DNA of 64,000 nt from an uncultured Sphingomonadales bacterium. GTDB lineage: Bacteria; Pseudomonadota; Alphaproteobacteria; Sphingomonadales; Rhodothalassiaceae. The stretch's first letter is position 1. Each line of letters starts with the position of its first letter. This document shows positions 1 to 64,000 of this stretch, in pieces. The notes beneath the pieces are model-generated. The model ran no database searches, was not told the origin of the DNA, and saw only the letters and a program-made list of their open reading frames with translations. Location of the stretch: contig CANMND010000002.1 in the NCBI GenBank assembly GCA_947499155.1, positions 248,001 to 312,000 of the forward strand, given 5' to 3'. A program made the position numbers and the translations under genes.

Positions 1-51
1 ATTTAATGTCCTGGCCCCTATCTGGCCATGCTTTGGACAGGGAGTATTATC

Positions 52-1242
52 ATGACTAAAGCAGATCCCGTCGTCATCGTATCCATGGCGCGTACGCCAA
101 TGGGCGGATTTCAGGGTGACTTGTCACCGCTTTCAGCCTCAGACCTGGGCGCAGCCGCGATCCGTGCTGCTCTGGATCGGGGGTCTGTCTCTGCCGATGA
201 TATTGATGAAACCTTGATGGGTAATGTGCTATCGGCAGGGCAGGGGCAGGCTCCGGCACGACAGGCATCAATCAAGGCCGGTATCCCGAACAAGACAGGT
301 GCCGTTACACTCAACAAGATGTGCGGCTCCGGTATGAAGGCGATGATGGTGGGCCATGACAGCCTGTTGGCAGGGACCAACAAGATCGTCGTTGCGGGCG
401 GAATGGAGAGCATGTCCAATGCTCCTTATCTTTTGCCAAATGCCCGCAGTGGCATGCGCCTTGGTCATGGTGAAGTTAAAGACCATATGTTCCTTGATGG
501 CCTTGAAGACGCCTATGACAAGGGCCGACTGATGGGGACTTTTGCCGAAGATACGGCCCGGCACTATCAGTTTACGCGTGAGGCACAGGATTCATTTGCG
601 ATTGAAAGCCTGAAGCGGGCGCAAAAGGCTGGCGAAGATGGGTCATTTGCAGACGAAATTGTGCCGCTGACCATTAAAACCCGCAAGGGCGAGATCGAGA
701 TCAATACAGACGAACAGCCTGCAAAAGCGCGCTTTGACAAAATCCCGCAATTGCGTCCAGTTTTTGCAAAGGACGGCACAGTAACGGCTGCCAACTCGTC
801 ATCCATTTCAGATGGTGCAGCCGCCCTTGTTCTGATGCGCAGGTCTGAAGCGGAAAAACGTGGTCTTGGCATTCTGGCCGAAATCCGCGCCCATGCGACT
901 CACGCACATGAGCCGAACTGGTTTACCACAGCCCCCATAGGAGCGATGAAGTCGGTTCTGGAAAAATCCGGCTGGTCCAAAGATGATGTGGATATTTGGG
1001 AAGTGAACGAAGCGTTCGCTGTTGTCGCCATGGCGGCGATGCGGGACTTGGACCTCCCCCATGAAAAAACCAACGTCTATGGCGGGGCTTGCGCTTTGGG
1101 TCATCCCATTGGCGCATCAGGAGCGCGCATTATTGTGACCTTGATCAATGCTCTGCAAAAGCATAACGGCAAGCGTGGTGTCGCAAGCCTTTGTATTGGT
1201 GGGGGTGAAGCAACTGCCATGGCGATCGAGCTTGCTAGCTAA
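52..1242 (+). CDS. acetyl-CoA acetyltransferase (thiolase)
   Basis: ORF 28..1242; internal ATG at 52 likely start; thiolase motifs NKMCGSGMKA, GGMESMSNAPYLL, NVYGGACALGHPIGASGARI, CIGGGEATA. Confidence 0.93.
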   Translation: MTKADPVVIVSMARTPMGGFQGDLSPLSASDLGAAAIRAALDRGSVSADDIDETLMGNVLSAGQGQAPARQASIKAGIPNKTGAVTLNKMCGSGMKAMMVGHDSLLAGTNKIVVAGGMESMSNAPYLLPNARSGMRLGHGEVKDHMFLDGLEDAYDKGRLMGTFAEDTARHYQFTREAQDSFAIESLKRAQKAGEDGSFADEIVPLTIKTRKGEIEINTDEQPAKARFDKIPQLRPVFAKDGTVTAANSSSISDGAAALVLMRRSEAEKRGLGILAEIRAHATHAHEPNWFTTAPIGAMKSVLEKSGWSKDDVDIWEVNEAFAVVAMAAMRDLDLPHEKTNVYGGACALGHPIGASGARIIVTLINALQKHNGKRGVASLCIGGGEATAMAIELAS

Positions 1243-1262
1243 TCCGTCCAATCACTAATCGA

Positions 1263-1299
1263 AACGCCAGGAAGTCTCAGATTCCCTGGCGTTTTTTTA
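1263..1299 (+). terminator. Rho-independent terminator after the thiolase gene
   Basis: AACGCCAGG(1263-1271)...CCTGGCGTT(1285-1293) perfect stem followed by a T run. Confidence 0.85.
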
Positions 1300-1773
1300 T
1301 TCCGTCTTTTGTCCCAGGTTTTCCAGTTCCAGGTCTTCCAGCTTGGATAGCAGTCTGTTTAACGAGGCCTCTTCTTCGTCAGACAATCGGGTTTTTAATT
1401 GCGTTTCATAATCCAGCGCAAGCGGCATGATTTGACGGTAAATATCCTTACCCTTGTCGGAAAGGGCCAAAACCGACCGGCGCCTGTCTTCTTTTGAGAA
1501 ATGTCGTTCAAGCCTGTCTCGTTTTAAAAGACGTGATACAGCGCGACTAACGGCGACCTTGTCCATGGCCGTGCGCTCAGCAACCTCACTTGCTGACAAA
1601 TCTGGCTCATCACCCAGGACTGCCATAACCCGCCATTCCGGTATCGTCAGGTCAAAGCGTGTTGCATACATCTGTGCGATTGTGCGTGAGATACGGTTCG
1701 AAACTGTCGCCAGCCGATACGGCAGAAATCGGGGGAGTTGCAGGCGATCTGGTCCAATATCATGCACCTTCAT
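1297..1773 (-). CDS. MarR-family transcriptional regulator
   Basis: wHTH signature LTIPEWRVMAVLGDEPDLSASEVAERTAMDKVAVSRAVSRLLKRDRLERHFSKEDRRRSVLALSDKG. Confidence 0.9.
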   Translation of the reverse strand: MKVHDIGPDRLQLPRFLPYRLATVSNRISRTIAQMYATRFDLTIPEWRVMAVLGDEPDLSASEVAERTAMDKVAVSRAVSRLLKRDRLERHFSKEDRRRSVLALSDKGKDIYRQIMPLALDYETQLKTRLSDEEEASLNRLLSKLEDLELENLGQKTE

Positions 1774-1827
1774 ATCTCCTCATCAGGGTAATTACTCTTG
1801 TCATACTGCGTCAGAGTGCTTATTTTG

Positions 1828-1848
1828 GTTTCACATGAAACTGTTTCA
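1828..1848. promoter_or_regulatory. candidate operator (three half-sites) in the marR-hppD divergent intergenic region
   Basis: GTTTCA-CA-TGAAAC-T-GTTTCA: two overlapping perfect 6-bp inverted repeats. Confidence 0.6.
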
Positions 1849-1921
1849 ATCGTTCCGCGCCTGATTTTACACAGCCGCCTGTCGATTGCACCCCTGTACA
1901 GACTTGATGGAGTCGAAATTC

Positions 1922-3007
1922 ATGACTGAAACCTATTCAAACTCTCCAGAAAATCCGATGGGCACAGATGGATTTGAATTTGTCGAATATGCAGCTCCCG
2001 ATGCACAATTGCTGCGTGACCTGTTTGCAAAGCTCGGCTTTCCGGTGATAGGAACTCATAAAAGCCGGGATATCACATTGCATTCCCAAGGCGACATCAA
2101 GTTTTTAATCAACTCAGAAACCGAAGGCTTTGCAGCTGAGTTTGCAAAAAAGCATGGACCATGTGCCTGTTCCATGGGTTTTCGGGTAAAGGATGCCCAA
2201 GCCGGGCTTAAGCGCGCTGTGAGCCTTGATGCAAAAGAAGTGACAGCAAAAGACAAGATTATAGCAAAGCCTGCGATCGAAGGAATCGGTGGGTCACGGC
2301 TTTATCTGGTCGATGGCTATGGCGACCTTGCTGCATGGGAAGATGAATATAATATTGCCCCTGACGCAGAAGAGCGCATGAAAGCAAAAGGTGCAGGTCT
2401 GACCTATATCGACCATCTGACCCATAATGTGTATTGGGGAAATATGGATAAATGGCGCGACTTCTACGGTCGTCTGTTCAATTTCGGCCAGGTCCGCTAT
2501 TTTGATATTCAGGGTAAATTAACAGGTCTTGTCAGTCGTGCGCTGGCCAGTCCTTGCGGAAAAATCCGCATTCCTCTGAACGAATCCGAAGACGAGAAAA
2601 GCCAGATCAACGAATATCTCGAAGAATATCAGGGCGAGGGCATTCAGCATATCGCTCTTGGTACCGACGATATTTACAGCTCTGTCGACAAGCTGCGTGC
2701 CAATGGCGTGGACTTTCAGGACACTCCGGATACCTATTATGAAAAAGTGGACGAGCGTCTGCCCGGCCATGGCGAACCGGTTGGTGAAATGAAGAAGCGG
2801 TCCATTCTGGTTGATGGTGGCGAAGAGCAGGGCGGTGGACTGTTATTGCAGATCTTCACCAAAAACGTGATTGGCCCGATCTTTTATGAAATTATCCAGA
2901 GGAAGGGTAATGAGGGCTTTGGCGAAGGCAATTTCAAGGCGCTCTTTGAATCGATTGAAGAAGACCAGATCCGTCGCGGCTATCTGAAAACCGGAACTGA
3001 ATCCTGA
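1922..3007 (+). CDS. hppD: 4-hydroxyphenylpyruvate dioxygenase
   Basis: Two vicinal-oxygen-chelate halves; YIDHLTHNVYWGNMDKWRDFY, GIQHIALGTDDIY, GGGLLLQIFTKNVIGPIFYEIIQRKGNEGFGEGNFKALFESIE. Confidence 0.96.
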   Translation: MTETYSNSPENPMGTDGFEFVEYAAPDAQLLRDLFAKLGFPVIGTHKSRDITLHSQGDIKFLINSETEGFAAEFAKKHGPCACSMGFRVKDAQAGLKRAVSLDAKEVTAKDKIIAKPAIEGIGGSRLYLVDGYGDLAAWEDEYNIAPDAEERMKAKGAGLTYIDHLTHNVYWGNMDKWRDFYGRLFNFGQVRYFDIQGKLTGLVSRALASPCGKIRIPLNESEDEKSQINEYLEEYQGEGIQHIALGTDDIYSSVDKLRANGVDFQDTPDTYYEKVDERLPGHGEPVGEMKKRSILVDGGEEQGGGLLLQIFTKNVIGPIFYEIIQRKGNEGFGEGNFKALFESIEEDQIRRGYLKTGTES

Positions 3008-3048
3008 TAGACTTGAGAACCGTGTGACTTTCTGACAGGAGAAAAGGG

Positions 3049-4200
3049 ATGCGCAAATGGATCAGCTTCCCGCGTGTAGAGGGCGATGCGACACGCCAGG
3101 CTCATGCGGACTTTCCTGATGGAGCCTATGAGCGGGAAATGGGGAAAGAAGGGTTTTTTGGACCCGCTGCCCATTTCTACCATCGCCATCCGCCCACTGA
3201 CTGGGTGGGATTTGAAGGCCCGCTAAAACCCCGGGCTTTTGACAGCAATCGCTTCAAGGATTATGGCGACAGTCCCTGGGACGCCAAAACCCTGCTGAAG
3301 AACAGTCACACGGCCATCAGGTTCTGGGCCACGTCTGATGCTATGGATCATTTGGTGCGCAATGGCGACGGGGATGATTTGCTGTTCATCCATGAAGGCG
3401 AGGGGACGCTTTTTTGTGATTTTGGCGCGCTGACGTACTCGGAAGGGGATTATATCCTGCTGCCCCGTGGCACAATGTGGCGGATCGAGCCGCTAAGCCA
3501 TACCCGCATGATGATGACGGAAGCGACCAATTCCAGCTATCAGCTCCCCGAAAAGGGGCTGGTGGGCCCCCATGCTATTTTTGATCCCGGCATTCTGGAA
3601 TCTCCAAAGTTGAATGACGCCTTTCGTGCCCAACAAAATGCCCATGAAACATGGCGGGTGCTGGTCAAGCGCCGGGACGCGCTGACGACGATCACTTTCC
3701 CCTTCAATCCATTGGATGCGATGGGCTGGAAAGGGGACCTGATGCCGGTCAGACTTAACTGGCGTGATATCCGCCCGCTGATGAGCCACCGGTATCATCT
3801 GCCGCCAAGCGCACACACTACCTTTGTCGCACATCGCTTTGTGGTCTGCACATTTGTCCCAAGGCCGATCGAAAGCGACCCCGGTGCTCTCAAGGTCCCA
3901 TTTTATCACAGCAATGATGATTTTGATGAATTCATCTTCTACCACAGGGGTGAGTTTTTCAGCCGGGACAATATCGAGCCTGGAATGACAACGCTCCATC
4001 CGTGCGGGTTCATTCATGGACCTCATCCGAAAGCATTCAAGGTCGGCAAAAAAGCTGCCCGCAAGGAAACGGATGAAGTAGCGGTCATGATCGATGCCCG
4101 TGATCCGCTTGACGTGACAAAGGATGCGGAATCTGTTGAATGGGGTGACTATTATCTGAGCTGGGGCGGTGACAGTCGCCAGCGCGATGCAGCCGAATAA
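3049..4200 (+). CDS. hmgA: homogentisate 1,2-dioxygenase
   Basis: Homology by reading: HFYHRHPPTDWVGFEGPLKPRAFD, DFDEFIFYHRGEFFSRDNIEPGMTTLHPCGFIHGPHP; located between hppD and fah. Confidence 0.93.
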   Translation: MRKWISFPRVEGDATRQAHADFPDGAYEREMGKEGFFGPAAHFYHRHPPTDWVGFEGPLKPRAFDSNRFKDYGDSPWDAKTLLKNSHTAIRFWATSDAMDHLVRNGDGDDLLFIHEGEGTLFCDFGALTYSEGDYILLPRGTMWRIEPLSHTRMMMTEATNSSYQLPEKGLVGPHAIFDPGILESPKLNDAFRAQQNAHETWRVLVKRRDALTTITFPFNPLDAMGWKGDLMPVRLNWRDIRPLMSHRYHLPPSAHTTFVAHRFVVCTFVPRPIESDPGALKVPFYHSNDDFDEFIFYHRGEFFSRDNIEPGMTTLHPCGFIHGPHPKAFKVGKKAARKETDEVAVMIDARDPLDVTKDAESVEWGDYYLSWGGDSRQRDAAE

Positions 4201-4236
4201 AAATCTGAAAAGAAGTAATTATATATAGGAGTTGGA

Positions 4237-5250
4237 ATGAGACTGGCATCTCTCAACCAGGGGCGTGACGGCATGCTTGTTGTCGTGAGCCAAGACCATA
4301 AGACCATGGCACTCGCTGGTCATATTGCACCGACATTGCAAGCGGCCCTTGATGATTGGGAACGTATATCTCCCCGGCTGGAGACCCTGTCACAGCAACT
4401 GGATGCAGGCAGTGTCCAAGCTTATCCGTTTGATGAAGCCGCTTGTGCATCACCGCTGCCACGCGCTTATCAGTGGGCCGATGGATCGGCCTATGTCAAT
4501 CATGTGGAACTGGTGAGGAAAGCACGTGGAGCTGAAATCCCCGCAAGCTTCTGGGAAGATCCCTTGATGTATCAAGGAGGTTCCGACAGTTTTCTGGGTC
4601 CGCGTCAGGACATTGAAATGGCCGATGACGCTTGGGGAATCGACTTTGAGGCGGAAGTCGCCATTGTGACGGGCGATGTACCCATGGGTGTAAGCGTCGA
4701 TGAGGCGGGCAGCTATATCCGTCTGATTATGCTGGTCAATGATGTGTCCTTGCGTAATCTGATCCCGGCAGAACTGGGTAAGGGTTTTGGTTTTTTACAG
4801 TCCAAGCCATCGTCTGCCTTTTCTCCGCTGGCGCTGACGCCCGATGAATTGGGAGACGCATGGCGTGATGGAAAGGTGCACTTGCCACTGTTGTCTTTTT
4901 TGAACAATAGCCCCTTTGGCAAGCCTGATGCAGGCGTGGACATGACCTTCAATTTCCCGAAACTGATCGCCCATGCGGCGAAATCCCGGCCACTGGTCGC
5001 AGGGACAATTATCGGATCGGGCACTGTCTCAAACAAGCTGGACGACGGTCCCGGCAAGCCCATTGCGGATGGTGGTGTGGGTTATAGCTGCATTGCCGAA
5101 TTACGGATGATTGAAAAAATCCAGACCGGTGAGATGATAACTCCCTTCATGACCTTTGGCGATAATATTCGCATCGAAATGATTGATGACAAAGGCTTAA
5201 ATCTGTTTGGGACTATAGCGCAGACAGTTCGAAACTATCAGGGTTCTTGA
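4237..5250 (+). CDS. fumarylacetoacetate hydrolase family protein (fumarylacetoacetase)
   Basis: WGIDFEAEVAIVTGDVPMG, GTIIGSGTVSN; operon context. Confidence 0.92.
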   Translation: MRLASLNQGRDGMLVVVSQDHKTMALAGHIAPTLQAALDDWERISPRLETLSQQLDAGSVQAYPFDEAACASPLPRAYQWADGSAYVNHVELVRKARGAEIPASFWEDPLMYQGGSDSFLGPRQDIEMADDAWGIDFEAEVAIVTGDVPMGVSVDEAGSYIRLIMLVNDVSLRNLIPAELGKGFGFLQSKPSSAFSPLALTPDELGDAWRDGKVHLPLLSFLNNSPFGKPDAGVDMTFNFPKLIAHAAKSRPLVAGTIIGSGTVSNKLDDGPGKPIADGGVGYSCIAELRMIEKIQTGEMITPFMTFGDNIRIEMIDDKGLNLFGTIAQTVRNYQGS

Positions 5251-5328
5251 CGTAGGCGTGTTCAAGCGCGACATGTATGCCGGAGGTCCCCGATTGGCGG
5301 TTGACGTTTCCATCAAAGGAGATGGGCC

Positions 5329-6204
5329 ATGAAGATAATGACAAGACTGGGTCGCGAGGTCGAGGTGAATGAGGATTACACCATCGACCAGAATTGGACG
5401 CAATATACTGCGGACGAACATGATCGCTGGGACCGTCTTTATGCCCGACAAAGGGAAATCCTCAAGGGCCGCGCCTGTCAGGAATTTATGGATGGTCTTG
5501 ATGCTTTGTCACTTTCAGACGGCGGCATTCCCCGCTTTGATGAATTGTCTGAAAAGCTGATGGCCCGGACGGGGTGGGAAATCGTAGCTGTGCCTGATCT
5601 GGTGCCGGACGAGGTGTTCTTTGACCATCTCGCCAACAGGCGATTCCCTGCGGGTAACTTCATTCGTGATGAAAGCCAATTCAATTATATTCAGGAACCG
5701 GACGTTTTCCACGATGTCTTTGGCCATGTTCCCATGCTGGTTCACCCGATATTTGCCGATTATATGGAAGCATATGGCAAGGGCGGGCTCGCAGCTGCCG
5801 GTAAGGGCGTTCTTCCCAATCTTGCCCGGCTTTACTGGTACACGGTGGAATTTGGGCTGGTCAAAACCAAGGACGGCATGCGTCTTTATGGGGCGGGCAT
5901 TGTCTCAAGCCCTGCTGAATCCATCTTCGCCCTTGAAAATCCGTCACCCAATCGTATCCACTTCGATCTGGAACGGGTGATGTGCACCAAATATCGGATT
6001 GACGACTATCAGCAGACCTATTTCGTGATCGACAGCTTTGATGAACTTTTGGATGTGACCTACCAGCCCTTCGGGCCGGTCTATGAACGAGTGAATGGCA
6101 AGCCACCTATAGCGGTTGATACTATTCTGAACGGCGATAAGGTTCATCACCGCGGGACTCAGAGTTACGTCATGGAAAAGAAAGAGGCACAGGCGACCAG
6201 ATGA
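5329..6204 (+). CDS. phhA: phenylalanine 4-monooxygenase
   Basis: QEPDVFHDVFGHVPMLVHPIFADYM, YWYTVEFGLVKTKDGMRLYGAGIVSSPAES. Confidence 0.95.
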   Translation: MKIMTRLGREVEVNEDYTIDQNWTQYTADEHDRWDRLYARQREILKGRACQEFMDGLDALSLSDGGIPRFDELSEKLMARTGWEIVAVPDLVPDEVFFDHLANRRFPAGNFIRDESQFNYIQEPDVFHDVFGHVPMLVHPIFADYMEAYGKGGLAAAGKGVLPNLARLYWYTVEFGLVKTKDGMRLYGAGIVSSPAESIFALENPSPNRIHFDLERVMCTKYRIDDYQQTYFVIDSFDELLDVTYQPFGPVYERVNGKPPIAVDTILNGDKVHHRGTQSYVMEKKEAQATR

Positions 6205-6256
6205 AAGCTGCAGGCGCCTGTCTTTTTCACCTGAATCGGATTTTTGGAATCAGACC

Positions 6257-7138
6257 ATGACCATAAGCAGCATGACCGGCTTTGCGCGGGCGACAGGACA
6301 CTGCGTCGGCTTTCATGCCAGTATGGAAATCAAAAGCGTGAATGGCCGTGGTCTGGATATCCGTGTTCGGGTACCTTCCATGCTGGACGGCTTTGATCTC
6401 ACACTCAAAAAACAGATTGGCAAAATCCTTCATCGCGGCAGCGTCTCAATGAATCTGTCTTTGGTGTCGGAAAAAGGTGAGGACAGTCTTCAGATTAATG
6501 AAGACAGGCTAAGCCAACTTGTTTCCCTCAGCACCCGCATGCATCGCACAACCGGGCTTGTATCGCAGCTCGATGGCCTGCTGGCCTTGCCCGGTGTTGT
6601 TGGTCCAGGGCAGGCTGATCTGGATGAAAACAGCCGAACTGCTCTTGAGGAGGAACTTCTGGAATTGGCAGACAAGGCATTGAAAGAGCTGGTTGAAAGT
6701 CGATCCCGTGAAGGAGGCAGCCTCCAACTTCTTCTTGAAGGGCAGATTGACGAGATCGAAGGGCTCACACTGCAAGCGGAACAAAGTGCGGATGCTGATA
6801 TCTCTGCAATACGTGACAGGTTGAAGACGCGCATTGCGTCCTTGCTGGATCAAAACGGTCTTGATCCTGATCGTATGGAACAGGAACTGGCGCTTTTGAC
6901 ATTGCGACATGATGTACGGGAAGAACTGGATCGTTTGGTTGCCCATGTAAAAGAAGCGAGAGTCTTGCTGAATGCCGATGGACCAAAAGGGCGCAAGCTT
7001 GATTTTCTGGCGCAGGAATTCAATCGTGAGGCCAATACCCTGAGCTCAAAGTCTGCCGGAACGGGACTTACCCGCATCGGATTGGACTTAAAGGCCGTTA
7101 TCGATCAACTCCGTGAACAGGTTCAAAATGTGGAGTAG
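6257..7138 (+). CDS. YicC family endoribonuclease-like protein
   Basis: MTISSMTGFARATG start and RKLDFLAQEFNREANTLSSKS...AVIDQLREQVQNVE C-terminus are diagnostic; upstream of gmk. Confidence 0.95.
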   Translation: MTISSMTGFARATGHCVGFHASMEIKSVNGRGLDIRVRVPSMLDGFDLTLKKQIGKILHRGSVSMNLSLVSEKGEDSLQINEDRLSQLVSLSTRMHRTTGLVSQLDGLLALPGVVGPGQADLDENSRTALEEELLELADKALKELVESRSREGGSLQLLLEGQIDEIEGLTLQAEQSADADISAIRDRLKTRIASLLDQNGLDPDRMEQELALLTLRHDVREELDRLVAHVKEARVLLNADGPKGRKLDFLAQEFNREANTLSSKSAGTGLTRIGLDLKAVIDQLREQVQNVE

Positions 7139-7259
7139 GGCACCAGCCCCTTCATGTTTTCAGTTTCGTTTCAGGTCCGAACGGACAGGAAAAACCATAC
7201 ATTTCAGGCCAGAACAGGTATAAGGCGGACGCCTGATTGGTGGAAACTGGAGTGAAACT

Positions 7260-7898
7260 GTGACAGCGACTGCGACAAGACCGGGACTTCTTATCATTAT
7301 TTCATCCCCATCAGGGGCGGGTAAATCCACCCTGTGCAGCCATCTGCGCCGCGAGGAAGGGGATCGCATCTGGACGTCGGTGTCCGCAACCACACGCCCG
7401 CGCAGGAAAAGCGAGGTCGATGGCCAAGACTACATGTTTGTTACGCAGGAGAAGTTCCAGCGCATGGCCCAGGGAGGCGAGTTTCTGGAGCACGCCGAGG
7501 TGTTTTCCCATTTTTACGGCTCACCAGGCGAACCTGTAAAAGAAAAGCTCGAACAAGGCATTGATGTGCTGTTTGATATCGATTGGCAGGGTGCAGAGCA
7601 GATCCGTGCCAATGTAAAAGATACGCGGGTGGTCTCTATTTTCATTTTGCCTCCCTCTCTGGAGGCGCTGGAAGAACGGCTTCGTCATCGCGCACAAGAT
7701 AGTGACGAGACTGTTCGTTACCGTATGAGCAGGGCCAAGCAGGAAATCTCCCATTGGGAAGACTATGACTATGTCCTGATAAACAACGACCTTGATACCT
7801 GCTTTCGTAGCTTGCAAGCAGTGGTCGAAGCGGAGCGGATTCGTGCAGATAAAGAAGCATCCGTGCGGGATTTGGCTGAAAATTTGTTGATGGATTGA
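7260..7898 (+). CDS. gmk: guanylate kinase
   Basis: SSPSGAGKSTLCSHL, SVSATTRPRRKSEVDGQDYMFV, YGSPGEPVKEKLEQGIDVLFDIDWQGAEQI. Confidence 0.97.
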   Translation: MTATATRPGLLIIISSPSGAGKSTLCSHLRREEGDRIWTSVSATTRPRRKSEVDGQDYMFVTQEKFQRMAQGGEFLEHAEVFSHFYGSPGEPVKEKLEQGIDVLFDIDWQGAEQIRANVKDTRVVSIFILPPSLEALEERLRHRAQDSDETVRYRMSRAKQEISHWEDYDYVLINNDLDTCFRSLQAVVEAERIRADKEASVRDLAENLLMD

Positions 7899-7901
7899 TT
7901 T

Positions 7902-9710
7902 ATGTCAGTCCCTTTGTTGAGTTTAAGCGAAATTCGTCTCAATCTTGGGGCGACAGTATTGTTTTCCGGCCTGGACCTGTCCGTATCCATGGGCGAGCGT
8001 TTATGCCTTTTGGGGCGCAATGGGTCGGGCAAATCCACCTTGTTGAAGGTGATCGCAGGCCTCGTTGAGGCTGATGGCGGTGAACGCTTCGTTCAGCCGG
8101 GAGTACATATCGCTTATCTGCCACAGGAGCCTGATTTTGGCAGATATGATAGGTTGAAAGACTATGTTGCTTCAGGCCTTGGCATTGATGAAGAAGATGC
8201 CCTTCATAAGGTAGAGGCTGCACTGGCTGAACTGAATCTGTTGCCCGACGGGAACCCAAAGCATCTTTCCGGTGGAGAATTGCGCAAGGCTGCAATTGCA
8301 AGGGCCTTTGTGGCTGAACCGGATCTGCTCTTGCTGGACGAGCCGACAAACCATCTGGATATTGCGACAATCTTGTGGCTGGAGCAAAAGCTTGCAGCTT
8401 ATCGGGGGGCTGTCATCCTTATCAGCCATGACCGGGCTTTTTTGACCAGGCTTGCCAGTGCCTGCCTGTGGCTAGATCGTGGTGTCGTGCGGAGACTTGA
8501 CCGTGGGTTTGAGGCATTTCCCGACTGGATGGCGTCTGAATTGGCCCGAGAGGCTGAAGAAACGGCAAAGCTCGACAAGCTCATCGCCGAAGAGACCCGC
8601 TGGTCCCATGCTGGTATCACGGCACGGCGGACCCGCAATGAAGGCCGCATGCGCCGGCTGGCTGCCCTTAGGAAGGAAAGAAGCCAGCGTATAGCGCATC
8701 AGGGCACAGCAGCGCTTGCCCTCGCCGAAGGACGCACATCCGGCAAGTTGGTGATTGAAGCCGAAAACGTCAAAAAGTCTTTTGGTGATAGGGTCATTAT
8801 CGAAGACTTTTCCACCCGGATCATCAGGGGGGACCGCATCGGTATTATCGGTCCCAATGGTGCTGGGAAAACCACCTTGTTGAATATTCTCACGGGGCAG
8901 CTACAGCCGGATCAGGGCAGTATCAGGTTGGGTACGAATCTTGAGAAGCTGGTGATTGAGCAAAAACGCGACAGTCTCGACCCCGATACCAGCTTGTGGG
9001 AGACATTGACTGGCGGCAGCGCTGATCAGGTCATGGTCCGAGGGCAGCCCAAGCACATCATCGCCTATTTGAAAGACTTCCTGTTTTCACCGGCCCAGGC
9101 CCGCAGTCCGGTCCGTGCGCTCTCAGGTGGTGAGAAAAACCGGCTTATGCTGGCCAAGGCGCTGACCAAGCCATCCAATTTGCTGATCCTTGATGAGCCC
9201 ACCAATGACCTTGATATGGAGACCCTGGACCTGTTGCAGGAGATATTGGCGGAATATGAAGGAACTGTCCTTCTCGTCAGCCATGACCGGGACTTCATCG
9301 ATAGACTTGTCACCTCAACCATTGTCATGGAAGGTGATGGATCGGTCGTGGAATATGCAGGTGGCTATTCGGACTATCTGGCTCAGAAACCTAGAACGGA
9401 AAAAGATCGCCCAGAACCACGTCCTGATCGAAAGAAGGCAACTTCATCGGAGAAGCCAAAACCACAACGGGCGACACGCCTAAGCTTTAAGGACAAGCAT
9501 GCCCTTGAAACACTGCCCAAGGAAATAAGTGCACTTGAACGCGAAGCGGCGCTGCTTGAACAGGCAGTCGCAGACCCCGATGCCTATCAACGGGATCCAA
9601 ATAAGTTTACTCTGGCCACTGAGCGACTGTCAGCATGCCGCAGCCTGATTGCTGAAAAAGAAGAGCAGTGGCTGGAACTGGAACTCATGAGAGAGAGTTT
9701 GGAAGGTTGA
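7902..9710 (+). CDS. ABC-F family ATP-binding protein (Uup-like)
   Basis: Two ABC ATPase domains (GRNGSGKSTLLK, GPNGAGKTTLLN), LSGGE signatures, ABC-F linker, C-terminal coiled coil. Confidence 0.95.
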   Translation: MSVPLLSLSEIRLNLGATVLFSGLDLSVSMGERLCLLGRNGSGKSTLLKVIAGLVEADGGERFVQPGVHIAYLPQEPDFGRYDRLKDYVASGLGIDEEDALHKVEAALAELNLLPDGNPKHLSGGELRKAAIARAFVAEPDLLLLDEPTNHLDIATILWLEQKLAAYRGAVILISHDRAFLTRLASACLWLDRGVVRRLDRGFEAFPDWMASELAREAEETAKLDKLIAEETRWSHAGITARRTRNEGRMRRLAALRKERSQRIAHQGTAALALAEGRTSGKLVIEAENVKKSFGDRVIIEDFSTRIIRGDRIGIIGPNGAGKTTLLNILTGQLQPDQGSIRLGTNLEKLVIEQKRDSLDPDTSLWETLTGGSADQVMVRGQPKHIIAYLKDFLFSPAQARSPVRALSGGEKNRLMLAKALTKPSNLLILDEPTNDLDMETLDLLQEILAEYEGTVLLVSHDRDFIDRLVTSTIVMEGDGSVVEYAGGYSDYLAQKPRTEKDRPEPRPDRKKATSSEKPKPQRATRLSFKDKHALETLPKEISALEREAALLEQAVADPDAYQRDPNKFTLATERLSACRSLIAEKEEQWLELELMRESLEG

Positions 9711-9734
9711 ATGACTGAAACAGACAGAGGGAAT

Positions 9735-10829
9735 ATGAAAACAGTCGCACTGCGCAGTCGGGCCTTAAAGCTCGTTGTTCCATTTCTCACGCTGTCTTTA
9801 CTGGCTTGTGGGGCGCCATCGCTCAAGCAAGCGCCAGTCCTGTCGCCCTATGCCTCGATGCCGGAAGCACACAGTAACAATGCAACTGCAAGCCTTGTAC
9901 GTAATGGACAAAGTTACCTCTATAGCTTTATGGGGCTGAAAGCGGGAAAAACCTACGCCGATGTTTCAACGGCTGCCTTTGAGTATGACCTGGATGCGGA
10001 TCAGTGGCGACGGCTTAACCCGGTTCCTGTCCCTGAGGGTAGACTGGCATCTGCTGCAGTCTCATTACTTGGGTCTATTTATATTTTTGGTGGTTATACG
10101 GTAGATGCGAACGGTCATGAAGTGAGCACTCCAGACGTTTATCGCTATGATCCTGCTGACAATACCTATATCCGACTGGCGGATATACCAAAGCCCGTCG
10201 ATGACAGTGTCGTTTTCGCGTATGCGGAACGCTACATCTATCTGGTGAGCGGCTGGCACATGGATGGCAATGTCGCAAATGTCCAAGTCTTTGATACTAA
10301 AGAAGATGTGTGGTTCAATGCCACGGATTTTCCCGGTGTTCCTGTCTTTGGCCATGCAGGTGGCATAGTTGGTGACAGTATTGTCATCATTGACGGTGTC
10401 GCCGTCTTAGGCACAGATCAGGGAAAGCGCCGTTATGGTCTCGTAAGTCAGGCTTTTTTAGGAAAAATCAACCCAGATGATCCGTCCGATATAAACTGGA
10501 TCAGCATCGACAATCATGGCGGAGAACCGCTTTACCGTTCAGCCGGTACTGGCAGCACGGAGCGTGGACTTGTCCTCTTCGCCGGAGGTTCAACGACCGC
10601 CTATAACTATAATGGTACGGGTTATGACGGAACGCCCGCCAGGCCCTCTGCTCGGGTTTTCGGCTATGACGTGGATAATGACCTGTGGATGGGATTTGAG
10701 GACAAGGCCCTTCCCAGCATGGATCACCGTGCCTTGTTACCCGCGGCTGGTGCCTTCTGGACAATCGGCGGCATGACGAATGAACAGAAGGTTATGGGCT
10801 ATCCGGACAGGATTACGGCTGTCGAATGA
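9735..10829 (+). CDS. kelch/galactose-oxidase-like beta-propeller lipoprotein
   Basis: Lipobox LSLLACG after hydrophobic leader; repeated Kelch-like motifs (SIYIFGGYTVDANG, VYRYDPADNTYIRLADIP). Confidence 0.75.
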   Translation: MKTVALRSRALKLVVPFLTLSLLACGAPSLKQAPVLSPYASMPEAHSNNATASLVRNGQSYLYSFMGLKAGKTYADVSTAAFEYDLDADQWRRLNPVPVPEGRLASAAVSLLGSIYIFGGYTVDANGHEVSTPDVYRYDPADNTYIRLADIPKPVDDSVVFAYAERYIYLVSGWHMDGNVANVQVFDTKEDVWFNATDFPGVPVFGHAGGIVGDSIVIIDGVAVLGTDQGKRRYGLVSQAFLGKINPDDPSDINWISIDNHGGEPLYRSAGTGSTERGLVLFAGGSTTAYNYNGTGYDGTPARPSARVFGYDVDNDLWMGFEDKALPSMDHRALLPAAGAFWTIGGMTNEQKVMGYPDRITAVE

Positions 10830-10848
10830 GTAATCGTCGCGGTCTGTC

Positions 10849-11628
10849 CTATACCCTGCTGTCGGGACGCAAGAATGTCCATAAATTGTCATCTGACAAT
10901 GAAGGATCAAAGCCATAGCCGTCCTTATTGTATGCCTTCAGCTCCTGTGGGTCAGATAATTGATTTTCCACAATAAAACGTGCCATCTGGCCGCGGGCTT
11001 TCTTGGCAAAAAAGCTGATCACTTTTGGCTTTCCCTCACGCATTTCACGAAACTCTATTGTCCGCACAGGGTGTGAAAGTGCGGAGAATTTGATCGCTTT
11101 GGCGTATTCCCGACTCGCCAGGTTGATCAATGTTTTTGCGCCAGCTTTATCCATGTCATCATTCAGACTCAGGGCAATTTTGTCGCCCCAATAGCTATAA
11201 AGGTCCGATGCACTGTCAGTTTGAAAGCGTGTGCCCATTTCAAGCCGATATGGAGCCATAAGATCCAGTGGCCGTAAAACTCCATAAAGTCCTGACAATA
11301 TCCTCAGATATTTTTGCGCGTGCTTGATACCGGCAGGTGACAGGCTGTTTGCATCCAGCCCCTGATAGACATCACCATTGAAGGCAAAAACTGATGGCTT
11401 GGCGTCAATGGGTGTCAGCGTCTCCTCGAAGTCCTTGAACCTGCTGGCAGTCTTCTCAGCCAGTCGGCCTGATATCTTCATCAGTCTTTTAATCTCTGCC
11501 ACCGGCAATCTGGCACCGGTACTGGCAAGGTAGGTGGCATCCTTCATAAATCGCGGCTGAGTGAAATCTTTGACGGGAGGCACAGACTCCATATCGAGGT
11601 TTTTGGCGGGTGACAGGACAACAAGCAT
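10849..11628 (-). CDS. yaaA: peroxide stress protein YaaA
   Basis: MLVVLSPAKNLDMES start; LSGLYGVLRPLDLMAPYRLEMGT; KKARGQMARFIV. Confidence 0.95.
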   Translation of the reverse strand: MLVVLSPAKNLDMESVPPVKDFTQPRFMKDATYLASTGARLPVAEIKRLMKISGRLAEKTASRFKDFEETLTPIDAKPSVFAFNGDVYQGLDANSLSPAGIKHAQKYLRILSGLYGVLRPLDLMAPYRLEMGTRFQTDSASDLYSYWGDKIALSLNDDMDKAGAKTLINLASREYAKAIKFSALSHPVRTIEFREMREGKPKVISFFAKKARGQMARFIVENQLSDPQELKAYNKDGYGFDPSLSDDNLWTFLRPDSRV

Positions 11629-11726
11629 GAAAACTCCTGATTCATGAAGCAAATGGAAAGCCACAGCCTGTTCTTTGCAATTTCTGGACGCGCTTGTCAA
11701 AACGCATGACATTCAGTCACAACTGG

Positions 11727-11754
11727 CGCTATGTAAGGCACATGATTCATAGCG
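11727..11754 (+). promoter_or_regulatory. 5' leader hairpin upstream of the PLP sulfur enzyme gene
   Basis: Perfect inverted repeat CGCTATG(11727-11733)/CATAGCG(11748-11754), 14-nt loop, ending 16 nt before the ATG. Confidence 0.4.
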
Positions 11755-11770
11755 TATCGGGGACTTTTCA

Positions 11771-13060
11771 ATGAAAACCAAGAAAAAAGACTTCCATCGC
11801 CGGGCGATCGGCTCACATGTATTAAAACCGGAAACTCAAATGATGGGCTATGGGTTTGATCCCAGCCTGTCTGAAGGATCCCTGAAGCCACCCGTGTTCC
11901 TTACATCCACTTTTGTATTCGACTCGGCTGAGCATGGCCGCGACTTTTTTGATATGGCCAGCGGACGTCGTGAGCGCAGTCCCGGTGAGTCTGAAGGTCT
12001 GATTTATTCGCGCTTCAACAATCCCAATATGGAAGTGCTGGAAGACCGGCTGACACTTTGGGAAAATTCTGAAATGGCTGTGGTTTATTCTTCAGGAATG
12101 GCCGCCATTTTCACGGCAATCATGGCACATGTGAAGCCTGGCGACGTGCTGATCTATTCCCAGCCGATTTATGGCGGAACTGAAACACTTTTACTGAATA
12201 TTCTGCCTAAATGGGGTATCAAGGCCGTAGGTTTTGCTGCCAACGACAGCAAGGCTGCTGTAGACGTAGCGTTTGAAAAGGCAAAAGCCCTTGGTCCTAT
12301 TGGACTTGCGTTGATTGAAACACCTGCCAACCCTACCAATGGTCTTGTCGATATCGCCTATATCGCAGGGAAGCTCAAAGATGAGCGCAATAGCAGTGAC
12401 GAACGTCCGCCGCTTGCCGTTGATAATACTTTCCTTGGTCCTGTATGGCAAAAGCCGTTGGAGCATGGAGCTGATATCGTCCTTTACTCCATGACCAAAT
12501 ATATTGGTGGCCATTCTGATCTTGTGGCAGGTGCCGCCATGGGACCGAAAAAATATTTGAAACCCATGAAAGCTTTGCGAGGCGCCATTGGTAACCAGAT
12601 TGACCCTCATACCTGCTGGATGACCTTGAGGAGTCTTGAGACGCTCAAAATCCGGATGGAAAAAGCCACTGACAATGCCAAGATCATCGCGGAATATCTG
12701 CGTGATCATGACAAGGTGGAAAAAGTCCATTATCTCGGTTTTCTGGAGCCGGGCAGTGCCGCCCACAGCCTGTATGAGCGCCAGTGTCTGGCACCCGGCT
12801 CGACATTTTCCTTTGATGTCAAGGGCGGACAGGCGGAAGCATTTCGCTTCCTCAATGAACTGAGCGTGTTGAAGCTGGCGGTCAGTCTTGGCGGCACGGA
12901 AACTCTCATTAGCCATCCGGCATCCACCACCCATTCCGGTGTTCCCAAGGATCTGCGCGAAATTGCTGGTGTGACTGACAGCTTGTGTCGTGTCTCAGTC
13001 GGGATTGAGGATGCAGGCGACCTTATCGCCGACCTTGAACAGGCTTTGGCCAAAATCTGA
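11771..13060 (+). CDS. cystathionine gamma-synthase / methionine gamma-lyase family PLP enzyme
   Basis: PLP-lysine region VLYSMTKYIGGHSDLVAGA; SLGGTETLISHPASTTHSGVP. Confidence 0.93.
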   Translation: MKTKKKDFHRRAIGSHVLKPETQMMGYGFDPSLSEGSLKPPVFLTSTFVFDSAEHGRDFFDMASGRRERSPGESEGLIYSRFNNPNMEVLEDRLTLWENSEMAVVYSSGMAAIFTAIMAHVKPGDVLIYSQPIYGGTETLLLNILPKWGIKAVGFAANDSKAAVDVAFEKAKALGPIGLALIETPANPTNGLVDIAYIAGKLKDERNSSDERPPLAVDNTFLGPVWQKPLEHGADIVLYSMTKYIGGHSDLVAGAAMGPKKYLKPMKALRGAIGNQIDPHTCWMTLRSLETLKIRMEKATDNAKIIAEYLRDHDKVEKVHYLGFLEPGSAAHSLYERQCLAPGSTFSFDVKGGQAEAFRFLNELSVLKLAVSLGGTETLISHPASTTHSGVPKDLREIAGVTDSLCRVSVGIEDAGDLIADLEQALAKI

Positions 13061-13082
13061 TATCACCCAGACAGCAAACTAA

Positions 13083-13125
13083 AAGACCCCGCAGGATCAT
13101 CTAATCCGGCGGGGTCTTGTTATTC
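13083..13125. terminator. terminator between convergent genes
   Basis: AAGACCCCGC(13083-13092)/GCGGGGTCTT(13109-13118) perfect 10-bp stem between convergent CDSs. Confidence 0.8.
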
Positions 13126-13138
13126 TGTCAAAGGCCGC

Positions 13139-14926
13139 CTATTCAGCCTTTGATTTCTCAATAAAATTGTCGATCTTTTGTTCCAGTATAGGCAAGGGCA
13201 GGGAGCCATTGGCGAGGACAGCGTCGTGGAACGCGCGAATATCAAAGTCGGCACCGAGAGTCTTTTCAGCCCGTGCCCGCAATTCAAGAATTTTAAGTTC
13301 TCCCATCTTGTAACCCAGCGCCTGCCCGGGCCATGAGATATAGCGATCCACTTCCGTATTGATATTGTGTTCGCTTAGCGCGGAATTTTCGCGGAAGAAT
13401 CGTACAGCCTCATCTCTGGTCCAGCCTAAAGCATGCATGCCTGTATCCACTACAAGCCTGCCTGCACGCCACATTTCATAAGTCAGACGACCGAAATCTT
13501 CATAAGGCGTTTCATATATCCCCATCTCGATCCCAAGCTTTTCAGTATAAAGCCCCCAGCCTTCGCCAAAGGCGACCACATAAAGGTTTTTCCGAAAATC
13601 AGGGACATTCTCAATTTCCCGCGCCAGTGCGGTTTGCAGATGATGGCCGGGAACCGCTTCATGCACGGTCAGCGCTGGCAGGGTGTAGTATGGTCGCTTA
13701 TCAAGTGCATAGGTGTTGACCATATAAAGGCCGCCACGAACGCCCTTGATGGGACCCCAGTAGCGCCCTGTGGTATAGTTTGGTGCGATATCATTAGGGA
13801 CCTTGCGTACCCCATAAGGCATGCGGGGAAGCAGGCCGAAATAAGCGGGAAGCTTTTCATCGGCATTTTTTGCAATCCACGCAGCACGCTCAAGATAATC
13901 CTGTGCGGTTTTGGGATAAAATTGCGGGTCTGTGCGCAGAAAGTTCAAAAAGTCTGCAAAGTCACCCTCAAAGCCGATCTGGCTTATAATCGCGTCCATT
14001 TCAGACCGGATGCGCTTGGCTTCACCAAGTCCGATCTCGTGTATTTCCTGCGCACTGAGATCCATGGTCGTGTAATATTTTATCCGTGACGCATAATACC
14101 GCTCGCCATCCGGCAGCTCACTGGCGCCAAGGGTTGTGCGAGCTTTTGACATATACTCATTTTCAAAGAATGCTGCCAGCCGGTGCCACGCAGGCAACAG
14201 ACTGTTTTCCAGGACATCCTTGCCTTGCTTTATAAGTGCAGAACGTTTGTCGGGTTCAATGCTGTCTGGCAGGTTTTTGAACGGCGCGTAAAAGGCACTG
14301 TCTTCGGCTTTCGCAACGGCGAGCGCCTGAAAGCCGGGGAGGACATTATCAAGGATGGCGCGCGGCATGGTGAAATTTTCAGCAATACCGGTGCGCATAT
14401 TGGCGATATTCTGATCGACATAGCCCGCCATCTTTTCCAGACGGCTGATATAGTTTTCATAATGCTGCGCTGTTTTGAAGGGTATGGCCTCAATTGAAAA
14501 GACGGCCGAGCTTTGAAAGCCGCTGTCTGATAGGAATGGAATGCGCCACGGACGCCAGGTGGCCGTATCAATTCGGCTTTTCAGATCAAATTCAAACAGA
14601 TCGTAATTGAGCTGATCGTCCTTTGACAGCTTTGAACGGTCTATGGCGTGGAGCCGAGCAAGGAATGCCCTGTCTTCCTCAATGTGACGTTTATGTGCGT
14701 CCGGTGAGACATCAGGCACAGCACTGTCATACTGACGCAAGCCGCGTTGGCTGGCGGAAAAAGGATTGCGCTCCATACGTTGATCCCATTCTTCAGAAAA
14801 CAGGGTATGAAGGTCATCCTGAGGGGCTGATAATGCGGGTAAACCCTGCATCAAAAACAAGGTGATACATGCGATGCGAAACACGTGGCGCTCCCTTATT
14901 GGTTCTGATAACAACCAGAATGGCAT
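13139..14926 (-). CDS. DUF885 family protein (putative metallopeptidase) with signal peptide
   Basis: ALTVHEAVPGHHLQTALA (HExxH-like), FGEGWGLYTEKLG; hydrophobic N-terminus. Confidence 0.88.
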   Translation of the reverse strand: MPFWLLSEPIRERHVFRIACITLFLMQGLPALSAPQDDLHTLFSEEWDQRMERNPFSASQRGLRQYDSAVPDVSPDAHKRHIEEDRAFLARLHAIDRSKLSKDDQLNYDLFEFDLKSRIDTATWRPWRIPFLSDSGFQSSAVFSIEAIPFKTAQHYENYISRLEKMAGYVDQNIANMRTGIAENFTMPRAILDNVLPGFQALAVAKAEDSAFYAPFKNLPDSIEPDKRSALIKQGKDVLENSLLPAWHRLAAFFENEYMSKARTTLGASELPDGERYYASRIKYYTTMDLSAQEIHEIGLGEAKRIRSEMDAIISQIGFEGDFADFLNFLRTDPQFYPKTAQDYLERAAWIAKNADEKLPAYFGLLPRMPYGVRKVPNDIAPNYTTGRYWGPIKGVRGGLYMVNTYALDKRPYYTLPALTVHEAVPGHHLQTALAREIENVPDFRKNLYVVAFGEGWGLYTEKLGIEMGIYETPYEDFGRLTYEMWRAGRLVVDTGMHALGWTRDEAVRFFRENSALSEHNINTEVDRYISWPGQALGYKMGELKILELRARAEKTLGADFDIRAFHDAVLANGSLPLPILEQKIDNFIEKSKAE

Positions 14927-14931
14927 AAGGG

Positions 14932-15621
14932 TTATAAAAGTGACAGCCAGTTTTCCAGATCGGTCAGTTCTGACCTGAGATTTTCTCTGCGCTTTTTCTC
15001 TTCAGGGTCTTCGCCCCAAAATGCGCTTTGATGGTCTTCATTGACCATGGCAGCAGCCCATAACGTATCCGTATCGATCGCATCCTTCACGCGCGCAAGA
15101 CCAAGCACGACCGACCCGGATATGGTCGTCGCCGTATGAAGTCCCGCCAATCGACAGTCATCTAAAGATTGTACCAGGTTATTCAAGGCTGTGAGAGCAC
15201 GCTCATCCTGACGAAGCGGGGTGACGCCCTTCGTTGTTTGAAGCCGAATGCCATGTTCTTCAAAGAGCCAGTGTAGCGGCGGATCCCAATATATGCTTTC
15301 CGCCTGAACCAGGTCATGGGGACTTTCTGCCCGATAACAAAGCAGGTCCGTTTGTCCGAATGCAGCCACTTCATCGACCACAGCCGACCGTCTGCTTGTT
15401 ATCGCATCAATTGTGCTGTTCAAAAAACGGGTGATCGGCATCTTTCTGTGGTCGACCACATCATCCATCAGGAGCCATTCGTCACAAATATGTCTGGCCA
15501 TTTTTTCTGTTGGCGCAACCAGTGACGCTTTGGCTGGTGTTTTTACAGGGCGGCCGTCCAGATGGATTGAAAATCCGTTTGCACAGGCTTCATAGCCCGC
15601 ATCTTTATAGAATCGCTTCAT
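14932..15621 (-). CDS. ATP12 family F1F0 ATPase assembly chaperone
   Basis: MKRFYKDAGYEACANGFSIHLDGRPVKTPAKASLVAP; LLCYRAESPHDLVQAE. Confidence 0.93.
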   Translation of the reverse strand: MKRFYKDAGYEACANGFSIHLDGRPVKTPAKASLVAPTEKMARHICDEWLLMDDVVDHRKMPITRFLNSTIDAITSRRSAVVDEVAAFGQTDLLCYRAESPHDLVQAESIYWDPPLHWLFEEHGIRLQTTKGVTPLRQDERALTALNNLVQSLDDCRLAGLHTATTISGSVVLGLARVKDAIDTDTLWAAAMVNEDHQSAFWGEDPEEKKRRENLRSELTDLENWLSLL

Positions 15622-15635
15622 AAGTCAGCCTGTGC

Positions 15636-16049
15636 CTAGGATTTGGCATCATTGTTCTTGTCGTTTTGCTCGCGCAGATACTGGCGGCGCATATGCCTTT
15701 GTCGCATCCGCTTTGTAGCCTGTCGCTTTTCATCAATAGCGCTTTCTGGGTGTACGCCAAAAAGGCCTAAATGCTTCATGGGAACGATCCAGGCGTTCTT
15801 GATATAGGGCAAACGCTTTGCCATTTTATCGCCCATTCTCGGGTTGGTATAACAGACCAACATTGCGAGGGCGATCATGACAAACAGAACGAGGGCAAAG
15901 GTCAAAACCGTATAAAACGCAGTTAAAAGACTATTGTCCCCGACATAAGTAAAGGACCCAAGCAGCAGATAAACCACGAGGGCAAACCCCAAGAACAGTG
16001 CTGCAAGTCCTAAATACAATTTCCGCCGTTTTGACGGTGTGCTCGTCAT
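15636..16049 (-). CDS. hypothetical two-TM membrane protein
   Basis: 137-aa ORF, two hydrophobic segments, coupled to the HAD gene by a 4-bp overlap. Confidence 0.7.
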   Translation of the reverse strand: MTSTPSKRRKLYLGLAALFLGFALVVYLLLGSFTYVGDNSLLTAFYTVLTFALVLFVMIALAMLVCYTNPRMGDKMAKRLPYIKNAWIVPMKHLGLFGVHPESAIDEKRQATKRMRQRHMRRQYLREQNDKNNDAKS

Positions 16050-16729
16050 GAAGTCACCTCTTCAAGCAGCTGTGCGATATGAGAGGGCAGGTGATAAGCG
16101 CTTTGCGCGATCAGGGTTGCACCTGCACCCACCAGATCGTCTTCATCGTGATAGCCCCAGGATACACCCAACCCATGGGCACCGGCACGCCCGGCCATGA
16201 GCATATCATAGCTTGTATCCCCGATCAGGACTGTATCATGCGGTTTTGCTTTCGCTTCCTTCATTGCAGCTTCCAGCATGGCAGGATGGGGCTTTGACGG
16301 GTGAAAGTCCGCAGTTTGCAGGCTTATAAAATAATGTTTAAGGTCATGATGTTCAAGAACGGCCCGCAAACCTCGCATGGATTTGCCCGTCGCCACAGCA
16401 AGCTTGAAGCCCTGTCCTGTCAGTTCTACTAGTATTTCGGCGATGCCGGGATATAGGGGTTCGTACATATGGTCAGGGCTGGTTCTGATGGTGAAAAACG
16501 CCTGTTTATAAGCGTCTGTCAGACTATTAATTATCCTGTCATCGTCGGCACCATCAGGGTAAAGCACCCGCATAGCCTCAGGCAGTGAGAGGCCAACAAT
16601 ACGCCTTACACTATGGTCAGAGGGCACAGCTAAGCCACAGGCCTCAAAGGCCGTGACGGCTGCTTTCTGGATCACATGCTGGCTGTCCACCAGCGTGCCA
16701 TCGCAATCAAATACAATCAGCTTTGTCAT
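16046..16729 (-). CDS. HAD-IA family hydrolase (phosphoglycolate phosphatase-like)
   Basis: LIVFDCDGTLVDSQH, GLAVATGKSMRGL, VLIGDTSYDMLMA. Confidence 0.92.
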   Translation of the reverse strand: MTKLIVFDCDGTLVDSQHVIQKAAVTAFEACGLAVPSDHSVRRIVGLSLPEAMRVLYPDGADDDRIINSLTDAYKQAFFTIRTSPDHMYEPLYPGIAEILVELTGQGFKLAVATGKSMRGLRAVLEHHDLKHYFISLQTADFHPSKPHPAMLEAAMKEAKAKPHDTVLIGDTSYDMLMAGRAGAHGLGVSWGYHDEDDLVGAGATLIAQSAYHLPSHIAQLLEEVTS

Positions 16730-16787
16730 ATGCTGGATATAGGCTGTAACGCCATAAAACAAAAGGGCAACAGACACATCATATTGA

Positions 16788-17648
16788 TCAGTTGGACGTA
16801 GCAGGTGGCTTCATGTCTGAATAAGCACGAGCCAAGCGGCAAAATCCATCAACATCAACGGTTTCTGCGCGTGCGGTTGGATCGATACCGCATTGTTCAA
16901 GCAAATGTTCAGGATAGGTGCAAAGCGGCTTCAGACTGGCACGCAGCATTTTGCGCCTTTGGGCAAAAGCTGTGGCCACTACGGTTTCCAGTATTTTCTG
17001 ATCAACAAGTGGCTTAGGCTCTTCTTTTGGTGTGATCTGAATGATGGCACTTGCCACTTTTGGAGCGGGAGTAAATGCCGCCTGGGGAAGATTGAACAAG
17101 ATCCGTGTCTCGGCTCGCCATTGGGCAAGTACAGATAAACGTCCATAGGCCTTGGATCCGGGGCGGGCAATAATCCGTTCAGCCACTTCACGCTGGAACA
17201 TAAGTGTGAGGCTTTGCCACCAGGGCATCCATGGCCCAGTCATCCAGCGAACGAAAAGGGCGGTCCCTACATTATAGGGCAGATTGGCAACTATCTTGGC
17301 CGGGCGACCTTGCAGCAGCGCTAATTCATCAAGGGCCATGGCATCGCCTGAGATAATCTCGAGACGACCAGGATAGGCTGCTGATATATCATCCAGGGCC
17401 GGCAGAACGCGGTCATCTCGTTCCACTGCGATAACCTTCTGGGCACCTTCCATTAAAAGCGCACGGGTGAGACCGCCGGGACCGGGTCCAACCTCATAAA
17501 CACAAACATTGTCTAATGGTCCTGCTGAACGGGCAATACGGCGTGTGAGATTAAGGTCGAGAATAAAATTCTGGCCTAGCGACTTTTTTGCGCGCAGCTC
17601 ATATTTGGCAATGACATCGCGTAAAGGCGGAAGCGGATCAGCGGTCAT
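16788..17648 (-). CDS. rsmA: 16S rRNA (adenine1518-N6/adenine1519-N6)-dimethyltransferase
   Basis: RAKKSLGQNFILDLNLTRRIA, YEVGPGPGGLTRALL, IVANLPYNVGTAL. Confidence 0.97.
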   Translation of the reverse strand: MTADPLPPLRDVIAKYELRAKKSLGQNFILDLNLTRRIARSAGPLDNVCVYEVGPGPGGLTRALLMEGAQKVIAVERDDRVLPALDDISAAYPGRLEIISGDAMALDELALLQGRPAKIVANLPYNVGTALFVRWMTGPWMPWWQSLTLMFQREVAERIIARPGSKAYGRLSVLAQWRAETRILFNLPQAAFTPAPKVASAIIQITPKEEPKPLVDQKILETVVATAFAQRRKMLRASLKPLCTYPEHLLEQCGIDPTARAETVDVDGFCRLARAYSDMKPPATSN

Positions 17649-18661
17649 GACGGACCACCTGATCTTGATGAATGAGCAAGACGTGCGGCCAGTTCGATGG
17701 CTGCGATCAGGCTATCCGGGCGTGCAGTATTTTTTCCTGCAATATCGAGGGCCGTCCCATGATCAGGTGATGTGCGGATAAAGGGCAGTCCCAATGTGAC
17801 ATTGACGCCGTGGTGGAAATCAAGCGTTTTCAATGGGATAAGGGCTTGATCATGATACATGCACAGCACTGCATCATAGGCCTTTCGGGCATCCTCATGA
17901 AACAGGGTGTCAGCCGCAAGTGGCCCTATAAGCGTCATCCCCTCAGCGCGCAGATGATCAAGCACAGGCGAAATGATCTCGATTTCCTCACGCCCTAATG
18001 CACCAGCTTCCCCTGCATGGGGGTTAAGTCCGGCAACTGCAATTCTTGGGGCAGGGATACCGAATTGATTTTGCAAAGCCTTGTGCATAATTGTGAGTAC
18101 GTGGATGAGACGCTCTGTCGTTATTTTAGATGGCACGTCCTTTAAAGGAACATGGACACTTAAAGGGACCACCCGAAGTTCGGGAACCGCCAGCATCATT
18201 ACACTGTGCTGCGGGTCATGGCCTGCCAGACGGGCCAGATATTCAGTATGACCCGGATCTTTGAATCCAGCGTCATAAAGCACGCTTTTCTGGAGCGGAT
18301 TGGTGACAATGGCACTGATTGCACCATCCAGTGCCCATTCTACAGCCTGATCAATCGCCCCTATAACCATCGCAGCACTATGACCCTGAGGGTGTCCTGG
18401 ACTGATGGCTTGCTTAAGTGGCAGATCAAAAACCGGCAAAGCATCGTAGTAGACGTCCAATGCCTCAGCAGGATGGCTGATTTTCTTGATGGGGATCGAT
18501 AGCCCATGTGCATCAAAGACAGACTCTGCCCCAATCAGAAAAAAGGGGGGAAGCGCTTTCGCCTTTCGGTCCGTCCATGCTTTTGCGGTTATTTCAGCCC
18601 CAATACCGGCGGGTTCGCCCAGGGTGACGCCCAGGGGTGCGATCTGAAGGCCCTTGCTCAA
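17645..18661 (-). CDS. pdxA: 4-hydroxythreonine-4-phosphate dehydrogenase
   Basis: LGVTLGEPAGIGAEIT, ALIPLKTLDFHHGVNVTLGLPFIRTSPDHGTALDIAGK. Confidence 0.97.
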   Translation of the reverse strand: MSKGLQIAPLGVTLGEPAGIGAEITAKAWTDRKAKALPPFFLIGAESVFDAHGLSIPIKKISHPAEALDVYYDALPVFDLPLKQAISPGHPQGHSAAMVIGAIDQAVEWALDGAISAIVTNPLQKSVLYDAGFKDPGHTEYLARLAGHDPQHSVMMLAVPELRVVPLSVHVPLKDVPSKITTERLIHVLTIMHKALQNQFGIPAPRIAVAGLNPHAGEAGALGREEIEIISPVLDHLRAEGMTLIGPLAADTLFHEDARKAYDAVLCMYHDQALIPLKTLDFHHGVNVTLGLPFIRTSPDHGTALDIAGKNTARPDSLIAAIELAARLAHSSRSGGPS

Positions 18662-20007
18662 CGATAATCCACAATGGCATCACGGCGAAGGTCCCTTAGA
18701 TAACGCCGTGCCATCATAGCCAGCTTTTGGCGTTCAAGCTGGTCGATAATGTCATCAAACTGGGGCAAGGCCACCTCTGGCGTGGTGCGGTCACAGACGA
18801 AAAAGACATGGAACCCGTCTTCCATTCGTGTCGGACGACTTGGAACACCAATATCCAGTTCTTCCAGAATAGTTCTAAGTCCTGCGGGTAAATCACGAAG
18901 GCTAAGCTTGCCCAGCGGTCCGGCTTCACTGACCCCAAGCTGTTGAGCATAGGTCTGAATGTCGGCGCAGCTTGTCATTTCTGGACGCAGTTTATCAAGA
19001 TCATCAAAGAAGGCAGTTTGACGCTCTTCGGTAATTTCAGCCGTGACGGGCAGGAATATCTGGTGGATATCGAGTTCAACATCCAAAGGATCAGCTTCAA
19101 GTACGCGGCGGCGATCCTTTACCTGCAAAAGATAATAGCCTCCAGCCAGCCTGATCGGTTCGCTGACTTCACCAACTTTCAGGGTTGTAAGTCTTTCGGC
19201 AAGGATCGGGCTAAGTTGATCTGGTGTTACCCAGCCCATGTCACCACCTGAGGCGGCTGTAGATGATTGAGAAAACTGCTGGGCAAAACCGGCGAAATTT
19301 GCACCATCTCTGATCTGTTCTGCAATTCGTTCTGCAGTTTGTCGAACATCAGCCTCTCGAGAAGGGTTGTCGACAAGGAAGTAAATTTCCGCAAGATTGT
19401 ATTGCGGTTGGCCAGCACTGGCTTCAATACGCGCGATTTCTTGTTCCACCTCTTCCTGAGCCACTGTAGCAAATCGCCCAAGACGGCCGTTTACCAGTTC
19501 ACCCCAAGCGATTTCGGGCTTCATCTGATCGAGATAGGCCTGTTTGGTAATGCCAAGGCGGGCAAGATAATCTTCAAACTGGGCTGGCGTCTGGTTGAAG
19601 CTGGATGCCTGCCGGGCAAATGCTGTGTTGGTTTCTTCATCAGAAATAACCAGATCAAACTGTGCCGCTTCTTGCAGCTTAAGTTTATCATCGACCATGT
19701 TGCGCACGACCTGCTCTTGCAGGCGGTCAAGCTGCTCTTCATTGTCGACCCCACCAATAGAAGCGATGGTCAGGCGCAAACGCTGAACCACATCATAAGC
19801 AGATATGGGCTCGTCATTTACCAGAACCACAATGCGCTGCGGGACGGTTAGATTAGACTCGTTTTGATCCATCCCCTGCTGTGCCATGGCATAGCCGGAT
19901 ACTGTCATGAACATCGCGATCATGACATGCATGAAATGCCTGCGGACAGCGTTCAGCAGATGATTAAAACGAGTGATCATGGATTGTGCATTTTTACTTC
20001 TGAACAT
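18658..20007 (-). CDS. surA: SurA-like periplasmic peptidyl-prolyl cis-trans isomerase
   Basis: Internal ATG at 20007 precedes signal peptide (MHVMIAMFMTVSGYAMAQQ); IVVLVNDEPISAYDVVQRL; rotamase domain; between pdxA and lptD. Confidence 0.9.
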   Translation of the reverse strand: MFRSKNAQSMITRFNHLLNAVRRHFMHVMIAMFMTVSGYAMAQQGMDQNESNLTVPQRIVVLVNDEPISAYDVVQRLRLTIASIGGVDNEEQLDRLQEQVVRNMVDDKLKLQEAAQFDLVISDEETNTAFARQASSFNQTPAQFEDYLARLGITKQAYLDQMKPEIAWGELVNGRLGRFATVAQEEVEQEIARIEASAGQPQYNLAEIYFLVDNPSREADVRQTAERIAEQIRDGANFAGFAQQFSQSSTAASGGDMGWVTPDQLSPILAERLTTLKVGEVSEPIRLAGGYYLLQVKDRRRVLEADPLDVELDIHQIFLPVTAEITEERQTAFFDDLDKLRPEMTSCADIQTYAQQLGVSEAGPLGKLSLRDLPAGLRTILEELDIGVPSRPTRMEDGFHVFFVCDRTTPEVALPQFDDIIDQLERQKLAMMARRYLRDLRRDAIVDYR

Positions 20008-20080
20008 TAATCTCACTTCTTGCCCGATGACCTTTAAATGTGTCACCAGCGGGGCAGGCTGCCTCTGACTGCCGGAATAA

Positions 20081-22276
20081 TTATCCCAAATGACGGAGTC
20101 TGATTCTGAGTCCGATCGACGTACCACGTTCAATATCACGATCCTCGGTAAAGCGCTTTCTGATTCTCAAGCCCAGTTCCAGACATTCGTTCTGGTACAA
20201 CAGGCCGGTCTCATATTCAACGGGGCGTGCGTCACGGCCCAGCCCATGAACAAGACCACCATAGACACGCCAGTTCTCCGTTGCATTGAGTGTCGCGTCA
20301 AAACGGATTTCCTCACGGTTTGTTCGTCCGGCAAATGCCAGATCACGATCGATTCTAAGATAGCCCATGTTGACACGAAAAACATCAGTACCGAATGTGG
20401 ATACGAATTCATGGCGTCTTGGGTCCATGCTGTCCTTGTCCAACTGGAACTGGTAGCTGAAATTGAGCCAGTCCTGAACGCTGAGATCAACGGAACCCAC
20501 AAGATCGGATCGCTTGTCCGCAATTCCTGTCCCTTCGGGGAAGACATCATTAAGCCGGGTCGTGCGATAGGATTGCCCAGCCATTGCAGCAAGTGCAATA
20601 TCAGACATGTCGAGCCTGTAGCGGACACCATAAGTCGCTCTGGATCCACCTTCCCAGGTATCAAAACCCGGCGCACGATTTAAAGAAAACAGATTGGCGG
20701 ATGTAAGTTCAAAAGCGCGGCTGTCTTCATTGGCTATTCCGCGCGGATTTCCGCCTTCAGGAATAGCCGCGATCTGTATAATCGGCTCTATGGTCTGGCT
20801 GGCGGCCCCCATATCTTTTACAAAAGGCCAGGAAGCTGTGGCTGATGCCCGCGCCATGGCTCGGGCTTTTGTGCCGTTCACACCTGCAAAAACCGGATCA
20901 TCGGTGATGTCAGCATCCTGCATGTGGTAAAGATCACTGCGCAAGAAGGCGTCAAATACGATCCGTTGGCCAAGCGAAGTCGTAACAGGGGCCTGCCATT
21001 GGAGGCTTGTAGTGGCCCGTGCCGTGTCTGCACCTGAAAATCGGACCAGTTGCACTGAATTGAAGCGGGCTTCGACAGTGCCGCCCAGAAAGCCTGGGTC
21101 TGTCACATAACTCATCTCAATTGACGGCAAAGCCTGAGCTGTCAGTCCGCCCATGTCCTCCAGGCGCAAGCCACGAAAGCCGATCAGTTCTGCGCTGAGA
21201 TAAGTGCGGTCATAAAAGCCTTCGAGATTGTAGCTGCTGATTAGCGTATCATCGTCGGAAAAGTCGTATAGGCGCAGATAGGTATCATCACTGACCATCT
21301 GGGCCTGATAGGTTGACTGCCATGATTTGCCATGAACAAAGCGCCCTTCAGAAAAGACATGCCCACGAAAGCCGCTATCCGGGATACCGGTAACGCTTTC
21401 CGAAGGCTGGTCACCATAATTGATCGAGCCATCCAACTGGTAAAAACCACTCCCCACATGGTGGCGAAAATTGGCGGCAAGAACTGGCGTTTCCTTGGTG
21501 GTGAGGATTGGCGTGATGGTAGCGTCCATACTGGGAGATAGTGCCAGGTGATAGGGAAGCTCAACCACAATGCCCAGTTCCTGGCGGCTACGAATTTCAG
21601 GCACCAGCAACCCGCTGGCACGTTCAACGCGTGGATCCGGATGAGACAGATAAGGTAACCAAAATACTGGTACACCCAGTATTTCAAAAAAGGCATTGTC
21701 GTAATATAGGCGCTTTTTGTCTTGTCTATGGACGACCTTTAACGCCTTTATTTGCCACAAAGGCTTTTTCTGTGGCTTGTCATCACAGACAGGGCAGGGC
21801 GAAAATACAGCTTCACGCAGTTCGCTGTTTCCATTGTCAAAACGTTCGCCACGATTGGCAGCGACGCGTGATCCATCGCGCAGTATCAGGCGGGCATTTT
21901 CGATCACACCCGCTCGCAGTGTCCCGCTAAGCCTTACACTCGTCGCTTTAAGAACGGTACCGTCAGGATTGGTGATCTTTACACCGCCCTCGGCTTCAGC
22001 AATGCCGGTTATATCATTATAGCGCAGTAACTGGGTTTCCAGCCTATAGCCGTCATGGATCAAAACCACATTACCCCGCGCAATAATTTCATCGCTGTTG
22101 GGATCCACAGAACTCTGGTCTGCATAAAAAACAACTGCATTCCTGTCCTGGTCTGCTTCAATTATGTCGAGGGGAGCATGCTGCTGCTTAACAGGTAAGG
22201 CCTCTTGCTGCGCCAGTGCGATTGGGGCAGTGGTGCATAACAAGGTTGCAAGTATGACGGAACACGGACGGATCAC
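20081..22276 (-). CDS. lptD: LPS-assembly protein LptD
   Basis: Signal peptide; VFYADQSSVDPNSDEIIARGNVVLIHDGYRLETQLLRYND; FFEILGVPVFWLPYLSHPDP; outer-membrane beta-barrel C-terminus. Confidence 0.95.
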   Translation of the reverse strand: MIRPCSVILATLLCTTAPIALAQQEALPVKQQHAPLDIIEADQDRNAVVFYADQSSVDPNSDEIIARGNVVLIHDGYRLETQLLRYNDITGIAEAEGGVKITNPDGTVLKATSVRLSGTLRAGVIENARLILRDGSRVAANRGERFDNGNSELREAVFSPCPVCDDKPQKKPLWQIKALKVVHRQDKKRLYYDNAFFEILGVPVFWLPYLSHPDPRVERASGLLVPEIRSRQELGIVVELPYHLALSPSMDATITPILTTKETPVLAANFRHHVGSGFYQLDGSINYGDQPSESVTGIPDSGFRGHVFSEGRFVHGKSWQSTYQAQMVSDDTYLRLYDFSDDDTLISSYNLEGFYDRTYLSAELIGFRGLRLEDMGGLTAQALPSIEMSYVTDPGFLGGTVEARFNSVQLVRFSGADTARATTSLQWQAPVTTSLGQRIVFDAFLRSDLYHMQDADITDDPVFAGVNGTKARAMARASATASWPFVKDMGAASQTIEPIIQIAAIPEGGNPRGIANEDSRAFELTSANLFSLNRAPGFDTWEGGSRATYGVRYRLDMSDIALAAMAGQSYRTTRLNDVFPEGTGIADKRSDLVGSVDLSVQDWLNFSYQFQLDKDSMDPRRHEFVSTFGTDVFRVNMGYLRIDRDLAFAGRTNREEIRFDATLNATENWRVYGGLVHGLGRDARPVEYETGLLYQNECLELGLRIRKRFTEDRDIERGTSIGLRIRLRHLG

Positions 22277-22529
22277 AGGGTAAACCAGCTTTCATCTAAG
22301 CGTAACCAATAGAGTTTCCTTGATACAGACAGTTGGGGAGTGCCGCAATCAGGGAAGCGCCATTAAAGATGAAATACCCGTACAAAAATATGAATTTGAT
22401 GGGTGAACGATGCGGTTGCCTTTCCATAATGGCCTCATCGTATTATGTAAGAGCTATAATCCTTACAGGCACGGGCGATATCGACCTGCTTGAGGATTCC
22501 TTGTTTCATGATCGTGGAGGCATTTACTT

Positions 22530-24020
22530 ATGCAAATCAGTTTCTCCGCACCGGCGCTGCCCGATGCAGGCACTCTCGTGGTTTTTGCTACAGACCCATT
22601 TACTCTCACAGCACAGGCTCAAATAGCAGACAAAGCAGCCGGTGGTGCCCTGTCTCGTGCGGCAAAGGTAAACCGCTTCAATGGCAAGGCAGGAGAAAGC
22701 ATTACTCTTTTCTTCCCGGATGGACTTGATGTAGAGCGCTTGATTCTGATCGGGCTTGGGGCTGCGGATAAACTGGACAGATCGGTATTGGAGGCCGCGG
22801 GAGCTGGAATTACAAAACAGCTTCTAAGCAGCGGAGCAACCAAAGTAACTGTACTTGCCGACAAGCTGTCCGATAATCTGGACGAAGCAGATCATGCTGT
22901 AGCTCTAGGCGCCGGGCTTTTGTTGCGTAGTTATCGCTTTGATAAATACCGGACCAAAGAGCCTGAATCAAAAAAACCGACACTTAAAAATGCATCCATT
23001 GGAACCAGTGCACATGCTGAAGCGAAAAAGCGCTTCGCCCGTGAAGAGGCCGTAATTTCAGGCGTTTTCCTGACGCGAGACCTGATATCGGAACCGGCCA
23101 ATATCATCCACCCAGAAAGCTTTGCCGACCTTATTACCGGGCTTCAGTCTGATGGGCTGGAAATCACCGTCCTTGGTGAAAAAGAAATGTCCGAACTTGG
23201 GATGGGCGCCTTGTTGGGTGTTGGTCAGGGAAGTACCCGTGAGTCAAAGCTTGCTATCATGCGTTGGAATGGCGGTGGCAAGGATGACAAGCCGCTCGCC
23301 TTCGTTGGCAAAGGGGTGACATTTGATACCGGTGGTATTTCCTTGAAACCTGCTGCCGGAATGGAACAGATGAAATGGGATATGGGCGGCGCGGGAATCG
23401 TTGTTGGCCTGATGAAAGCCCTGGCATCCAGAAAGGCCAAAATTAACGCTGTGGGCGTCGTTGGTCTGGTAGAAAACATGCCCTCAGGCTCAGCGCAAAG
23501 ACCTGGAGATATTGTGACCTCCATGTCCGGCCAGACGATTGAGGTTTTGAATACGGATGCGGAAGGCCGCCTCGTTCTGGCGGATGCGCTTTGGTATACT
23601 CAAAAGACCTTTTCGCCAAAGCTGATGGTTGATCTTGCCACTTTGACCGGCGCTATCATTGTGTCACTGGGCCATGAATATGCAGGTTATTTCACGGACA
23701 AGGAAGATCTCTCAGACCAGCTGTACAGTGCCGGCAAGGCAAGTGGCGACAAGGTATGGCGCATGCCTGTGTCCGATGCTTATGACAAGCTGATTGATTG
23801 CGACATTGCCGACATGAAGAATATCGGCGGCAAGGGCGCGGGTTCAATCACGGCCGCCCAATTTCTAAAGCGTTTCACAAATGGCGTGCCCTGGGCCCAT
23901 ATCGATGTTGCCGGCATGGTCTGGTCAGAGAAGGAAGGTGCGCTGTTTGACAAGGGTGCAACTGGCTTTGGCGTACGCCTGCTGGATCGATTCATCTCAG
24001 GTTCATATGAGTCTGATTGA
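22530..24020 (+). CDS. pepA: leucyl aminopeptidase
   Basis: VGKGVTFDTGGISLKPAAGMEQMKWDMGGAG, NTDAEGRLVLADAL. Confidence 0.96.
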   Translation: MQISFSAPALPDAGTLVVFATDPFTLTAQAQIADKAAGGALSRAAKVNRFNGKAGESITLFFPDGLDVERLILIGLGAADKLDRSVLEAAGAGITKQLLSSGATKVTVLADKLSDNLDEADHAVALGAGLLLRSYRFDKYRTKEPESKKPTLKNASIGTSAHAEAKKRFAREEAVISGVFLTRDLISEPANIIHPESFADLITGLQSDGLEITVLGEKEMSELGMGALLGVGQGSTRESKLAIMRWNGGGKDDKPLAFVGKGVTFDTGGISLKPAAGMEQMKWDMGGAGIVVGLMKALASRKAKINAVGVVGLVENMPSGSAQRPGDIVTSMSGQTIEVLNTDAEGRLVLADALWYTQKTFSPKLMVDLATLTGAIIVSLGHEYAGYFTDKEDLSDQLYSAGKASGDKVWRMPVSDAYDKLIDCDIADMKNIGGKGAGSITAAQFLKRFTNGVPWAHIDVAGMVWSEKEGALFDKGATGFGVRLLDRFISGSYESD

Positions 24021-24036
24021 ATAGAGCCATCTTTTT

Positions 24037-24070
24037 CGGGTGAGGAGTTTTGCTTCTCGCCCGTTCTGTT
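24037..24070 (+). terminator. possible terminator after pepA
   Basis: CGGGTGAGGAG(24037-24047)/CTTCTCGCCCG(24053-24063), 11-bp stem with 2 G-U pairs, then TTCTGTTT. Confidence 0.5.
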
Positions 24071-24134
24071 TCGAATAACACCGTTCGGATGTCAGATTAA
24101 GAGAAGGAAACAAATAAAAAGAAAGAGACGTAAA

Positions 24135-24314
24135 ATGGCTAATGAATTTGATAAAGGCGGGATCGCCCGCCTTGCTCACAGACTGCTGAAGGATCAGGCA
24201 CCACGAGACAAAATAGCAGCCTTGACGCATTTGCGCGGTGCCTTGGGAGTCTATGATTACGGCGGCCACACACTTGTTCATGTGGTTGACCGCTATTTCA
24301 GCAAACCGCATTAA
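24135..24314 (+). CDS. small hypothetical protein (59 aa), absent from the ORF track
   Basis: ATG at 24135 with upstream purine-rich GAAAGAGACG; translates to MANEFDKGGIARLAHRLLKDQAPRDKIAALTHLRGALGVYDYGGHTLVHVVDRYFSKPH*. Confidence 0.55.
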   Translation: MANEFDKGGIARLAHRLLKDQAPRDKIAALTHLRGALGVYDYGGHTLVHVVDRYFSKPH

Positions 24315-24333
24315 CCACTAGCAAACTATCTTG

Positions 24334-24606
24334 TCAGCGATCACCTGTCCGGTGGTCGCTAGCCTTAAGGGCAGGCTCTAGCAGCCGGTGCAGGTGCACC
24401 ACCACATATTTTGTCATAGCATCATCGACATGAGCCTGGCTGATACCGCGCCAGGCCTTTTCGGCTTCCTGATAGTTGGGATAGACACCCACAATATGTA
24501 TATTGTTCAGATCTTCAAACTCTAGACCTTGCGGATCTTTAACCCGTCCACCAAAAACCAGATGCAATAATTGCGTGTTGTCAGTTTTGGATGTCTTGTC
24601 GGACAT
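24334..24606 (-). CDS. DUF4170 domain-containing protein
   Basis: QLLHLVFGGRVKDPQGLEFEDLNNIHIVGVYPNYQEAEKAWRGISQAHVDDAMTKYVVVHLHRLL. Confidence 0.85.
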   Translation of the reverse strand: MSDKTSKTDNTQLLHLVFGGRVKDPQGLEFEDLNNIHIVGVYPNYQEAEKAWRGISQAHVDDAMTKYVVVHLHRLLEPALKASDHRTGDR

Positions 24607-24672
24607 GCTGATTCCTTTCAGGCGAACACTTTTGCGAGGGGCATAGCATGAGTTTCTATCAGAATGAAGCCT

Positions 24673-25746
24673 TCAGACGTGGCCCCATAATCCTTGCGGT
24701 ATGTCTGAGATAATTCCCCGGTCGATCCTGAGCCCTGGCCTGCGATCCTCGGCGAGTAAGAGAGGCCCATCGAGATCAACCCAGCGGGCAAATGAAGCCA
24801 GATGAAGGGCAGGGGCCATGGCAAGCGAACTTGCGACCATACAGCCCACAAACAAATCTAGATGAAGATCTATGGCCTTTGCCGCAACCGTGCATGCAGC
24901 ACTCAATCCGCCGGTTTTATCAAGCTTGAGATTAACCGCCTGATAGCACTGAGCCAAGTCTTCAAGCCTTCGATTGCCCTGAAAAGATTCGTCTGCACAT
25001 AAAGGAACCTTCGAAACAAACGTCCGTAAAACGTCGTCATGTTCTGCTGGCAATGGCTGTTCAATCATTTCAACATGATGTTGTTTAGCCACGGGTGCAA
25101 GACGTTCCAGATCCTCTATTGTCCAAGCTTCATTGGCATCGACAATAAGTCTCGCCTTTGGCACTGCACGACGGACAGCACTCATCCGATCCGCATCTAA
25201 CCTTGCATCACCCAGCTTCAGTTTTAAAAGTGGCATATGCGCGGCTTCTGCTGCATGTGCTGCCATCTGTTCGGGAGAGCCAAGGCTGATTGTAAAAGCC
25301 GTGACTGTCTTCTCTGGTAATGGAAGGCCAATCAGGCGTGCGACAGATGTTTCCTCTTTTCTTGAACGCCAATCCCATAATGCACAATCCAAAGCATTGC
25401 GCGCGGCACCAGCGGGCAACAACTCCATAAGAGAGCTGTGGCAAAGGCCATCCCCAAGATGTTCAGTGAGGCCAGAGACAGCAGCTATACTATCTGCCAC
25501 CGTTTCATCATAACGAGGATAGGGCACGGCCTCTCCGCGGCCAATATGGCCACATCCACTGACTTCAACCAAGATCACCTCGGCTGTGATTTTGGTCCCC
25601 CGTGCGATAGAAAATGGTCGTAAAAGCGCAAAGCTTGTCGCTCTCACCTTAAGTGTCAGGGGAGGGAAGGAATAATCCTCAAATGCAAAAGTCGGGTGAA
25701 TGCTTGATGCTGGCCTTCCGTTCCTGTCTCCATATTGAAAAGGCAT
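24673..25746 (-). CDS. enolase-superfamily dipeptide (Ala-Glu type) epimerase
   Basis: FSIARGTKITAEVILVEV, LIVDANEAWTIEDL, MIEQPLPAEHDD, LCADESFQ, LKLDKTGGLSAA. Confidence 0.9.
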   Translation of the reverse strand: MPFQYGDRNGRPASSIHPTFAFEDYSFPPLTLKVRATSFALLRPFSIARGTKITAEVILVEVSGCGHIGRGEAVPYPRYDETVADSIAAVSGLTEHLGDGLCHSSLMELLPAGAARNALDCALWDWRSRKEETSVARLIGLPLPEKTVTAFTISLGSPEQMAAHAAEAAHMPLLKLKLGDARLDADRMSAVRRAVPKARLIVDANEAWTIEDLERLAPVAKQHHVEMIEQPLPAEHDDVLRTFVSKVPLCADESFQGNRRLEDLAQCYQAVNLKLDKTGGLSAACTVAAKAIDLHLDLFVGCMVASSLAMAPALHLASFARWVDLDGPLLLAEDRRPGLRIDRGIISDIPQGLWGHV

Positions 25747-25760
25747 AGAGAACCAAGATC

Positions 25761-26417
25761 CTAGTTCTGACTTCTACTATCCGCGACATCTGTTCCGCCG
25801 TCGCGCAATGTTGTCAGCAGTCCGTTAAAGCCCCGGCGCTCAATAATTGATGCAAACTCGTCGCGTTGTGTGACTGCAAGGGAAATTCCTTCGACCTTGA
25901 TGTCCACAATCTGGAATTTGCCATTGACCTTGCGTACGCGCCAGTCTGCTGTGATCGGCTCCCCCTTGGGGCGCACGATGTTAGACCGGATAAACAGATC
26001 ACGCTTGCCGGCCGGGGCTGTACCCAGAACCACCAGTTTTTCATTACCATAGTCACCAATACGATTGGCAAAGCTGTTGATGATATAACTGGGAAACAGG
26101 CGCTGATATTCCCGAAGTTGATCAGGGGTCGCTGTTCTCATATGACGGCCAAGAACAAGCTTGGCAATAAAATCAACGTCGAAACCCTCATAAAGGAGGT
26201 CGCGAAATTCCTGCTGGCGTTCTGCTTCGGTTTTTGTGGAATCACTCCAGACTGCAACTGCGTCATTAGACAAGGTATCGATAAATGCGGTTGCACCTTC
26301 TGGGTCTTCAGCTGCTTCTTGTGCATGAGCACTGGTCATGAACAAGCCGATTAGAAGCACTGCAAACGCCATCGACATCATTTTTGGAAAAAGGGTAAAA
26401 CTTCTTTGCTCTGACAT
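25761..26417 (-). CDS. MlaC/Ttg2D family phospholipid-binding ABC transporter protein
   Basis: Internal ATG at 26417 precedes signal peptide; FRDLLYEGFDVDFIAKLVLGRHMRTATPDQLREYQRLFPSYIINSFANRIGDY. Confidence 0.9.
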   Translation of the reverse strand: MSEQRSFTLFPKMMSMAFAVLLIGLFMTSAHAQEAAEDPEGATAFIDTLSNDAVAVWSDSTKTEAERQQEFRDLLYEGFDVDFIAKLVLGRHMRTATPDQLREYQRLFPSYIINSFANRIGDYGNEKLVVLGTAPAGKRDLFIRSNIVRPKGEPITADWRVRKVNGKFQIVDIKVEGISLAVTQRDEFASIIERRGFNGLLTTLRDGGTDVADSRSQN

Positions 26418-26785
26418 ACCATGACCCTTGTTATTGACGTGGCCGGAGATCCGGCATGTGCACATTCTCATATTATTATGCAGCCGCATTGTGGCCCAAA
26501 CGTTATTCACTGTTCGTGTCTTTCCATAATTTGGAGCATATCTTTGCTCGTACGATAGTTGCCGCATCGGCTTCTTGTTATAGTAGGGATGAAGGGAAGT
26601 CCCAATTTGTTTCCCTTTTGCTACAGACAAATTTGAGGGAATCTAAAATTACATCATTAGTAGTCCCGGTTGCTCTGGTTAGTTAATCTGGGGACACAGT
26701 GCCACGGATGCCAGTTCTTGGCAGGTAAATTATGTGAGAACACACGCACTTTCCTTTCAATTCAAGACTCTTCCCTCTCATAAAT

Positions 26786-26815
26786 TGCGGGCTGCCGAAT
26801 GAACTGCAGCCCGCA
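26786..26815 (-). terminator. probable terminator downstream of the symporter gene
   Basis: Perfect TGCGGGCTGC(26786-26795)/GCAGCCCGCA(26806-26815), 10-nt loop, about 60 nt past the stop; weak AU tract on the minus strand. Confidence 0.6.
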
Positions 26816-26871
26816 TAACGATTTGTCAGGTTTTGCTGAACAAGTGATGAATTCAGCTCTGCTGATTCAGC

Positions 26872-28791
26872 TTATTCAGCAGGAGCCTTTTGTCTTTGTG
26901 GTTTCGTTCGTGCGATCTGACCGGATTTGACGCGGGCAAGATAGTCATCCAGCATCTTTTTGACCTCGCCTGACATGATGTAAAGGCCAATCATATTGGG
27001 AAATGCCATGGCAAGGATCATGGAATCTGCAAAGCCCATTACACTGTTAAGCTGCATGGACGATCCGATGATCAGGGTCGCCAAAAAGGCCAATTTAAAC
27101 ACGGTTCCGGCTTTTTTCTTGCTGGTACCCACAAGGAAGACGAAACAGCGTTCTCCATAATAATACCATGTGATGGATGTGGAGAAAGCAAACAGCAAAA
27201 CCGCAATGGACAGAACATAGGGGAACCAGGTGAAGACTGTCGCAAATGCCTTGGATGTGAGTGCAATGCCATCAGACACATCAGCGGTCAGATGCATATC
27301 CGTGATGATAATCACCAAGGATGTCATGGTGCAGATCACGACAGTATCAACGAAAGGCTCAAGCAGGGCGACCATGCCTTCGGCAACGGGTTCCTTGGTC
27401 TTGGCCGCAGAGTGGGCAATAGCGGCAGAACCCACGCCTGCCTCATTGGAGAAACTGGCACGTCTTAAGCCCTGCACCATCACGCCAATAAAGCCACCGG
27501 TAACACCTGTCGGTGAGAAGGCACCTTCGAAAATTGCCGAAAATGCATCGGGGATATGATGCGCATTGGTGATCAGAATTACAAGCGCTGCTCCCACATA
27601 AAGAATGCCCATAAATGGAACAAGGCGCTCTGTAACCTTCGTGATGGACTTAATACCGCCGATAATAACAAGACCGACAGCGACAGCGTACAGGCTACCA
27701 ACGATCCAGGGCTTGCCCTCAAAGAAGCTGCCTTCTCCGAAGATTCCAGGGACCATCACATTCATAAACTGCTGTGTGGACTGGTTGACCTGGAACATAT
27801 TGCCGGCCCCGAATGCACCGCCGATGCATAAAAGCGCAAACATGACGGCCAGTATTTTGCCAAGTTTTCCAAGCCCGCGTTTTTCAAGGCCGCGGGTGAG
27901 ATAATACATCGGACCGCCCGAGACGATCCCATTTTCGTCAATAGTACGATACTTAAGCCCCAGCGTACATTCGGTGAATTTGGATGTCATTCCAAACAGG
28001 CCAGCCAGAACCATCCAGAACGTGGCACCTGCACCACCGATAGAAATTGCAATTGCCACGCCTGCAATATTGCCAAGGCCAACCGTTCCAGAAAGCGCTG
28101 CGGTTAAAGCCTGAAAATGCGTGACTTCGCCGGGATCCGTGGGGTTGTCATACTTTCCGCTGACGATTCGCAGGGACTGGGCGAACCCGCGAAGATTGAT
28201 GAAGCCCATCTTAAACGTGAAAAAGACAGCGCCAAGCAGTAGCCAGAGAACGATAAACGGAAATCCAATGGCGCCATTATCAATATCTCTCACGAATATT
28301 CCGGCAGATACAGGCGTCAAAGATGCTTCAGCAATACTTGGGAGAGAAAGTGCAACATGCGTTCCCATATGTGTGGACTGGAGACCTAATGGCCCAAAGT
28401 CCTGTTCAAGGGCCGACGCAAGGTTTGCTGCAGTTTCGGTTCCATCTGTACCTTTCGCCAGTGACTGATGGCCCGCACAAACAGCACCGTCGCTATCTAT
28501 TTCATAAACGATCGATGTGCCGTTCATGCTCACTGTAAGTAGGTCGCCTTCGGCAATCTGATCGGAATTGAAGCCGATGCTGCCTTTAGACAATTCTCCG
28601 CCACCTCTTACCGGTATCGACATAAAGATAAAGTCGCTTACGGCGTTGGTTGCAGGACTGATGAAATCATCAATTGATTGAGCGAGGGTCTTTTCGGGTA
28701 CACAGACCGCCGTTACCGCAGATAACGCAGATTGTGAAAATCCGATCGCTGTAAACAGAGCCGCAAGTACGGCATAAAAACGTTTTGGCAT
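26872..28791 (-). CDS. alanine/glycine:cation symporter (AGCS) family protein with signal-peptide-like N-terminus and an insertion
   Basis: VTHFQALTAALSGTVGLGNIAGVAIAISIGGAGATFWMVLAGLFGM and SNEAGVGSAAIAHSAAKT are AGCS signatures; 639 aa. Confidence 0.92.
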   Translation of the reverse strand: MPKRFYAVLAALFTAIGFSQSALSAVTAVCVPEKTLAQSIDDFISPATNAVSDFIFMSIPVRGGGELSKGSIGFNSDQIAEGDLLTVSMNGTSIVYEIDSDGAVCAGHQSLAKGTDGTETAANLASALEQDFGPLGLQSTHMGTHVALSLPSIAEASLTPVSAGIFVRDIDNGAIGFPFIVLWLLLGAVFFTFKMGFINLRGFAQSLRIVSGKYDNPTDPGEVTHFQALTAALSGTVGLGNIAGVAIAISIGGAGATFWMVLAGLFGMTSKFTECTLGLKYRTIDENGIVSGGPMYYLTRGLEKRGLGKLGKILAVMFALLCIGGAFGAGNMFQVNQSTQQFMNVMVPGIFGEGSFFEGKPWIVGSLYAVAVGLVIIGGIKSITKVTERLVPFMGILYVGAALVILITNAHHIPDAFSAIFEGAFSPTGVTGGFIGVMVQGLRRASFSNEAGVGSAAIAHSAAKTKEPVAEGMVALLEPFVDTVVICTMTSLVIIITDMHLTADVSDGIALTSKAFATVFTWFPYVLSIAVLLFAFSTSITWYYYGERCFVFLVGTSKKKAGTVFKLAFLATLIIGSSMQLNSVMGFADSMILAMAFPNMIGLYIMSGEVKKMLDDYLARVKSGQIARTKPQRQKAPAE

Positions 28792-29146
28792 GAACTCCTC
28801 GCCTTGTTTAGTGCATTACCCCAGTAGCTGGTCCGCGTCATCGTAGTATCTTTACGCCGGAAGCTTTTCCCTTGGGGGAACGCACTCTTTTCAATTTAGC
28901 GGCGCATGCTAGCTACTTGCCATTATCAGTACAACAGAGCGACCACAAAATCGCCACAAAATTTCCAAACTCCAGAAGGCCACACAACCAACCAGCCGTG
29001 CAATCACAATTTTTTATATTATTCATAAAGAGTCGCTGCTCATTTTTACTCATGACCAGAAACATACACACAATAAACATATGGCAAGACATGCTGTTTT
29101 AAGTGTATGCTGTAATAATCTCTCCAATATGTAGGTGCGAGCCATG

Positions 29147-29902
29147 GGAATGCTCTTTAAAAGTATCGTGCTCGGTGCAGCACTGGGACTTTTGACCCCT
29201 GTGTCGGCTATGGCTCAGGATTCGCGAATTGATGATAGTCTGGCATCACCGGCACGACCCACTGTCGACAAGGTACGTGATGCAACAAGAAAGCCGGCGG
29301 AACTTCTTAAGTTTGCAACGGTCACACCTGGAATGAAGGTTTTTGAATATGCTCCAGGGGGAGGTTGGTATTCAGAAGTGTTGTCACATTATCTGGGAGA
29401 TAAAGGCCATCTGGTCGCTTTTAACGACTCTGCCTTTTCAGCATTTTACAAGGATGAGGCCGATAAACGGTTTGGCGATAACCGATTGGCAAATGTGACC
29501 TATCTGGAAGGCAAGACCGACGAACTCATCCTTGATAATGGTACATTTGACGCGGCCTTGTTCATTCTTGCCTATCATGATCTTTATTTCAGGCCGGACG
29601 GGGCAGGGGCCTTGCCTGACCGTAGTCGTCTTTTAAAAGAAATATACAAGGCATTAAAGCCATCTGGTGTCCTGATCATCGTTGACCATGCGGCACGTCC
29701 TGGGACTGATCCACAAGACACAGGCGCAACTCTTCATCGGATAGACCCGCAGGCAGTCCAGCGAGAGGCGGAGGCCGCAGGATTTATGCTTTCATCAGAG
29801 GCGTCATTTCTGGCCAACCCCGATGATCCGAAAGATCACCCTTTCTGGGAGTTGGAAAAGGGCACAACAGATCGATTTGTTTATCGGTTCACAACCAGAT
29901 GA
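29147..29902 (+). CDS. exported SAM-dependent methyltransferase-like protein
   Basis: Signal peptide LLTPVSAMAQ; PGMKVFEYAPGGGWYSEVLSHYLGDKGHLVAF; ALKPSGVLIIVDHAA. Alternative ATGs at 29135/29144/29150. Confidence 0.82.
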   Translation, partial: GMLFKSIVLGAALGLLTPVSAMAQDSRIDDSLASPARPTVDKVRDATRKPAELLKFATVTPGMKVFEYAPGGGWYSEVLSHYLGDKGHLVAFNDSAFSAFYKDEADKRFGDNRLANVTYLEGKTDELILDNGTFDAALFILAYHDLYFRPDGAGALPDRSRLLKEIYKALKPSGVLIIVDHAARPGTDPQDTGATLHRIDPQAVQREAEAAGFMLSSEASFLANPDDPKDHPFWELEKGTTDRFVYRFTTR

Positions 29903-29927
29903 ATTGGGCATGCTATTTTAATAAATG

Positions 29928-29965
29928 ACCATTGGCGGCGATTAAAAACGAACACCGCCAATGGT
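29928..29965. terminator. stem-loop between convergent genes
   Basis: ACCATTGGCGG(29928-29938)/CCGCCAATGGT(29955-29965) perfect 11-bp stem. Confidence 0.65.
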
Positions 29966-29980
29966 CTGGATGCTTTCCCG

Positions 29981-30520
29981 TCACGCAAACTTCTTGAATG
30001 CGTCGTCTAACGGCGTTTTTGCGATGTGGTTTGTGTAGTTGCTGATGATTTTCTGGGACAAGCCCAAAATGATCTCTAGCAACTGCCTTTTGTTAAATCC
30101 GGCAGCGTAAAATGCCGCAATTTCCTCATGTGAGATATGACCACGTTTGCGGACGATACTTAACGTGGTGTCTTGCAAAACCTGTAGTTTTTCATTTGGC
30201 AAAGGAGCCTTGTCCCTCAAGGCTTCAATCAGGTCGTGATCGACCTTCATGGACTGCGCAATCATGCTATGGGCAGGCACGCAATAAGAGCAACCGTGCT
30301 CAACATTGATGCTTTGCCACACAACTGTGAGTTCTTCCGCATTGAACGAAGAGTTTGTAAAAAGCCCATGAAGCAACTGGTAGGCTTCCAAAATACCAGG
30401 AGCTTCCGCCAGAACGCCATGAAGATTCGGTATCATGCCGAATTCTTTTAAAGACCCTTCCAGAAGGGGTTTGCTGTCTTTCGGGGCGGAGTCTACATCG
30501 TGAATATGGAACGAGCTCAT
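29981..30520 (-). CDS. carboxymuconolactone decarboxylase / AhpD-like family protein
   Basis: VVWQSINVEHGCSYCVPAHSMIAQ (CxxC...H AhpD-like motif). Confidence 0.88.
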   Translation of the reverse strand: MSSFHIHDVDSAPKDSKPLLEGSLKEFGMIPNLHGVLAEAPGILEAYQLLHGLFTNSSFNAEELTVVWQSINVEHGCSYCVPAHSMIAQSMKVDHDLIEALRDKAPLPNEKLQVLQDTTLSIVRKRGHISHEEIAAFYAAGFNKRQLLEIILGLSQKIISNYTNHIAKTPLDDAFKKFA

Positions 30521-30671
30521 TGCCTGTCTTCCTTAATAGGGTGTCGTTTATCAAGTCCTCAGCGCATCACGGTCCCCGCGGATCGTCGGAACGCCGCAAC
30601 GCGCCTGATGAAAGACAAGTAGGGGTTGGCCAGTTCGTTTGCTTTGCAGATAAGTTCAATAAGTGTGCAAA

Positions 30672-31511
30672 TCAGCTCAATCTGAATTCCGTTGGGGATT
30701 GGCCGGTTTCTGCCTTGAACGCACGATTGAAAGCTGAAATGGAATTGAAGCCGGCCTGAAAGACAATCTCGGAGACAGGCAAGTCTTGCAGCTTCAACAG
30801 GGTTTTAGCCTTTTCGATTTTAAGCCGGGTCATGTATTTCCCCGGACTTTCCGAATAGACGTCACGAAATTTTCTCTTAAATGACGACAGACTCATGTGG
30901 CAAAGCTTTGCCAGCTCTTCCAGACCAAGATCAGTATAAAGATTGTTTTTAATGACGTCTTCAAACCGCGCGTAATAGGGTTTGAACATGGACGCAAGAA
31001 AGTCGACCTCTGAGGGTGCATCAAGCTTTCTGGTCATCAAAAGCACAAATTCCTTAAGCTTGTTCCCAATCAAAAGATCATCAGCAAGCTCAGGCGTTTC
31101 CAGAAGAATATTGATGCTGTCCCTGTAATGGCCAAGCAGGCGGCCTACCTCAACCTGCCTTAGATTATAGTCGTACATATGGGGAGATCTGATGGTCTCA
31201 ACATTAAAAAGGCATTGGAGTATGTCTGGATAAAGGAAGATGGCGATGGCCTCGCCACCCTCTTCAGAGTCATTTGGATAATTACTGCTCTCGTAAAAAT
31301 AATTCGTACATTTTGCGAGAAGCCCCATTTGAGGATTAACGTTAAACAGCTTGTTCTGATCGCGGACCCTGTATTCTCCCTTAGTAAAAAAAGCAAAGCA
31401 GGCCTCGTTCTCGTAATGATCGCGGGCCTGCCTTTTGAACGTCGGAAGTGACAGTTTTCTGAAGACCGCACGCCCTTTGTAGAGAATGGTTTTTTCATCC
31501 TCTCTCATCAT
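30672..31511 (-). CDS. AraC-family transcriptional regulator
   Basis: C-terminal LEELAKLCHMSLSSFKRKFRDVYSESPGKYMTRLKIEKAKTLLKLQDLPVSEIVFQAGFNSISAFNRAFKAETGQSPTEFR. Confidence 0.92.
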   Translation of the reverse strand: MMREDEKTILYKGRAVFRKLSLPTFKRQARDHYENEACFAFFTKGEYRVRDQNKLFNVNPQMGLLAKCTNYFYESSNYPNDSEEGGEAIAIFLYPDILQCLFNVETIRSPHMYDYNLRQVEVGRLLGHYRDSINILLETPELADDLLIGNKLKEFVLLMTRKLDAPSEVDFLASMFKPYYARFEDVIKNNLYTDLGLEELAKLCHMSLSSFKRKFRDVYSESPGKYMTRLKIEKAKTLLKLQDLPVSEIVFQAGFNSISAFNRAFKAETGQSPTEFRLS

Positions 31512-31561
31512 CAGCGTTAAGCCTTATAATTCACTTGCCGGACTGATCCAATGCTCAGCCA

Positions 31562-32404
31562 TTAATCCAGATCAGATGCATCATGTCTTTCTGCAAGTTG
31601 CAACTCTTCCTCACCCCAGGTCCGGTTAACACGTCGACCACGCTTAACTGCGGGTCTTTCGTCAATTTCTTGCGCCCAACGTGTTAGATGAGTGTATGTT
31701 TTCACATCCAGGAATTCGGCGGCATCATAAATTCTTCCCAGAACCATGGCGCCGTACCAGGGGAAGATGGCCATATCGGCAATGCTATACTCATCACCGC
31801 ACATAAAGCGGCGCTCTGCAAGATTTCGGTCCAGTACATCCAATTGCCGTTTGGCTTCCATGGCAAAGCGGTTGATCGGATATTCCAACTTCTCAGGGGC
31901 ATAGGCATAGAAATGGCCAAAACCTCCGCCAAGATAGGGAGCGCTTCCCATCTGCCAGAACAGCCATGACATGCACTCTGTCTTGCCTGCGGGATCCGTT
32001 GGCAAGAAGGCCCCAAATTTTTCTGCAAGATAAAACAGGATTGAACCGGATTCGAAAATCCGGATCGGGGATTTGCCACTATAATCAACCATGGCAGGGA
32101 TTTTGGAATTGGGATTAACCTCGACAAATCCGCTGCTGAATTGGTCGCCTTCTGTGATTTCAATCAACCAGGCATCATATTCAGCCCTGGTTTTGCCAAG
32201 GGCGAGAAGCTCTTCCAAACAGATGGTTACCTTCACACCATTGGGTGTTGCCAATGAGTAGAGCTGTAGTGGATGCTTGCCTTTTGGCAGATCTTTCTCA
32301 TGAGTTGGTCCAGCAATCGGACGATTGATATTGGCAAATTTACCACCGCTTTTATTATCCCAGGTCCACACTCGGGGCGGGATGTACTGTTTTTCTTCGC
32401 TCAT
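31562..32404 (-). CDS. glutathione S-transferase family protein, YghU-like disulfide-bond oxidoreductase
   Basis: YIPPRVWTWDNKSGGKFANINRPIAGPTHEKDLPKGKHPLQLYSLATPNGVKVTICLEELLA. Confidence 0.92.
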   Translation of the reverse strand: MSEEKQYIPPRVWTWDNKSGGKFANINRPIAGPTHEKDLPKGKHPLQLYSLATPNGVKVTICLEELLALGKTRAEYDAWLIEITEGDQFSSGFVEVNPNSKIPAMVDYSGKSPIRIFESGSILFYLAEKFGAFLPTDPAGKTECMSWLFWQMGSAPYLGGGFGHFYAYAPEKLEYPINRFAMEAKRQLDVLDRNLAERRFMCGDEYSIADMAIFPWYGAMVLGRIYDAAEFLDVKTYTHLTRWAQEIDERPAVKRGRRVNRTWGEEELQLAERHDASDLD

Positions 32405-32501
32405 TTATGAATAGCCTTCTATCACTAACTTGGAAATCGAGAGGTTAGCATTAACAGCGCAACTTGCAAAAATCTCAATCATTACGCGCAGTTTCGTCAT
32501 A

Positions 32502-33356
32502 TTACCCGCGTACACCTGAGATATAGGCAGCCGTTAGTTCATGGGTAGGTGTTTCAAACAAATGTTGGCATTGTCCAAACTCCACCAGTGTACCGACACG
32601 TTCGGTCATCCAGAAAAATCCGGCATAATTGGCGACACGACGCGCCTGCGCCAGATTGTGGGTGACGATGACCACGGTATAGCGTCCGCTCAGGCGCATG
32701 ATCAGTTCTTCCACCACCCCTGATGATAGCGGGTCAAGAGCACTGCAAGGCTCATCCATTAAAAGGATTTCCGGCTCCAGGACCAGCGCCCTGGCGATAC
32801 ACAGGCGTTGTTGTTGGCCGCCGGACAAGGAAAGGGCGGACGTATCAAGCCTGTCGGACACTTCCTCCCATAGGCCCACATCCCTTAATGCCTTTTCAAT
32901 CTTGTGCTGACGGACTTTACGTTCACGAACGCCGTGTTCCTTAAGTGGCAAGTCCAGATTACGCCAAATGGATAGGGGAAAAGGGTTAGGCTTTTGAAAA
33001 ATCATCCCAATACGTCGCCTGAGCTTTAATGTATCCACGCGGTCGTGCAGCAGGTCCACACCATCAAACAGGATATGGCCACTCACACGCGCATCTTCAT
33101 GATGGTCCGTTAGTCTGTTCAAGGTGGAAAGAAAACTGGTTTTGCCACAACCCGATGGACCGATCAGGGCCGTGATGCAGCCCTTGTGGATATCAAGTGA
33201 GACCCGCGACAAAACAGTTTTATTGCCATATCCGACGCTTAAGTCCTGAATGCGCAACACCGGCTCGGGAATGCAGCATGGCGCACCCTGCTCAATTTCT
33301 CCCAAGGTGTAGGGGACAGTTTTGTCCGTGTAAGTCGCCTGTGATCGTTTGTTCAT
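32502..33356 (-). CDS. pstB: phosphate ABC transporter ATP-binding protein
   Basis: Walker A GPSGCGKTSFLS, LSGGQQQRLCIARALVLEPEILLMDEPCSALDPLSSGVVEELI; ATG at 33356 overlaps the pstA stop. Confidence 0.93.
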   Translation of the reverse strand: MNKRSQATYTDKTVPYTLGEIEQGAPCCIPEPVLRIQDLSVGYGNKTVLSRVSLDIHKGCITALIGPSGCGKTSFLSTLNRLTDHHEDARVSGHILFDGVDLLHDRVDTLKLRRRIGMIFQKPNPFPLSIWRNLDLPLKEHGVRERKVRQHKIEKALRDVGLWEEVSDRLDTSALSLSGGQQQRLCIARALVLEPEILLMDEPCSALDPLSSGVVEELIMRLSGRYTVVIVTHNLAQARRVANYAGFFWMTERVGTLVEFGQCQHLFETPTHELTAAYISGVRG

Positions 33357-34186
33357 GATACAACTAGCCTTCGTTTGAACCATCTATCCACCATGCCTTG
33401 TGCCAGAATGCTGAGGGTCATAATCAGGATCACCAGTACCAGCGCCGAGGCGTACGCAGCAGTATCGCCGCCTGTCACATTCATGGATAAATCATAGATA
33501 TGCACCGATAGTGCCCGACCGGAATCCAGGAGTGATCCGGGCATGCGGTCGACATAGCCACTTGTATAGAGAAGCGCCGCTGTCTCTGCCGTCGCGCGCC
33601 CAAGTCCCAAAATCAGGCCTGCAACAAGTGCAGGGCGCGCACCCGGCAATATAATGTGCCAGATCGCTGCACTTTTGGTCATGCCCAGTGAAAGCGCACC
33701 GCGGCGCCAATCGTTATTGACTGCGCGAAGTCCGGATTCACAAGTCCGTACAAATATCGGCAAAATCATGCAGGCAAGCGTGAGGCCGCCGGACAACAGT
33801 GAAAAGCCCATTCCAAGATAGATACTGAAGAAAGCATTGCCAAAAAGCCCGTAGACGATAGAGGGTACCCCAGCCAGAATATCCAGTACGATACCGGTAT
33901 TATTGGCAAAGCGACTATTTACCGGGGCAAATTCCGATAGCCATACCGCAACACTTAGGCCAATGGGCAGGGCCACAACAAGGGCAATCAGCAAAATCCA
34001 GAAGGTAGATACCAATATGGGGGCGATGCCACCCGCGCGTCCGGCATTTTCAGGTGCGGAAAACAAAAAGGTCCAGGAAATGTGCGGCAGACCCTCTGTC
34101 ACCACGTCTCCCAAAACCCACAGCAAAGACAACACCACCAGGAAGGCACAAGTGGACATGCTCCAGGCAAACAAGCGGTCAGCCAT
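33353..34186 (-). CDS. pstA: phosphate ABC transporter permease
   Basis: Six-TM permease; GLFGNAFFSIYLGMGFSLLSGGLTLACMILPIFVRTCESGLRAV...ALSLGMTKSAAIWHIILPGARPALVAGLILGLGRATAETAALLYTSGY. Confidence 0.93.
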   Translation of the reverse strand: MADRLFAWSMSTCAFLVVLSLLWVLGDVVTEGLPHISWTFLFSAPENAGRAGGIAPILVSTFWILLIALVVALPIGLSVAVWLSEFAPVNSRFANNTGIVLDILAGVPSIVYGLFGNAFFSIYLGMGFSLLSGGLTLACMILPIFVRTCESGLRAVNNDWRRGALSLGMTKSAAIWHIILPGARPALVAGLILGLGRATAETAALLYTSGYVDRMPGSLLDSGRALSVHIYDLSMNVTGGDTAAYASALVLVILIMTLSILAQGMVDRWFKRRLVVS

Positions 34187-35069
34187 GGCTGTGCTCCTTA
34201 ACCTGGCTTTTTGTCATGCGATGTGCACCCCATGACAAAAACCAGACCAGAGCTGTCAGCAATAAACCTGATGCAAACAGGCTGGCGCGGTGGACATCCA
34301 TCGCATAGGCCATCTCCAGTGCAATATTGGCAGTCAGTACCCGCACTGGCTCAAATAGCCCGCTTGGGTTTTGCACGACATTTCCAGCGACCATCAAAAC
34401 CGCCATGGTTTCACCCAATGCCCGCGCTGTTGCCAGCAGCGCGCCACTGATTATCCCGGACCGGGCAGCTGGTAGGGAAATGTGCACAATCCGGGTCATG
34501 CGCCGTAAGCCCAATGCTTTGCCACCGGCTGTAATGTCGCTCGGAACACCGGAAAGTGCCGCTGAACTTGTGAGGGCAATTGTTGGCAGAATCATTAAGG
34601 ACAGTACCAGAACCGCTGCCAGCAGAGATGCACCGGGCGGTTGCCACTGGGCAATCATGGGCACTAGGCGCGTCAGACCCCAAAGACCAAAAACAACAGA
34701 CGGTATGCCCGCCAGCAGGTTAAGCAGCGTGCCAAAGCCTTTGGCAAGGACTGGTGTCGCGTAAAACTGCAGGAAAATTGCACTGCCAAGGCCAAGAGGC
34801 AAAGCTACAACAAGTGCACCAACTGTCACAGCCAGTGAGGACAAGATCATCGGCATCATGCCAAAATGACCTTCAAGTGGATACCAACCGTTATTTTGGA
34901 GCAGATCCCCCCATTGTCCGTCATTCCATATATGGGCAAATAACGGCCAGGATTCCCCAAACAGAAACGCTATGATCATCGCCAACAACAAGGCTGTGCT
35001 GCTGGCCAACACCACAAGAACCATGCGGACATTTTGATCGGACCTGTTATTGACGGCTTTCATTTTCAT
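34179..35069 (-). CDS. pstC: phosphate ABC transporter permease
   Basis: LAGIPSVVFGLWGL, ALGLRRMTRIVHISLPAARSGIISGALLATARALGETMAVLMVAGN. Confidence 0.93.
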   Translation of the reverse strand: MKMKAVNNRSDQNVRMVLVVLASSTALLLAMIIAFLFGESWPLFAHIWNDGQWGDLLQNNGWYPLEGHFGMMPMILSSLAVTVGALVVALPLGLGSAIFLQFYATPVLAKGFGTLLNLLAGIPSVVFGLWGLTRLVPMIAQWQPPGASLLAAVLVLSLMILPTIALTSSAALSGVPSDITAGGKALGLRRMTRIVHISLPAARSGIISGALLATARALGETMAVLMVAGNVVQNPSGLFEPVRVLTANIALEMAYAMDVHRASLFASGLLLTALVWFLSWGAHRMTKSQVKEHSHG

Positions 35070-35093
35070 ACCGACCGAGACCTCCTTGTCCGA

Positions 35094-35903
35094 TCATAAG
35101 GGTGCGGCAAAAAACTGTGCTTCAACCAGGTCAATTACTGCAGCCGATTGCGCATAGGTGATAAAGTCTTTTGCCAGTCCGATTGGTGCGGCCTTCACCA
35201 CCAGATTAAGCTCACGCGACAGGGGGTAATGGCCTGATGCCACAGCCTTTACCGTGGCCGGTTCATCTGCCATCGGCAGTAATCTGATGGGTGTGCCGTG
35301 AGCTTCTTCATAAACGGCGGCGCCAATGGAGACGTAGCCGATGGCGCCCGCGTTTCCTGCCACAGTTTTAATGCCCTGCTGATTGTCACCGATAATAATA
35401 TGAGCCTTGATCTGGCTGTTTTTGAGGGCGAAATGGTGTAAAAACAGTTCCAGCGTTGAACGCCCTTCCGCCTTGTTCACGACTGTTATCCGTTGATCCT
35501 TGCCTCCCACCTCATGCCAGTTTTTTATCTCTCCAGTGAAGATATTGATGATCTGTTGATCACTCAGACTGGGGACCTTGTTGTCTTTATGAAGGATAAT
35601 GCCGATACCGTCGATCGCGACGAGATAGGCTGTCAGATCGCTTTCCGCAGGCTTCAAGGCGCGGGACACCATACCAATATCCGACATCCCCATCCGGACA
35701 TCATTGATGGCACGGGACGAGCCGCCCATCTGGACATCAATGCGCACACCGGGATGGTCTGCTTCATAGCGCTTGGCGATTTCCGACATCAAAGGTGCAA
35801 CGGTACTGGACCCGGTCAGAGTCAGCCGATTATCGGCTGCGTGTGCGATAGACAGGCTCATAACCGCACCCAAAAGCAACAACACTCTGACAAGCACTTT
35901 CAT
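35094..35903 (-). CDS. phosphate ABC transporter substrate-binding protein (PstS-like)
   Basis: Signal peptide; LTGSSTVAPLMSEIAKRYE, QMGGSSRAINDVRMGMSDIGMVSR; next to pstC. Confidence 0.9.
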   Translation of the reverse strand: MKVLVRVLLLLGAVMSLSIAHAADNRLTLTGSSTVAPLMSEIAKRYEADHPGVRIDVQMGGSSRAINDVRMGMSDIGMVSRALKPAESDLTAYLVAIDGIGIILHKDNKVPSLSDQQIINIFTGEIKNWHEVGGKDQRITVVNKAEGRSTLELFLHHFALKNSQIKAHIIIGDNQQGIKTVAGNAGAIGYVSIGAAVYEEAHGTPIRLLPMADEPATVKAVASGHYPLSRELNLVVKAAPIGLAKDFITYAQSAAVIDLVEAQFFAAPL

Positions 35904-36421
35904 GGTGAAAGGCTCCTCATGGCCTTACACAGCGTAGCCTTGCTGTTTGAGGAAGACAGCATCGTCGTCAAAGACTCAATCCGTGCCTTGAGGTCATTAA
36001 AACAGCGGGCAAAATTTGCGCGTTCTTCTTCAAGATCGTCAGACGAACCTGCCGGATCAGGAAAGCTCCAGTGGAGACGCTCATAATCACCTGTAAAAAC
36101 AGGGCAGGGTTCAGACGCAGCGCTGTCACACACGCTCAGAACCAGATCCAGTTCCGGTGCATCAGGCTGAGTAAATTCATCCCAGTTTTTGCTTCGCAGG
36201 GCAGTGGTGTCTGGCACATCCAGTTGACTGATCTGTTCCAGAGCCAGCGGATTAACCTTTCCAGTAGCGCGACTGCCTGCGCTATAGGCCTGAAACAAGC
36301 TACCCCCGACAGTATTGAAAAGTGCTTCTGCCATGATGGAGCGGGCAGAATTGCCTGTGCAAATGACCAGCACCCGCATTTTGGGTATCTGTGGATTATT
36401 ATGGCCTTCCATCAGCAACAT
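35900..36421 (-). CDS. arsC: arsenate reductase, low-molecular-weight phosphatase type (ArsC)
   Basis: RVLVICTGNSARSIMAEALF (CxxNSxR P-loop), SQLDVPDTTALRSKNWDEF, LVLSVCDSAASEPCPVF. Confidence 0.88.
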   Translation of the reverse strand: MLLMEGHNNPQIPKMRVLVICTGNSARSIMAEALFNTVGGSLFQAYSAGSRATGKVNPLALEQISQLDVPDTTALRSKNWDEFTQPDAPELDLVLSVCDSAASEPCPVFTGDYERLHWSFPDPAGSSDDLEEERANFARCFNDLKARIESLTTMLSSSNSKATLCKAMRSLSP

Positions 36422-37512
36422 GACCCTCCTTTTGCAGCAGGAGCAGGGCTGGCCAGTACAACACCAGAAGCTGAAAGAGGCGACGGGAGAGACTCTACCG
36501 GGGCTGATTCATTAAAAGGCATGGAAGACCCACAACCCTTGAAAATACCAAAATGATGATCGAAATCACCGATGAATGTGAAGTGATCGGCAAAGCGGGT
36601 GTCTTTAAGCATACGCCATGTGTTGCCACAAACAGGGAACACGCGGCCCGTTTCGATTACATGATGCTCATCCAGAATGAACCGGTGCGGATTGTCAGGA
36701 ATAGTACCATGATAGATTACAGCCTGCCCATAATCCTCGCAGGCACTTTCCAGCTCATCATCCCTGAATAAACGATAGGTCGCTGAGAAAAAGCGAAGAT
36801 TACCAGCCTTCAGGGCAAGGGCATCATCGGTAATCTCTAAAGGGCGATGCTCTACCAGGCGGGGATCTGCAAAGCCTGCATCTTTTGAGAGCTGCAGAAA
36901 GTCATTCCAATAAAGCGCACCTCCCAAGCATTCTCCGTACATGACCGGATCCTCACGGACCGCATCCGGCACGCGGCGATCAGAATAAACATCGGAGAAA
37001 TAAAACTCTCCGCCCGGCTTCAACAGGCTATGCACGCCCTCTAGGACCGCAGCCTTATCCGGCGACAGGTTGATGACGCAATTGGATACGATCACATCAA
37101 AAGAGCCAGGCTCCAGATTCAGTTCATCAAGCTTTTCAATATAACCCTTGATAAACCGCACATTATCAAAGCCGAAGGCTTCTGAGTGCCAGTCCTGGTG
37201 ACCCTTGGCCACTTCCAGTTGCTCATCGGTCATGTCAACGCCCACGACCTCACCCTTTGGCCCTGCAAGCTGCGCCAGTGCATAGACGTCCCGCCCGGAA
37301 CCGCAGCCAAGATCCAGCACCCGGCATCCTTCCAGAAGGGAAGGGCAGACCAGACCGCAGCCATAATAGCGTGACAAAACCTCGGGATGGATGCGCGCCA
37401 ACAGGGGTTTGAGCCATGCTGGCATTGTACTGCTGTCACAGCAGGCGCTGGTTTTCAAATCGGCTGAGCTTTGCAGCGTTTTGCCGTAATAGTCCTTGAC
37501 GATTTTATGCAT
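36412..37512 (-). CDS. arsM: arsenite S-adenosylmethionine methyltransferase
   Basis: ATG at 37512 (MHKIVKDYYGKTLQ); VLDLGCGSGRDVYALAQLAG, IVSNCVINLSPDKAAVL, FSDVYSDRR, conserved Cys residues, C-terminal GGSCC. Confidence 0.93.
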   Translation of the reverse strand: MHKIVKDYYGKTLQSSADLKTSACCDSSTMPAWLKPLLARIHPEVLSRYYGCGLVCPSLLEGCRVLDLGCGSGRDVYALAQLAGPKGEVVGVDMTDEQLEVAKGHQDWHSEAFGFDNVRFIKGYIEKLDELNLEPGSFDVIVSNCVINLSPDKAAVLEGVHSLLKPGGEFYFSDVYSDRRVPDAVREDPVMYGECLGGALYWNDFLQLSKDAGFADPRLVEHRPLEITDDALALKAGNLRFFSATYRLFRDDELESACEDYGQAVIYHGTIPDNPHRFILDEHHVIETGRVFPVCGNTWRMLKDTRFADHFTFIGDFDHHFGIFKGCGSSMPFNESAPVESLPSPLSASGVVLASPAPAAKGGSCC

Positions 37513-37536
37513 TGGGGCTCGCTCCATCCAAACTCG

Positions 37537-38118
37537 TTATCCTGAGACCAAAGTATCGCGCGGCTGTTCGTTAAGCATTTTGCAGTGTTCAAAGGCAAAA
37601 TCTCGAATCTGGTCGAAATCCAGATGGTCTCCTTCATCTCTTCCGTAATAAGATTTTTCTATAATACCAGCGCTGTTCACCAGAAATTCTGCGGGCATGG
37701 TATCCATGCGGCCGCCGATGGTTAACGGAAAATAGCCCTTGCCAAACATGGCCTTAAGCAATGTAGGGAAGCGAAAGACCAGGCCTTTCAGAACACCTTT
37801 CCATGAGTGGCGGATGCCATAATATCCGTGAACGACCCCGCCTTCGTCAGCGAGAACTGGAAATGGAGAGTCGTGCCGTTCAGCGTATTTTTGCAGATCA
37901 GACAAGGATGATTCAAAAACTGCAACAATTGCAAAATCTTTTGGCAGTTCATCCAGACGACTGATCAATTGATGCAGACGAAGGTTACAAAATGGACAGG
38001 ATGCAAATCGAAAAAATGCCAGCAAACAGGGATTCCCGGCCATAGTGTCAGAATTCCATACCGAACCATCCATTGATGGCAGGCTGAAAGAAATAACCGG
38101 CTGTCCAGGCTGTAGCAT
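37537..38118 (-). CDS. peroxiredoxin-like (AhpC/TSA fold) protein
   Basis: Thioredoxin fold with AFFRFASCPFCNLRLHQL. Confidence 0.85.
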   Translation of the reverse strand: MLQPGQPVISFSLPSMDGSVWNSDTMAGNPCLLAFFRFASCPFCNLRLHQLISRLDELPKDFAIVAVFESSLSDLQKYAERHDSPFPVLADEGGVVHGYYGIRHSWKGVLKGLVFRFPTLLKAMFGKGYFPLTIGGRMDTMPAEFLVNSAGIIEKSYYGRDEGDHLDFDQIRDFAFEHCKMLNEQPRDTLVSG

Positions 38119-38200
38119 GGGTAATACCTTATTAAGGATTTTCTTATTGGTCGCGAGTTAATCCGGATTTCTTACACGTCTCATACGGAAAAATGTGGGC

Positions 38201-38953
38201 TCAGTGATTGGCCATCGGAAAGTCGCAAGAAACGTCCGCGCCTACAAAGTGCAGATCTGCAAAACCGGCACGGGCCTGCTCTTTGGTGTTATCTGTGTCT
38301 GAAGCCACTGCCAGTAAGCTTGCTTTCATGGGATGGTCTCCAAATGCCTGACGAGCATCCAGCAATACATTGCGTCGCTCTTGCACCCAGTTGCCTGCAT
38401 TGTCTGGACCAGACTGCACCACTGACATGCGCATGCGGTCAGTATAGGCGTTAGGCATGTCAGTCCCAACGGGATAACGATTATCCCACACATAATTGAT
38501 CGCAGCGTCAGGAACGTGTTCTCCAAAGATCTGCCGTGCCAGATTCAGTTTAAAGCGGGTGCCCCAACTCATTGCAGATCGCGGGAATTCGAACGCCACA
38601 TAAACTCTGGCTGCATAATCATCACCGGATTTGCGACTCATATCGGCTGACTCAAGCGGTGAATCCACTCGCCAGCGCCAGCACAGAACTGGTGTCTGCT
38701 CCAACTGAATCTCAAGCGGACTGGCAAGAAGTGCCATGCTGGCATCCGCACTGGCTTCAATTGCAGTCACACCGTCCCAGTGAATAATTTGATAGCGCGT
38801 CTGCGGTACCTTCTCATCCAGCTGAATTACATGCCAGGGGTCTGGCGGCACTTCAGACTCATGAGTGAAACTGCCGACTGCTACAGTCGGCAGGGTAGTA
38901 TCTATAAGGCCAGCACCTGAACTGATGATCAGGGCGACAGCAGGTCCCAGCAC
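38201..38953 (-). CDS. DUF3047 domain-containing protein
   Basis: TPVLCWRWRVDSPLESADMSRKSGDDYAARVYVAFEF; GTG at 38953 just past the DoxX stop is a likelier start than the ORF-track ATG at 39067. Confidence 0.8.
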   Translation of the reverse strand: MLGPAVALIISSGAGLIDTTLPTVAVGSFTHESEVPPDPWHVIQLDEKVPQTRYQIIHWDGVTAIEASADASMALLASPLEIQLEQTPVLCWRWRVDSPLESADMSRKSGDDYAARVYVAFEFPRSAMSWGTRFKLNLARQIFGEHVPDAAINYVWDNRYPVGTDMPNAYTDRMRMSVVQSGPDNAGNWVQERRNVLLDARQAFGDHPMKASLLAVASDTDNTKEQARAGFADLHFVGADVSCDFPMANH

Positions 38954-38954
38954 T

Positions 38955-39389
38955 TTATGTGTTGTTTCTGGCGGGCCACACGTACAGCTCGTCCCAATCT
39001 CTGAGCCAGTAAAGCGCAAGACAGGCCGCCAGCATTGGCCATGCCGCAAAGAACAACAGGCTATCAAATGGGGTCATGTACAATTTGTAGGACGCAAAGG
39101 TAGAAATGCCGTGAATGATCAGGACAGCGCCATATGTCAATCTGCGTTTAATGCCGGCAACAAATGCCAATATCAGCAAAAGTTCAAGGCCACCAATAAT
39201 ATAAGAGAGATTATCGGTCAGCCAGTCGATACCATAAAAGCTATTGAATACCGCTCCTGTGTGAGACGGATTAACGAATTTATCCAGTGTCCACATTAGC
39301 ATAACCAGAAACACGCCAAGTCTCAGCACCAGTAATGAACGCGTCAGTCGCTTTTCCAAATCAGCAGAAAGGGAAGAAGTGTCGGACAT
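38955..39389 (-). CDS. DoxX-like four-TM membrane protein
   Basis: 144 aa, about four TM segments, RLGVFLVMLMWTLDKFVNP. Confidence 0.75.
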   Translation of the reverse strand: MSDTSSLSADLEKRLTRSLLVLRLGVFLVMLMWTLDKFVNPSHTGAVFNSFYGIDWLTDNLSYIIGGLELLLILAFVAGIKRRLTYGAVLIIHGISTFASYKLYMTPFDSLLFFAAWPMLAACLALYWLRDWDELYVWPARNNT

Positions 39390-39566
39390 TTGTTACTCTC
39401 CTTGCTCGATCATGCATCGCAATCAAGTCACGTACACGAATTCGTAATGGTGGATAGGTCGCAGCTAACCAATTCTGAGGCCAGAATCATAATTGTGCTG
39501 CCAGACTCGCTGCACACCATTTCGGAGCAGGGATGATAGAAAAGCCATAAAACTCTTTGTATTTAC

Positions 39567-39584
39567 ATTCACATTTATGTGAAT
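39567..39584. promoter_or_regulatory. palindromic candidate operator upstream of the DoxX...ArsM...Pst operon
   Basis: ATTCACAT-TT-ATGTGAAT perfect 8-bp inverted repeat. Confidence 0.45.
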
Positions 39585-39659
39585 ATTCATTTGCTCTGTG
39601 GCAGGAGACGGCCTTGTCAAGGGTGCCTGTAATCTGGCTGGAAATCTTTAAATTATCGA

Positions 39660-39707
39660 CAGACTGATGTCTGCACCAAGCATTTTTAGACAGTGATTGG
39701 TGCAGAC
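39660..39707. other. overlapping alternative hairpins
   Basis: CAGAC(39660-39664)/GTCTG(39669-39673) and GTCTGCACCAA(39669-39679)/TTGGTGCAGAC(39697-39707); the middle arm is shared. Confidence 0.5.
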
Positions 39708-39798
39708 CATGTTTATGAGATACCTATCGCCAAATGCTATCCAGCAATGCCTTATGTAAATATAAAACAACCTTTAAAGGTGTGATATTTAGATATAG

Positions 39799-40422
39799 TC
39801 AAAAGCTCTGAATCAGTCCGATAGATTTATTCGCTGTATTTCTTTTGCGACGCAACATAGTACATCCACCCAATATCAATGCTCCGAAAGCAAAGATAAC
39901 AAGTGTGGCCGGTTCAGGCACAGTTACGACCGTAGGCGTGATGGTGCCTTTAAAATTCAAGAAAATCCGTATAGGGGTGCCGGTAGTAAGAATTCCAGAG
40001 GCGCCTTGACGTATAGTTCCTCCTTCAAAATCCACCAGAGAGCCAATGCCTGGGCTGGCAATAATGCTAAATGACACACGCTCTGGCGAACCAAACGGGT
40101 CCAGTCTGCCATTGCCAAGACTGACCAGCCATTGGTGTGATGACGCTTGTTGGTGCAGAATAGTGTCGAAAGTCGGTAAAGTAGGAAATCCAGCAAATGT
40201 TATACCCATTGATGATATTACGCCGGAGTCTGTATCGACAGCCATAAACCCGTTGAAATCACCTCCTCCAGGGACGATTCCACGATCCCAATGGCCTTCA
40301 ACATCAAAATTAATTGGAGTCGCATAAGTAATCGACGGCAAGAAAATTACCGCCATCAAGCCTGCAAATAATGCTTGGGCACAGTGTTGCCACTTAATCT
40401 GTTTCACTTTATAACTCCTCAA
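39799..40422 (-). CDS. PEP-CTERM sorting-domain protein
   Basis: N-terminal signal peptide; C-terminal VPEPATLVIFAFGALILGGCTMLRRKRN (PEP motif, TM helix, Arg cluster). Confidence 0.88.
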   Translation of the reverse strand: MRSYKVKQIKWQHCAQALFAGLMAVIFLPSITYATPINFDVEGHWDRGIVPGGGDFNGFMAVDTDSGVISSMGITFAGFPTLPTFDTILHQQASSHQWLVSLGNGRLDPFGSPERVSFSIIASPGIGSLVDFEGGTIRQGASGILTTGTPIRIFLNFKGTITPTVVTVPEPATLVIFAFGALILGGCTMLRRKRNTANKSIGLIQSF

Positions 40423-40496
40423 CTATTAAAATATTAAGTGCGCACGAGCTATATTAGGAATAAACATTAAACTTCACCTATGCGCGTAAAATATTT

Positions 40497-40512
40497 AGCA
40501 AATATCGTACCA
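40497..40512 (-). promoter_or_regulatory. sigma-54 (-24/-12) promoter of the PEP-CTERM gene
   Basis: Minus strand TGGTACGATATTTGCT vs consensus TGGCACG-N4-TTGCW: one mismatch, GG-N10-GC spacing, 75 bp upstream of the ATG. Confidence 0.7.
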
Positions 40513-40706
40513 GTATAATTTACTGTTATAGATCACTGGATTATGCAAATAAGTAATTTTGAATGAATACAAAGTGTAAAGATAGTAAACACCTGCTTTG
40601 AGGCTGTTTAGGCCATCACCTACGTTCAGGCTTTACATTGCAAGATGTTTCAAACTTGGCAGTGTCTGTAAGAGACATCCAATCTGGAAGTATTTAGTAT
40701 TATTTA

Positions 40707-41336
40707 CTAGTGAAGTTCTGAGTTGAACTCACCCCATTCCGAAGGGACCCAGTGCAGATCATCTGGTTCGTCAACGTCATGGAGTTTATCCAGTTCAAAG
40801 AAAGACCAGCCCGCTTTTAAAATACGCTGGCGTGTTAATTCAGCCACTATATGCGTACTCCAGGGTATGTCGGAATATAGCTCGGGCAAATGATGGCGCA
40901 CGCCCAACAGCGCATAACCTCCATCACTCACGGGGGCGAGACAGCTGTCATGACCATCAAGGGAATTGGCTGCTTTGCGCAGCACGTTAGCGGTTAATCC
41001 CGGACAGTCTGTGCCGATCAACAGGATAGCTTCGCCATTATCGGTAACGCGCTGTGAGGCCCTTGCCAATCGCATACCCAAATCACCTTCCCCCTGGGTT
41101 GAAAGAATAAGGGATGCAGGAAGCGCCAACTTCGTCCAAATTGGATCTTCCAGGTCTGGGGCAACGCAGAGCTCCACGATCCCCACATCCGCGCGCAAAG
41201 CCTCGTCTATGGTGTGATGCAGCATGCGCCTGGCCAGTTGTGCTGAGCCTTCAGCCCCAAGAGACGGAATCAAGCGGGTCTTGGCGAGACCGGGCAGGGG
41301 CGCTTTTGCAAAGATCATGATGCGAACGGGCGTCAT
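40707..41336 (-). CDS. TIGR04282-like (DUF2064) glycosyltransferase, arsenosugar-biosynthesis associated
   Basis: ATG at 41336 (MTPVRIMIFAKAPLPGLAKTRLIPSLG); ILLIGTDCPGLTANVL; APVSDGGYALLGV. Confidence 0.87.
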   Translation of the reverse strand: MTPVRIMIFAKAPLPGLAKTRLIPSLGAEGSAQLARRMLHHTIDEALRADVGIVELCVAPDLEDPIWTKLALPASLILSTQGEGDLGMRLARASQRVTDNGEAILLIGTDCPGLTANVLRKAANSLDGHDSCLAPVSDGGYALLGVRHHLPELYSDIPWSTHIVAELTRQRILKAGWSFFELDKLHDVDEPDDLHWVPSEWGEFNSELH

Positions 41337-42079
41337 AGATACGCCCTTGCTATCTGGTCGGCTGGCATGCCGCGCCAGTATGAAAAGCGCAGTCGCCACA
41401 TCAGCCAGATGGTGCGCCATACACCCCGTGTCAGCCAGCGACGGCCAGATGTCGTGACCTTCTCATTGATGCAGGCGGGTCGCCCTTGACGCTTCAGGAG
41501 TTTTGATATCTCGATATCTTCCATAAGGGGCTGTTCGGGAAAGCCGCCAATTTCCTCAAAAAGAGCTTTCCTGACGAAAATAGCCTGATCGCCTGTTGAT
41601 ATTCCGGTGATGCAAGAGCGTAAGTTCATGAATAATGAAACGATGGACAGCATGAAATGATTGCCCTCAATCAAAACATTGAAACGGCCCCAGCTCTTTA
41701 ATTTCAGCGCCTTTAATATGATTTTTGGTCCATTATCCGGTAGTCGCGTATCAGCATGAAGAAAAACAAGCGCTGCGCCACTCGCCTGGGCAGCGCCAGT
41801 ATTCATCTGCAATGCACGGCCACGACCAGAATGGAAAACGGTAAATCCGATGGCTTGCGCAACATCTCCACAGCCATCTTCACTTCCACCGTCAACGAGA
41901 ACAATCTCGCAGCCATGACGTTTCCACTGCTGCAGATGGGACAGCAGATCAGGCAATACTTCCATTTCATTGTAGATGGGCACGATTATGGAAAGCTCCG
42001 GGCACCCTTGATGCCCAGAGTTCTTGAAGCTTTCTTGCGTCTTCACGCTTTCAGCGTGTTTTATTGAGGTCCCAGTCAT
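41333..42079 (-). CDS. TIGR04283-like family 2 glycosyltransferase, arsenosugar-biosynthesis associated
   Basis: LSIIVPIYNEMEVLPDLL, EIVLVDGGSEDG, GRALQMNTGAAQASGAALVFLHADTRLP, GDQAIFVRKALFEEIGGFPEQPLMEDIE. Confidence 0.88.
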   Translation of the reverse strand: MTGTSIKHAESVKTQESFKNSGHQGCPELSIIVPIYNEMEVLPDLLSHLQQWKRHGCEIVLVDGGSEDGCGDVAQAIGFTVFHSGRGRALQMNTGAAQASGAALVFLHADTRLPDNGPKIILKALKLKSWGRFNVLIEGNHFMLSIVSLFMNLRSCITGISTGDQAIFVRKALFEEIGGFPEQPLMEDIEISKLLKRQGRPACINEKVTTSGRRWLTRGVWRTIWLMWRLRFSYWRGMPADQIARAYL

Positions 42080-42854
42080 ATTTTAAGAACCTGATATTTG
42101 CTTTGTGGGTCTTCAGTTTTGCAGTCATTTCATCAGACAGCCCTAGCACATCTGCATAGGCGAGCAGAAAGTCTTCCAGTCGCTGATGATCCTGCCAGCC
42201 TTGCTCAAAATCGGCACGATACCACTTAAAAACAGGTGACAATTCAATCTTAATGTCATCCGCACGGTTTCGACTGCGATCACCAAGGAACTGGATTGTC
42301 TGATCGTTCAATTGTTCGTCCAGGCGGTCACTGGTATAAGCAGCAGGCAACAGTGACGGGCATCCGATGCTGGCACAATTGACCGCAAAATGGATGCGGG
42401 GGTCATTGTAGCGCCCTGAACCCCGGATCATCTTGTGTTCGATATCATCCAGTGACCGAATATCCCCCAGAAGGGGAATGAAACTCTTCTTCCACGGCGA
42501 GCTTAAAAAGTTTCCCAGGTCCTTGATAGACTTAATATCCGGCCAGGCCGTGAGTATCAGCTCTACGGTCCAGGCGTTATAGGCATTGATAAGGAATGCC
42601 AGTTGTTCATTAGCGGTCCAGACATCAAAGTCCTCCTGTTCGATCTCGGACATTGACTGTAAATACTGCGCCAATTTGGCACGATCATCATGCATGCCCT
42701 GATAATCGACAGCGGTCGAATTACCGTCATTTATCACTACGACATGGGCGTTAAGCAAAGCGTTCCAGCTGGAATGGTCGAACTCTTCAGCTTCGGCAGT
42801 ATTAAGCGTCAATAAGTTGAGCAGGACTGTTAACAACAGGAGCTTATGATACAC
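42051..42854 (-). CDS. DUF547 domain-containing exported protein
   Basis: Signal peptide; AFLINAYNAWTVELIL, IHFAVNCASIGCPSLLPAAYT. Confidence 0.88.
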   Translation of the reverse strand: MYHKLLLLTVLLNLLTLNTAEAEEFDHSSWNALLNAHVVVINDGNSTAVDYQGMHDDRAKLAQYLQSMSEIEQEDFDVWTANEQLAFLINAYNAWTVELILTAWPDIKSIKDLGNFLSSPWKKSFIPLLGDIRSLDDIEHKMIRGSGRYNDPRIHFAVNCASIGCPSLLPAAYTSDRLDEQLNDQTIQFLGDRSRNRADDIKIELSPVFKWYRADFEQGWQDHQRLEDFLLAYADVLGLSDEMTAKLKTHKANIRFLKYDWDLNKTR

Positions 42855-45015
42855 GGCCTCTCCTCCAGCTGTGATATTTTTCCATTAAGGCGATAATACG
42901 GTGCGGTGCATGAGCACGCTTCCATTCGCCCGCCACAAACTTATTGGCCTCAGACCATGTGGGATAGATGTGAATGGTGCCGAGGATCTTGTTGAGCCCC
43001 AGGCCATGCTTCATCGCCAGAATAAATTCCGCGATCAGGTCGCCACCATTCTCACCAGCAATGGTCACGCCCAATATCCGGTCCTTGCCTGGTACAGTCA
43101 GCACCTTCACAAAGCCCTTCGTCGCACCTTCTGTTATGGCCCGGTCAAGGTCATCCAGTTCATAACGGCTTACTTCATAAGCTATGCCACTTTCTTTGGC
43201 TTCCTGCTCATTAAGGCCAACCCTGGCAATCTCAGGGTCAATGAAGGTGGCCCATGGAATGACGCGGTAATCGGCCTTGAAGCGTTTAAATTGACCAAAC
43301 AGGCTATTCACCGATGCATACCAGGCCTGATGAGCGGCAGTGTGCGTGAACTGGTAGGGGCCGGCTACGTCGCCAACTGCATAGATGTTGGGATAAAGCG
43401 TTTGCAGATAGTCATTGGTGGTGATGACCCGATTGGTTTCGATGCCCAATTCTTCAAGGCCATAGCCCTCCAATCGCGCCGCTCTCCCGACTGCGCAGAG
43501 CAGGGTGTCAAACTCAACGATCTTTTCCTGGCCATTATGGTCCATAATCAGGCGTTTGATGGCGCCGTCCTTGCCCTTGATCTTTTCAAAGCGTATTGCC
43601 TTGTGATCAGTCAGCACAGTCACGCCATCAGCCGTAAGAGCCTCTTTCGCCAGCAGTGAGACTTCTTCGTCTTCGCGGATCATGATCCGTGGCGCCATTT
43701 CCACCTGTGTCACCTGAGAACCCAAACGGGCAAAGCTTTGCGCCAATTCACAGCCTATGGGGCCACCACCCAAAACCACAAGACGCTTGGGAGGCTGGTC
43801 AAGTTTGGCAAATTCATCCCACAAGGTGTCACTGGTCACATAGCCGACATCGTCAATACCGGGCAAAGGCGGAACGAATGGCCGAGCACCGGTGGCAAGA
43901 ATGATAGCTCGACTGGTCAGGCGCCTGACGCCGCCATCCTGAGTGGTAATTTCAACAGTCCATGGGTCAACCAGCTTGGCGTAGCCTTCAACGACATCGA
44001 CACCAAGTTTTGTATAACGCTCAACACTGTCAGCCGGCTCTATATCCTTGATGATCCGATGCACTCGGGCCATGACTGACCGAAAAGAAAAGCGCGGCTC
44101 TGTAGCCTCCAGGCCATAATTTTCTGCCTGCCGCATCTGATGAGCCAGCCTTGCGCTTCTGATCAGGGCCTTGCTTGGGACACAGCCATAGTTAAGGCAA
44201 TCTCCGCCCATTTTGTTAGCTTCGATCAACGTGACCTTGGCTTTTACCGTCGCTGCGATATAGGCGCTGACAAGGCCACCGGCACCCGCACCGATTACAA
44301 TCAGATTACGATCAAAGCGTTTGGGCTTTTGATAATCAGCGTATACGCGCCGGGCCCTCATAAAGGAGACAAGCTTCTTCGCAATCAGCGGGAACAGGCC
44401 AAGAAGGGCAAAGGAAAGAACCAGTTTGGGGGACAAAATACCAGACAGGCTGTCCACTTTCACAAGCTGAGTACCTGCGTTTACATAGACCAGTGTCCCC
44501 GCCAGCATCCCGATCTGGCTCACCCAATAAAAGGTCACAGCCCGGATCGGCGTTAATGCCATGAGAAGGTTGATTAAAAAGAACGGAAATACCGGCACAA
44601 GACGGAGTGAGAACAAATAAAACGCACCGTCTGTTTCGATGCCTTTATTTAAGGACTTCAAACGGTCGCCATAACGGCCTTGCACTGCATCCTTGAACAA
44701 ATACCGGGATACCAGAAACGCGAGCGTGGCCCCAATAGAGCTGGCAAATGAGACAAGTACCGTGCCCCAGAGCAATCCGAACAAAGCGCCGGCTGCAAGA
44801 GTCATGATGACCGCCCCAGGCAAGGAAAGCATGGTGACGAGAATATAAAATAACAGGAAAAGGGCGCTTACAAGCAATGGATCTGAAGTGCGCCAGCTTT
44901 TGAACTGGTCAACTCCCGACTTCAAAGCCTCAAGAGTCAGAAGGTGATTGAGGTCAAAATAGAAAAACCCGACAACCAGTGCCGCAGCCACAATCAGTAT
45001 TACTATTTTCTTCAT
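42844..45015 (-). CDS. TVP38/TMEM64 membrane domain fused to a MerA-like pyridine nucleotide-disulfide oxidoreductase
   Basis: N-terminal multi-TM (LPGAVIMTLAAGALFGLLWGT...); then VIGAGAGGLVSAYIAA, GGDCLNYGCVPSKALIR, C-terminal dimerisation domain. Confidence 0.92.
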   Translation of the reverse strand: MKKIVILIVAAALVVGFFYFDLNHLLTLEALKSGVDQFKSWRTSDPLLVSALFLLFYILVTMLSLPGAVIMTLAAGALFGLLWGTVLVSFASSIGATLAFLVSRYLFKDAVQGRYGDRLKSLNKGIETDGAFYLFSLRLVPVFPFFLINLLMALTPIRAVTFYWVSQIGMLAGTLVYVNAGTQLVKVDSLSGILSPKLVLSFALLGLFPLIAKKLVSFMRARRVYADYQKPKRFDRNLIVIGAGAGGLVSAYIAATVKAKVTLIEANKMGGDCLNYGCVPSKALIRSARLAHQMRQAENYGLEATEPRFSFRSVMARVHRIIKDIEPADSVERYTKLGVDVVEGYAKLVDPWTVEITTQDGGVRRLTSRAIILATGARPFVPPLPGIDDVGYVTSDTLWDEFAKLDQPPKRLVVLGGGPIGCELAQSFARLGSQVTQVEMAPRIMIREDEEVSLLAKEALTADGVTVLTDHKAIRFEKIKGKDGAIKRLIMDHNGQEKIVEFDTLLCAVGRAARLEGYGLEELGIETNRVITTNDYLQTLYPNIYAVGDVAGPYQFTHTAAHQAWYASVNSLFGQFKRFKADYRVIPWATFIDPEIARVGLNEQEAKESGIAYEVSRYELDDLDRAITEGATKGFVKVLTVPGKDRILGVTIAGENGGDLIAEFILAMKHGLGLNKILGTIHIYPTWSEANKFVAGEWKRAHAPHRIIALMEKYHSWRRGRVS

Positions 45016-45287
45016 TAGTCACCCACTGAACTGGTAAGCATCGTTACAGATGCGGCTTTGTTCTCTCGAACAGCCCAAAGATTTAACTGATTGAATTCGA
45101 CAGTCTTATTCTGTTTTTAACATTGCGGATCAATCTATCCAATCAGACATTCGTCGCAAGCGGAGCCTGAATCTTACAGTTAACGGCTAGACTGTCTTAA
45201 GAAAATCAAGTGCTGTGAAAGAAGGAGCAGGTCTGATCTTGCCCGGTAATTCTGTCTCTCAGAGATGTCAGCAGACAGCAAATGCGA

Positions 45288-45866
45288 TCAGTGTTTGCCG
45301 TTTCCGTCGTCGAACCAGCGATGTTCCAGACACTTACGCAATCGGAGGCGTGCCCGATACAGCATGACGTGCAGATTGCTCGTCGTAATATTCATGGTTT
45401 CACGTATTTCAGCACTGTTCAGGTCCTGAAGTTCGCGCATTTTGAAAAGTCGAGCCTGATTTTTCGGAAGACCACTCAGACATCCATTGAATACGTTCCA
45501 GAATTGGGCGCTTTTTATAGATTCCATGGGCTGAGACCAGGCAGGGGGCAGCTCTTCTACTGTGTCCATAATCTGGCGATTAACCTCAGTCACTCGCTGA
45601 CCTTTTCTGAGCATGTCTGAAATCTTATTTTTCAGAATGGCAAACACCCATGTTTTCAAGGCTGAACGCTGGTCGAAGGATCCAGCATTTTTCAAGGCGC
45701 CGATAAGTGCATCTTGCACCGCATCTTCCGCCATAGCCTCATCACGCAACCGCAGCATCGCAAACTTTAACATCTGCGAACGCAAGTCCGCCAAAAACTC
45801 AGGGTCCGTCAAATACGGGGCGCTGGAGTGGTTTGGTTTAATAACAGGGGCTGTATCACTGGTCAT
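45288..45866 (-). CDS. RNA polymerase sigma-70 family (ECF-like) sigma factor
   Basis: MLRLRDEAMAEDAVQDALIGALKNAGSFDQRSALKTWVFAILKNKISDMLRK; region 4 LSGLPKNQARLFKMRELQDLNSAEIRETMNITTSNLHVMLYRARLRLRKCLE. Confidence 0.92.
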   Translation of the reverse strand: MTSDTAPVIKPNHSSAPYLTDPEFLADLRSQMLKFAMLRLRDEAMAEDAVQDALIGALKNAGSFDQRSALKTWVFAILKNKISDMLRKGQRVTEVNRQIMDTVEELPPAWSQPMESIKSAQFWNVFNGCLSGLPKNQARLFKMRELQDLNSAEIRETMNITTSNLHVMLYRARLRLRKCLEHRWFDDGNGKH

Positions 45867-46087
45867 TCAGTCTTGTTCCGCTCTATTTCGTTTCTTGCAG
45901 CGCTGTAGGATGCCACACAGAAAGGCACCAAAAAGTTCAGCACAACCTGACTCCAACTTATGCCCTCTCCATTTAAAAACACAGACCCCTGATTGATCAC
46001 GTTTAGTAACATTCCCACGACCAGTGCGACACGAATAGAACTAGTTAAGATATATGGCCTAAGTAAAGCCCGCCAAAGGCTACCCAT
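45863..46087 (-). CDS. NrtS-like small two-TM membrane protein
   Basis: ATG at 46087: MGSLWRALLRPYILTSSIRVALVVGMLLNVINQGSVFLNGEGISWSQVVLNFLVPFCVASYSAARNEIERNKTE; overlaps the sigma-factor start. Confidence 0.78.
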   Translation of the reverse strand: MGSLWRALLRPYILTSSIRVALVVGMLLNVINQGSVFLNGEGISWSQVVLNFLVPFCVASYSAARNEIERNKTE

Positions 46088-46104
46088 GACTGCACCCCCT
46101 TTAC

Positions 46105-47016
46105 TTACAACTTGGCCCCCTGCTGAAGCAAATCCGCAATGGGCAGGACATCTACGATCTCCGAAATGGAACGTGAGATTAAGTCCATATCGGCTTCCGG
46201 CTTCAAATCGGCGGCACCGCCCATCTTCCCTGTGTGTGCGACGCCCATTATGCCATCTGGGCCAGGAACCAGTTTGAATTCGCCGGTACAATTGCGACAA
46301 TATATTTTTTCGTCCGCCTTTTGTTCACGGCGCACCACGAGCGTCGGCCCACACACAGGACATGAACGCAATGGGATACCATCGTCGCTGTGCCCTATGA
46401 CATGAGCCAGCTTTCCTTGCCGTCCTAGCTGGGCAAACGCTTTGACCAGTTTCTCGTCAAACTGTTTGCCTGCTTCAGCTTCAAGGATAGAAAGTGCCTT
46501 TTGTTCTGACATCGCTTCACGATATGGCCGGTGGCTGGTCATGGCATCAAAGGCATCGGATATGCCAACAATCAGGGCGTCAATCGGTATCTGACCTTTT
46601 TTCAGGCCATAGGGGTACCCTTTGCCATCCGGTCGCTCGTGATGTTTGCCTACCGCTTCGGCGACTAACGCTGCCAGCGGGTGCCCTGACAGCATGCGCA
46701 GGCCAATATCAGGGTGCGTCTTGATAATAGAATATTCTTCATCCGTCAGCTTTTCAGACTTTTGCAATATGCTATCGGGTACGCCAATTTTACCCAGATC
46801 GTGAAGAAATCCGCCAAGGCTGATGCGTGCAGTATCAGCTTCTGAGAGGTCAACAGCTCGGGCAAGAAGATAAGCGTAGCGACTGACGCGCCAAAGATGC
46901 CCACCGGTATAAGGGTCTCTTGCTTCAACGAACCATGCCATCGACAAAAGACTTTCCAGAAGTTTTTGTGAATAGAGCCTGTTTTTGCGGTCAAACCATC
47001 TATGCCAGTAGGTCAT
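46105..47016 (-). CDS. HD-GYP domain protein with C-terminal zinc ribbon
   Basis: GGFLHDLGKIGVPD, VGKHHERPDGKGYPYGLKKGQIP; CPVCG...YCRNC. Confidence 0.92.
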   Translation of the reverse strand: MTYWHRWFDRKNRLYSQKLLESLLSMAWFVEARDPYTGGHLWRVSRYAYLLARAVDLSEADTARISLGGFLHDLGKIGVPDSILQKSEKLTDEEYSIIKTHPDIGLRMLSGHPLAALVAEAVGKHHERPDGKGYPYGLKKGQIPIDALIVGISDAFDAMTSHRPYREAMSEQKALSILEAEAGKQFDEKLVKAFAQLGRQGKLAHVIGHSDDGIPLRSCPVCGPTLVVRREQKADEKIYCRNCTGEFKLVPGPDGIMGVAHTGKMGGAADLKPEADMDLISRSISEIVDVLPIADLLQQGAKL

Positions 47017-47063
47017 GTCGCTTCTCCCGGATTTATATTTTCTGATTTGTCCTTCTTTTGAGA

Positions 47064-47519
47064 TCAGCCAATATGCTGCAATAAAAGTTGCCTTGCATAT
47101 TCACGCGCCTTGAGGCCCATCATGTCTTCTTTCGCGAGATAAAGGTAAGATGCCGCTGTTGTCGCCGATGCTGGGGCACCGGTATCCGAAGCGACGCCAA
47201 TCACGCGGGCCTTAATGTCCAGCTTATCAAGCAAGTCAGTCAGCGTTGAAGCGGCACGTTCATAGGGTAATAGCGATGCAAAAATTATAGGCATCTGGGG
47301 ATTTACTTGATAAATTTCGCGGAGCACCTCTTCCACCGTCGCGTTGATATTCGCGATAATTGCCAAGGATATGACCGCTGCGTGGCATGTCTTCGCCTTA
47401 ACAGAAATATCGGCAAGGCCATCGGGTTTCACCACTTTATAGCCACACTGCTCAAGGAGCGGCGCCATTTCTGTAGCTATGAAGGGATGAGGTCTGGCTA
47501 AGAGTACGGTTTTGTTCAT
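47064..47519 (-). CDS. receiver-like hypothetical protein
   Basis: MNKTVLLARPHPFIATEMAPLLEQCGYKVVKPDGLADI resembles a degenerate CheY-like fold; upstream of HD-GYP. Confidence 0.6.
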   Translation of the reverse strand: MNKTVLLARPHPFIATEMAPLLEQCGYKVVKPDGLADISVKAKTCHAAVISLAIIANINATVEEVLREIYQVNPQMPIIFASLLPYERAASTLTDLLDKLDIKARVIGVASDTGAPASATTAASYLYLAKEDMMGLKAREYARQLLLQHIG

Positions 47520-47812
47520 GGTGCTTCCCTTTTGGACAAACAAGCGTCATAAACAGTTCGTCGAACAAGCCACTCCCTTTCTTACAATCATAACTTTAAT
47601 TAATTCCATGCTGACCATCTGAAAGTATATGCTTCAGCTCTGGCACAACGGTTGAAATCACACATATGAAGTATGTTCAAATTTTTGTGTGAACTGAGGG
47701 TTGCCGACGGCGAAAAGAGTGAGGGCATACACCACCACGCCCACACTCCATCAGATGTGATCGTGATTTTGCAGATTATAGATATCTGATTTTGATGTTG
47801 TCAGAGGATAGC

Positions 47813-48289
47813 TCAGTGGGAACTTGGCTCCAGTTTACGCGTCGCATATTGCGCATTATCGGCACATTCACTTTCTGATACTGATTTAAGCGCACAAGGG
47901 TGCTGCGAATCATCCATGTGAATGAGTTTGCCGCGGATCCTGGCTCCTGCCTCAATTGATATAGTCTGGTGAAGAATGTTTCCGATCACATTTGCCGACT
48001 TTTCAAGTCGAATAGTGTTTCCTGTCAATTCGCCCTCTACCCGGCCTCTAATAGTTATGGAGTCGGCGACAATTTGACCTTCCACCTCACCAGATTCTCC
48101 AAGAATAAGGGCAGAGCACCTGACATTGCCATGAATGATCCCATCAAGTTGCAGTTCGCCCGGACTATCAAGATCGCCCATAATATGCACGCCGACACTG
48201 ATGATTGACGGTGCGCCACTCACCTCCCGGCATATTGTAATCGGGGTATCAGCCTTTTTCTTGTCCACCTTGCTGGAGCGTGTAAACAT
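47813..48289 (-). CDS. bactofilin family polymer-forming cytoskeletal protein
   Basis: ISVGVHIMGDLDSPGELQLDGIIHGNVRCSALILGESGEVEGQIVADSITIRGRVEGELTGNTIRLEKSANVIGNILHQTISIEAGARIRGKL. Confidence 0.93.
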   Translation of the reverse strand: MFTRSSKVDKKKADTPITICREVSGAPSIISVGVHIMGDLDSPGELQLDGIIHGNVRCSALILGESGEVEGQIVADSITIRGRVEGELTGNTIRLEKSANVIGNILHQTISIEAGARIRGKLIHMDDSQHPCALKSVSESECADNAQYATRKLEPSSH

Positions 48290-49571
48290 CTTCTGCCGCC
48301 TTTATGAAAGGAAGGGGATCGACCAGTTCGCCATTCAGTCGGACTTCCCAATGTAAGTGAGTGCCAGTAGAGCGACCCGTCGTGCCCATCTCGCCAATTT
48401 TTTGGCCACGATCGACAGTATCGCCAACTTTGACAGACAAGCGCTTCATATGACCATACCGGGTACGAAAGCCGTTTCCATGATCAAGTTCTATCATCAA
48501 TCCATAGGCTGGAGCACGCCCTGACTTGACGACACGTCCAGATCCCGCTGCCAGAATGGGCTCGCCGGTCCATCCCGCCATATCCACACCAGAATGCGTG
48601 GCCCAGCTTTTACGAAATGGGTCTTTGCGCTTACCAAAATTGCTGGAGATATAGTAATTATCTGCAGGAATTCGACTTGGAATAGAAGACAGTATCAACT
48701 TGTAACTATCTAGGTCATTAGCGAGTTCACTTAAGGTGTGAAAAGTTCCAGATGCAAAAGCTGCATCCACATTCATTAGTGGGCCACCCATACTTACCGA
48801 GGCATTGCCCGTAAGTGAAGCCCACTGATCAAGGGAAAGGCCAAGACGTTCGACAACTGCTTGATGGCTGCCAATCTTTTCTCTTTCTTTGTCTATAAGA
48901 ATTCGTGCAGTTTTTTCCTGAATTTGTTCAATCCGGGAAAGACGCTCCAGCACCTTATTGGTGCGTTGCTGCACCTTAACTGCATCTGGAACACTATCGG
49001 CCATCGCCTTGTTTACGCCTATAATTGACCCAAGGGACACAGGTCTTTCAGTCCCAGCTATACGCAGGTCTCTCCCAGAAATATGGAGAAAGGCCTCCTT
49101 GCCTTTGTCTTCTTTTACGGCCCGACTTTCATCGGCGACATCATCTTCCATATTGTCGGGCGAAAGATAAACAGGGACCAATTCGCCTTCATCCGTCTCA
49201 CCGCCGATCCGCTCCAGAAGCTTTTGGCGTGATTCAAGACGCTCTGCCCGAAGCAGCGCCTGTGTTTGCAGCCGCTCCAGTTCTACTAACAGTGCATCCA
49301 TCTCGTGTGCTGCATAAGACAATTTCTGTTGTCTTGCTGCCAAACGGCTATCACCTGCCAAAAACGCATAGGATGTACCCAGAGTCCAAAGGCAAATAAC
49401 AATTAAACACGAAGCAATCCCTGTCTGAATGGCAGGTGACAAACGGACAAAGCGTACCTCGCCCTTCGACCTGAAAAATATCTGCCTTTCAGGGAAGATG
49501 TTTTGAAACATGCGCTTGCCTTGGCGCAGGATATGTACCTTATGAATTCGCAAAAGCCTGAATTTTCCCAT
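48249..49571 (-). CDS. M23 family metallopeptidase, membrane-anchored with coiled coil
   Basis: HSGVDMAGWTGEPILAAGSGRVVKSGRAPAYGLMIELDHGNGFRTRYGHMKRLSVKVGDTVDRGQKIGEMGTTGRSTGTHLHWEVRLNGELVDPLPFI. Confidence 0.93.
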   Translation of the reverse strand: MGKFRLLRIHKVHILRQGKRMFQNIFPERQIFFRSKGEVRFVRLSPAIQTGIASCLIVICLWTLGTSYAFLAGDSRLAARQQKLSYAAHEMDALLVELERLQTQALLRAERLESRQKLLERIGGETDEGELVPVYLSPDNMEDDVADESRAVKEDKGKEAFLHISGRDLRIAGTERPVSLGSIIGVNKAMADSVPDAVKVQQRTNKVLERLSRIEQIQEKTARILIDKEREKIGSHQAVVERLGLSLDQWASLTGNASVSMGGPLMNVDAAFASGTFHTLSELANDLDSYKLILSSIPSRIPADNYYISSNFGKRKDPFRKSWATHSGVDMAGWTGEPILAAGSGRVVKSGRAPAYGLMIELDHGNGFRTRYGHMKRLSVKVGDTVDRGQKIGEMGTTGRSTGTHLHWEVRLNGELVDPLPFIKAAEDVYTLQQGGQEKG

Positions 49572-49694
49572 TTTTTATCGTTGTGTATGTCATAACGTAC
49601 TGACCTTTGTCTTTGTCTTAACAATTGGTCAATCTGATTGTTTCCGTCATACGGCAATGAGGAAACGAAGATAAAGCGCGAAAATCAAGAAATT

Positions 49695-50561
49695 TCAGTT
49701 AGCAGAAGGTACCAACGGCTCATAATAATCGGCTGGCAGACCTGCTTTCAGTCGAGCTTCATGATTGAATGGAGGCTTAAGTGCCCCACGAAAATAACTG
49801 CTTACCATAGCTTGAAAGGTGGATTGCGATTCTAATCCGGTATTTTCACAGTGCCAGTCAAACCATCTCTTGCCTTTGGCGACATGCTCCACTTCTTCCG
49901 TGTAAATCACTTGCAAAATTTTGGCACTGGCCGAATCACCTGCTGATTCAAGTCTTGCAATCATAGAAGGCGTTACATCCAGCCCGCGCGCTTCCAAAAC
50001 CATGGGCACTATAGCTAGACGAGCACCAAAATTATCCGCAGTGGCTTCAGCTGATTCCCACAGGCCATCATGGGCAGGCAGATCACCGTAGGAAGCGCCC
50101 AGTTCTGCAAGTCTGCCCTCGATCATCAAAAAATGCCTTGCTTCATCGTCTCCCACTTCCACCCAATCATCAAGAAACGCCTTGGGCATTCCTTTGCCAA
50201 ATCTCGCAACCATGTCCCAGGCAAGGTCGATCGCGTTAAATTCGATATGCGCAATGGCATGAAGAAGCGCGATCCGGCCTTGCAGACTTCCGCCCTTGCT
50301 GCGACGAGGCATATCCCCAGGGCGCCGGATTTCCGGTTTAACAGGTCGGGCAGGGCGTTGAGGCGGCTTGCGGATAAAGGCTGTCGTTAAAGCGCCTGCA
50401 CGCCATGCATCTGCGGCTTGGTGGCTATAGCTGGCCTTAGACGCCGGATCTGACGTCCCAAGAACGCAAAGTGCTGCATCTTCAAGGTTGCGCCAGTCAT
50501 GTGCGCAGACGCGGACTGGGGCAGGCGGGCTGTGATCATTTTCGTTGTCTATACGGTTCAT
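49695..50561 (-). CDS. DUF455 ferritin-like domain protein
   Basis: LLHAIAHIEFNAIDLAWDMVARF, DDEARHFLMIEGRLAELGASYGDLPAHDGLW, IYTEEVEHVAKGKRWF. Confidence 0.9.
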   Translation of the reverse strand: MNRIDNENDHSPPAPVRVCAHDWRNLEDAALCVLGTSDPASKASYSHQAADAWRAGALTTAFIRKPPQRPARPVKPEIRRPGDMPRRSKGGSLQGRIALLHAIAHIEFNAIDLAWDMVARFGKGMPKAFLDDWVEVGDDEARHFLMIEGRLAELGASYGDLPAHDGLWESAEATADNFGARLAIVPMVLEARGLDVTPSMIARLESAGDSASAKILQVIYTEEVEHVAKGKRWFDWHCENTGLESQSTFQAMVSSYFRGALKPPFNHEARLKAGLPADYYEPLVPSAN

Positions 50562-51028
50562 GCCAGTTCACGGGCAGCTTCAAGCACCTCTTCCATATGG
50601 CCTGCCACTTTAACCTTTGGCCAGACACGCGCAATCTGCCCTTCGCGATCAATCAGGAAGGTACTGCGGACAATCCCCATGAAGGTGCGCCCATAGAGCT
50701 TTTTTTCTTGCCAGACACCATAGCGCTCACATGTGTCACTGTTCTCATCGGACAAAAGCCGAATGGCAAGGCCTTGTTTTGCGATAAAATTATCATGACG
50801 CTTCAAGGAATCTTTGGAGACGCCAAGCACGACGGTATCAGCAGCGTCAAACTGATCTTTCAGTTCGGTGAAGCCAATGGCCTGCTTTGTACAACCTGGT
50901 GTGCTGTCTTTAGGATAAAAATAAAGCACCAGTTTCTTGCCGCGAAAATCAGACAGGGACAAAGTCTCGCCCCCGTCAGCGGGAAGGCTGAACGTTGGGG
51001 CAGGTGAACCGGGAACCGGCAGGGTCAT
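50558..51028 (-). CDS. bcp: peroxiredoxin (BCP type)
   Basis: KKLVLYFYPKDSTPGCTKQAIGFTELKDQF; GIVRSTFLIDREGQIARVWPKVKVAGH. Confidence 0.94.
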   Translation of the reverse strand: MTLPVPGSPAPTFSLPADGGETLSLSDFRGKKLVLYFYPKDSTPGCTKQAIGFTELKDQFDAADTVVLGVSKDSLKRHDNFIAKQGLAIRLLSDENSDTCERYGVWQEKKLYGRTFMGIVRSTFLIDREGQIARVWPKVKVAGHMEEVLEAARELA

Positions 51029-51060
51029 AGCGGGTATCTCCTAAGTCAGATGACATATGA

Positions 51061-53985
51061 TCAAAGGGGCAAGGCCGGAATAACATGGTTAAACAGGGTA
51101 TGCACGTCTGTTTGTGTCTTAATCAGGTCACCCCTCAGAGTGGAGTAGTTCGGTCGACCACATGCACGAACGAGTGCCTGACGCAGATCAGGCGCAAACT
51201 GCTCTTCATCCGGCTCGTCTCCCAGTGTCAGGCGCAACAAGCCTTGTACGCCATGATATAGGTCATGGGCGCCCCCCAGGCACCGAGCCTGTTCTTCATC
51301 CAAAGCACCTATGTTTTTTAGATTTTTAATGCAGTCATCAAGTCGCGGTGAAAATATTCCCGGGTGGCCTGCACCATGCGCCAGAAGCAGATACTGTACA
51401 ATGAATTCAAGGTCCACCAGTCCACCACGGACATGCTTCAAACTCCATGGGTTCTTGGTGTTAAATTCCGTGGCAAGGCGATGACGCATGTCGTAAACCG
51501 CAGGAAGAAGGGCATCTTTATCGCGTCGAGCTGTAAGAGTTTTTGTAATTGCCTTTTTCACATCATTTGCAAGACCATCGGGCGTTGCAACAAGACGTGC
51601 GCGTGTCAGCGCCATATGTTCCCAGGTCCAGGCAATATTCTGATAATAGTCAGAAAAAGTCTCAAGTGTCACAACCAGCGGGCCGGACTCTCCTGATGGC
51701 CGCAACCGCGTATCCATGTCCCATAGACGCCCTTCCGGTGTCAAAGCTGTAATCGCAGTAACCAGCGTTTGGCCCAGCCCGCTATAATATTGTGACGGGC
51801 TGATTTTCCTGGGTCCTGAGGAAAGAGTGGCGTTCGGGCCTGGATCATAAAGCATGATGACATCAAGATCAGAGCCAAACGATAATTCGCACCCTCCATA
51901 CTTTCCCATGGCAACAAGAGCTAGGGCTCCGTTGGGAAAGCTACCATAACGGGAGGCGTATTCAGCCTCAACATATGGCAAAAGTGCATCCAGAGTGACA
52001 TCAGCTAGTGCCGTAAGCGCAAGGCTTGTCTCGCGCACATCAGACAAGGCTTCAAGAGCCTGCACACCGATCTGGAATTTTTTTTCGTCAGACCATATGC
52101 GGGCCAGATCCAGCACATCCTGATAATCTCGTGCCCGCTCCAGTGTTCGCTCCAGATCAGCTTTTAATTCAATTGTCTCAGGCAAGGGCTCAAAAAAATC
52201 CGGATCGAGCAACAGATCAACAAGATGCGGGCGCTTGGCCAACACACTGGCCAGGTGAGGGGCTATCCCCATAATTCGGGCAATAAGATCAAACAGAACA
52301 GGGTTTGCCTGAAATAGCGAAAAAAGCTGTACACCTGCGGGAAGCAGCGCCAGAAAGCTGTCAAAAAGTCCAAGCGCCTTGTCTGGTTCCGCAGTCCTTG
52401 AGAAGGCCTGCAAAATAGTCATGAGACTTTGATCCAGAAGCTTTCGGGCACGTTTCGCGCGAAAAGTCCGGTATCGCCCACGTCGCCACCGTTCAATGAT
52501 GGTGAGCATACTGTCCGGATCCCTGTAACCCAGGTCTTCCATAGCTTTGCGAAGGCCGCCTTCACCAAGTCTTGCATGGTCATCAGATTCATGCGGGAGC
52601 AAGGCGTCATAATGCTGAGTTACCAATGAGACATAAAAGGACAACTGCTTTTCAAAGGAAGTACGATCAGGAAATCCACAAAACCGGGCAATGTGCAGCA
52701 GGCCGTCATCAGTGTCTGGCAGTTTATGTGTCTGCTCGTCATTCACCATTTGCAGACGGTGTTCTACCATCCGCAAAAACAGATAGGCAGCCTTCAAATC
52801 GTCACGAGTCTGGTCTGTTATTCGGTTCTCTGCCTCCAGAACCGCCAAGGCCCCAAGTGTATCGGGAATCCGCAATGCCGGTGAACGCCCGCCAGCAATC
52901 AACTGGTTGATTTGAGCGTAAAATTCAATTTCCCTTATCCCGCCAGGCCCAAGTTTTACGTCATATCCAGCTGCCTGAAATGCTCCGTGACGATGGTGGT
53001 TGTGCCGGTGAATTTGGTCTTTTATGGAGTGGATATCTTCTAGCGCTGTATAATCAAGGCTTCTGCGCCAAATGAAGGGATGAAGACGTTCCAGAAAGGC
53101 CGTACCTGCTGCCGTGTCACCTGCACAGACGCGGGCCTTGATCATGGCCGCACGTTCCCAATTCAGGGCGAGGCTTTGATAATAGGCTTCTGCTGCAGAA
53201 ACTGAGATGGCGAGAGGTGTAGCCCCAGGATCAGGCCGTAATCGAAGGTCGGTGCGAAAAACATAACCATCCCCAGTCCGTTCTTCCAGAACCCGCACAA
53301 GATCCTGCGTGAGTCGATTCATGCAGTCAGAAACGGTTTTCTTGCCCTGATAGGGGACCAATTCCCGATCATAGAATACGATAAGATCAATATCGCTTGA
53401 ATAGTTCAGTTCGTAGGCACCAAGCTTACCCATGGCGAGGATGAACAAGCCGCATCGTTCAGCAAGCTTCGCATCAGGCCCTTGTAGCGCACTATCCGGG
53501 CGCACAAGCTCGCCCCTTTCCATTCGATCATGAAGAAGATAGCCAAGAACATAATTCAACACCTTGTCGGTGAAGGCGGACAAGATGTAGGTTACCTTGG
53601 TCAAAGGCCATTCGCCTGTTAGATCAGCCGCAGCAACAAGTAGTGCAATACGGCCCTTTGCCAGACGCAGTTGCCGCATTAGCCCGTCAATGCTATGTGC
53701 TGTCTGGATAGCGGCCTCAAGCTGAGTCATTTCTATCTGAAAAAGATATTCGGGCTTCTCACGAAGAATAGACAGCATGAATGAACTGTGCATCAGCATG
53801 AGCCGTGCCAGATAAGGGCTGTTACCAGCAAGCGCACGAATTAATATGCCAGAATCATCTTTTGCAATAAGGGAGCAATCCTTATCCTCACCCGAAGTTG
53901 AAATGATGTCATAAAGTTTATTATAAACATCACCAGCCTTGACCGAGTCATGCGGTTTGATGGAAAAGTCGGCATGTATCCGCAT
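51061..53985 (-). CDS. glnE: bifunctional glutamine synthetase adenylyltransferase/deadenylyltransferase
   Basis: Two GlnE nucleotidyltransferase domains (LGAYELNYSSDIDLIVFYD, MGKYGGCELSFGSDLDVIMLYD); KLGPGGIREIEFYAQ; 974 aa. Confidence 0.95.
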   Translation of the reverse strand: MRIHADFSIKPHDSVKAGDVYNKLYDIISTSGEDKDCSLIAKDDSGILIRALAGNSPYLARLMLMHSSFMLSILREKPEYLFQIEMTQLEAAIQTAHSIDGLMRQLRLAKGRIALLVAAADLTGEWPLTKVTYILSAFTDKVLNYVLGYLLHDRMERGELVRPDSALQGPDAKLAERCGLFILAMGKLGAYELNYSSDIDLIVFYDRELVPYQGKKTVSDCMNRLTQDLVRVLEERTGDGYVFRTDLRLRPDPGATPLAISVSAAEAYYQSLALNWERAAMIKARVCAGDTAAGTAFLERLHPFIWRRSLDYTALEDIHSIKDQIHRHNHHRHGAFQAAGYDVKLGPGGIREIEFYAQINQLIAGGRSPALRIPDTLGALAVLEAENRITDQTRDDLKAAYLFLRMVEHRLQMVNDEQTHKLPDTDDGLLHIARFCGFPDRTSFEKQLSFYVSLVTQHYDALLPHESDDHARLGEGGLRKAMEDLGYRDPDSMLTIIERWRRGRYRTFRAKRARKLLDQSLMTILQAFSRTAEPDKALGLFDSFLALLPAGVQLFSLFQANPVLFDLIARIMGIAPHLASVLAKRPHLVDLLLDPDFFEPLPETIELKADLERTLERARDYQDVLDLARIWSDEKKFQIGVQALEALSDVRETSLALTALADVTLDALLPYVEAEYASRYGSFPNGALALVAMGKYGGCELSFGSDLDVIMLYDPGPNATLSSGPRKISPSQYYSGLGQTLVTAITALTPEGRLWDMDTRLRPSGESGPLVVTLETFSDYYQNIAWTWEHMALTRARLVATPDGLANDVKKAITKTLTARRDKDALLPAVYDMRHRLATEFNTKNPWSLKHVRGGLVDLEFIVQYLLLAHGAGHPGIFSPRLDDCIKNLKNIGALDEEQARCLGGAHDLYHGVQGLLRLTLGDEPDEEQFAPDLRQALVRACGRPNYSTLRGDLIKTQTDVHTLFNHVIPALPL

Positions 53986-54167
53986 GAGAATTTTCTCATA
54001 TAATTTTCGCCCGCCACAATTATGGCACCAGCGATAGTGAAAACATTAAGAACGGCGTCCGCGCCCCATTCCAAAGGATGCTAAGGGATGCGTCATAGGT
54101 CAAGACAAGCTGCAACAGGACCAGGACTTGATCTGGCCGTGGCTGCCGTAAAAGAAGGAAAGGGCGA

Positions 54168-57100
54168 TTGAAGCGCTGGTTTAAGCGTTTACTCTGGTGC
54201 GTTCTGGGTCTGGTCGCAGTTCCAGTTCTCGTCGTTGCTTTGTCTGTTGCTCGTCTTGCCTATGGACCCGTCTCACTCGGTCCCTTTGCACAATATGCGG
54301 CGATGAAAACCAATGCGGCTTTTCTCGATATCAATCTGGACTTTACCGATATGGTGATGTCATGGGAGCGGGATACAAATACTCTTGAATTTCGTTTCCA
54401 GGAGGTGGCACTTCAAATGCCCGGCGCCAGTGACGGTCGTCCTGTCGCGCGGGTGCCTGAATTATCGATCGTCTTTGATATCAGGCCTTTGATTGAAGGG
54501 AGCATGCGCCCAACCCATGTTCTTATGCGAAAGCCAGAAGTACGGGCTGAGTGGAACGCAGAAGATTTAATCGCATTTCTTGAAGGAGCAGCTGATGAAA
54601 GTTCACACGCTATTTCTTTTGACGTGCCAGAACTGCTTACAGTTTTTATAGACCTTCTGGCCAGCAGATACGATCCCAATGGCCTTTACGCCGGCCTGGA
54701 ACATGTCCATGTTGAAGAAGGGTTGATCGCTCTTACTGAAACCGGATCGGCTGTAGAATGGAGAATCCCTGACGCCGAACTGAGTTTTAGCCGCTCTGGT
54801 GCAGGTTTGGAGGTGGCTGGGGAAGGCCGTCTTTTCACTGATAATGAGACTTTGGCCGGAGCATTTACATTCTCTGCAACAACAAAGCGTAGTGCTGGCG
54901 TCCAGGGCCTGGATTTGCGACTGGATGACGTGAAGCTGCCAGCTCTCGCACGCAATATCCCGGCATTCGACCGATTAGCTGGTATCGACTTGCCTCTGGA
55001 TGCAGATCTTGGGATTGATGTGGGGCCTGCTCCGGAACGTCACGTTGCCATTAGCCTTATGGCAAAAGCTGCAGCGGGATCCTTGCGTCTTCCACCTTGG
55101 TACGAAACTACCCGTACGTTCAATGGTATAGATCTGGCAGCCCTATATGACAGCAAGCGACGTGAGATTGAGTTGACGGGTCTTGTCGCCCAGTTGAATG
55201 ATACGACGCTATTTGTCTCTGGCCAGATGGTGCATGGCAAGTCAGGGCTCCCCGCTATCAACCTCAATGGCGGTTTTGGACAGTTATCCCTGGACAGCTT
55301 AACGACTTATTGGCCCGACGGCTTGGCGCTCGGGGGCAGGCGCTGGATCGCCGATAACCTTGCAAAAGGCGTAATCAAAAACGGAACGCTCCACCTGAAC
55401 CTGCCTGCGAATGATTGGACTATTCAGCAGCAAACTGGGGAAAACTTCCAACTCGCTTTCGCATTTGAAGGTCTGGAAGCTCATGTCCTGCGACCAATGC
55501 CACCTATCCTTGACGCCTCAGGGCAAGGCACTCTGACTTCATCAGGCCTTGCACTGCATATAGATGGCGGACTTGCAGACGGCCTCCCGGTTGCGGGATC
55601 AACCGTCAATCTCACAGGGTTCGACAAACCTGCTCCTCAATATGCGGATATTGCACTCAGAATGAAGGGGCCCGTTCCATCCATCCTGCGTTTGATTGAT
55701 TATGAGCCGCTTGGATACAGCTCGGCTTTTGGAATTCAGCCAGAGACTATTGGCGGTATAGGCGACCTTGAAGCCAAATTAGGTTTTCCGCTGATACGTA
55801 CTTTATCCATGGATGACGTGGAAATTGAGGTTAACGGGACGGTGGACGCTCTTCATGTTCCACATGTCTTCGGACAAAGAGCTCTGGAAGATGGATCTCT
55901 TGATCTCAAAGTCACTCGCCATTCCCTGGCTGCCAGTGGAACAGGTCAATTGGGACCTGCCACGCTTGATATAAACTGGACAGAAACATTTCAGGTTGAG
56001 CCAGGGATGCCCAGCTCACGATTTGATGTTCACACCAAGCTTAATGAACGCGAATTTTCTGAACTGATCGTTGATCCGCGAGGCATGTTCATCGGCGATA
56101 TGGATGTGGACATCGTTCTTAAAGGGAGCGGTCCGGTGATCCGGCATGGCACTGTCATGGCCGACCTGTCCCAAAGCAGGCTTTTAGTCCCCGAGATGGA
56201 TTGGACGAAACCCCTGGATGACCCGGCATCACTGTCATTCCAACTGGATTTTAGCGAGCCTGATCATGTGATACTCCAGGATCTGGATCTGACTGTCGGA
56301 GATGACAGCCTTCAGGGGCAACTGGTATTGAATGCGGTGACAGGTGCCTTTCAGTTTGCCCGTATAGACCGGCTGAAAATGGGGCTGACAGATCTGGGCG
56401 GTGGCATCAGGCAGGAAAGTGATGGCTATACGATCAGGATCAACGGACGGTCTTTGGATGCGCGTCCCTTTCTTGATAATATTAACAGACCCGGAAGGGG
56501 TGTGAACGCCCCAAATGCAACATTTCCACCATTAAGCATAGCTCTTTCACTTGATAGCGTTATCGGCTTGAACGACGTGGACTTCAGCAATCTTGAGGCC
56601 AGCGGTACAAGAGACGACCAGCGCTGGCAGCTTTTAAATCTGCGCATGGCGTTGGATAATGGAAGTGCCATTGCCGCAGATCTTGTGCCTATGGAAAATG
56701 AATCCGCACGGGCTTTGAGCCTGATTGCAGATGATGCTGGACGGACCCTTAAGGGGATGGGGCTTTATCCGAATATCATAGGCGGTGTTCTCAGCCTTGA
56801 CGCACAACTGGTAAACTCTACAGATCACGTGGTGGCAGAAGGACTTGCAAGACTGAAAGACTTTCGTCTGGTCCAAAAAGTAACCATTGAAGCGTCGGAA
56901 GACTTAGAAGACGTTAGCGGCCTTGATAGCTTCATCGGCCCAGAAGGTCTTTATTTCACGACGATGCGACTGCCCTTCAAAGTAAGAAATGGCGTGATTG
57001 ATATCGACGATGCTCGGGCCAACGGCCCCAGACTTGGTCTCACTCTGGAGGGTCAGATTGATGAAAGACTGGAGCAGGTCAATATGAACGGCGTGTTCGT

Positions 57101-57392
57101 GCCTGCTTATGGCTTAAATTCCTTACTGGGAAAGATACCCATTGTTGGCGGGATATTCAGTGGCGGATCTGGTGGAGGTATTTTTGCCGTCAGTTACCGG
57201 GTGAGCGGCAGCACCAAGGACCCGGAAGTCAGAATAAACCCGCTTACAGTCCTGATGCCAGGTATCCTGCGCAAGCCTTTTGAAGGCAGCAAAGGCACTC
57301 TTGACTCCATTCCATCATCACCGGACCTCCCAGACCCACTCCCACCAACACATGACGAAAGTGCCAAAGATCCGCATCCATCGCCGAATTAG
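54168..57392 (+). CDS. DUF3971/AsmA-like (YhdP-type) large membrane-anchored protein
   Basis: TTG start after a GGAAAGGG-like RBS; N-terminal TM; IPIVGGIFSGGSGGGIFAVSYRVSGSTKDPEVRINPLTVLMPGILRKPFE C-terminus typical of the family. Confidence 0.87.
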   Translation: MKRWFKRLLWCVLGLVAVPVLVVALSVARLAYGPVSLGPFAQYAAMKTNAAFLDINLDFTDMVMSWERDTNTLEFRFQEVALQMPGASDGRPVARVPELSIVFDIRPLIEGSMRPTHVLMRKPEVRAEWNAEDLIAFLEGAADESSHAISFDVPELLTVFIDLLASRYDPNGLYAGLEHVHVEEGLIALTETGSAVEWRIPDAELSFSRSGAGLEVAGEGRLFTDNETLAGAFTFSATTKRSAGVQGLDLRLDDVKLPALARNIPAFDRLAGIDLPLDADLGIDVGPAPERHVAISLMAKAAAGSLRLPPWYETTRTFNGIDLAALYDSKRREIELTGLVAQLNDTTLFVSGQMVHGKSGLPAINLNGGFGQLSLDSLTTYWPDGLALGGRRWIADNLAKGVIKNGTLHLNLPANDWTIQQQTGENFQLAFAFEGLEAHVLRPMPPILDASGQGTLTSSGLALHIDGGLADGLPVAGSTVNLTGFDKPAPQYADIALRMKGPVPSILRLIDYEPLGYSSAFGIQPETIGGIGDLEAKLGFPLIRTLSMDDVEIEVNGTVDALHVPHVFGQRALEDGSLDLKVTRHSLAASGTGQLGPATLDINWTETFQVEPGMPSSRFDVHTKLNEREFSELIVDPRGMFIGDMDVDIVLKGSGPVIRHGTVMADLSQSRLLVPEMDWTKPLDDPASLSFQLDFSEPDHVILQDLDLTVGDDSLQGQLVLNAVTGAFQFARIDRLKMGLTDLGGGIRQESDGYTIRINGRSLDARPFLDNINRPGRGVNAPNATFPPLSIALSLDSVIGLNDVDFSNLEASGTRDDQRWQLLNLRMALDNGSAIAADLVPMENESARALSLIADDAGRTLKGMGLYPNIIGGVLSLDAQLVNSTDHVVAEGLARLKDFRLVQKVTIEASEDLEDVSGLDSFIGPEGLYFTTMRLPFKVRNGVIDIDDARANGPRLGLTLEGQIDERLEQVNMNGVFVPAYGLNSLLGKIPIVGGIFSGGSGGGIFAVSYRVSGSTKDPEVRINPLTVLMPGILRKPFEGSKGTLDSIPSSPDLPDPLPPTHDESAKDPHPSPN

Positions 57393-57403
57393 TCAGGATT
57401 TTT

Positions 57404-58654
57404 TTAGACCATTTTCAAAATCACATGGCGCTTGCGGCCAGATGACAGTTTGATCGGGCCTTCCGCGAGATCAGCGGATAATAGCATATGACCTTCGTCA
57501 GTAATTGGCTGGTCATCAATACGGGCACCACCCTGAGAGATAAGCCTGCGCACTTCCTTGCGTGATGATGCCAGGCCCGCCTCAATGAAAAGGTCCAGCA
57601 CGCCAATTCCTTCCAGTAGACGGGATGTGGCCAGTTCCAGAGTTGGCAGTCCTTCAGACATGGCGCCCTGTTCAAAGGTTTCACGCGCCGTACGTTCAGC
57701 CTCACGAGCGGCTTCAACACCACGTGCCAGCCTAGTCGCTTCAAAGGCGAGGATTTTTTTAGCGTCGTTAATCTCGGCTCCGTCCAAAGCTTCCAGGTGC
57801 GCAATTTCGGCCATATCCAATTCCGTGAACAGGCGTAAAAAGCGGCCAACATCGTCGTCCGTGCTGTTACGCCAGAACTGGTAATAGTCATAAGCGGGAA
57901 GGGCATCATCATTGAGCCAGACAGCCCCTTGTGCCGTCTTCCCCATCTTTGTGCCGTCTGATTTTGTAATCAGCGCGCTGGTCACGCCATAAAAGCTTGC
58001 GTCATCCATTCGCCGCCCCAGCTCTATGCCGTTAACGATATTGCCCCATTGATCTGATCCACCAAGCTGCACCTGGCAGTTAAATCTGCGCGACAGTTCA
58101 ACAAAGTCATAGGCCTGAAGAATCATGTAGTTGAATTCAAGAAACGTCATGGGCTGCTCGCGCTCCAGACGCATTTTAACGGAATCAAAAGTCAGCATGC
58201 GATTGATGGTGAAGTGGCGCCCGACATTTTGCAGAAACTCAACATAATTGAGTTCATCAAGCCAGTCCGCATTATTGACCATGACAGCGTCAGTATCACC
58301 GTCACCAAATGTCAGAAAGCGGCTGAAAATACTTTTGATCCCCTCCATATTGGCGGCAATGGCGGTATCATCCAGCTCTTTGCGCATATCGTCCCGTCCC
58401 GTGGGGTCTCCAATACGGGTCGTGCCACCTCCCATCAAGACGATGGGCTTGTGACCAGTCTTTTGCGCCCAGCGCAGCATCATAATCTGTACCAGCGAGC
58501 CCACATGAAGGGACGGCGCTGTGCAGTCAAAGCCGATATAGCAGGGCAGGCTTTTAGACAGCGCCAATTTGTCCAGTCCGTCGGCATCTGTTGTCTGAAA
58601 CAGGAACCCACGTTCATCAAGAACACGCATAAAGTCAGATTTGAATCTCGTCAT
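57404..58654 (-). CDS. tyrS: tyrosyl-tRNA synthetase
   Basis: [60 protein letters not shown]-terminal S4 domain; start at internal ATG 58654. Confidence 0.97.
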
Positions 58655-58743
58655 TTTGATAATCTTGTCGTATGGGGGTGGACGGGTAAAGCGTGCACGC
58701 GGTGTAGCATGGCTTAGGAGTGACAGGCAATCACAGGTGTATA

Positions 58744-59856
58744 ATGCCAAAGAACGAAAAGACATATTTGGCCCTGGGACTGATGAGCGGGACATCCCGT
58801 GACGGCATAGATGCCGCTCTCATTCGCACCGATGGCCACAATATTATGGAATTGGGACCCGCACTGTCCCGTCCTTATGACCCAGCGTTTCGGGCACGGA
58901 TTGCGGCTGGCATCCGGCTTGCAGCCATTGAAGGCCGTGCTGCGGCCGTAGCCCTGACCCGCCTTGAGGCGGACCTGACAGCACAGCATGCATTTTGTGT
59001 CGATGCCCTGTTAAAAAAAGCTGATCTGAAACCTGCTGATATCGATGTGATCGGTTTTCATGGTCATACCATGCTTCACAATCCCGCCCAGGGCTTTAGC
59101 TGGCAGATGGGCGACGGTGCAGCTCTGGCGCAACAGACCGGAATTGATGTCATAGCCGATTTCAGGAGCCGCGATGTGGAATCAGGGGGTGAGGGCGCAC
59201 CTCTTGCCCCCGCTTATCATCGTGCCTGTTTTCATGACAAGGGCACAGGCCATGCCCGCGTTATTCTCAATATCGGCGGTGTTTCCAATGTCACTTGGGT
59301 GGGGCCGGACAATGAGACGCTGCTGGCATTCGACTGCGGCCCCGGCAATGCCCTGATTGACGATTGGGTGTATGAAAAAACCGGCATGGAGTTTGACGAG
59401 AACGGCCAATTGGCGCGTCAAGGGACCGTCCATAATACCCTTGTTGATCAAGCCATGCTTGATGCCTACTTCACACAAAGCCCACCTAAATCTCTTGACC
59501 GGGACAGGTTTGACAATCGTCTGGTGCGTTCTCTCTCGGCAGAAGATGGAGCCGCCACCCTCACGGCCTTCACTATTGCCGCCATAGCCGCAGCTGAGCA
59601 GCACTTTCCGGCACCTGTTGCCCATTGGTACGTAACCGGTGGTGGACGCCATAACACTATGATCATGGACGGTCTGCGGGAAAAACTGTCAGGGGCAGTG
59701 GAGTCCGTAGATAGCTTGGGGTTGCGTGGTGACTATGTAGAAGCCGAAGCCTTCGGCTATCTTGCAGTTCGCAGCATGAAAGGCTTGCCCATCAGCTGGC
59801 CAGGAACCACAGGGGTGTCAGAACCCTTAACTGGTGGAGTTATGTTCAAGCCTTAG
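58744..59856 (+). CDS. anmK: anhydro-N-acetylmuramic acid kinase
   Basis: [62 protein letters not shown]. Confidence 0.96.
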
Positions 59857-61060
59857 GTGCAGCGTTCTTCCGATCAAATATAAGGTCTTCCAAAATTTTC
59901 AGGTTTGCATCCCAGCTATATTGATCGACGATCAGTTGTCTGGCCGACTTGTCCACGACTATCTCCTGTGAGAGGACAGAAATGGAGTGCTTGACAAGGC
60001 CTTGGGCATCATCGGCGATCAATGGCTTGAATTTGCCAGTTAACTCAATGCCAACCATCGCTGCACTGGTCGCGATAATCCGCTTTTCCATGGCCATGGC
60101 CTCAAGCGCCTTGTTTTGGATCCCACGGGCAAGCTGCAAGGGCAGGCAAACGGCCCAGGCGTGCTTTACATAGGGCCTGACATCATCGACACTGCCCGTC
60201 ACCACAACGCCCGGCGTCTCAGCCAGTTTTCGGACAGCTGCGGTTGGTGCCATGCCTACGATATAAAAAGTCGCATCAGGATGTGCCTTTCGGACTTGTG
60301 GCAAAACCTCGGACACATACCATTCTGCTGCCTGAATATTGGGCCAGTAATTCATGGCGCCCACAAACACCAAAGCCTTTTCATCATCCTTGAAAGGTGT
60401 GGGCAAGTCATGGGCAGGGTTGAAAAAGTCGATATCAACCCCTTGCGTACGATATGTGATTTTTTCTGCAGCTTCGGGACACAGGCTTTTAAACAGGTCT
60501 GCTTCATCTTTCGACACAAACACACTGCTATCAAAGCTCTGGGCCATACGGCGTTCATAGGCAAGGAGCCGTCGGGCTTCATGCCGGTAGATCAGGCTGA
60601 ACGGCCAGGATTTATCCTTGGCATAGACACGGAATTTCTCAGAATCCACGTCTTCGGCATCGAAAATGGTGCGCATGCCTTCAGGTGTTTTTCCATAGAT
60701 GAACTGCCCGGTTGCGGCGCTGAACATCAAGACGGCGTCGGGCTTTACATCTGTTAAAATCCGGTCAACCCACTGCTGAAGGCGTCTGTTTCTGTACCAT
60801 CCAATGGACAACGGCAGATTCTTCAGCAGGCCCAGTAACGCACCCATGGCACCGATCCGGCCATTGAGGCGTTGGGCACAGACCTCTTTGCAATAGTCGT
60901 CAAGCTTTGGCAAATACTGCCAGTCATCCTCATTATCGATAAAGGTACCCAGATATATGTCATTCTTCTGTGACAGAAAGCGCATCATGTTAAATGATGA
61001 AATCTTGTCGCCCTTGTTGGGTGGATAAGGAATGCGGTGCGTCAAAAACAGAAGTTTCAT
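59846..61060 (-). CDS. TIGR03087-like PEP-CTERM/XrtA-system-associated glycosyltransferase
   Basis: MKLLFLTHRIPYPPNKGDKISSFNMMRFLSQKNDIYLGTFIDNEDDWQYLPKLDDYC; ALVFVGAMNYWPNIQAAEWYVSEVLPQVRKAHPDATFYIVG. Confidence 0.88.
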   Translation of the reverse strand: MKLLFLTHRIPYPPNKGDKISSFNMMRFLSQKNDIYLGTFIDNEDDWQYLPKLDDYCKEVCAQRLNGRIGAMGALLGLLKNLPLSIGWYRNRRLQQWVDRILTDVKPDAVLMFSAATGQFIYGKTPEGMRTIFDAEDVDSEKFRVYAKDKSWPFSLIYRHEARRLLAYERRMAQSFDSSVFVSKDEADLFKSLCPEAAEKITYRTQGVDIDFFNPAHDLPTPFKDDEKALVFVGAMNYWPNIQAAEWYVSEVLPQVRKAHPDATFYIVGMAPTAAVRKLAETPGVVVTGSVDDVRPYVKHAWAVCLPLQLARGIQNKALEAMAMEKRIIATSAAMVGIELTGKFKPLIADDAQGLVKHSISVLSQEIVVDKSARQLIVDQYSWDANLKILEDLIFDRKNAAPKA

Positions 61061-61220
61061 AAAGTCCTGCGATAAGGGATAAGAAGCGTAAGCTTGTCTG
61101 GATATGTGCCACCATCATCCGCTAAAAGCGTTCGTCAGATAAGAAGCACATCATGTAAAGGTACTATGCACAAGGTGGCTGTGATATCAATCATGTAACC
61201 AGATACGGGGGCGCATTTTC

Positions 61221-62453
61221 ATGCAGGCAGTTATTCTGATCGGCGGTCTAGGGACACGCCTTGGATCATTGGTTGAAGAGACGCCCAAGCCCCTGTTGCC
61301 CGTGGCTGGCAGGCCCTTTCTTGACCATCTGTTACAGGGTCTGTCACGCCATGGTGTAACAGATATTGTTCTGCTGGCTGGCTATAAGGCACAAGTCGTT
61401 GAAAAACTTTATGGGCCAGATAGTGACGCGGCAGCCCGTCTGGGGCTTTCCATCCGCGTACTGGTAGAAGAAACTCCCTTGGGTACCGGTGGCGCACTTC
61501 TGGCTGCACAAGAAGAACTGGCGGATAATTTCTTTTTATTGAATGGTGATTCACTGTTTGATTTCAACTATCTGGACCTGACAGTTACCTTAACGGATAA
61601 AGGTAAACCTGCTCTTGCTACCATTGCCTTGCGTTATGTTGAGGATGCACGGCGCTATGGCCTTGTAGTGGTCAATGGATCACATCACGTGACCGGATTT
61701 CGGGAAAAGCCAAAGACACCTCAAAGCGGTCTGGTCAATACCGGGGTCTATTGGATGAGCCGAGCCATACTGGACTGGATTCCGAAAGGAAAGGCGTCAT
61801 TGGAAAAAGATGTCTTTCCTAAAATCGCTGAACAAAAGCGTCTATTGGCCAAGTCCTATGATGGATTTTTCATTGATATTGGTATCCCCGAAGATCTGGC
61901 CCGAGCAGATCAGACTTTGTCACAGGCACTCACACGGCCAGCGGTTTTTTTCGACCGGGACAACACACTTATTGTGGACCACGGTTATACCTATAAGCCT
62001 CAAGATCTGGTCTGGGTCGATGGCGTGCCAGAGATGATCCGCAGGCTTAATGATAATGGGGTCTTTGTCTTTGTCGTGACTAATCAGGCCGGGGTTGCAA
62101 AGGGGCATTATGATGAGGCGGCAATTAATCATTTTCATGCGCATATGAATGTTGAGCTGCGGGAAATTGGCGCCCATATCGATGATTTCCGTTATTGCCC
62201 ACATCATGAAGAAGGAATAGTCGCGGCTTATAAAAAAGCCTGTAATTGGCGCAAGCCGGGATCTGGTATGCTGGACGACCTGCTGGCGCACTGGCCGGTA
62301 CTCCCATCCAAAAGCCTGATGCTGGGAGACCAGGACAGCGACACCAGAGCCGGGGAAGCAGCAGGCATTCCGTCGCAACAGGTATCTGAAGGTCGGGTTA
62401 CTGAAATTGTTGATGCCTGGCTTTATGAGTCTTCAATTGGCGAGAACGAATGA
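61221..62453 (+). CDS. nucleotidyltransferase fused to HAD-IIIA phosphatase (HddC-GmhB-like arrangement)
   Basis: N-term MQAVILIGGLGTRLGSLVEETPKPLLPVAGRPFLDHLL; C-term AVFFDRDNTLIVDHGYTYKPQDLVWVDGVPEMIRRLNDNGVFVFVVTNQAGVAKGHYDE. Confidence 0.9.
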   Translation: MQAVILIGGLGTRLGSLVEETPKPLLPVAGRPFLDHLLQGLSRHGVTDIVLLAGYKAQVVEKLYGPDSDAAARLGLSIRVLVEETPLGTGGALLAAQEELADNFFLLNGDSLFDFNYLDLTVTLTDKGKPALATIALRYVEDARRYGLVVVNGSHHVTGFREKPKTPQSGLVNTGVYWMSRAILDWIPKGKASLEKDVFPKIAEQKRLLAKSYDGFFIDIGIPEDLARADQTLSQALTRPAVFFDRDNTLIVDHGYTYKPQDLVWVDGVPEMIRRLNDNGVFVFVVTNQAGVAKGHYDEAAINHFHAHMNVELREIGAHIDDFRYCPHHEEGIVAAYKKACNWRKPGSGMLDDLLAHWPVLPSKSLMLGDQDSDTRAGEAAGIPSQQVSEGRVTEIVDAWLYESSIGENE

Positions 62454-63427
62454 TGCATGGGAATTACCAAGGCCCCATATTAAGCGTGATCATCGATACG
62501 GAAGAAGAATTCGACTGGGATGGCCCGTTTTCACGTGACGCCCGGTCGGTCACCAGTATTGCAGCACAAGATCAGGCCCAGGCTATTTTTAAGCGCTACG
62601 GCATTGTTCCTACCTATGTCATCGATTATCCCGTTGCGACAGACGGGGCAGCGGTGGAGCGTCTGAAAGACTACCAGGACAAGGGAGAAGTCCTTATCGG
62701 TGCCCATCTCCATCCTTGGGTATCCCCCCCCCATGAAGAAGATGTGTGCCGAAAAAACAGCTATCCCGGCAATCTCCCGCCAGACCTGGAGTTTCGCAAG
62801 CTTGAAGTCCTGACCGGCGTCATAGAGAAAAATTTCGGGGTCCGACCGACGGTCTATAAGGCAGGGCGCTATGGTATCGGACCGGAGACAGGAAAGAATC
62901 TTGCAAGGCTGGGCTATCTGGTCGACACAAGTATCGTCCCCTATACGGATTTTAGTGCTGATCATGGCCCTGATTTCAGTTCAGAGACACCGGATCTGCG
63001 ACCCTTTCAGGGCGAGGCGGATATCCTTGCATTACCCCTTTCAAACGCATTTGCCGGTTTGTTGCGCCCTTATGGATCATGGCTTTATCCACTGATACAA
63101 AAGCCCCTTCTTCGTACCATGCGAGTGCCTGGAATCTGCGCACGGCTGGGCGTCCTTGAACGCATCCGCCTCAGTCCTGAGGGGCAGGGCGCGTCTGATC
63201 ATATACGTCTGGTTCGGGCCATGCATCATGATGGCTACAGAATTTTTTCCTACACATATCACAGCCCATCCCTGGCACCGGGACACACGCCTTATGTCCA
63301 AACAAAGCAGGATCTTAGTCGCTTTCTTCAGGACATGGATAATTTCTTTGATTTCTTTTTCAATGAATTAGGCGGCAAAGCTCAGACGCCGCTTCAGATA
63401 CGTGAAGCATGGCTTAGCCATTTGTGA
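62450..63427 (+). CDS. polysaccharide deacetylase-like (WalW-type) protein
   Basis: LSVIIDTEEEFDWDGPFSRDARSVTSIA; GAHLHPWVSPP; VYKAGRYGIGPETGKNLARLGYLVDTSIVPYTDF; ATGA overlap with the preceding gene. Confidence 0.82.
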   Translation: MMHGNYQGPILSVIIDTEEEFDWDGPFSRDARSVTSIAAQDQAQAIFKRYGIVPTYVIDYPVATDGAAVERLKDYQDKGEVLIGAHLHPWVSPPHEEDVCRKNSYPGNLPPDLEFRKLEVLTGVIEKNFGVRPTVYKAGRYGIGPETGKNLARLGYLVDTSIVPYTDFSADHGPDFSSETPDLRPFQGEADILALPLSNAFAGLLRPYGSWLYPLIQKPLLRTMRVPGICARLGVLERIRLSPEGQGASDHIRLVRAMHHDGYRIFSYTYHSPSLAPGHTPYVQTKQDLSRFLQDMDNFFDFFFNELGGKAQTPLQIREAWLSHL

Positions 63428-63547
63428 AATCCTCACTAGTATATATTATAGTCTTTTGGAAAGGTATGGTACTATCGTAAAATATTAGACGTACAGATCA
63501 TTAAGGTTGTTTTTGATTTTTTATCTTCACATTCCAATGGTCAGCCA

Positions 63548-64000
63548 ATGAAACAAGTCAGTGGAAGCCAACCGGAAACACCTGTAAACGCGCCAGATCA
63601 CTCCAACAATCCGGCTTTTGTCGTCTATTACAGTCAGGAAGATATAGCCGCACGGCGTAAGGCTCACTTTACTAGAATATACGATGCACTGACCGTTTTT
63701 CGGGCTGATATGCCAGGCCAGACACTTAATGTTCTCGATATCGGTGGCGGAGCAGGAGATGCCGCCATGGTGTGGGCGAGGGCAGGTCATCGTACGGTCT
63801 GTGTCGATATCAGTAGTGATCTTATTGCCGTCGGGACCAGTCGGTCAGAAGAGCAGAATCTTGATATTGATTTTCGCGTAGGGTCGGCCACCGACCTCCC
63901 GGTCGATGATGAAAGCTGCGATGTTGTGCTGCTACCGGAACTGCTTGAGCATGTTGCAGACTGGCAGACCTGTCTGGATGAAGTAGGGCGCGTTTTAAAA
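63548..64000 (+). CDS. class I SAM-dependent methyltransferase (partial, runs off window)
   Basis: ATG at 63548 open to window end: MKQVSGSQPETPVNAPDHSNNPAFVVYYSQEDIAARRKAHF...LNVLDIGGGAGDAAMVWARAGHRTVCVDIS...LPELLEHVADWQTCLDEVGRVLK; absent from the ORF track. Confidence 0.85.
   Translation, partial: MKQVSGSQPETPVNAPDHSNNPAFVVYYSQEDIAARRKAHFTRIYDALTVFRADMPGQTLNVLDIGGGAGDAAMVWARAGHRTVCVDISSDLIAVGTSRSEEQNLDIDFRVGSATDLPVDDESCDVVLLPELLEHVADWQTCLDEVGRVLK

Follow-up and report, generated by a model that had tools for sequence, protein, structure and literature searches.

With a probability of about 0.9, the minus-strand element TGGTACGATATTTGCT is the -24/-12 promoter of a PEP-CTERM gene that forms a transcription unit on its own and belongs to the PrsK/PrsR regulon. 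The organism is an Iodidimonas-like alphaproteobacterium, as judged from its PrsR, which shares 79% identity with the Iodidimonas muriae protein. The window, that is, the whole stretch of 64,000 nucleotides analyzed, corresponds to C2:248001-312000 in a genome of 2.81 Mb and 25 contigs. The promoter is a sound case, but an ordinary one, of a known system that was predicted in 2006 (Haft 2006, PMC1569441). Whole-genome evidence confirms a promoter call that was made from the sequence of the window. Likewise, an orphan surface protein is assigned to a defined regulon, with a predicted start site that can be tested.

The sigma-54 element and the upstream motif

The features of the locus are the following.

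40575..40591, minus strand: motif 1, putative PrsR enhancer site TGTTTACTATCTTTACA, 17 nt ending in TTTACA, as in Haft 2006
40513..40574, minus strand: spacer of 62 nt from motif 1 to motif 2, within the main peak (61-66 nt) of related genomes
40497..40512, minus strand: sigma-54 -24/-12 element TGGTACGATATTTGCT (motif 2), with GG at 40511-40510 and GC at 40499-40498
40486, minus strand: transcription start predicted from the -24/-12 geometry, 12 nt past the C of the GC
40415..40420, minus strand: ribosome-binding site GAGGAG, by direct reading
39799..40407, minus strand: PEP-CTERM gene of 202 aa with a GTG start, a signal-like N-terminus and the VPEPATLVIFAFGALILGGCTMLRRKR sorting signal

Direct reading of the minus strand at 40512-40497 gives TGGTACGATATTTGCT, as the sequence-only reading had it. 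The element matches the consensus at 10 of 11 fixed positions with exact GG-N10-GC spacing. It lies upstream of the PEP-CTERM gene on the same (minus) strand, which is the right orientation. The claim that an ATG start follows 75 bp downstream does not stand. There is no ATG, and the likely start is the GTG at 40407-40405 behind GAGGAG, 89 nt from the site. The 75-bp distance would suit an in-frame TTG at 40422. From the predicted transcription start at 40486, the leader would extend 79 nt to the GTG.

In the 64-kb window, the pattern TGGYACGN4TTGCW has a single match without mismatches, and it is this element. Allowing up to two mismatches gives 28 window matches against 20.2 expected. When the window is scored with a sigma-54 matrix derived from other genomes, the site comes second among 127,970 positions; its score is not equalled in any of 2000 dinucleotide shuffles of the upstream region (300 nt). 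No sigma-70-like promoter was found upstream of the gene on its own strand. IHF-like sites with one mismatch are present upstream, and such sites are commonplace in AT-rich DNA. A scan of the whole genome gave four perfect TGGYACGN4TTGCW sites; with at most one mismatch, there are 71 genome matches versus 38 for a reversed-pattern control. Among the three other perfect sites, one precedes flagellar genes (FlbT/FlaF-like, by reading) and another adjoins a PspF-like gene. TGGTACGATATTTGCT looks like a genuine sigma-54 polymerase promoter site before the gene of an exosortase-sorted surface protein.

For regulon membership, we considered a 17-nt motif 1 ending in TTTACA and located 32-92 nt upstream of motif 2. 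TGTTTACTATCTTTACA, which the sequence-only reading had overlooked, presents this arrangement with a spacer of 62 nt, although its first half is atypical. Compared with the order-wide consensus TGTCGG-N5-TTTACA, the TTTACA half is kept and the other half is weaker (TGTTTA for TGTCGG). We count this divergence against the main reading. A genus-wide shift in PrsR specificity was rejected as its explanation, since a genome of the same genus (L228) keeps TGTCGG. With the relatives' matrix, motif 1 alone ranks 22 of 127,970. With pair matrices derived from 13 promoters in other genomes and without this gene, the motif pair has the top score (23.3; next, 15.8) among the 127,970 positions of both strands. 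In 2000 dinucleotide shuffles of the 300 nt upstream, the pair score was never reached, and matrices made from the same genome's other promoters give a concordant result. Because this PrsR-type motif 1 lies upstream, the site would be tied to PrsR rather than to another enhancer-binding protein.

The PrsK/PrsR circuit and its proposed regulon

The genome encodes RpoN (TIGR02395, 425.9 bits; cut-off 277). A search for a prsK/prsR pair, proposed by the earlier reading, found PrsR (TIGR02915, 619.9; cut-off 502.6) at C2:136549-137871. PrsK (TIGR02916, 484; cut-off 300) is encoded directly upstream of it. Two PrsT are encoded as well, above curated cut-offs. Exosortase A is fused to an EpsI domain (L077:400-2022, about C2:158400-160022). 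It scores 302.8 bits with TIGR03109 (XrtA; cut-off 208), 206.8 with TIGR02602 (cut-off 105.55) and, in the EpsI domain, 62 bits with TIGR02914 (cut-off 42.8). Its gene is about 128 kb from the PEP-CTERM gene on the same contig, among exopolysaccharide genes. By reading only, ORFs of the prsR/exosortase A region encode polysaccharide export, chain-length, kinase and deacetylase proteins. The proposed logic of RpoN with PrsK/PrsR is supported by rpoN, prsR/prsK, the sigma-54-like elements and motif 1. Each check proposed by the sequence-only reading that is open to computation had a positive outcome.

The predicted control of PEP-CTERM genes by sigma-54 extends beyond the window. Eight of the nine PEP-CTERM matches in the genome carry sigma-54-like and motif-1-like elements. 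It means that the gene is isolated locally, as first described, but not genome-wide. The spacers are 62 (window gene), 73, 72, 72, 63 and 61 nt. Two weaker cases were judged by eye, one with a spacer of 105 nt and one of about 62 nt with TATACA replacing TTTACA. The ninth match (C1:536840; region C1:535340-538411) is split over two frames and has no promoter pair. Across the genome, the motif-pair pattern has 22 matches versus 6 in the control; of the 22, six lie before PEP-CTERM genes and one before a flagellin gene. Judged as a group, most of the remaining 15 resemble GC-rich coding sequence. The sites, their spacing, the genes and their repetition along the regulon are direct observations in the DNA.

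Some loci deserve a separate description. At C2:146067-148374, two tandem paralogous PEP-CTERM genes adjoin two tandem prsT genes, and each paralogue has its own PrsR/sigma-54 promoter with 72-73 nt spacing. The split PEP-CTERM remnant at C1:536840 resembles a decayed regulon member. At C2:244446-244532, about 3.5 kb before the window, the flagellin gene has the sigma-54 element TGGCACAGGCTTTGCA and a TTTACA 66 nt upstream. This PrsR-like arrangement may be due to chance or to a control shared with flagella.

The locus agrees with the PEP-CTERM/EpsH (exosortase) system of Haft 2006, where the PrsK/PrsR circuit was predicted and the 17-nt motif 1 ending in TTTACA was assigned to PrsR (PMC1569441). 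In that work, motifs 1 and 2 precede proteobacterial PEP-CTERM genes, in the order motif 1, sigma-54 motif 2 and start. Here we also find a single gene, a long upstream region, a sigma-54 motif 2 and a TTTACA motif 1, together with PrsK/R/T and exosortase in the genome. The spacer of 62 nt compares with 62.8 +/- 10.6 nt (mean and s.d.), and the site-to-start distance of 89 nt with 71 +/- 38.5 nt. Unlike in the published motif, the left half of motif 1 is TGTTTA instead of TGTCGG. The hint of novelty for an alphaproteobacterium has to be dropped, as Haft 2006 already had Rhodospirillum rubrum (PMC1569441).

The pepA gene of Aquincola tertiaricarbonis RN12, studied in 2023, is RpoN1-dependent and its start site was mapped (PMC9850573). 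It shares with our locus a PEP-CTERM gene, a sigma-54 promoter, an upstream enhancer sequence, and prsK/prsR and prsT in the genome. However, Aquincola belongs to another proteobacterial class, and its start and RpoN dependence were measured, whereas both are predicted from sequence here. A prsK-prsR cassette failed to restore the flocculation of the Aquincola mutant (PMC9850573), and we count this against the main reading. In the literature examined, no demonstration of direct PrsR binding to motif 1 was found.

Helical spacing and the proposed mechanism

The motif pair recurs in the order. Of 251 genomes, 102 contain the pattern TGTCNGN5TTTACA-N(44-73)-TGGCN8TGC, and the reversed-pattern control has one match in total. 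With N(66-95) as the spacer, 36 of the 251 genomes are matched, and the control again has one match. There are at least 202 distinct pairs in at least 80 genomes (G054, G029, G069 and G012 among them). Among the matches listed, the spacers form peaks with means of 52.2, 63.8, 74.3, 85.0 and 94.0 nt and are almost empty between them. Their period, about 10.5-10.7 bp, is the DNA helical repeat. In these same matches, the 86 spacers outside the main peak keep its phase at a period of 10.5 (V = 0.69, p about 5e-20), and when each genome contributes one spacer, the median p is 2e-6. These statistics control for kinship only in part, and the pattern had already been noticed when the period was examined. 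An earlier matrix scan of fetched loci, which overlap partly with the 202-pair set, goes in the same direction (p = 0.0015 outside the main cluster). The spacing in non-alphaproteobacterial loci amounts to 7 mixed matches only.

A loose version of the pair shows a moderate association with PrsR among relatives (excess over control, Mann-Whitney p = 0.028). Genomes scored as PrsR-negative have 166 loose pairs versus 72 in the control, an excess that also counts against the main reading. One reason for the only moderate association is that the search for PrsR across genomes scored no more than 14 candidates in each.

The natural reading of this periodicity is that PrsR and the sigma-54 polymerase have to lie on one side of the DNA. 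The quantised spacers therefore fit direct looping. A strict spacing grammar, in which motif 1 and the -24/-12 element are separated by a whole number of helical turns, is likely. If true, PrsR activates over short rigid loops, and PEP-CTERM genes enter the regulon solely at permitted spacings. A precedent exists in the LuxO-qrr system of Vibrio, where the enhancer-promoter spacings of 61 natural enhancers cluster about 11 bp apart (PMC4740811). It differs in having another activator, longer loops (about 80-120 bp) and small-RNA genes. The text of Haft 2006 gives the mean and spread of the spacing and does not mention helical quantisation (PMC1569441). We found no earlier report of this quantisation for PrsR enhancers in the literature, and if anything here is new, it is the helical rule. 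Quantised spacing finds PrsR targets more sharply than the published mean.

At this promoter, sigma-54 polymerase would form a closed complex at 40512-40497, and the membrane kinase PrsK would phosphorylate PrsR, which would occupy motif 1 (40591-40575). With a 62-nt spacer, both polymerase and PrsR would lie on one helix face and could make contact by a short loop. ATP hydrolysis by PrsR would then open the promoter, and transcription would begin near 40486. The product would be exported, anchored in the inner membrane through its C-terminal helix and processed by exosortase A at the PEP site. We infer these functional steps in the organism, including binding, phosphorylation, start site and sorting, from the arrangement of sites and genes.

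The gene product and rival explanations

The PEP-CTERM product is above the cut-offs of TIGR02595 (22.4 bits; cut-off 16) and PF07589 (21.4 bits; cut-off 20.7). A low-confidence single-sequence prediction (pLDDT 51) gives an N-terminal helix, strands and a C-terminal helix. Among the 100 relatives searched, no orthologue was found in its genus, so the promoter site is beyond the reach of phylogenetic footprinting. Another genus has two weak matches at 30% identity, and a further, marginal match has 37% over about 60 residues; none of the weak matches was confirmed on search of the genome contigs. The neighbouring glycosyltransferase has only 30-35% matches among relatives, and therefore no syntenic empty site is shown. 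PEP-CTERM protein bodies are poorly conserved in general. Our best guess, by analogy with PepA of Aquincola (PMC9850573), is that the protein may contribute to the extracellular matrix or to aggregation.

A chance match in AT-rich intergenic DNA, with the gene driven by an unrecognised sigma-70-family promoter, is very improbable. Matches with two mismatches are indeed common in the window. Nevertheless, this match is perfect, in the right place and strand, and has the second motif at the proper distance; the shuffles, the regulon-wide recurrence and the lack of a sigma-70-like site on the strand argue in the same direction. It is also unlikely, though less so, that a real sigma-54 promoter responds to an activator other than PrsR (FlbD-like, NtrX, PspF-like or unassigned). 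The genome holds at least six other enhancer-binding proteins, including NtrX and the FlbD-like and PspF-like ones, and other sigma-54 sites precede flagellar genes. However, eight of nine PEP-CTERM matches have the TTTACA motif 1 (one as the TATACA variant), and its pairing with motif 2 is the published PrsR profile.

Slightly more probable, but still unlikely, is that the promoter is real and the gene is orphan or decaying cargo without function. This is compatible with the main promoter reading. The missing orthologue in the genus and the broken match at C1:536840, devoid of a promoter pair, would favor it. Against this, the 202-aa frame is intact, with both sorting signals and a ribosome-binding site, the gene owns the top-scoring promoter pair of the window, and low conservation is usual for the bodies of these proteins.

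The PEP-CTERM gene lies in the middle of an arsenic-related gene set (window 35900-42079, minus strand). Just upstream of it, two genes are above the cut-offs of TIGR04282 and TIGR04283 (arsenosugar biosynthesis glycosyltransferases). Downstream, matches to an arsenite methyltransferase (36412-37527) and an arsenate reductase (35900-36421) are below cut-off.
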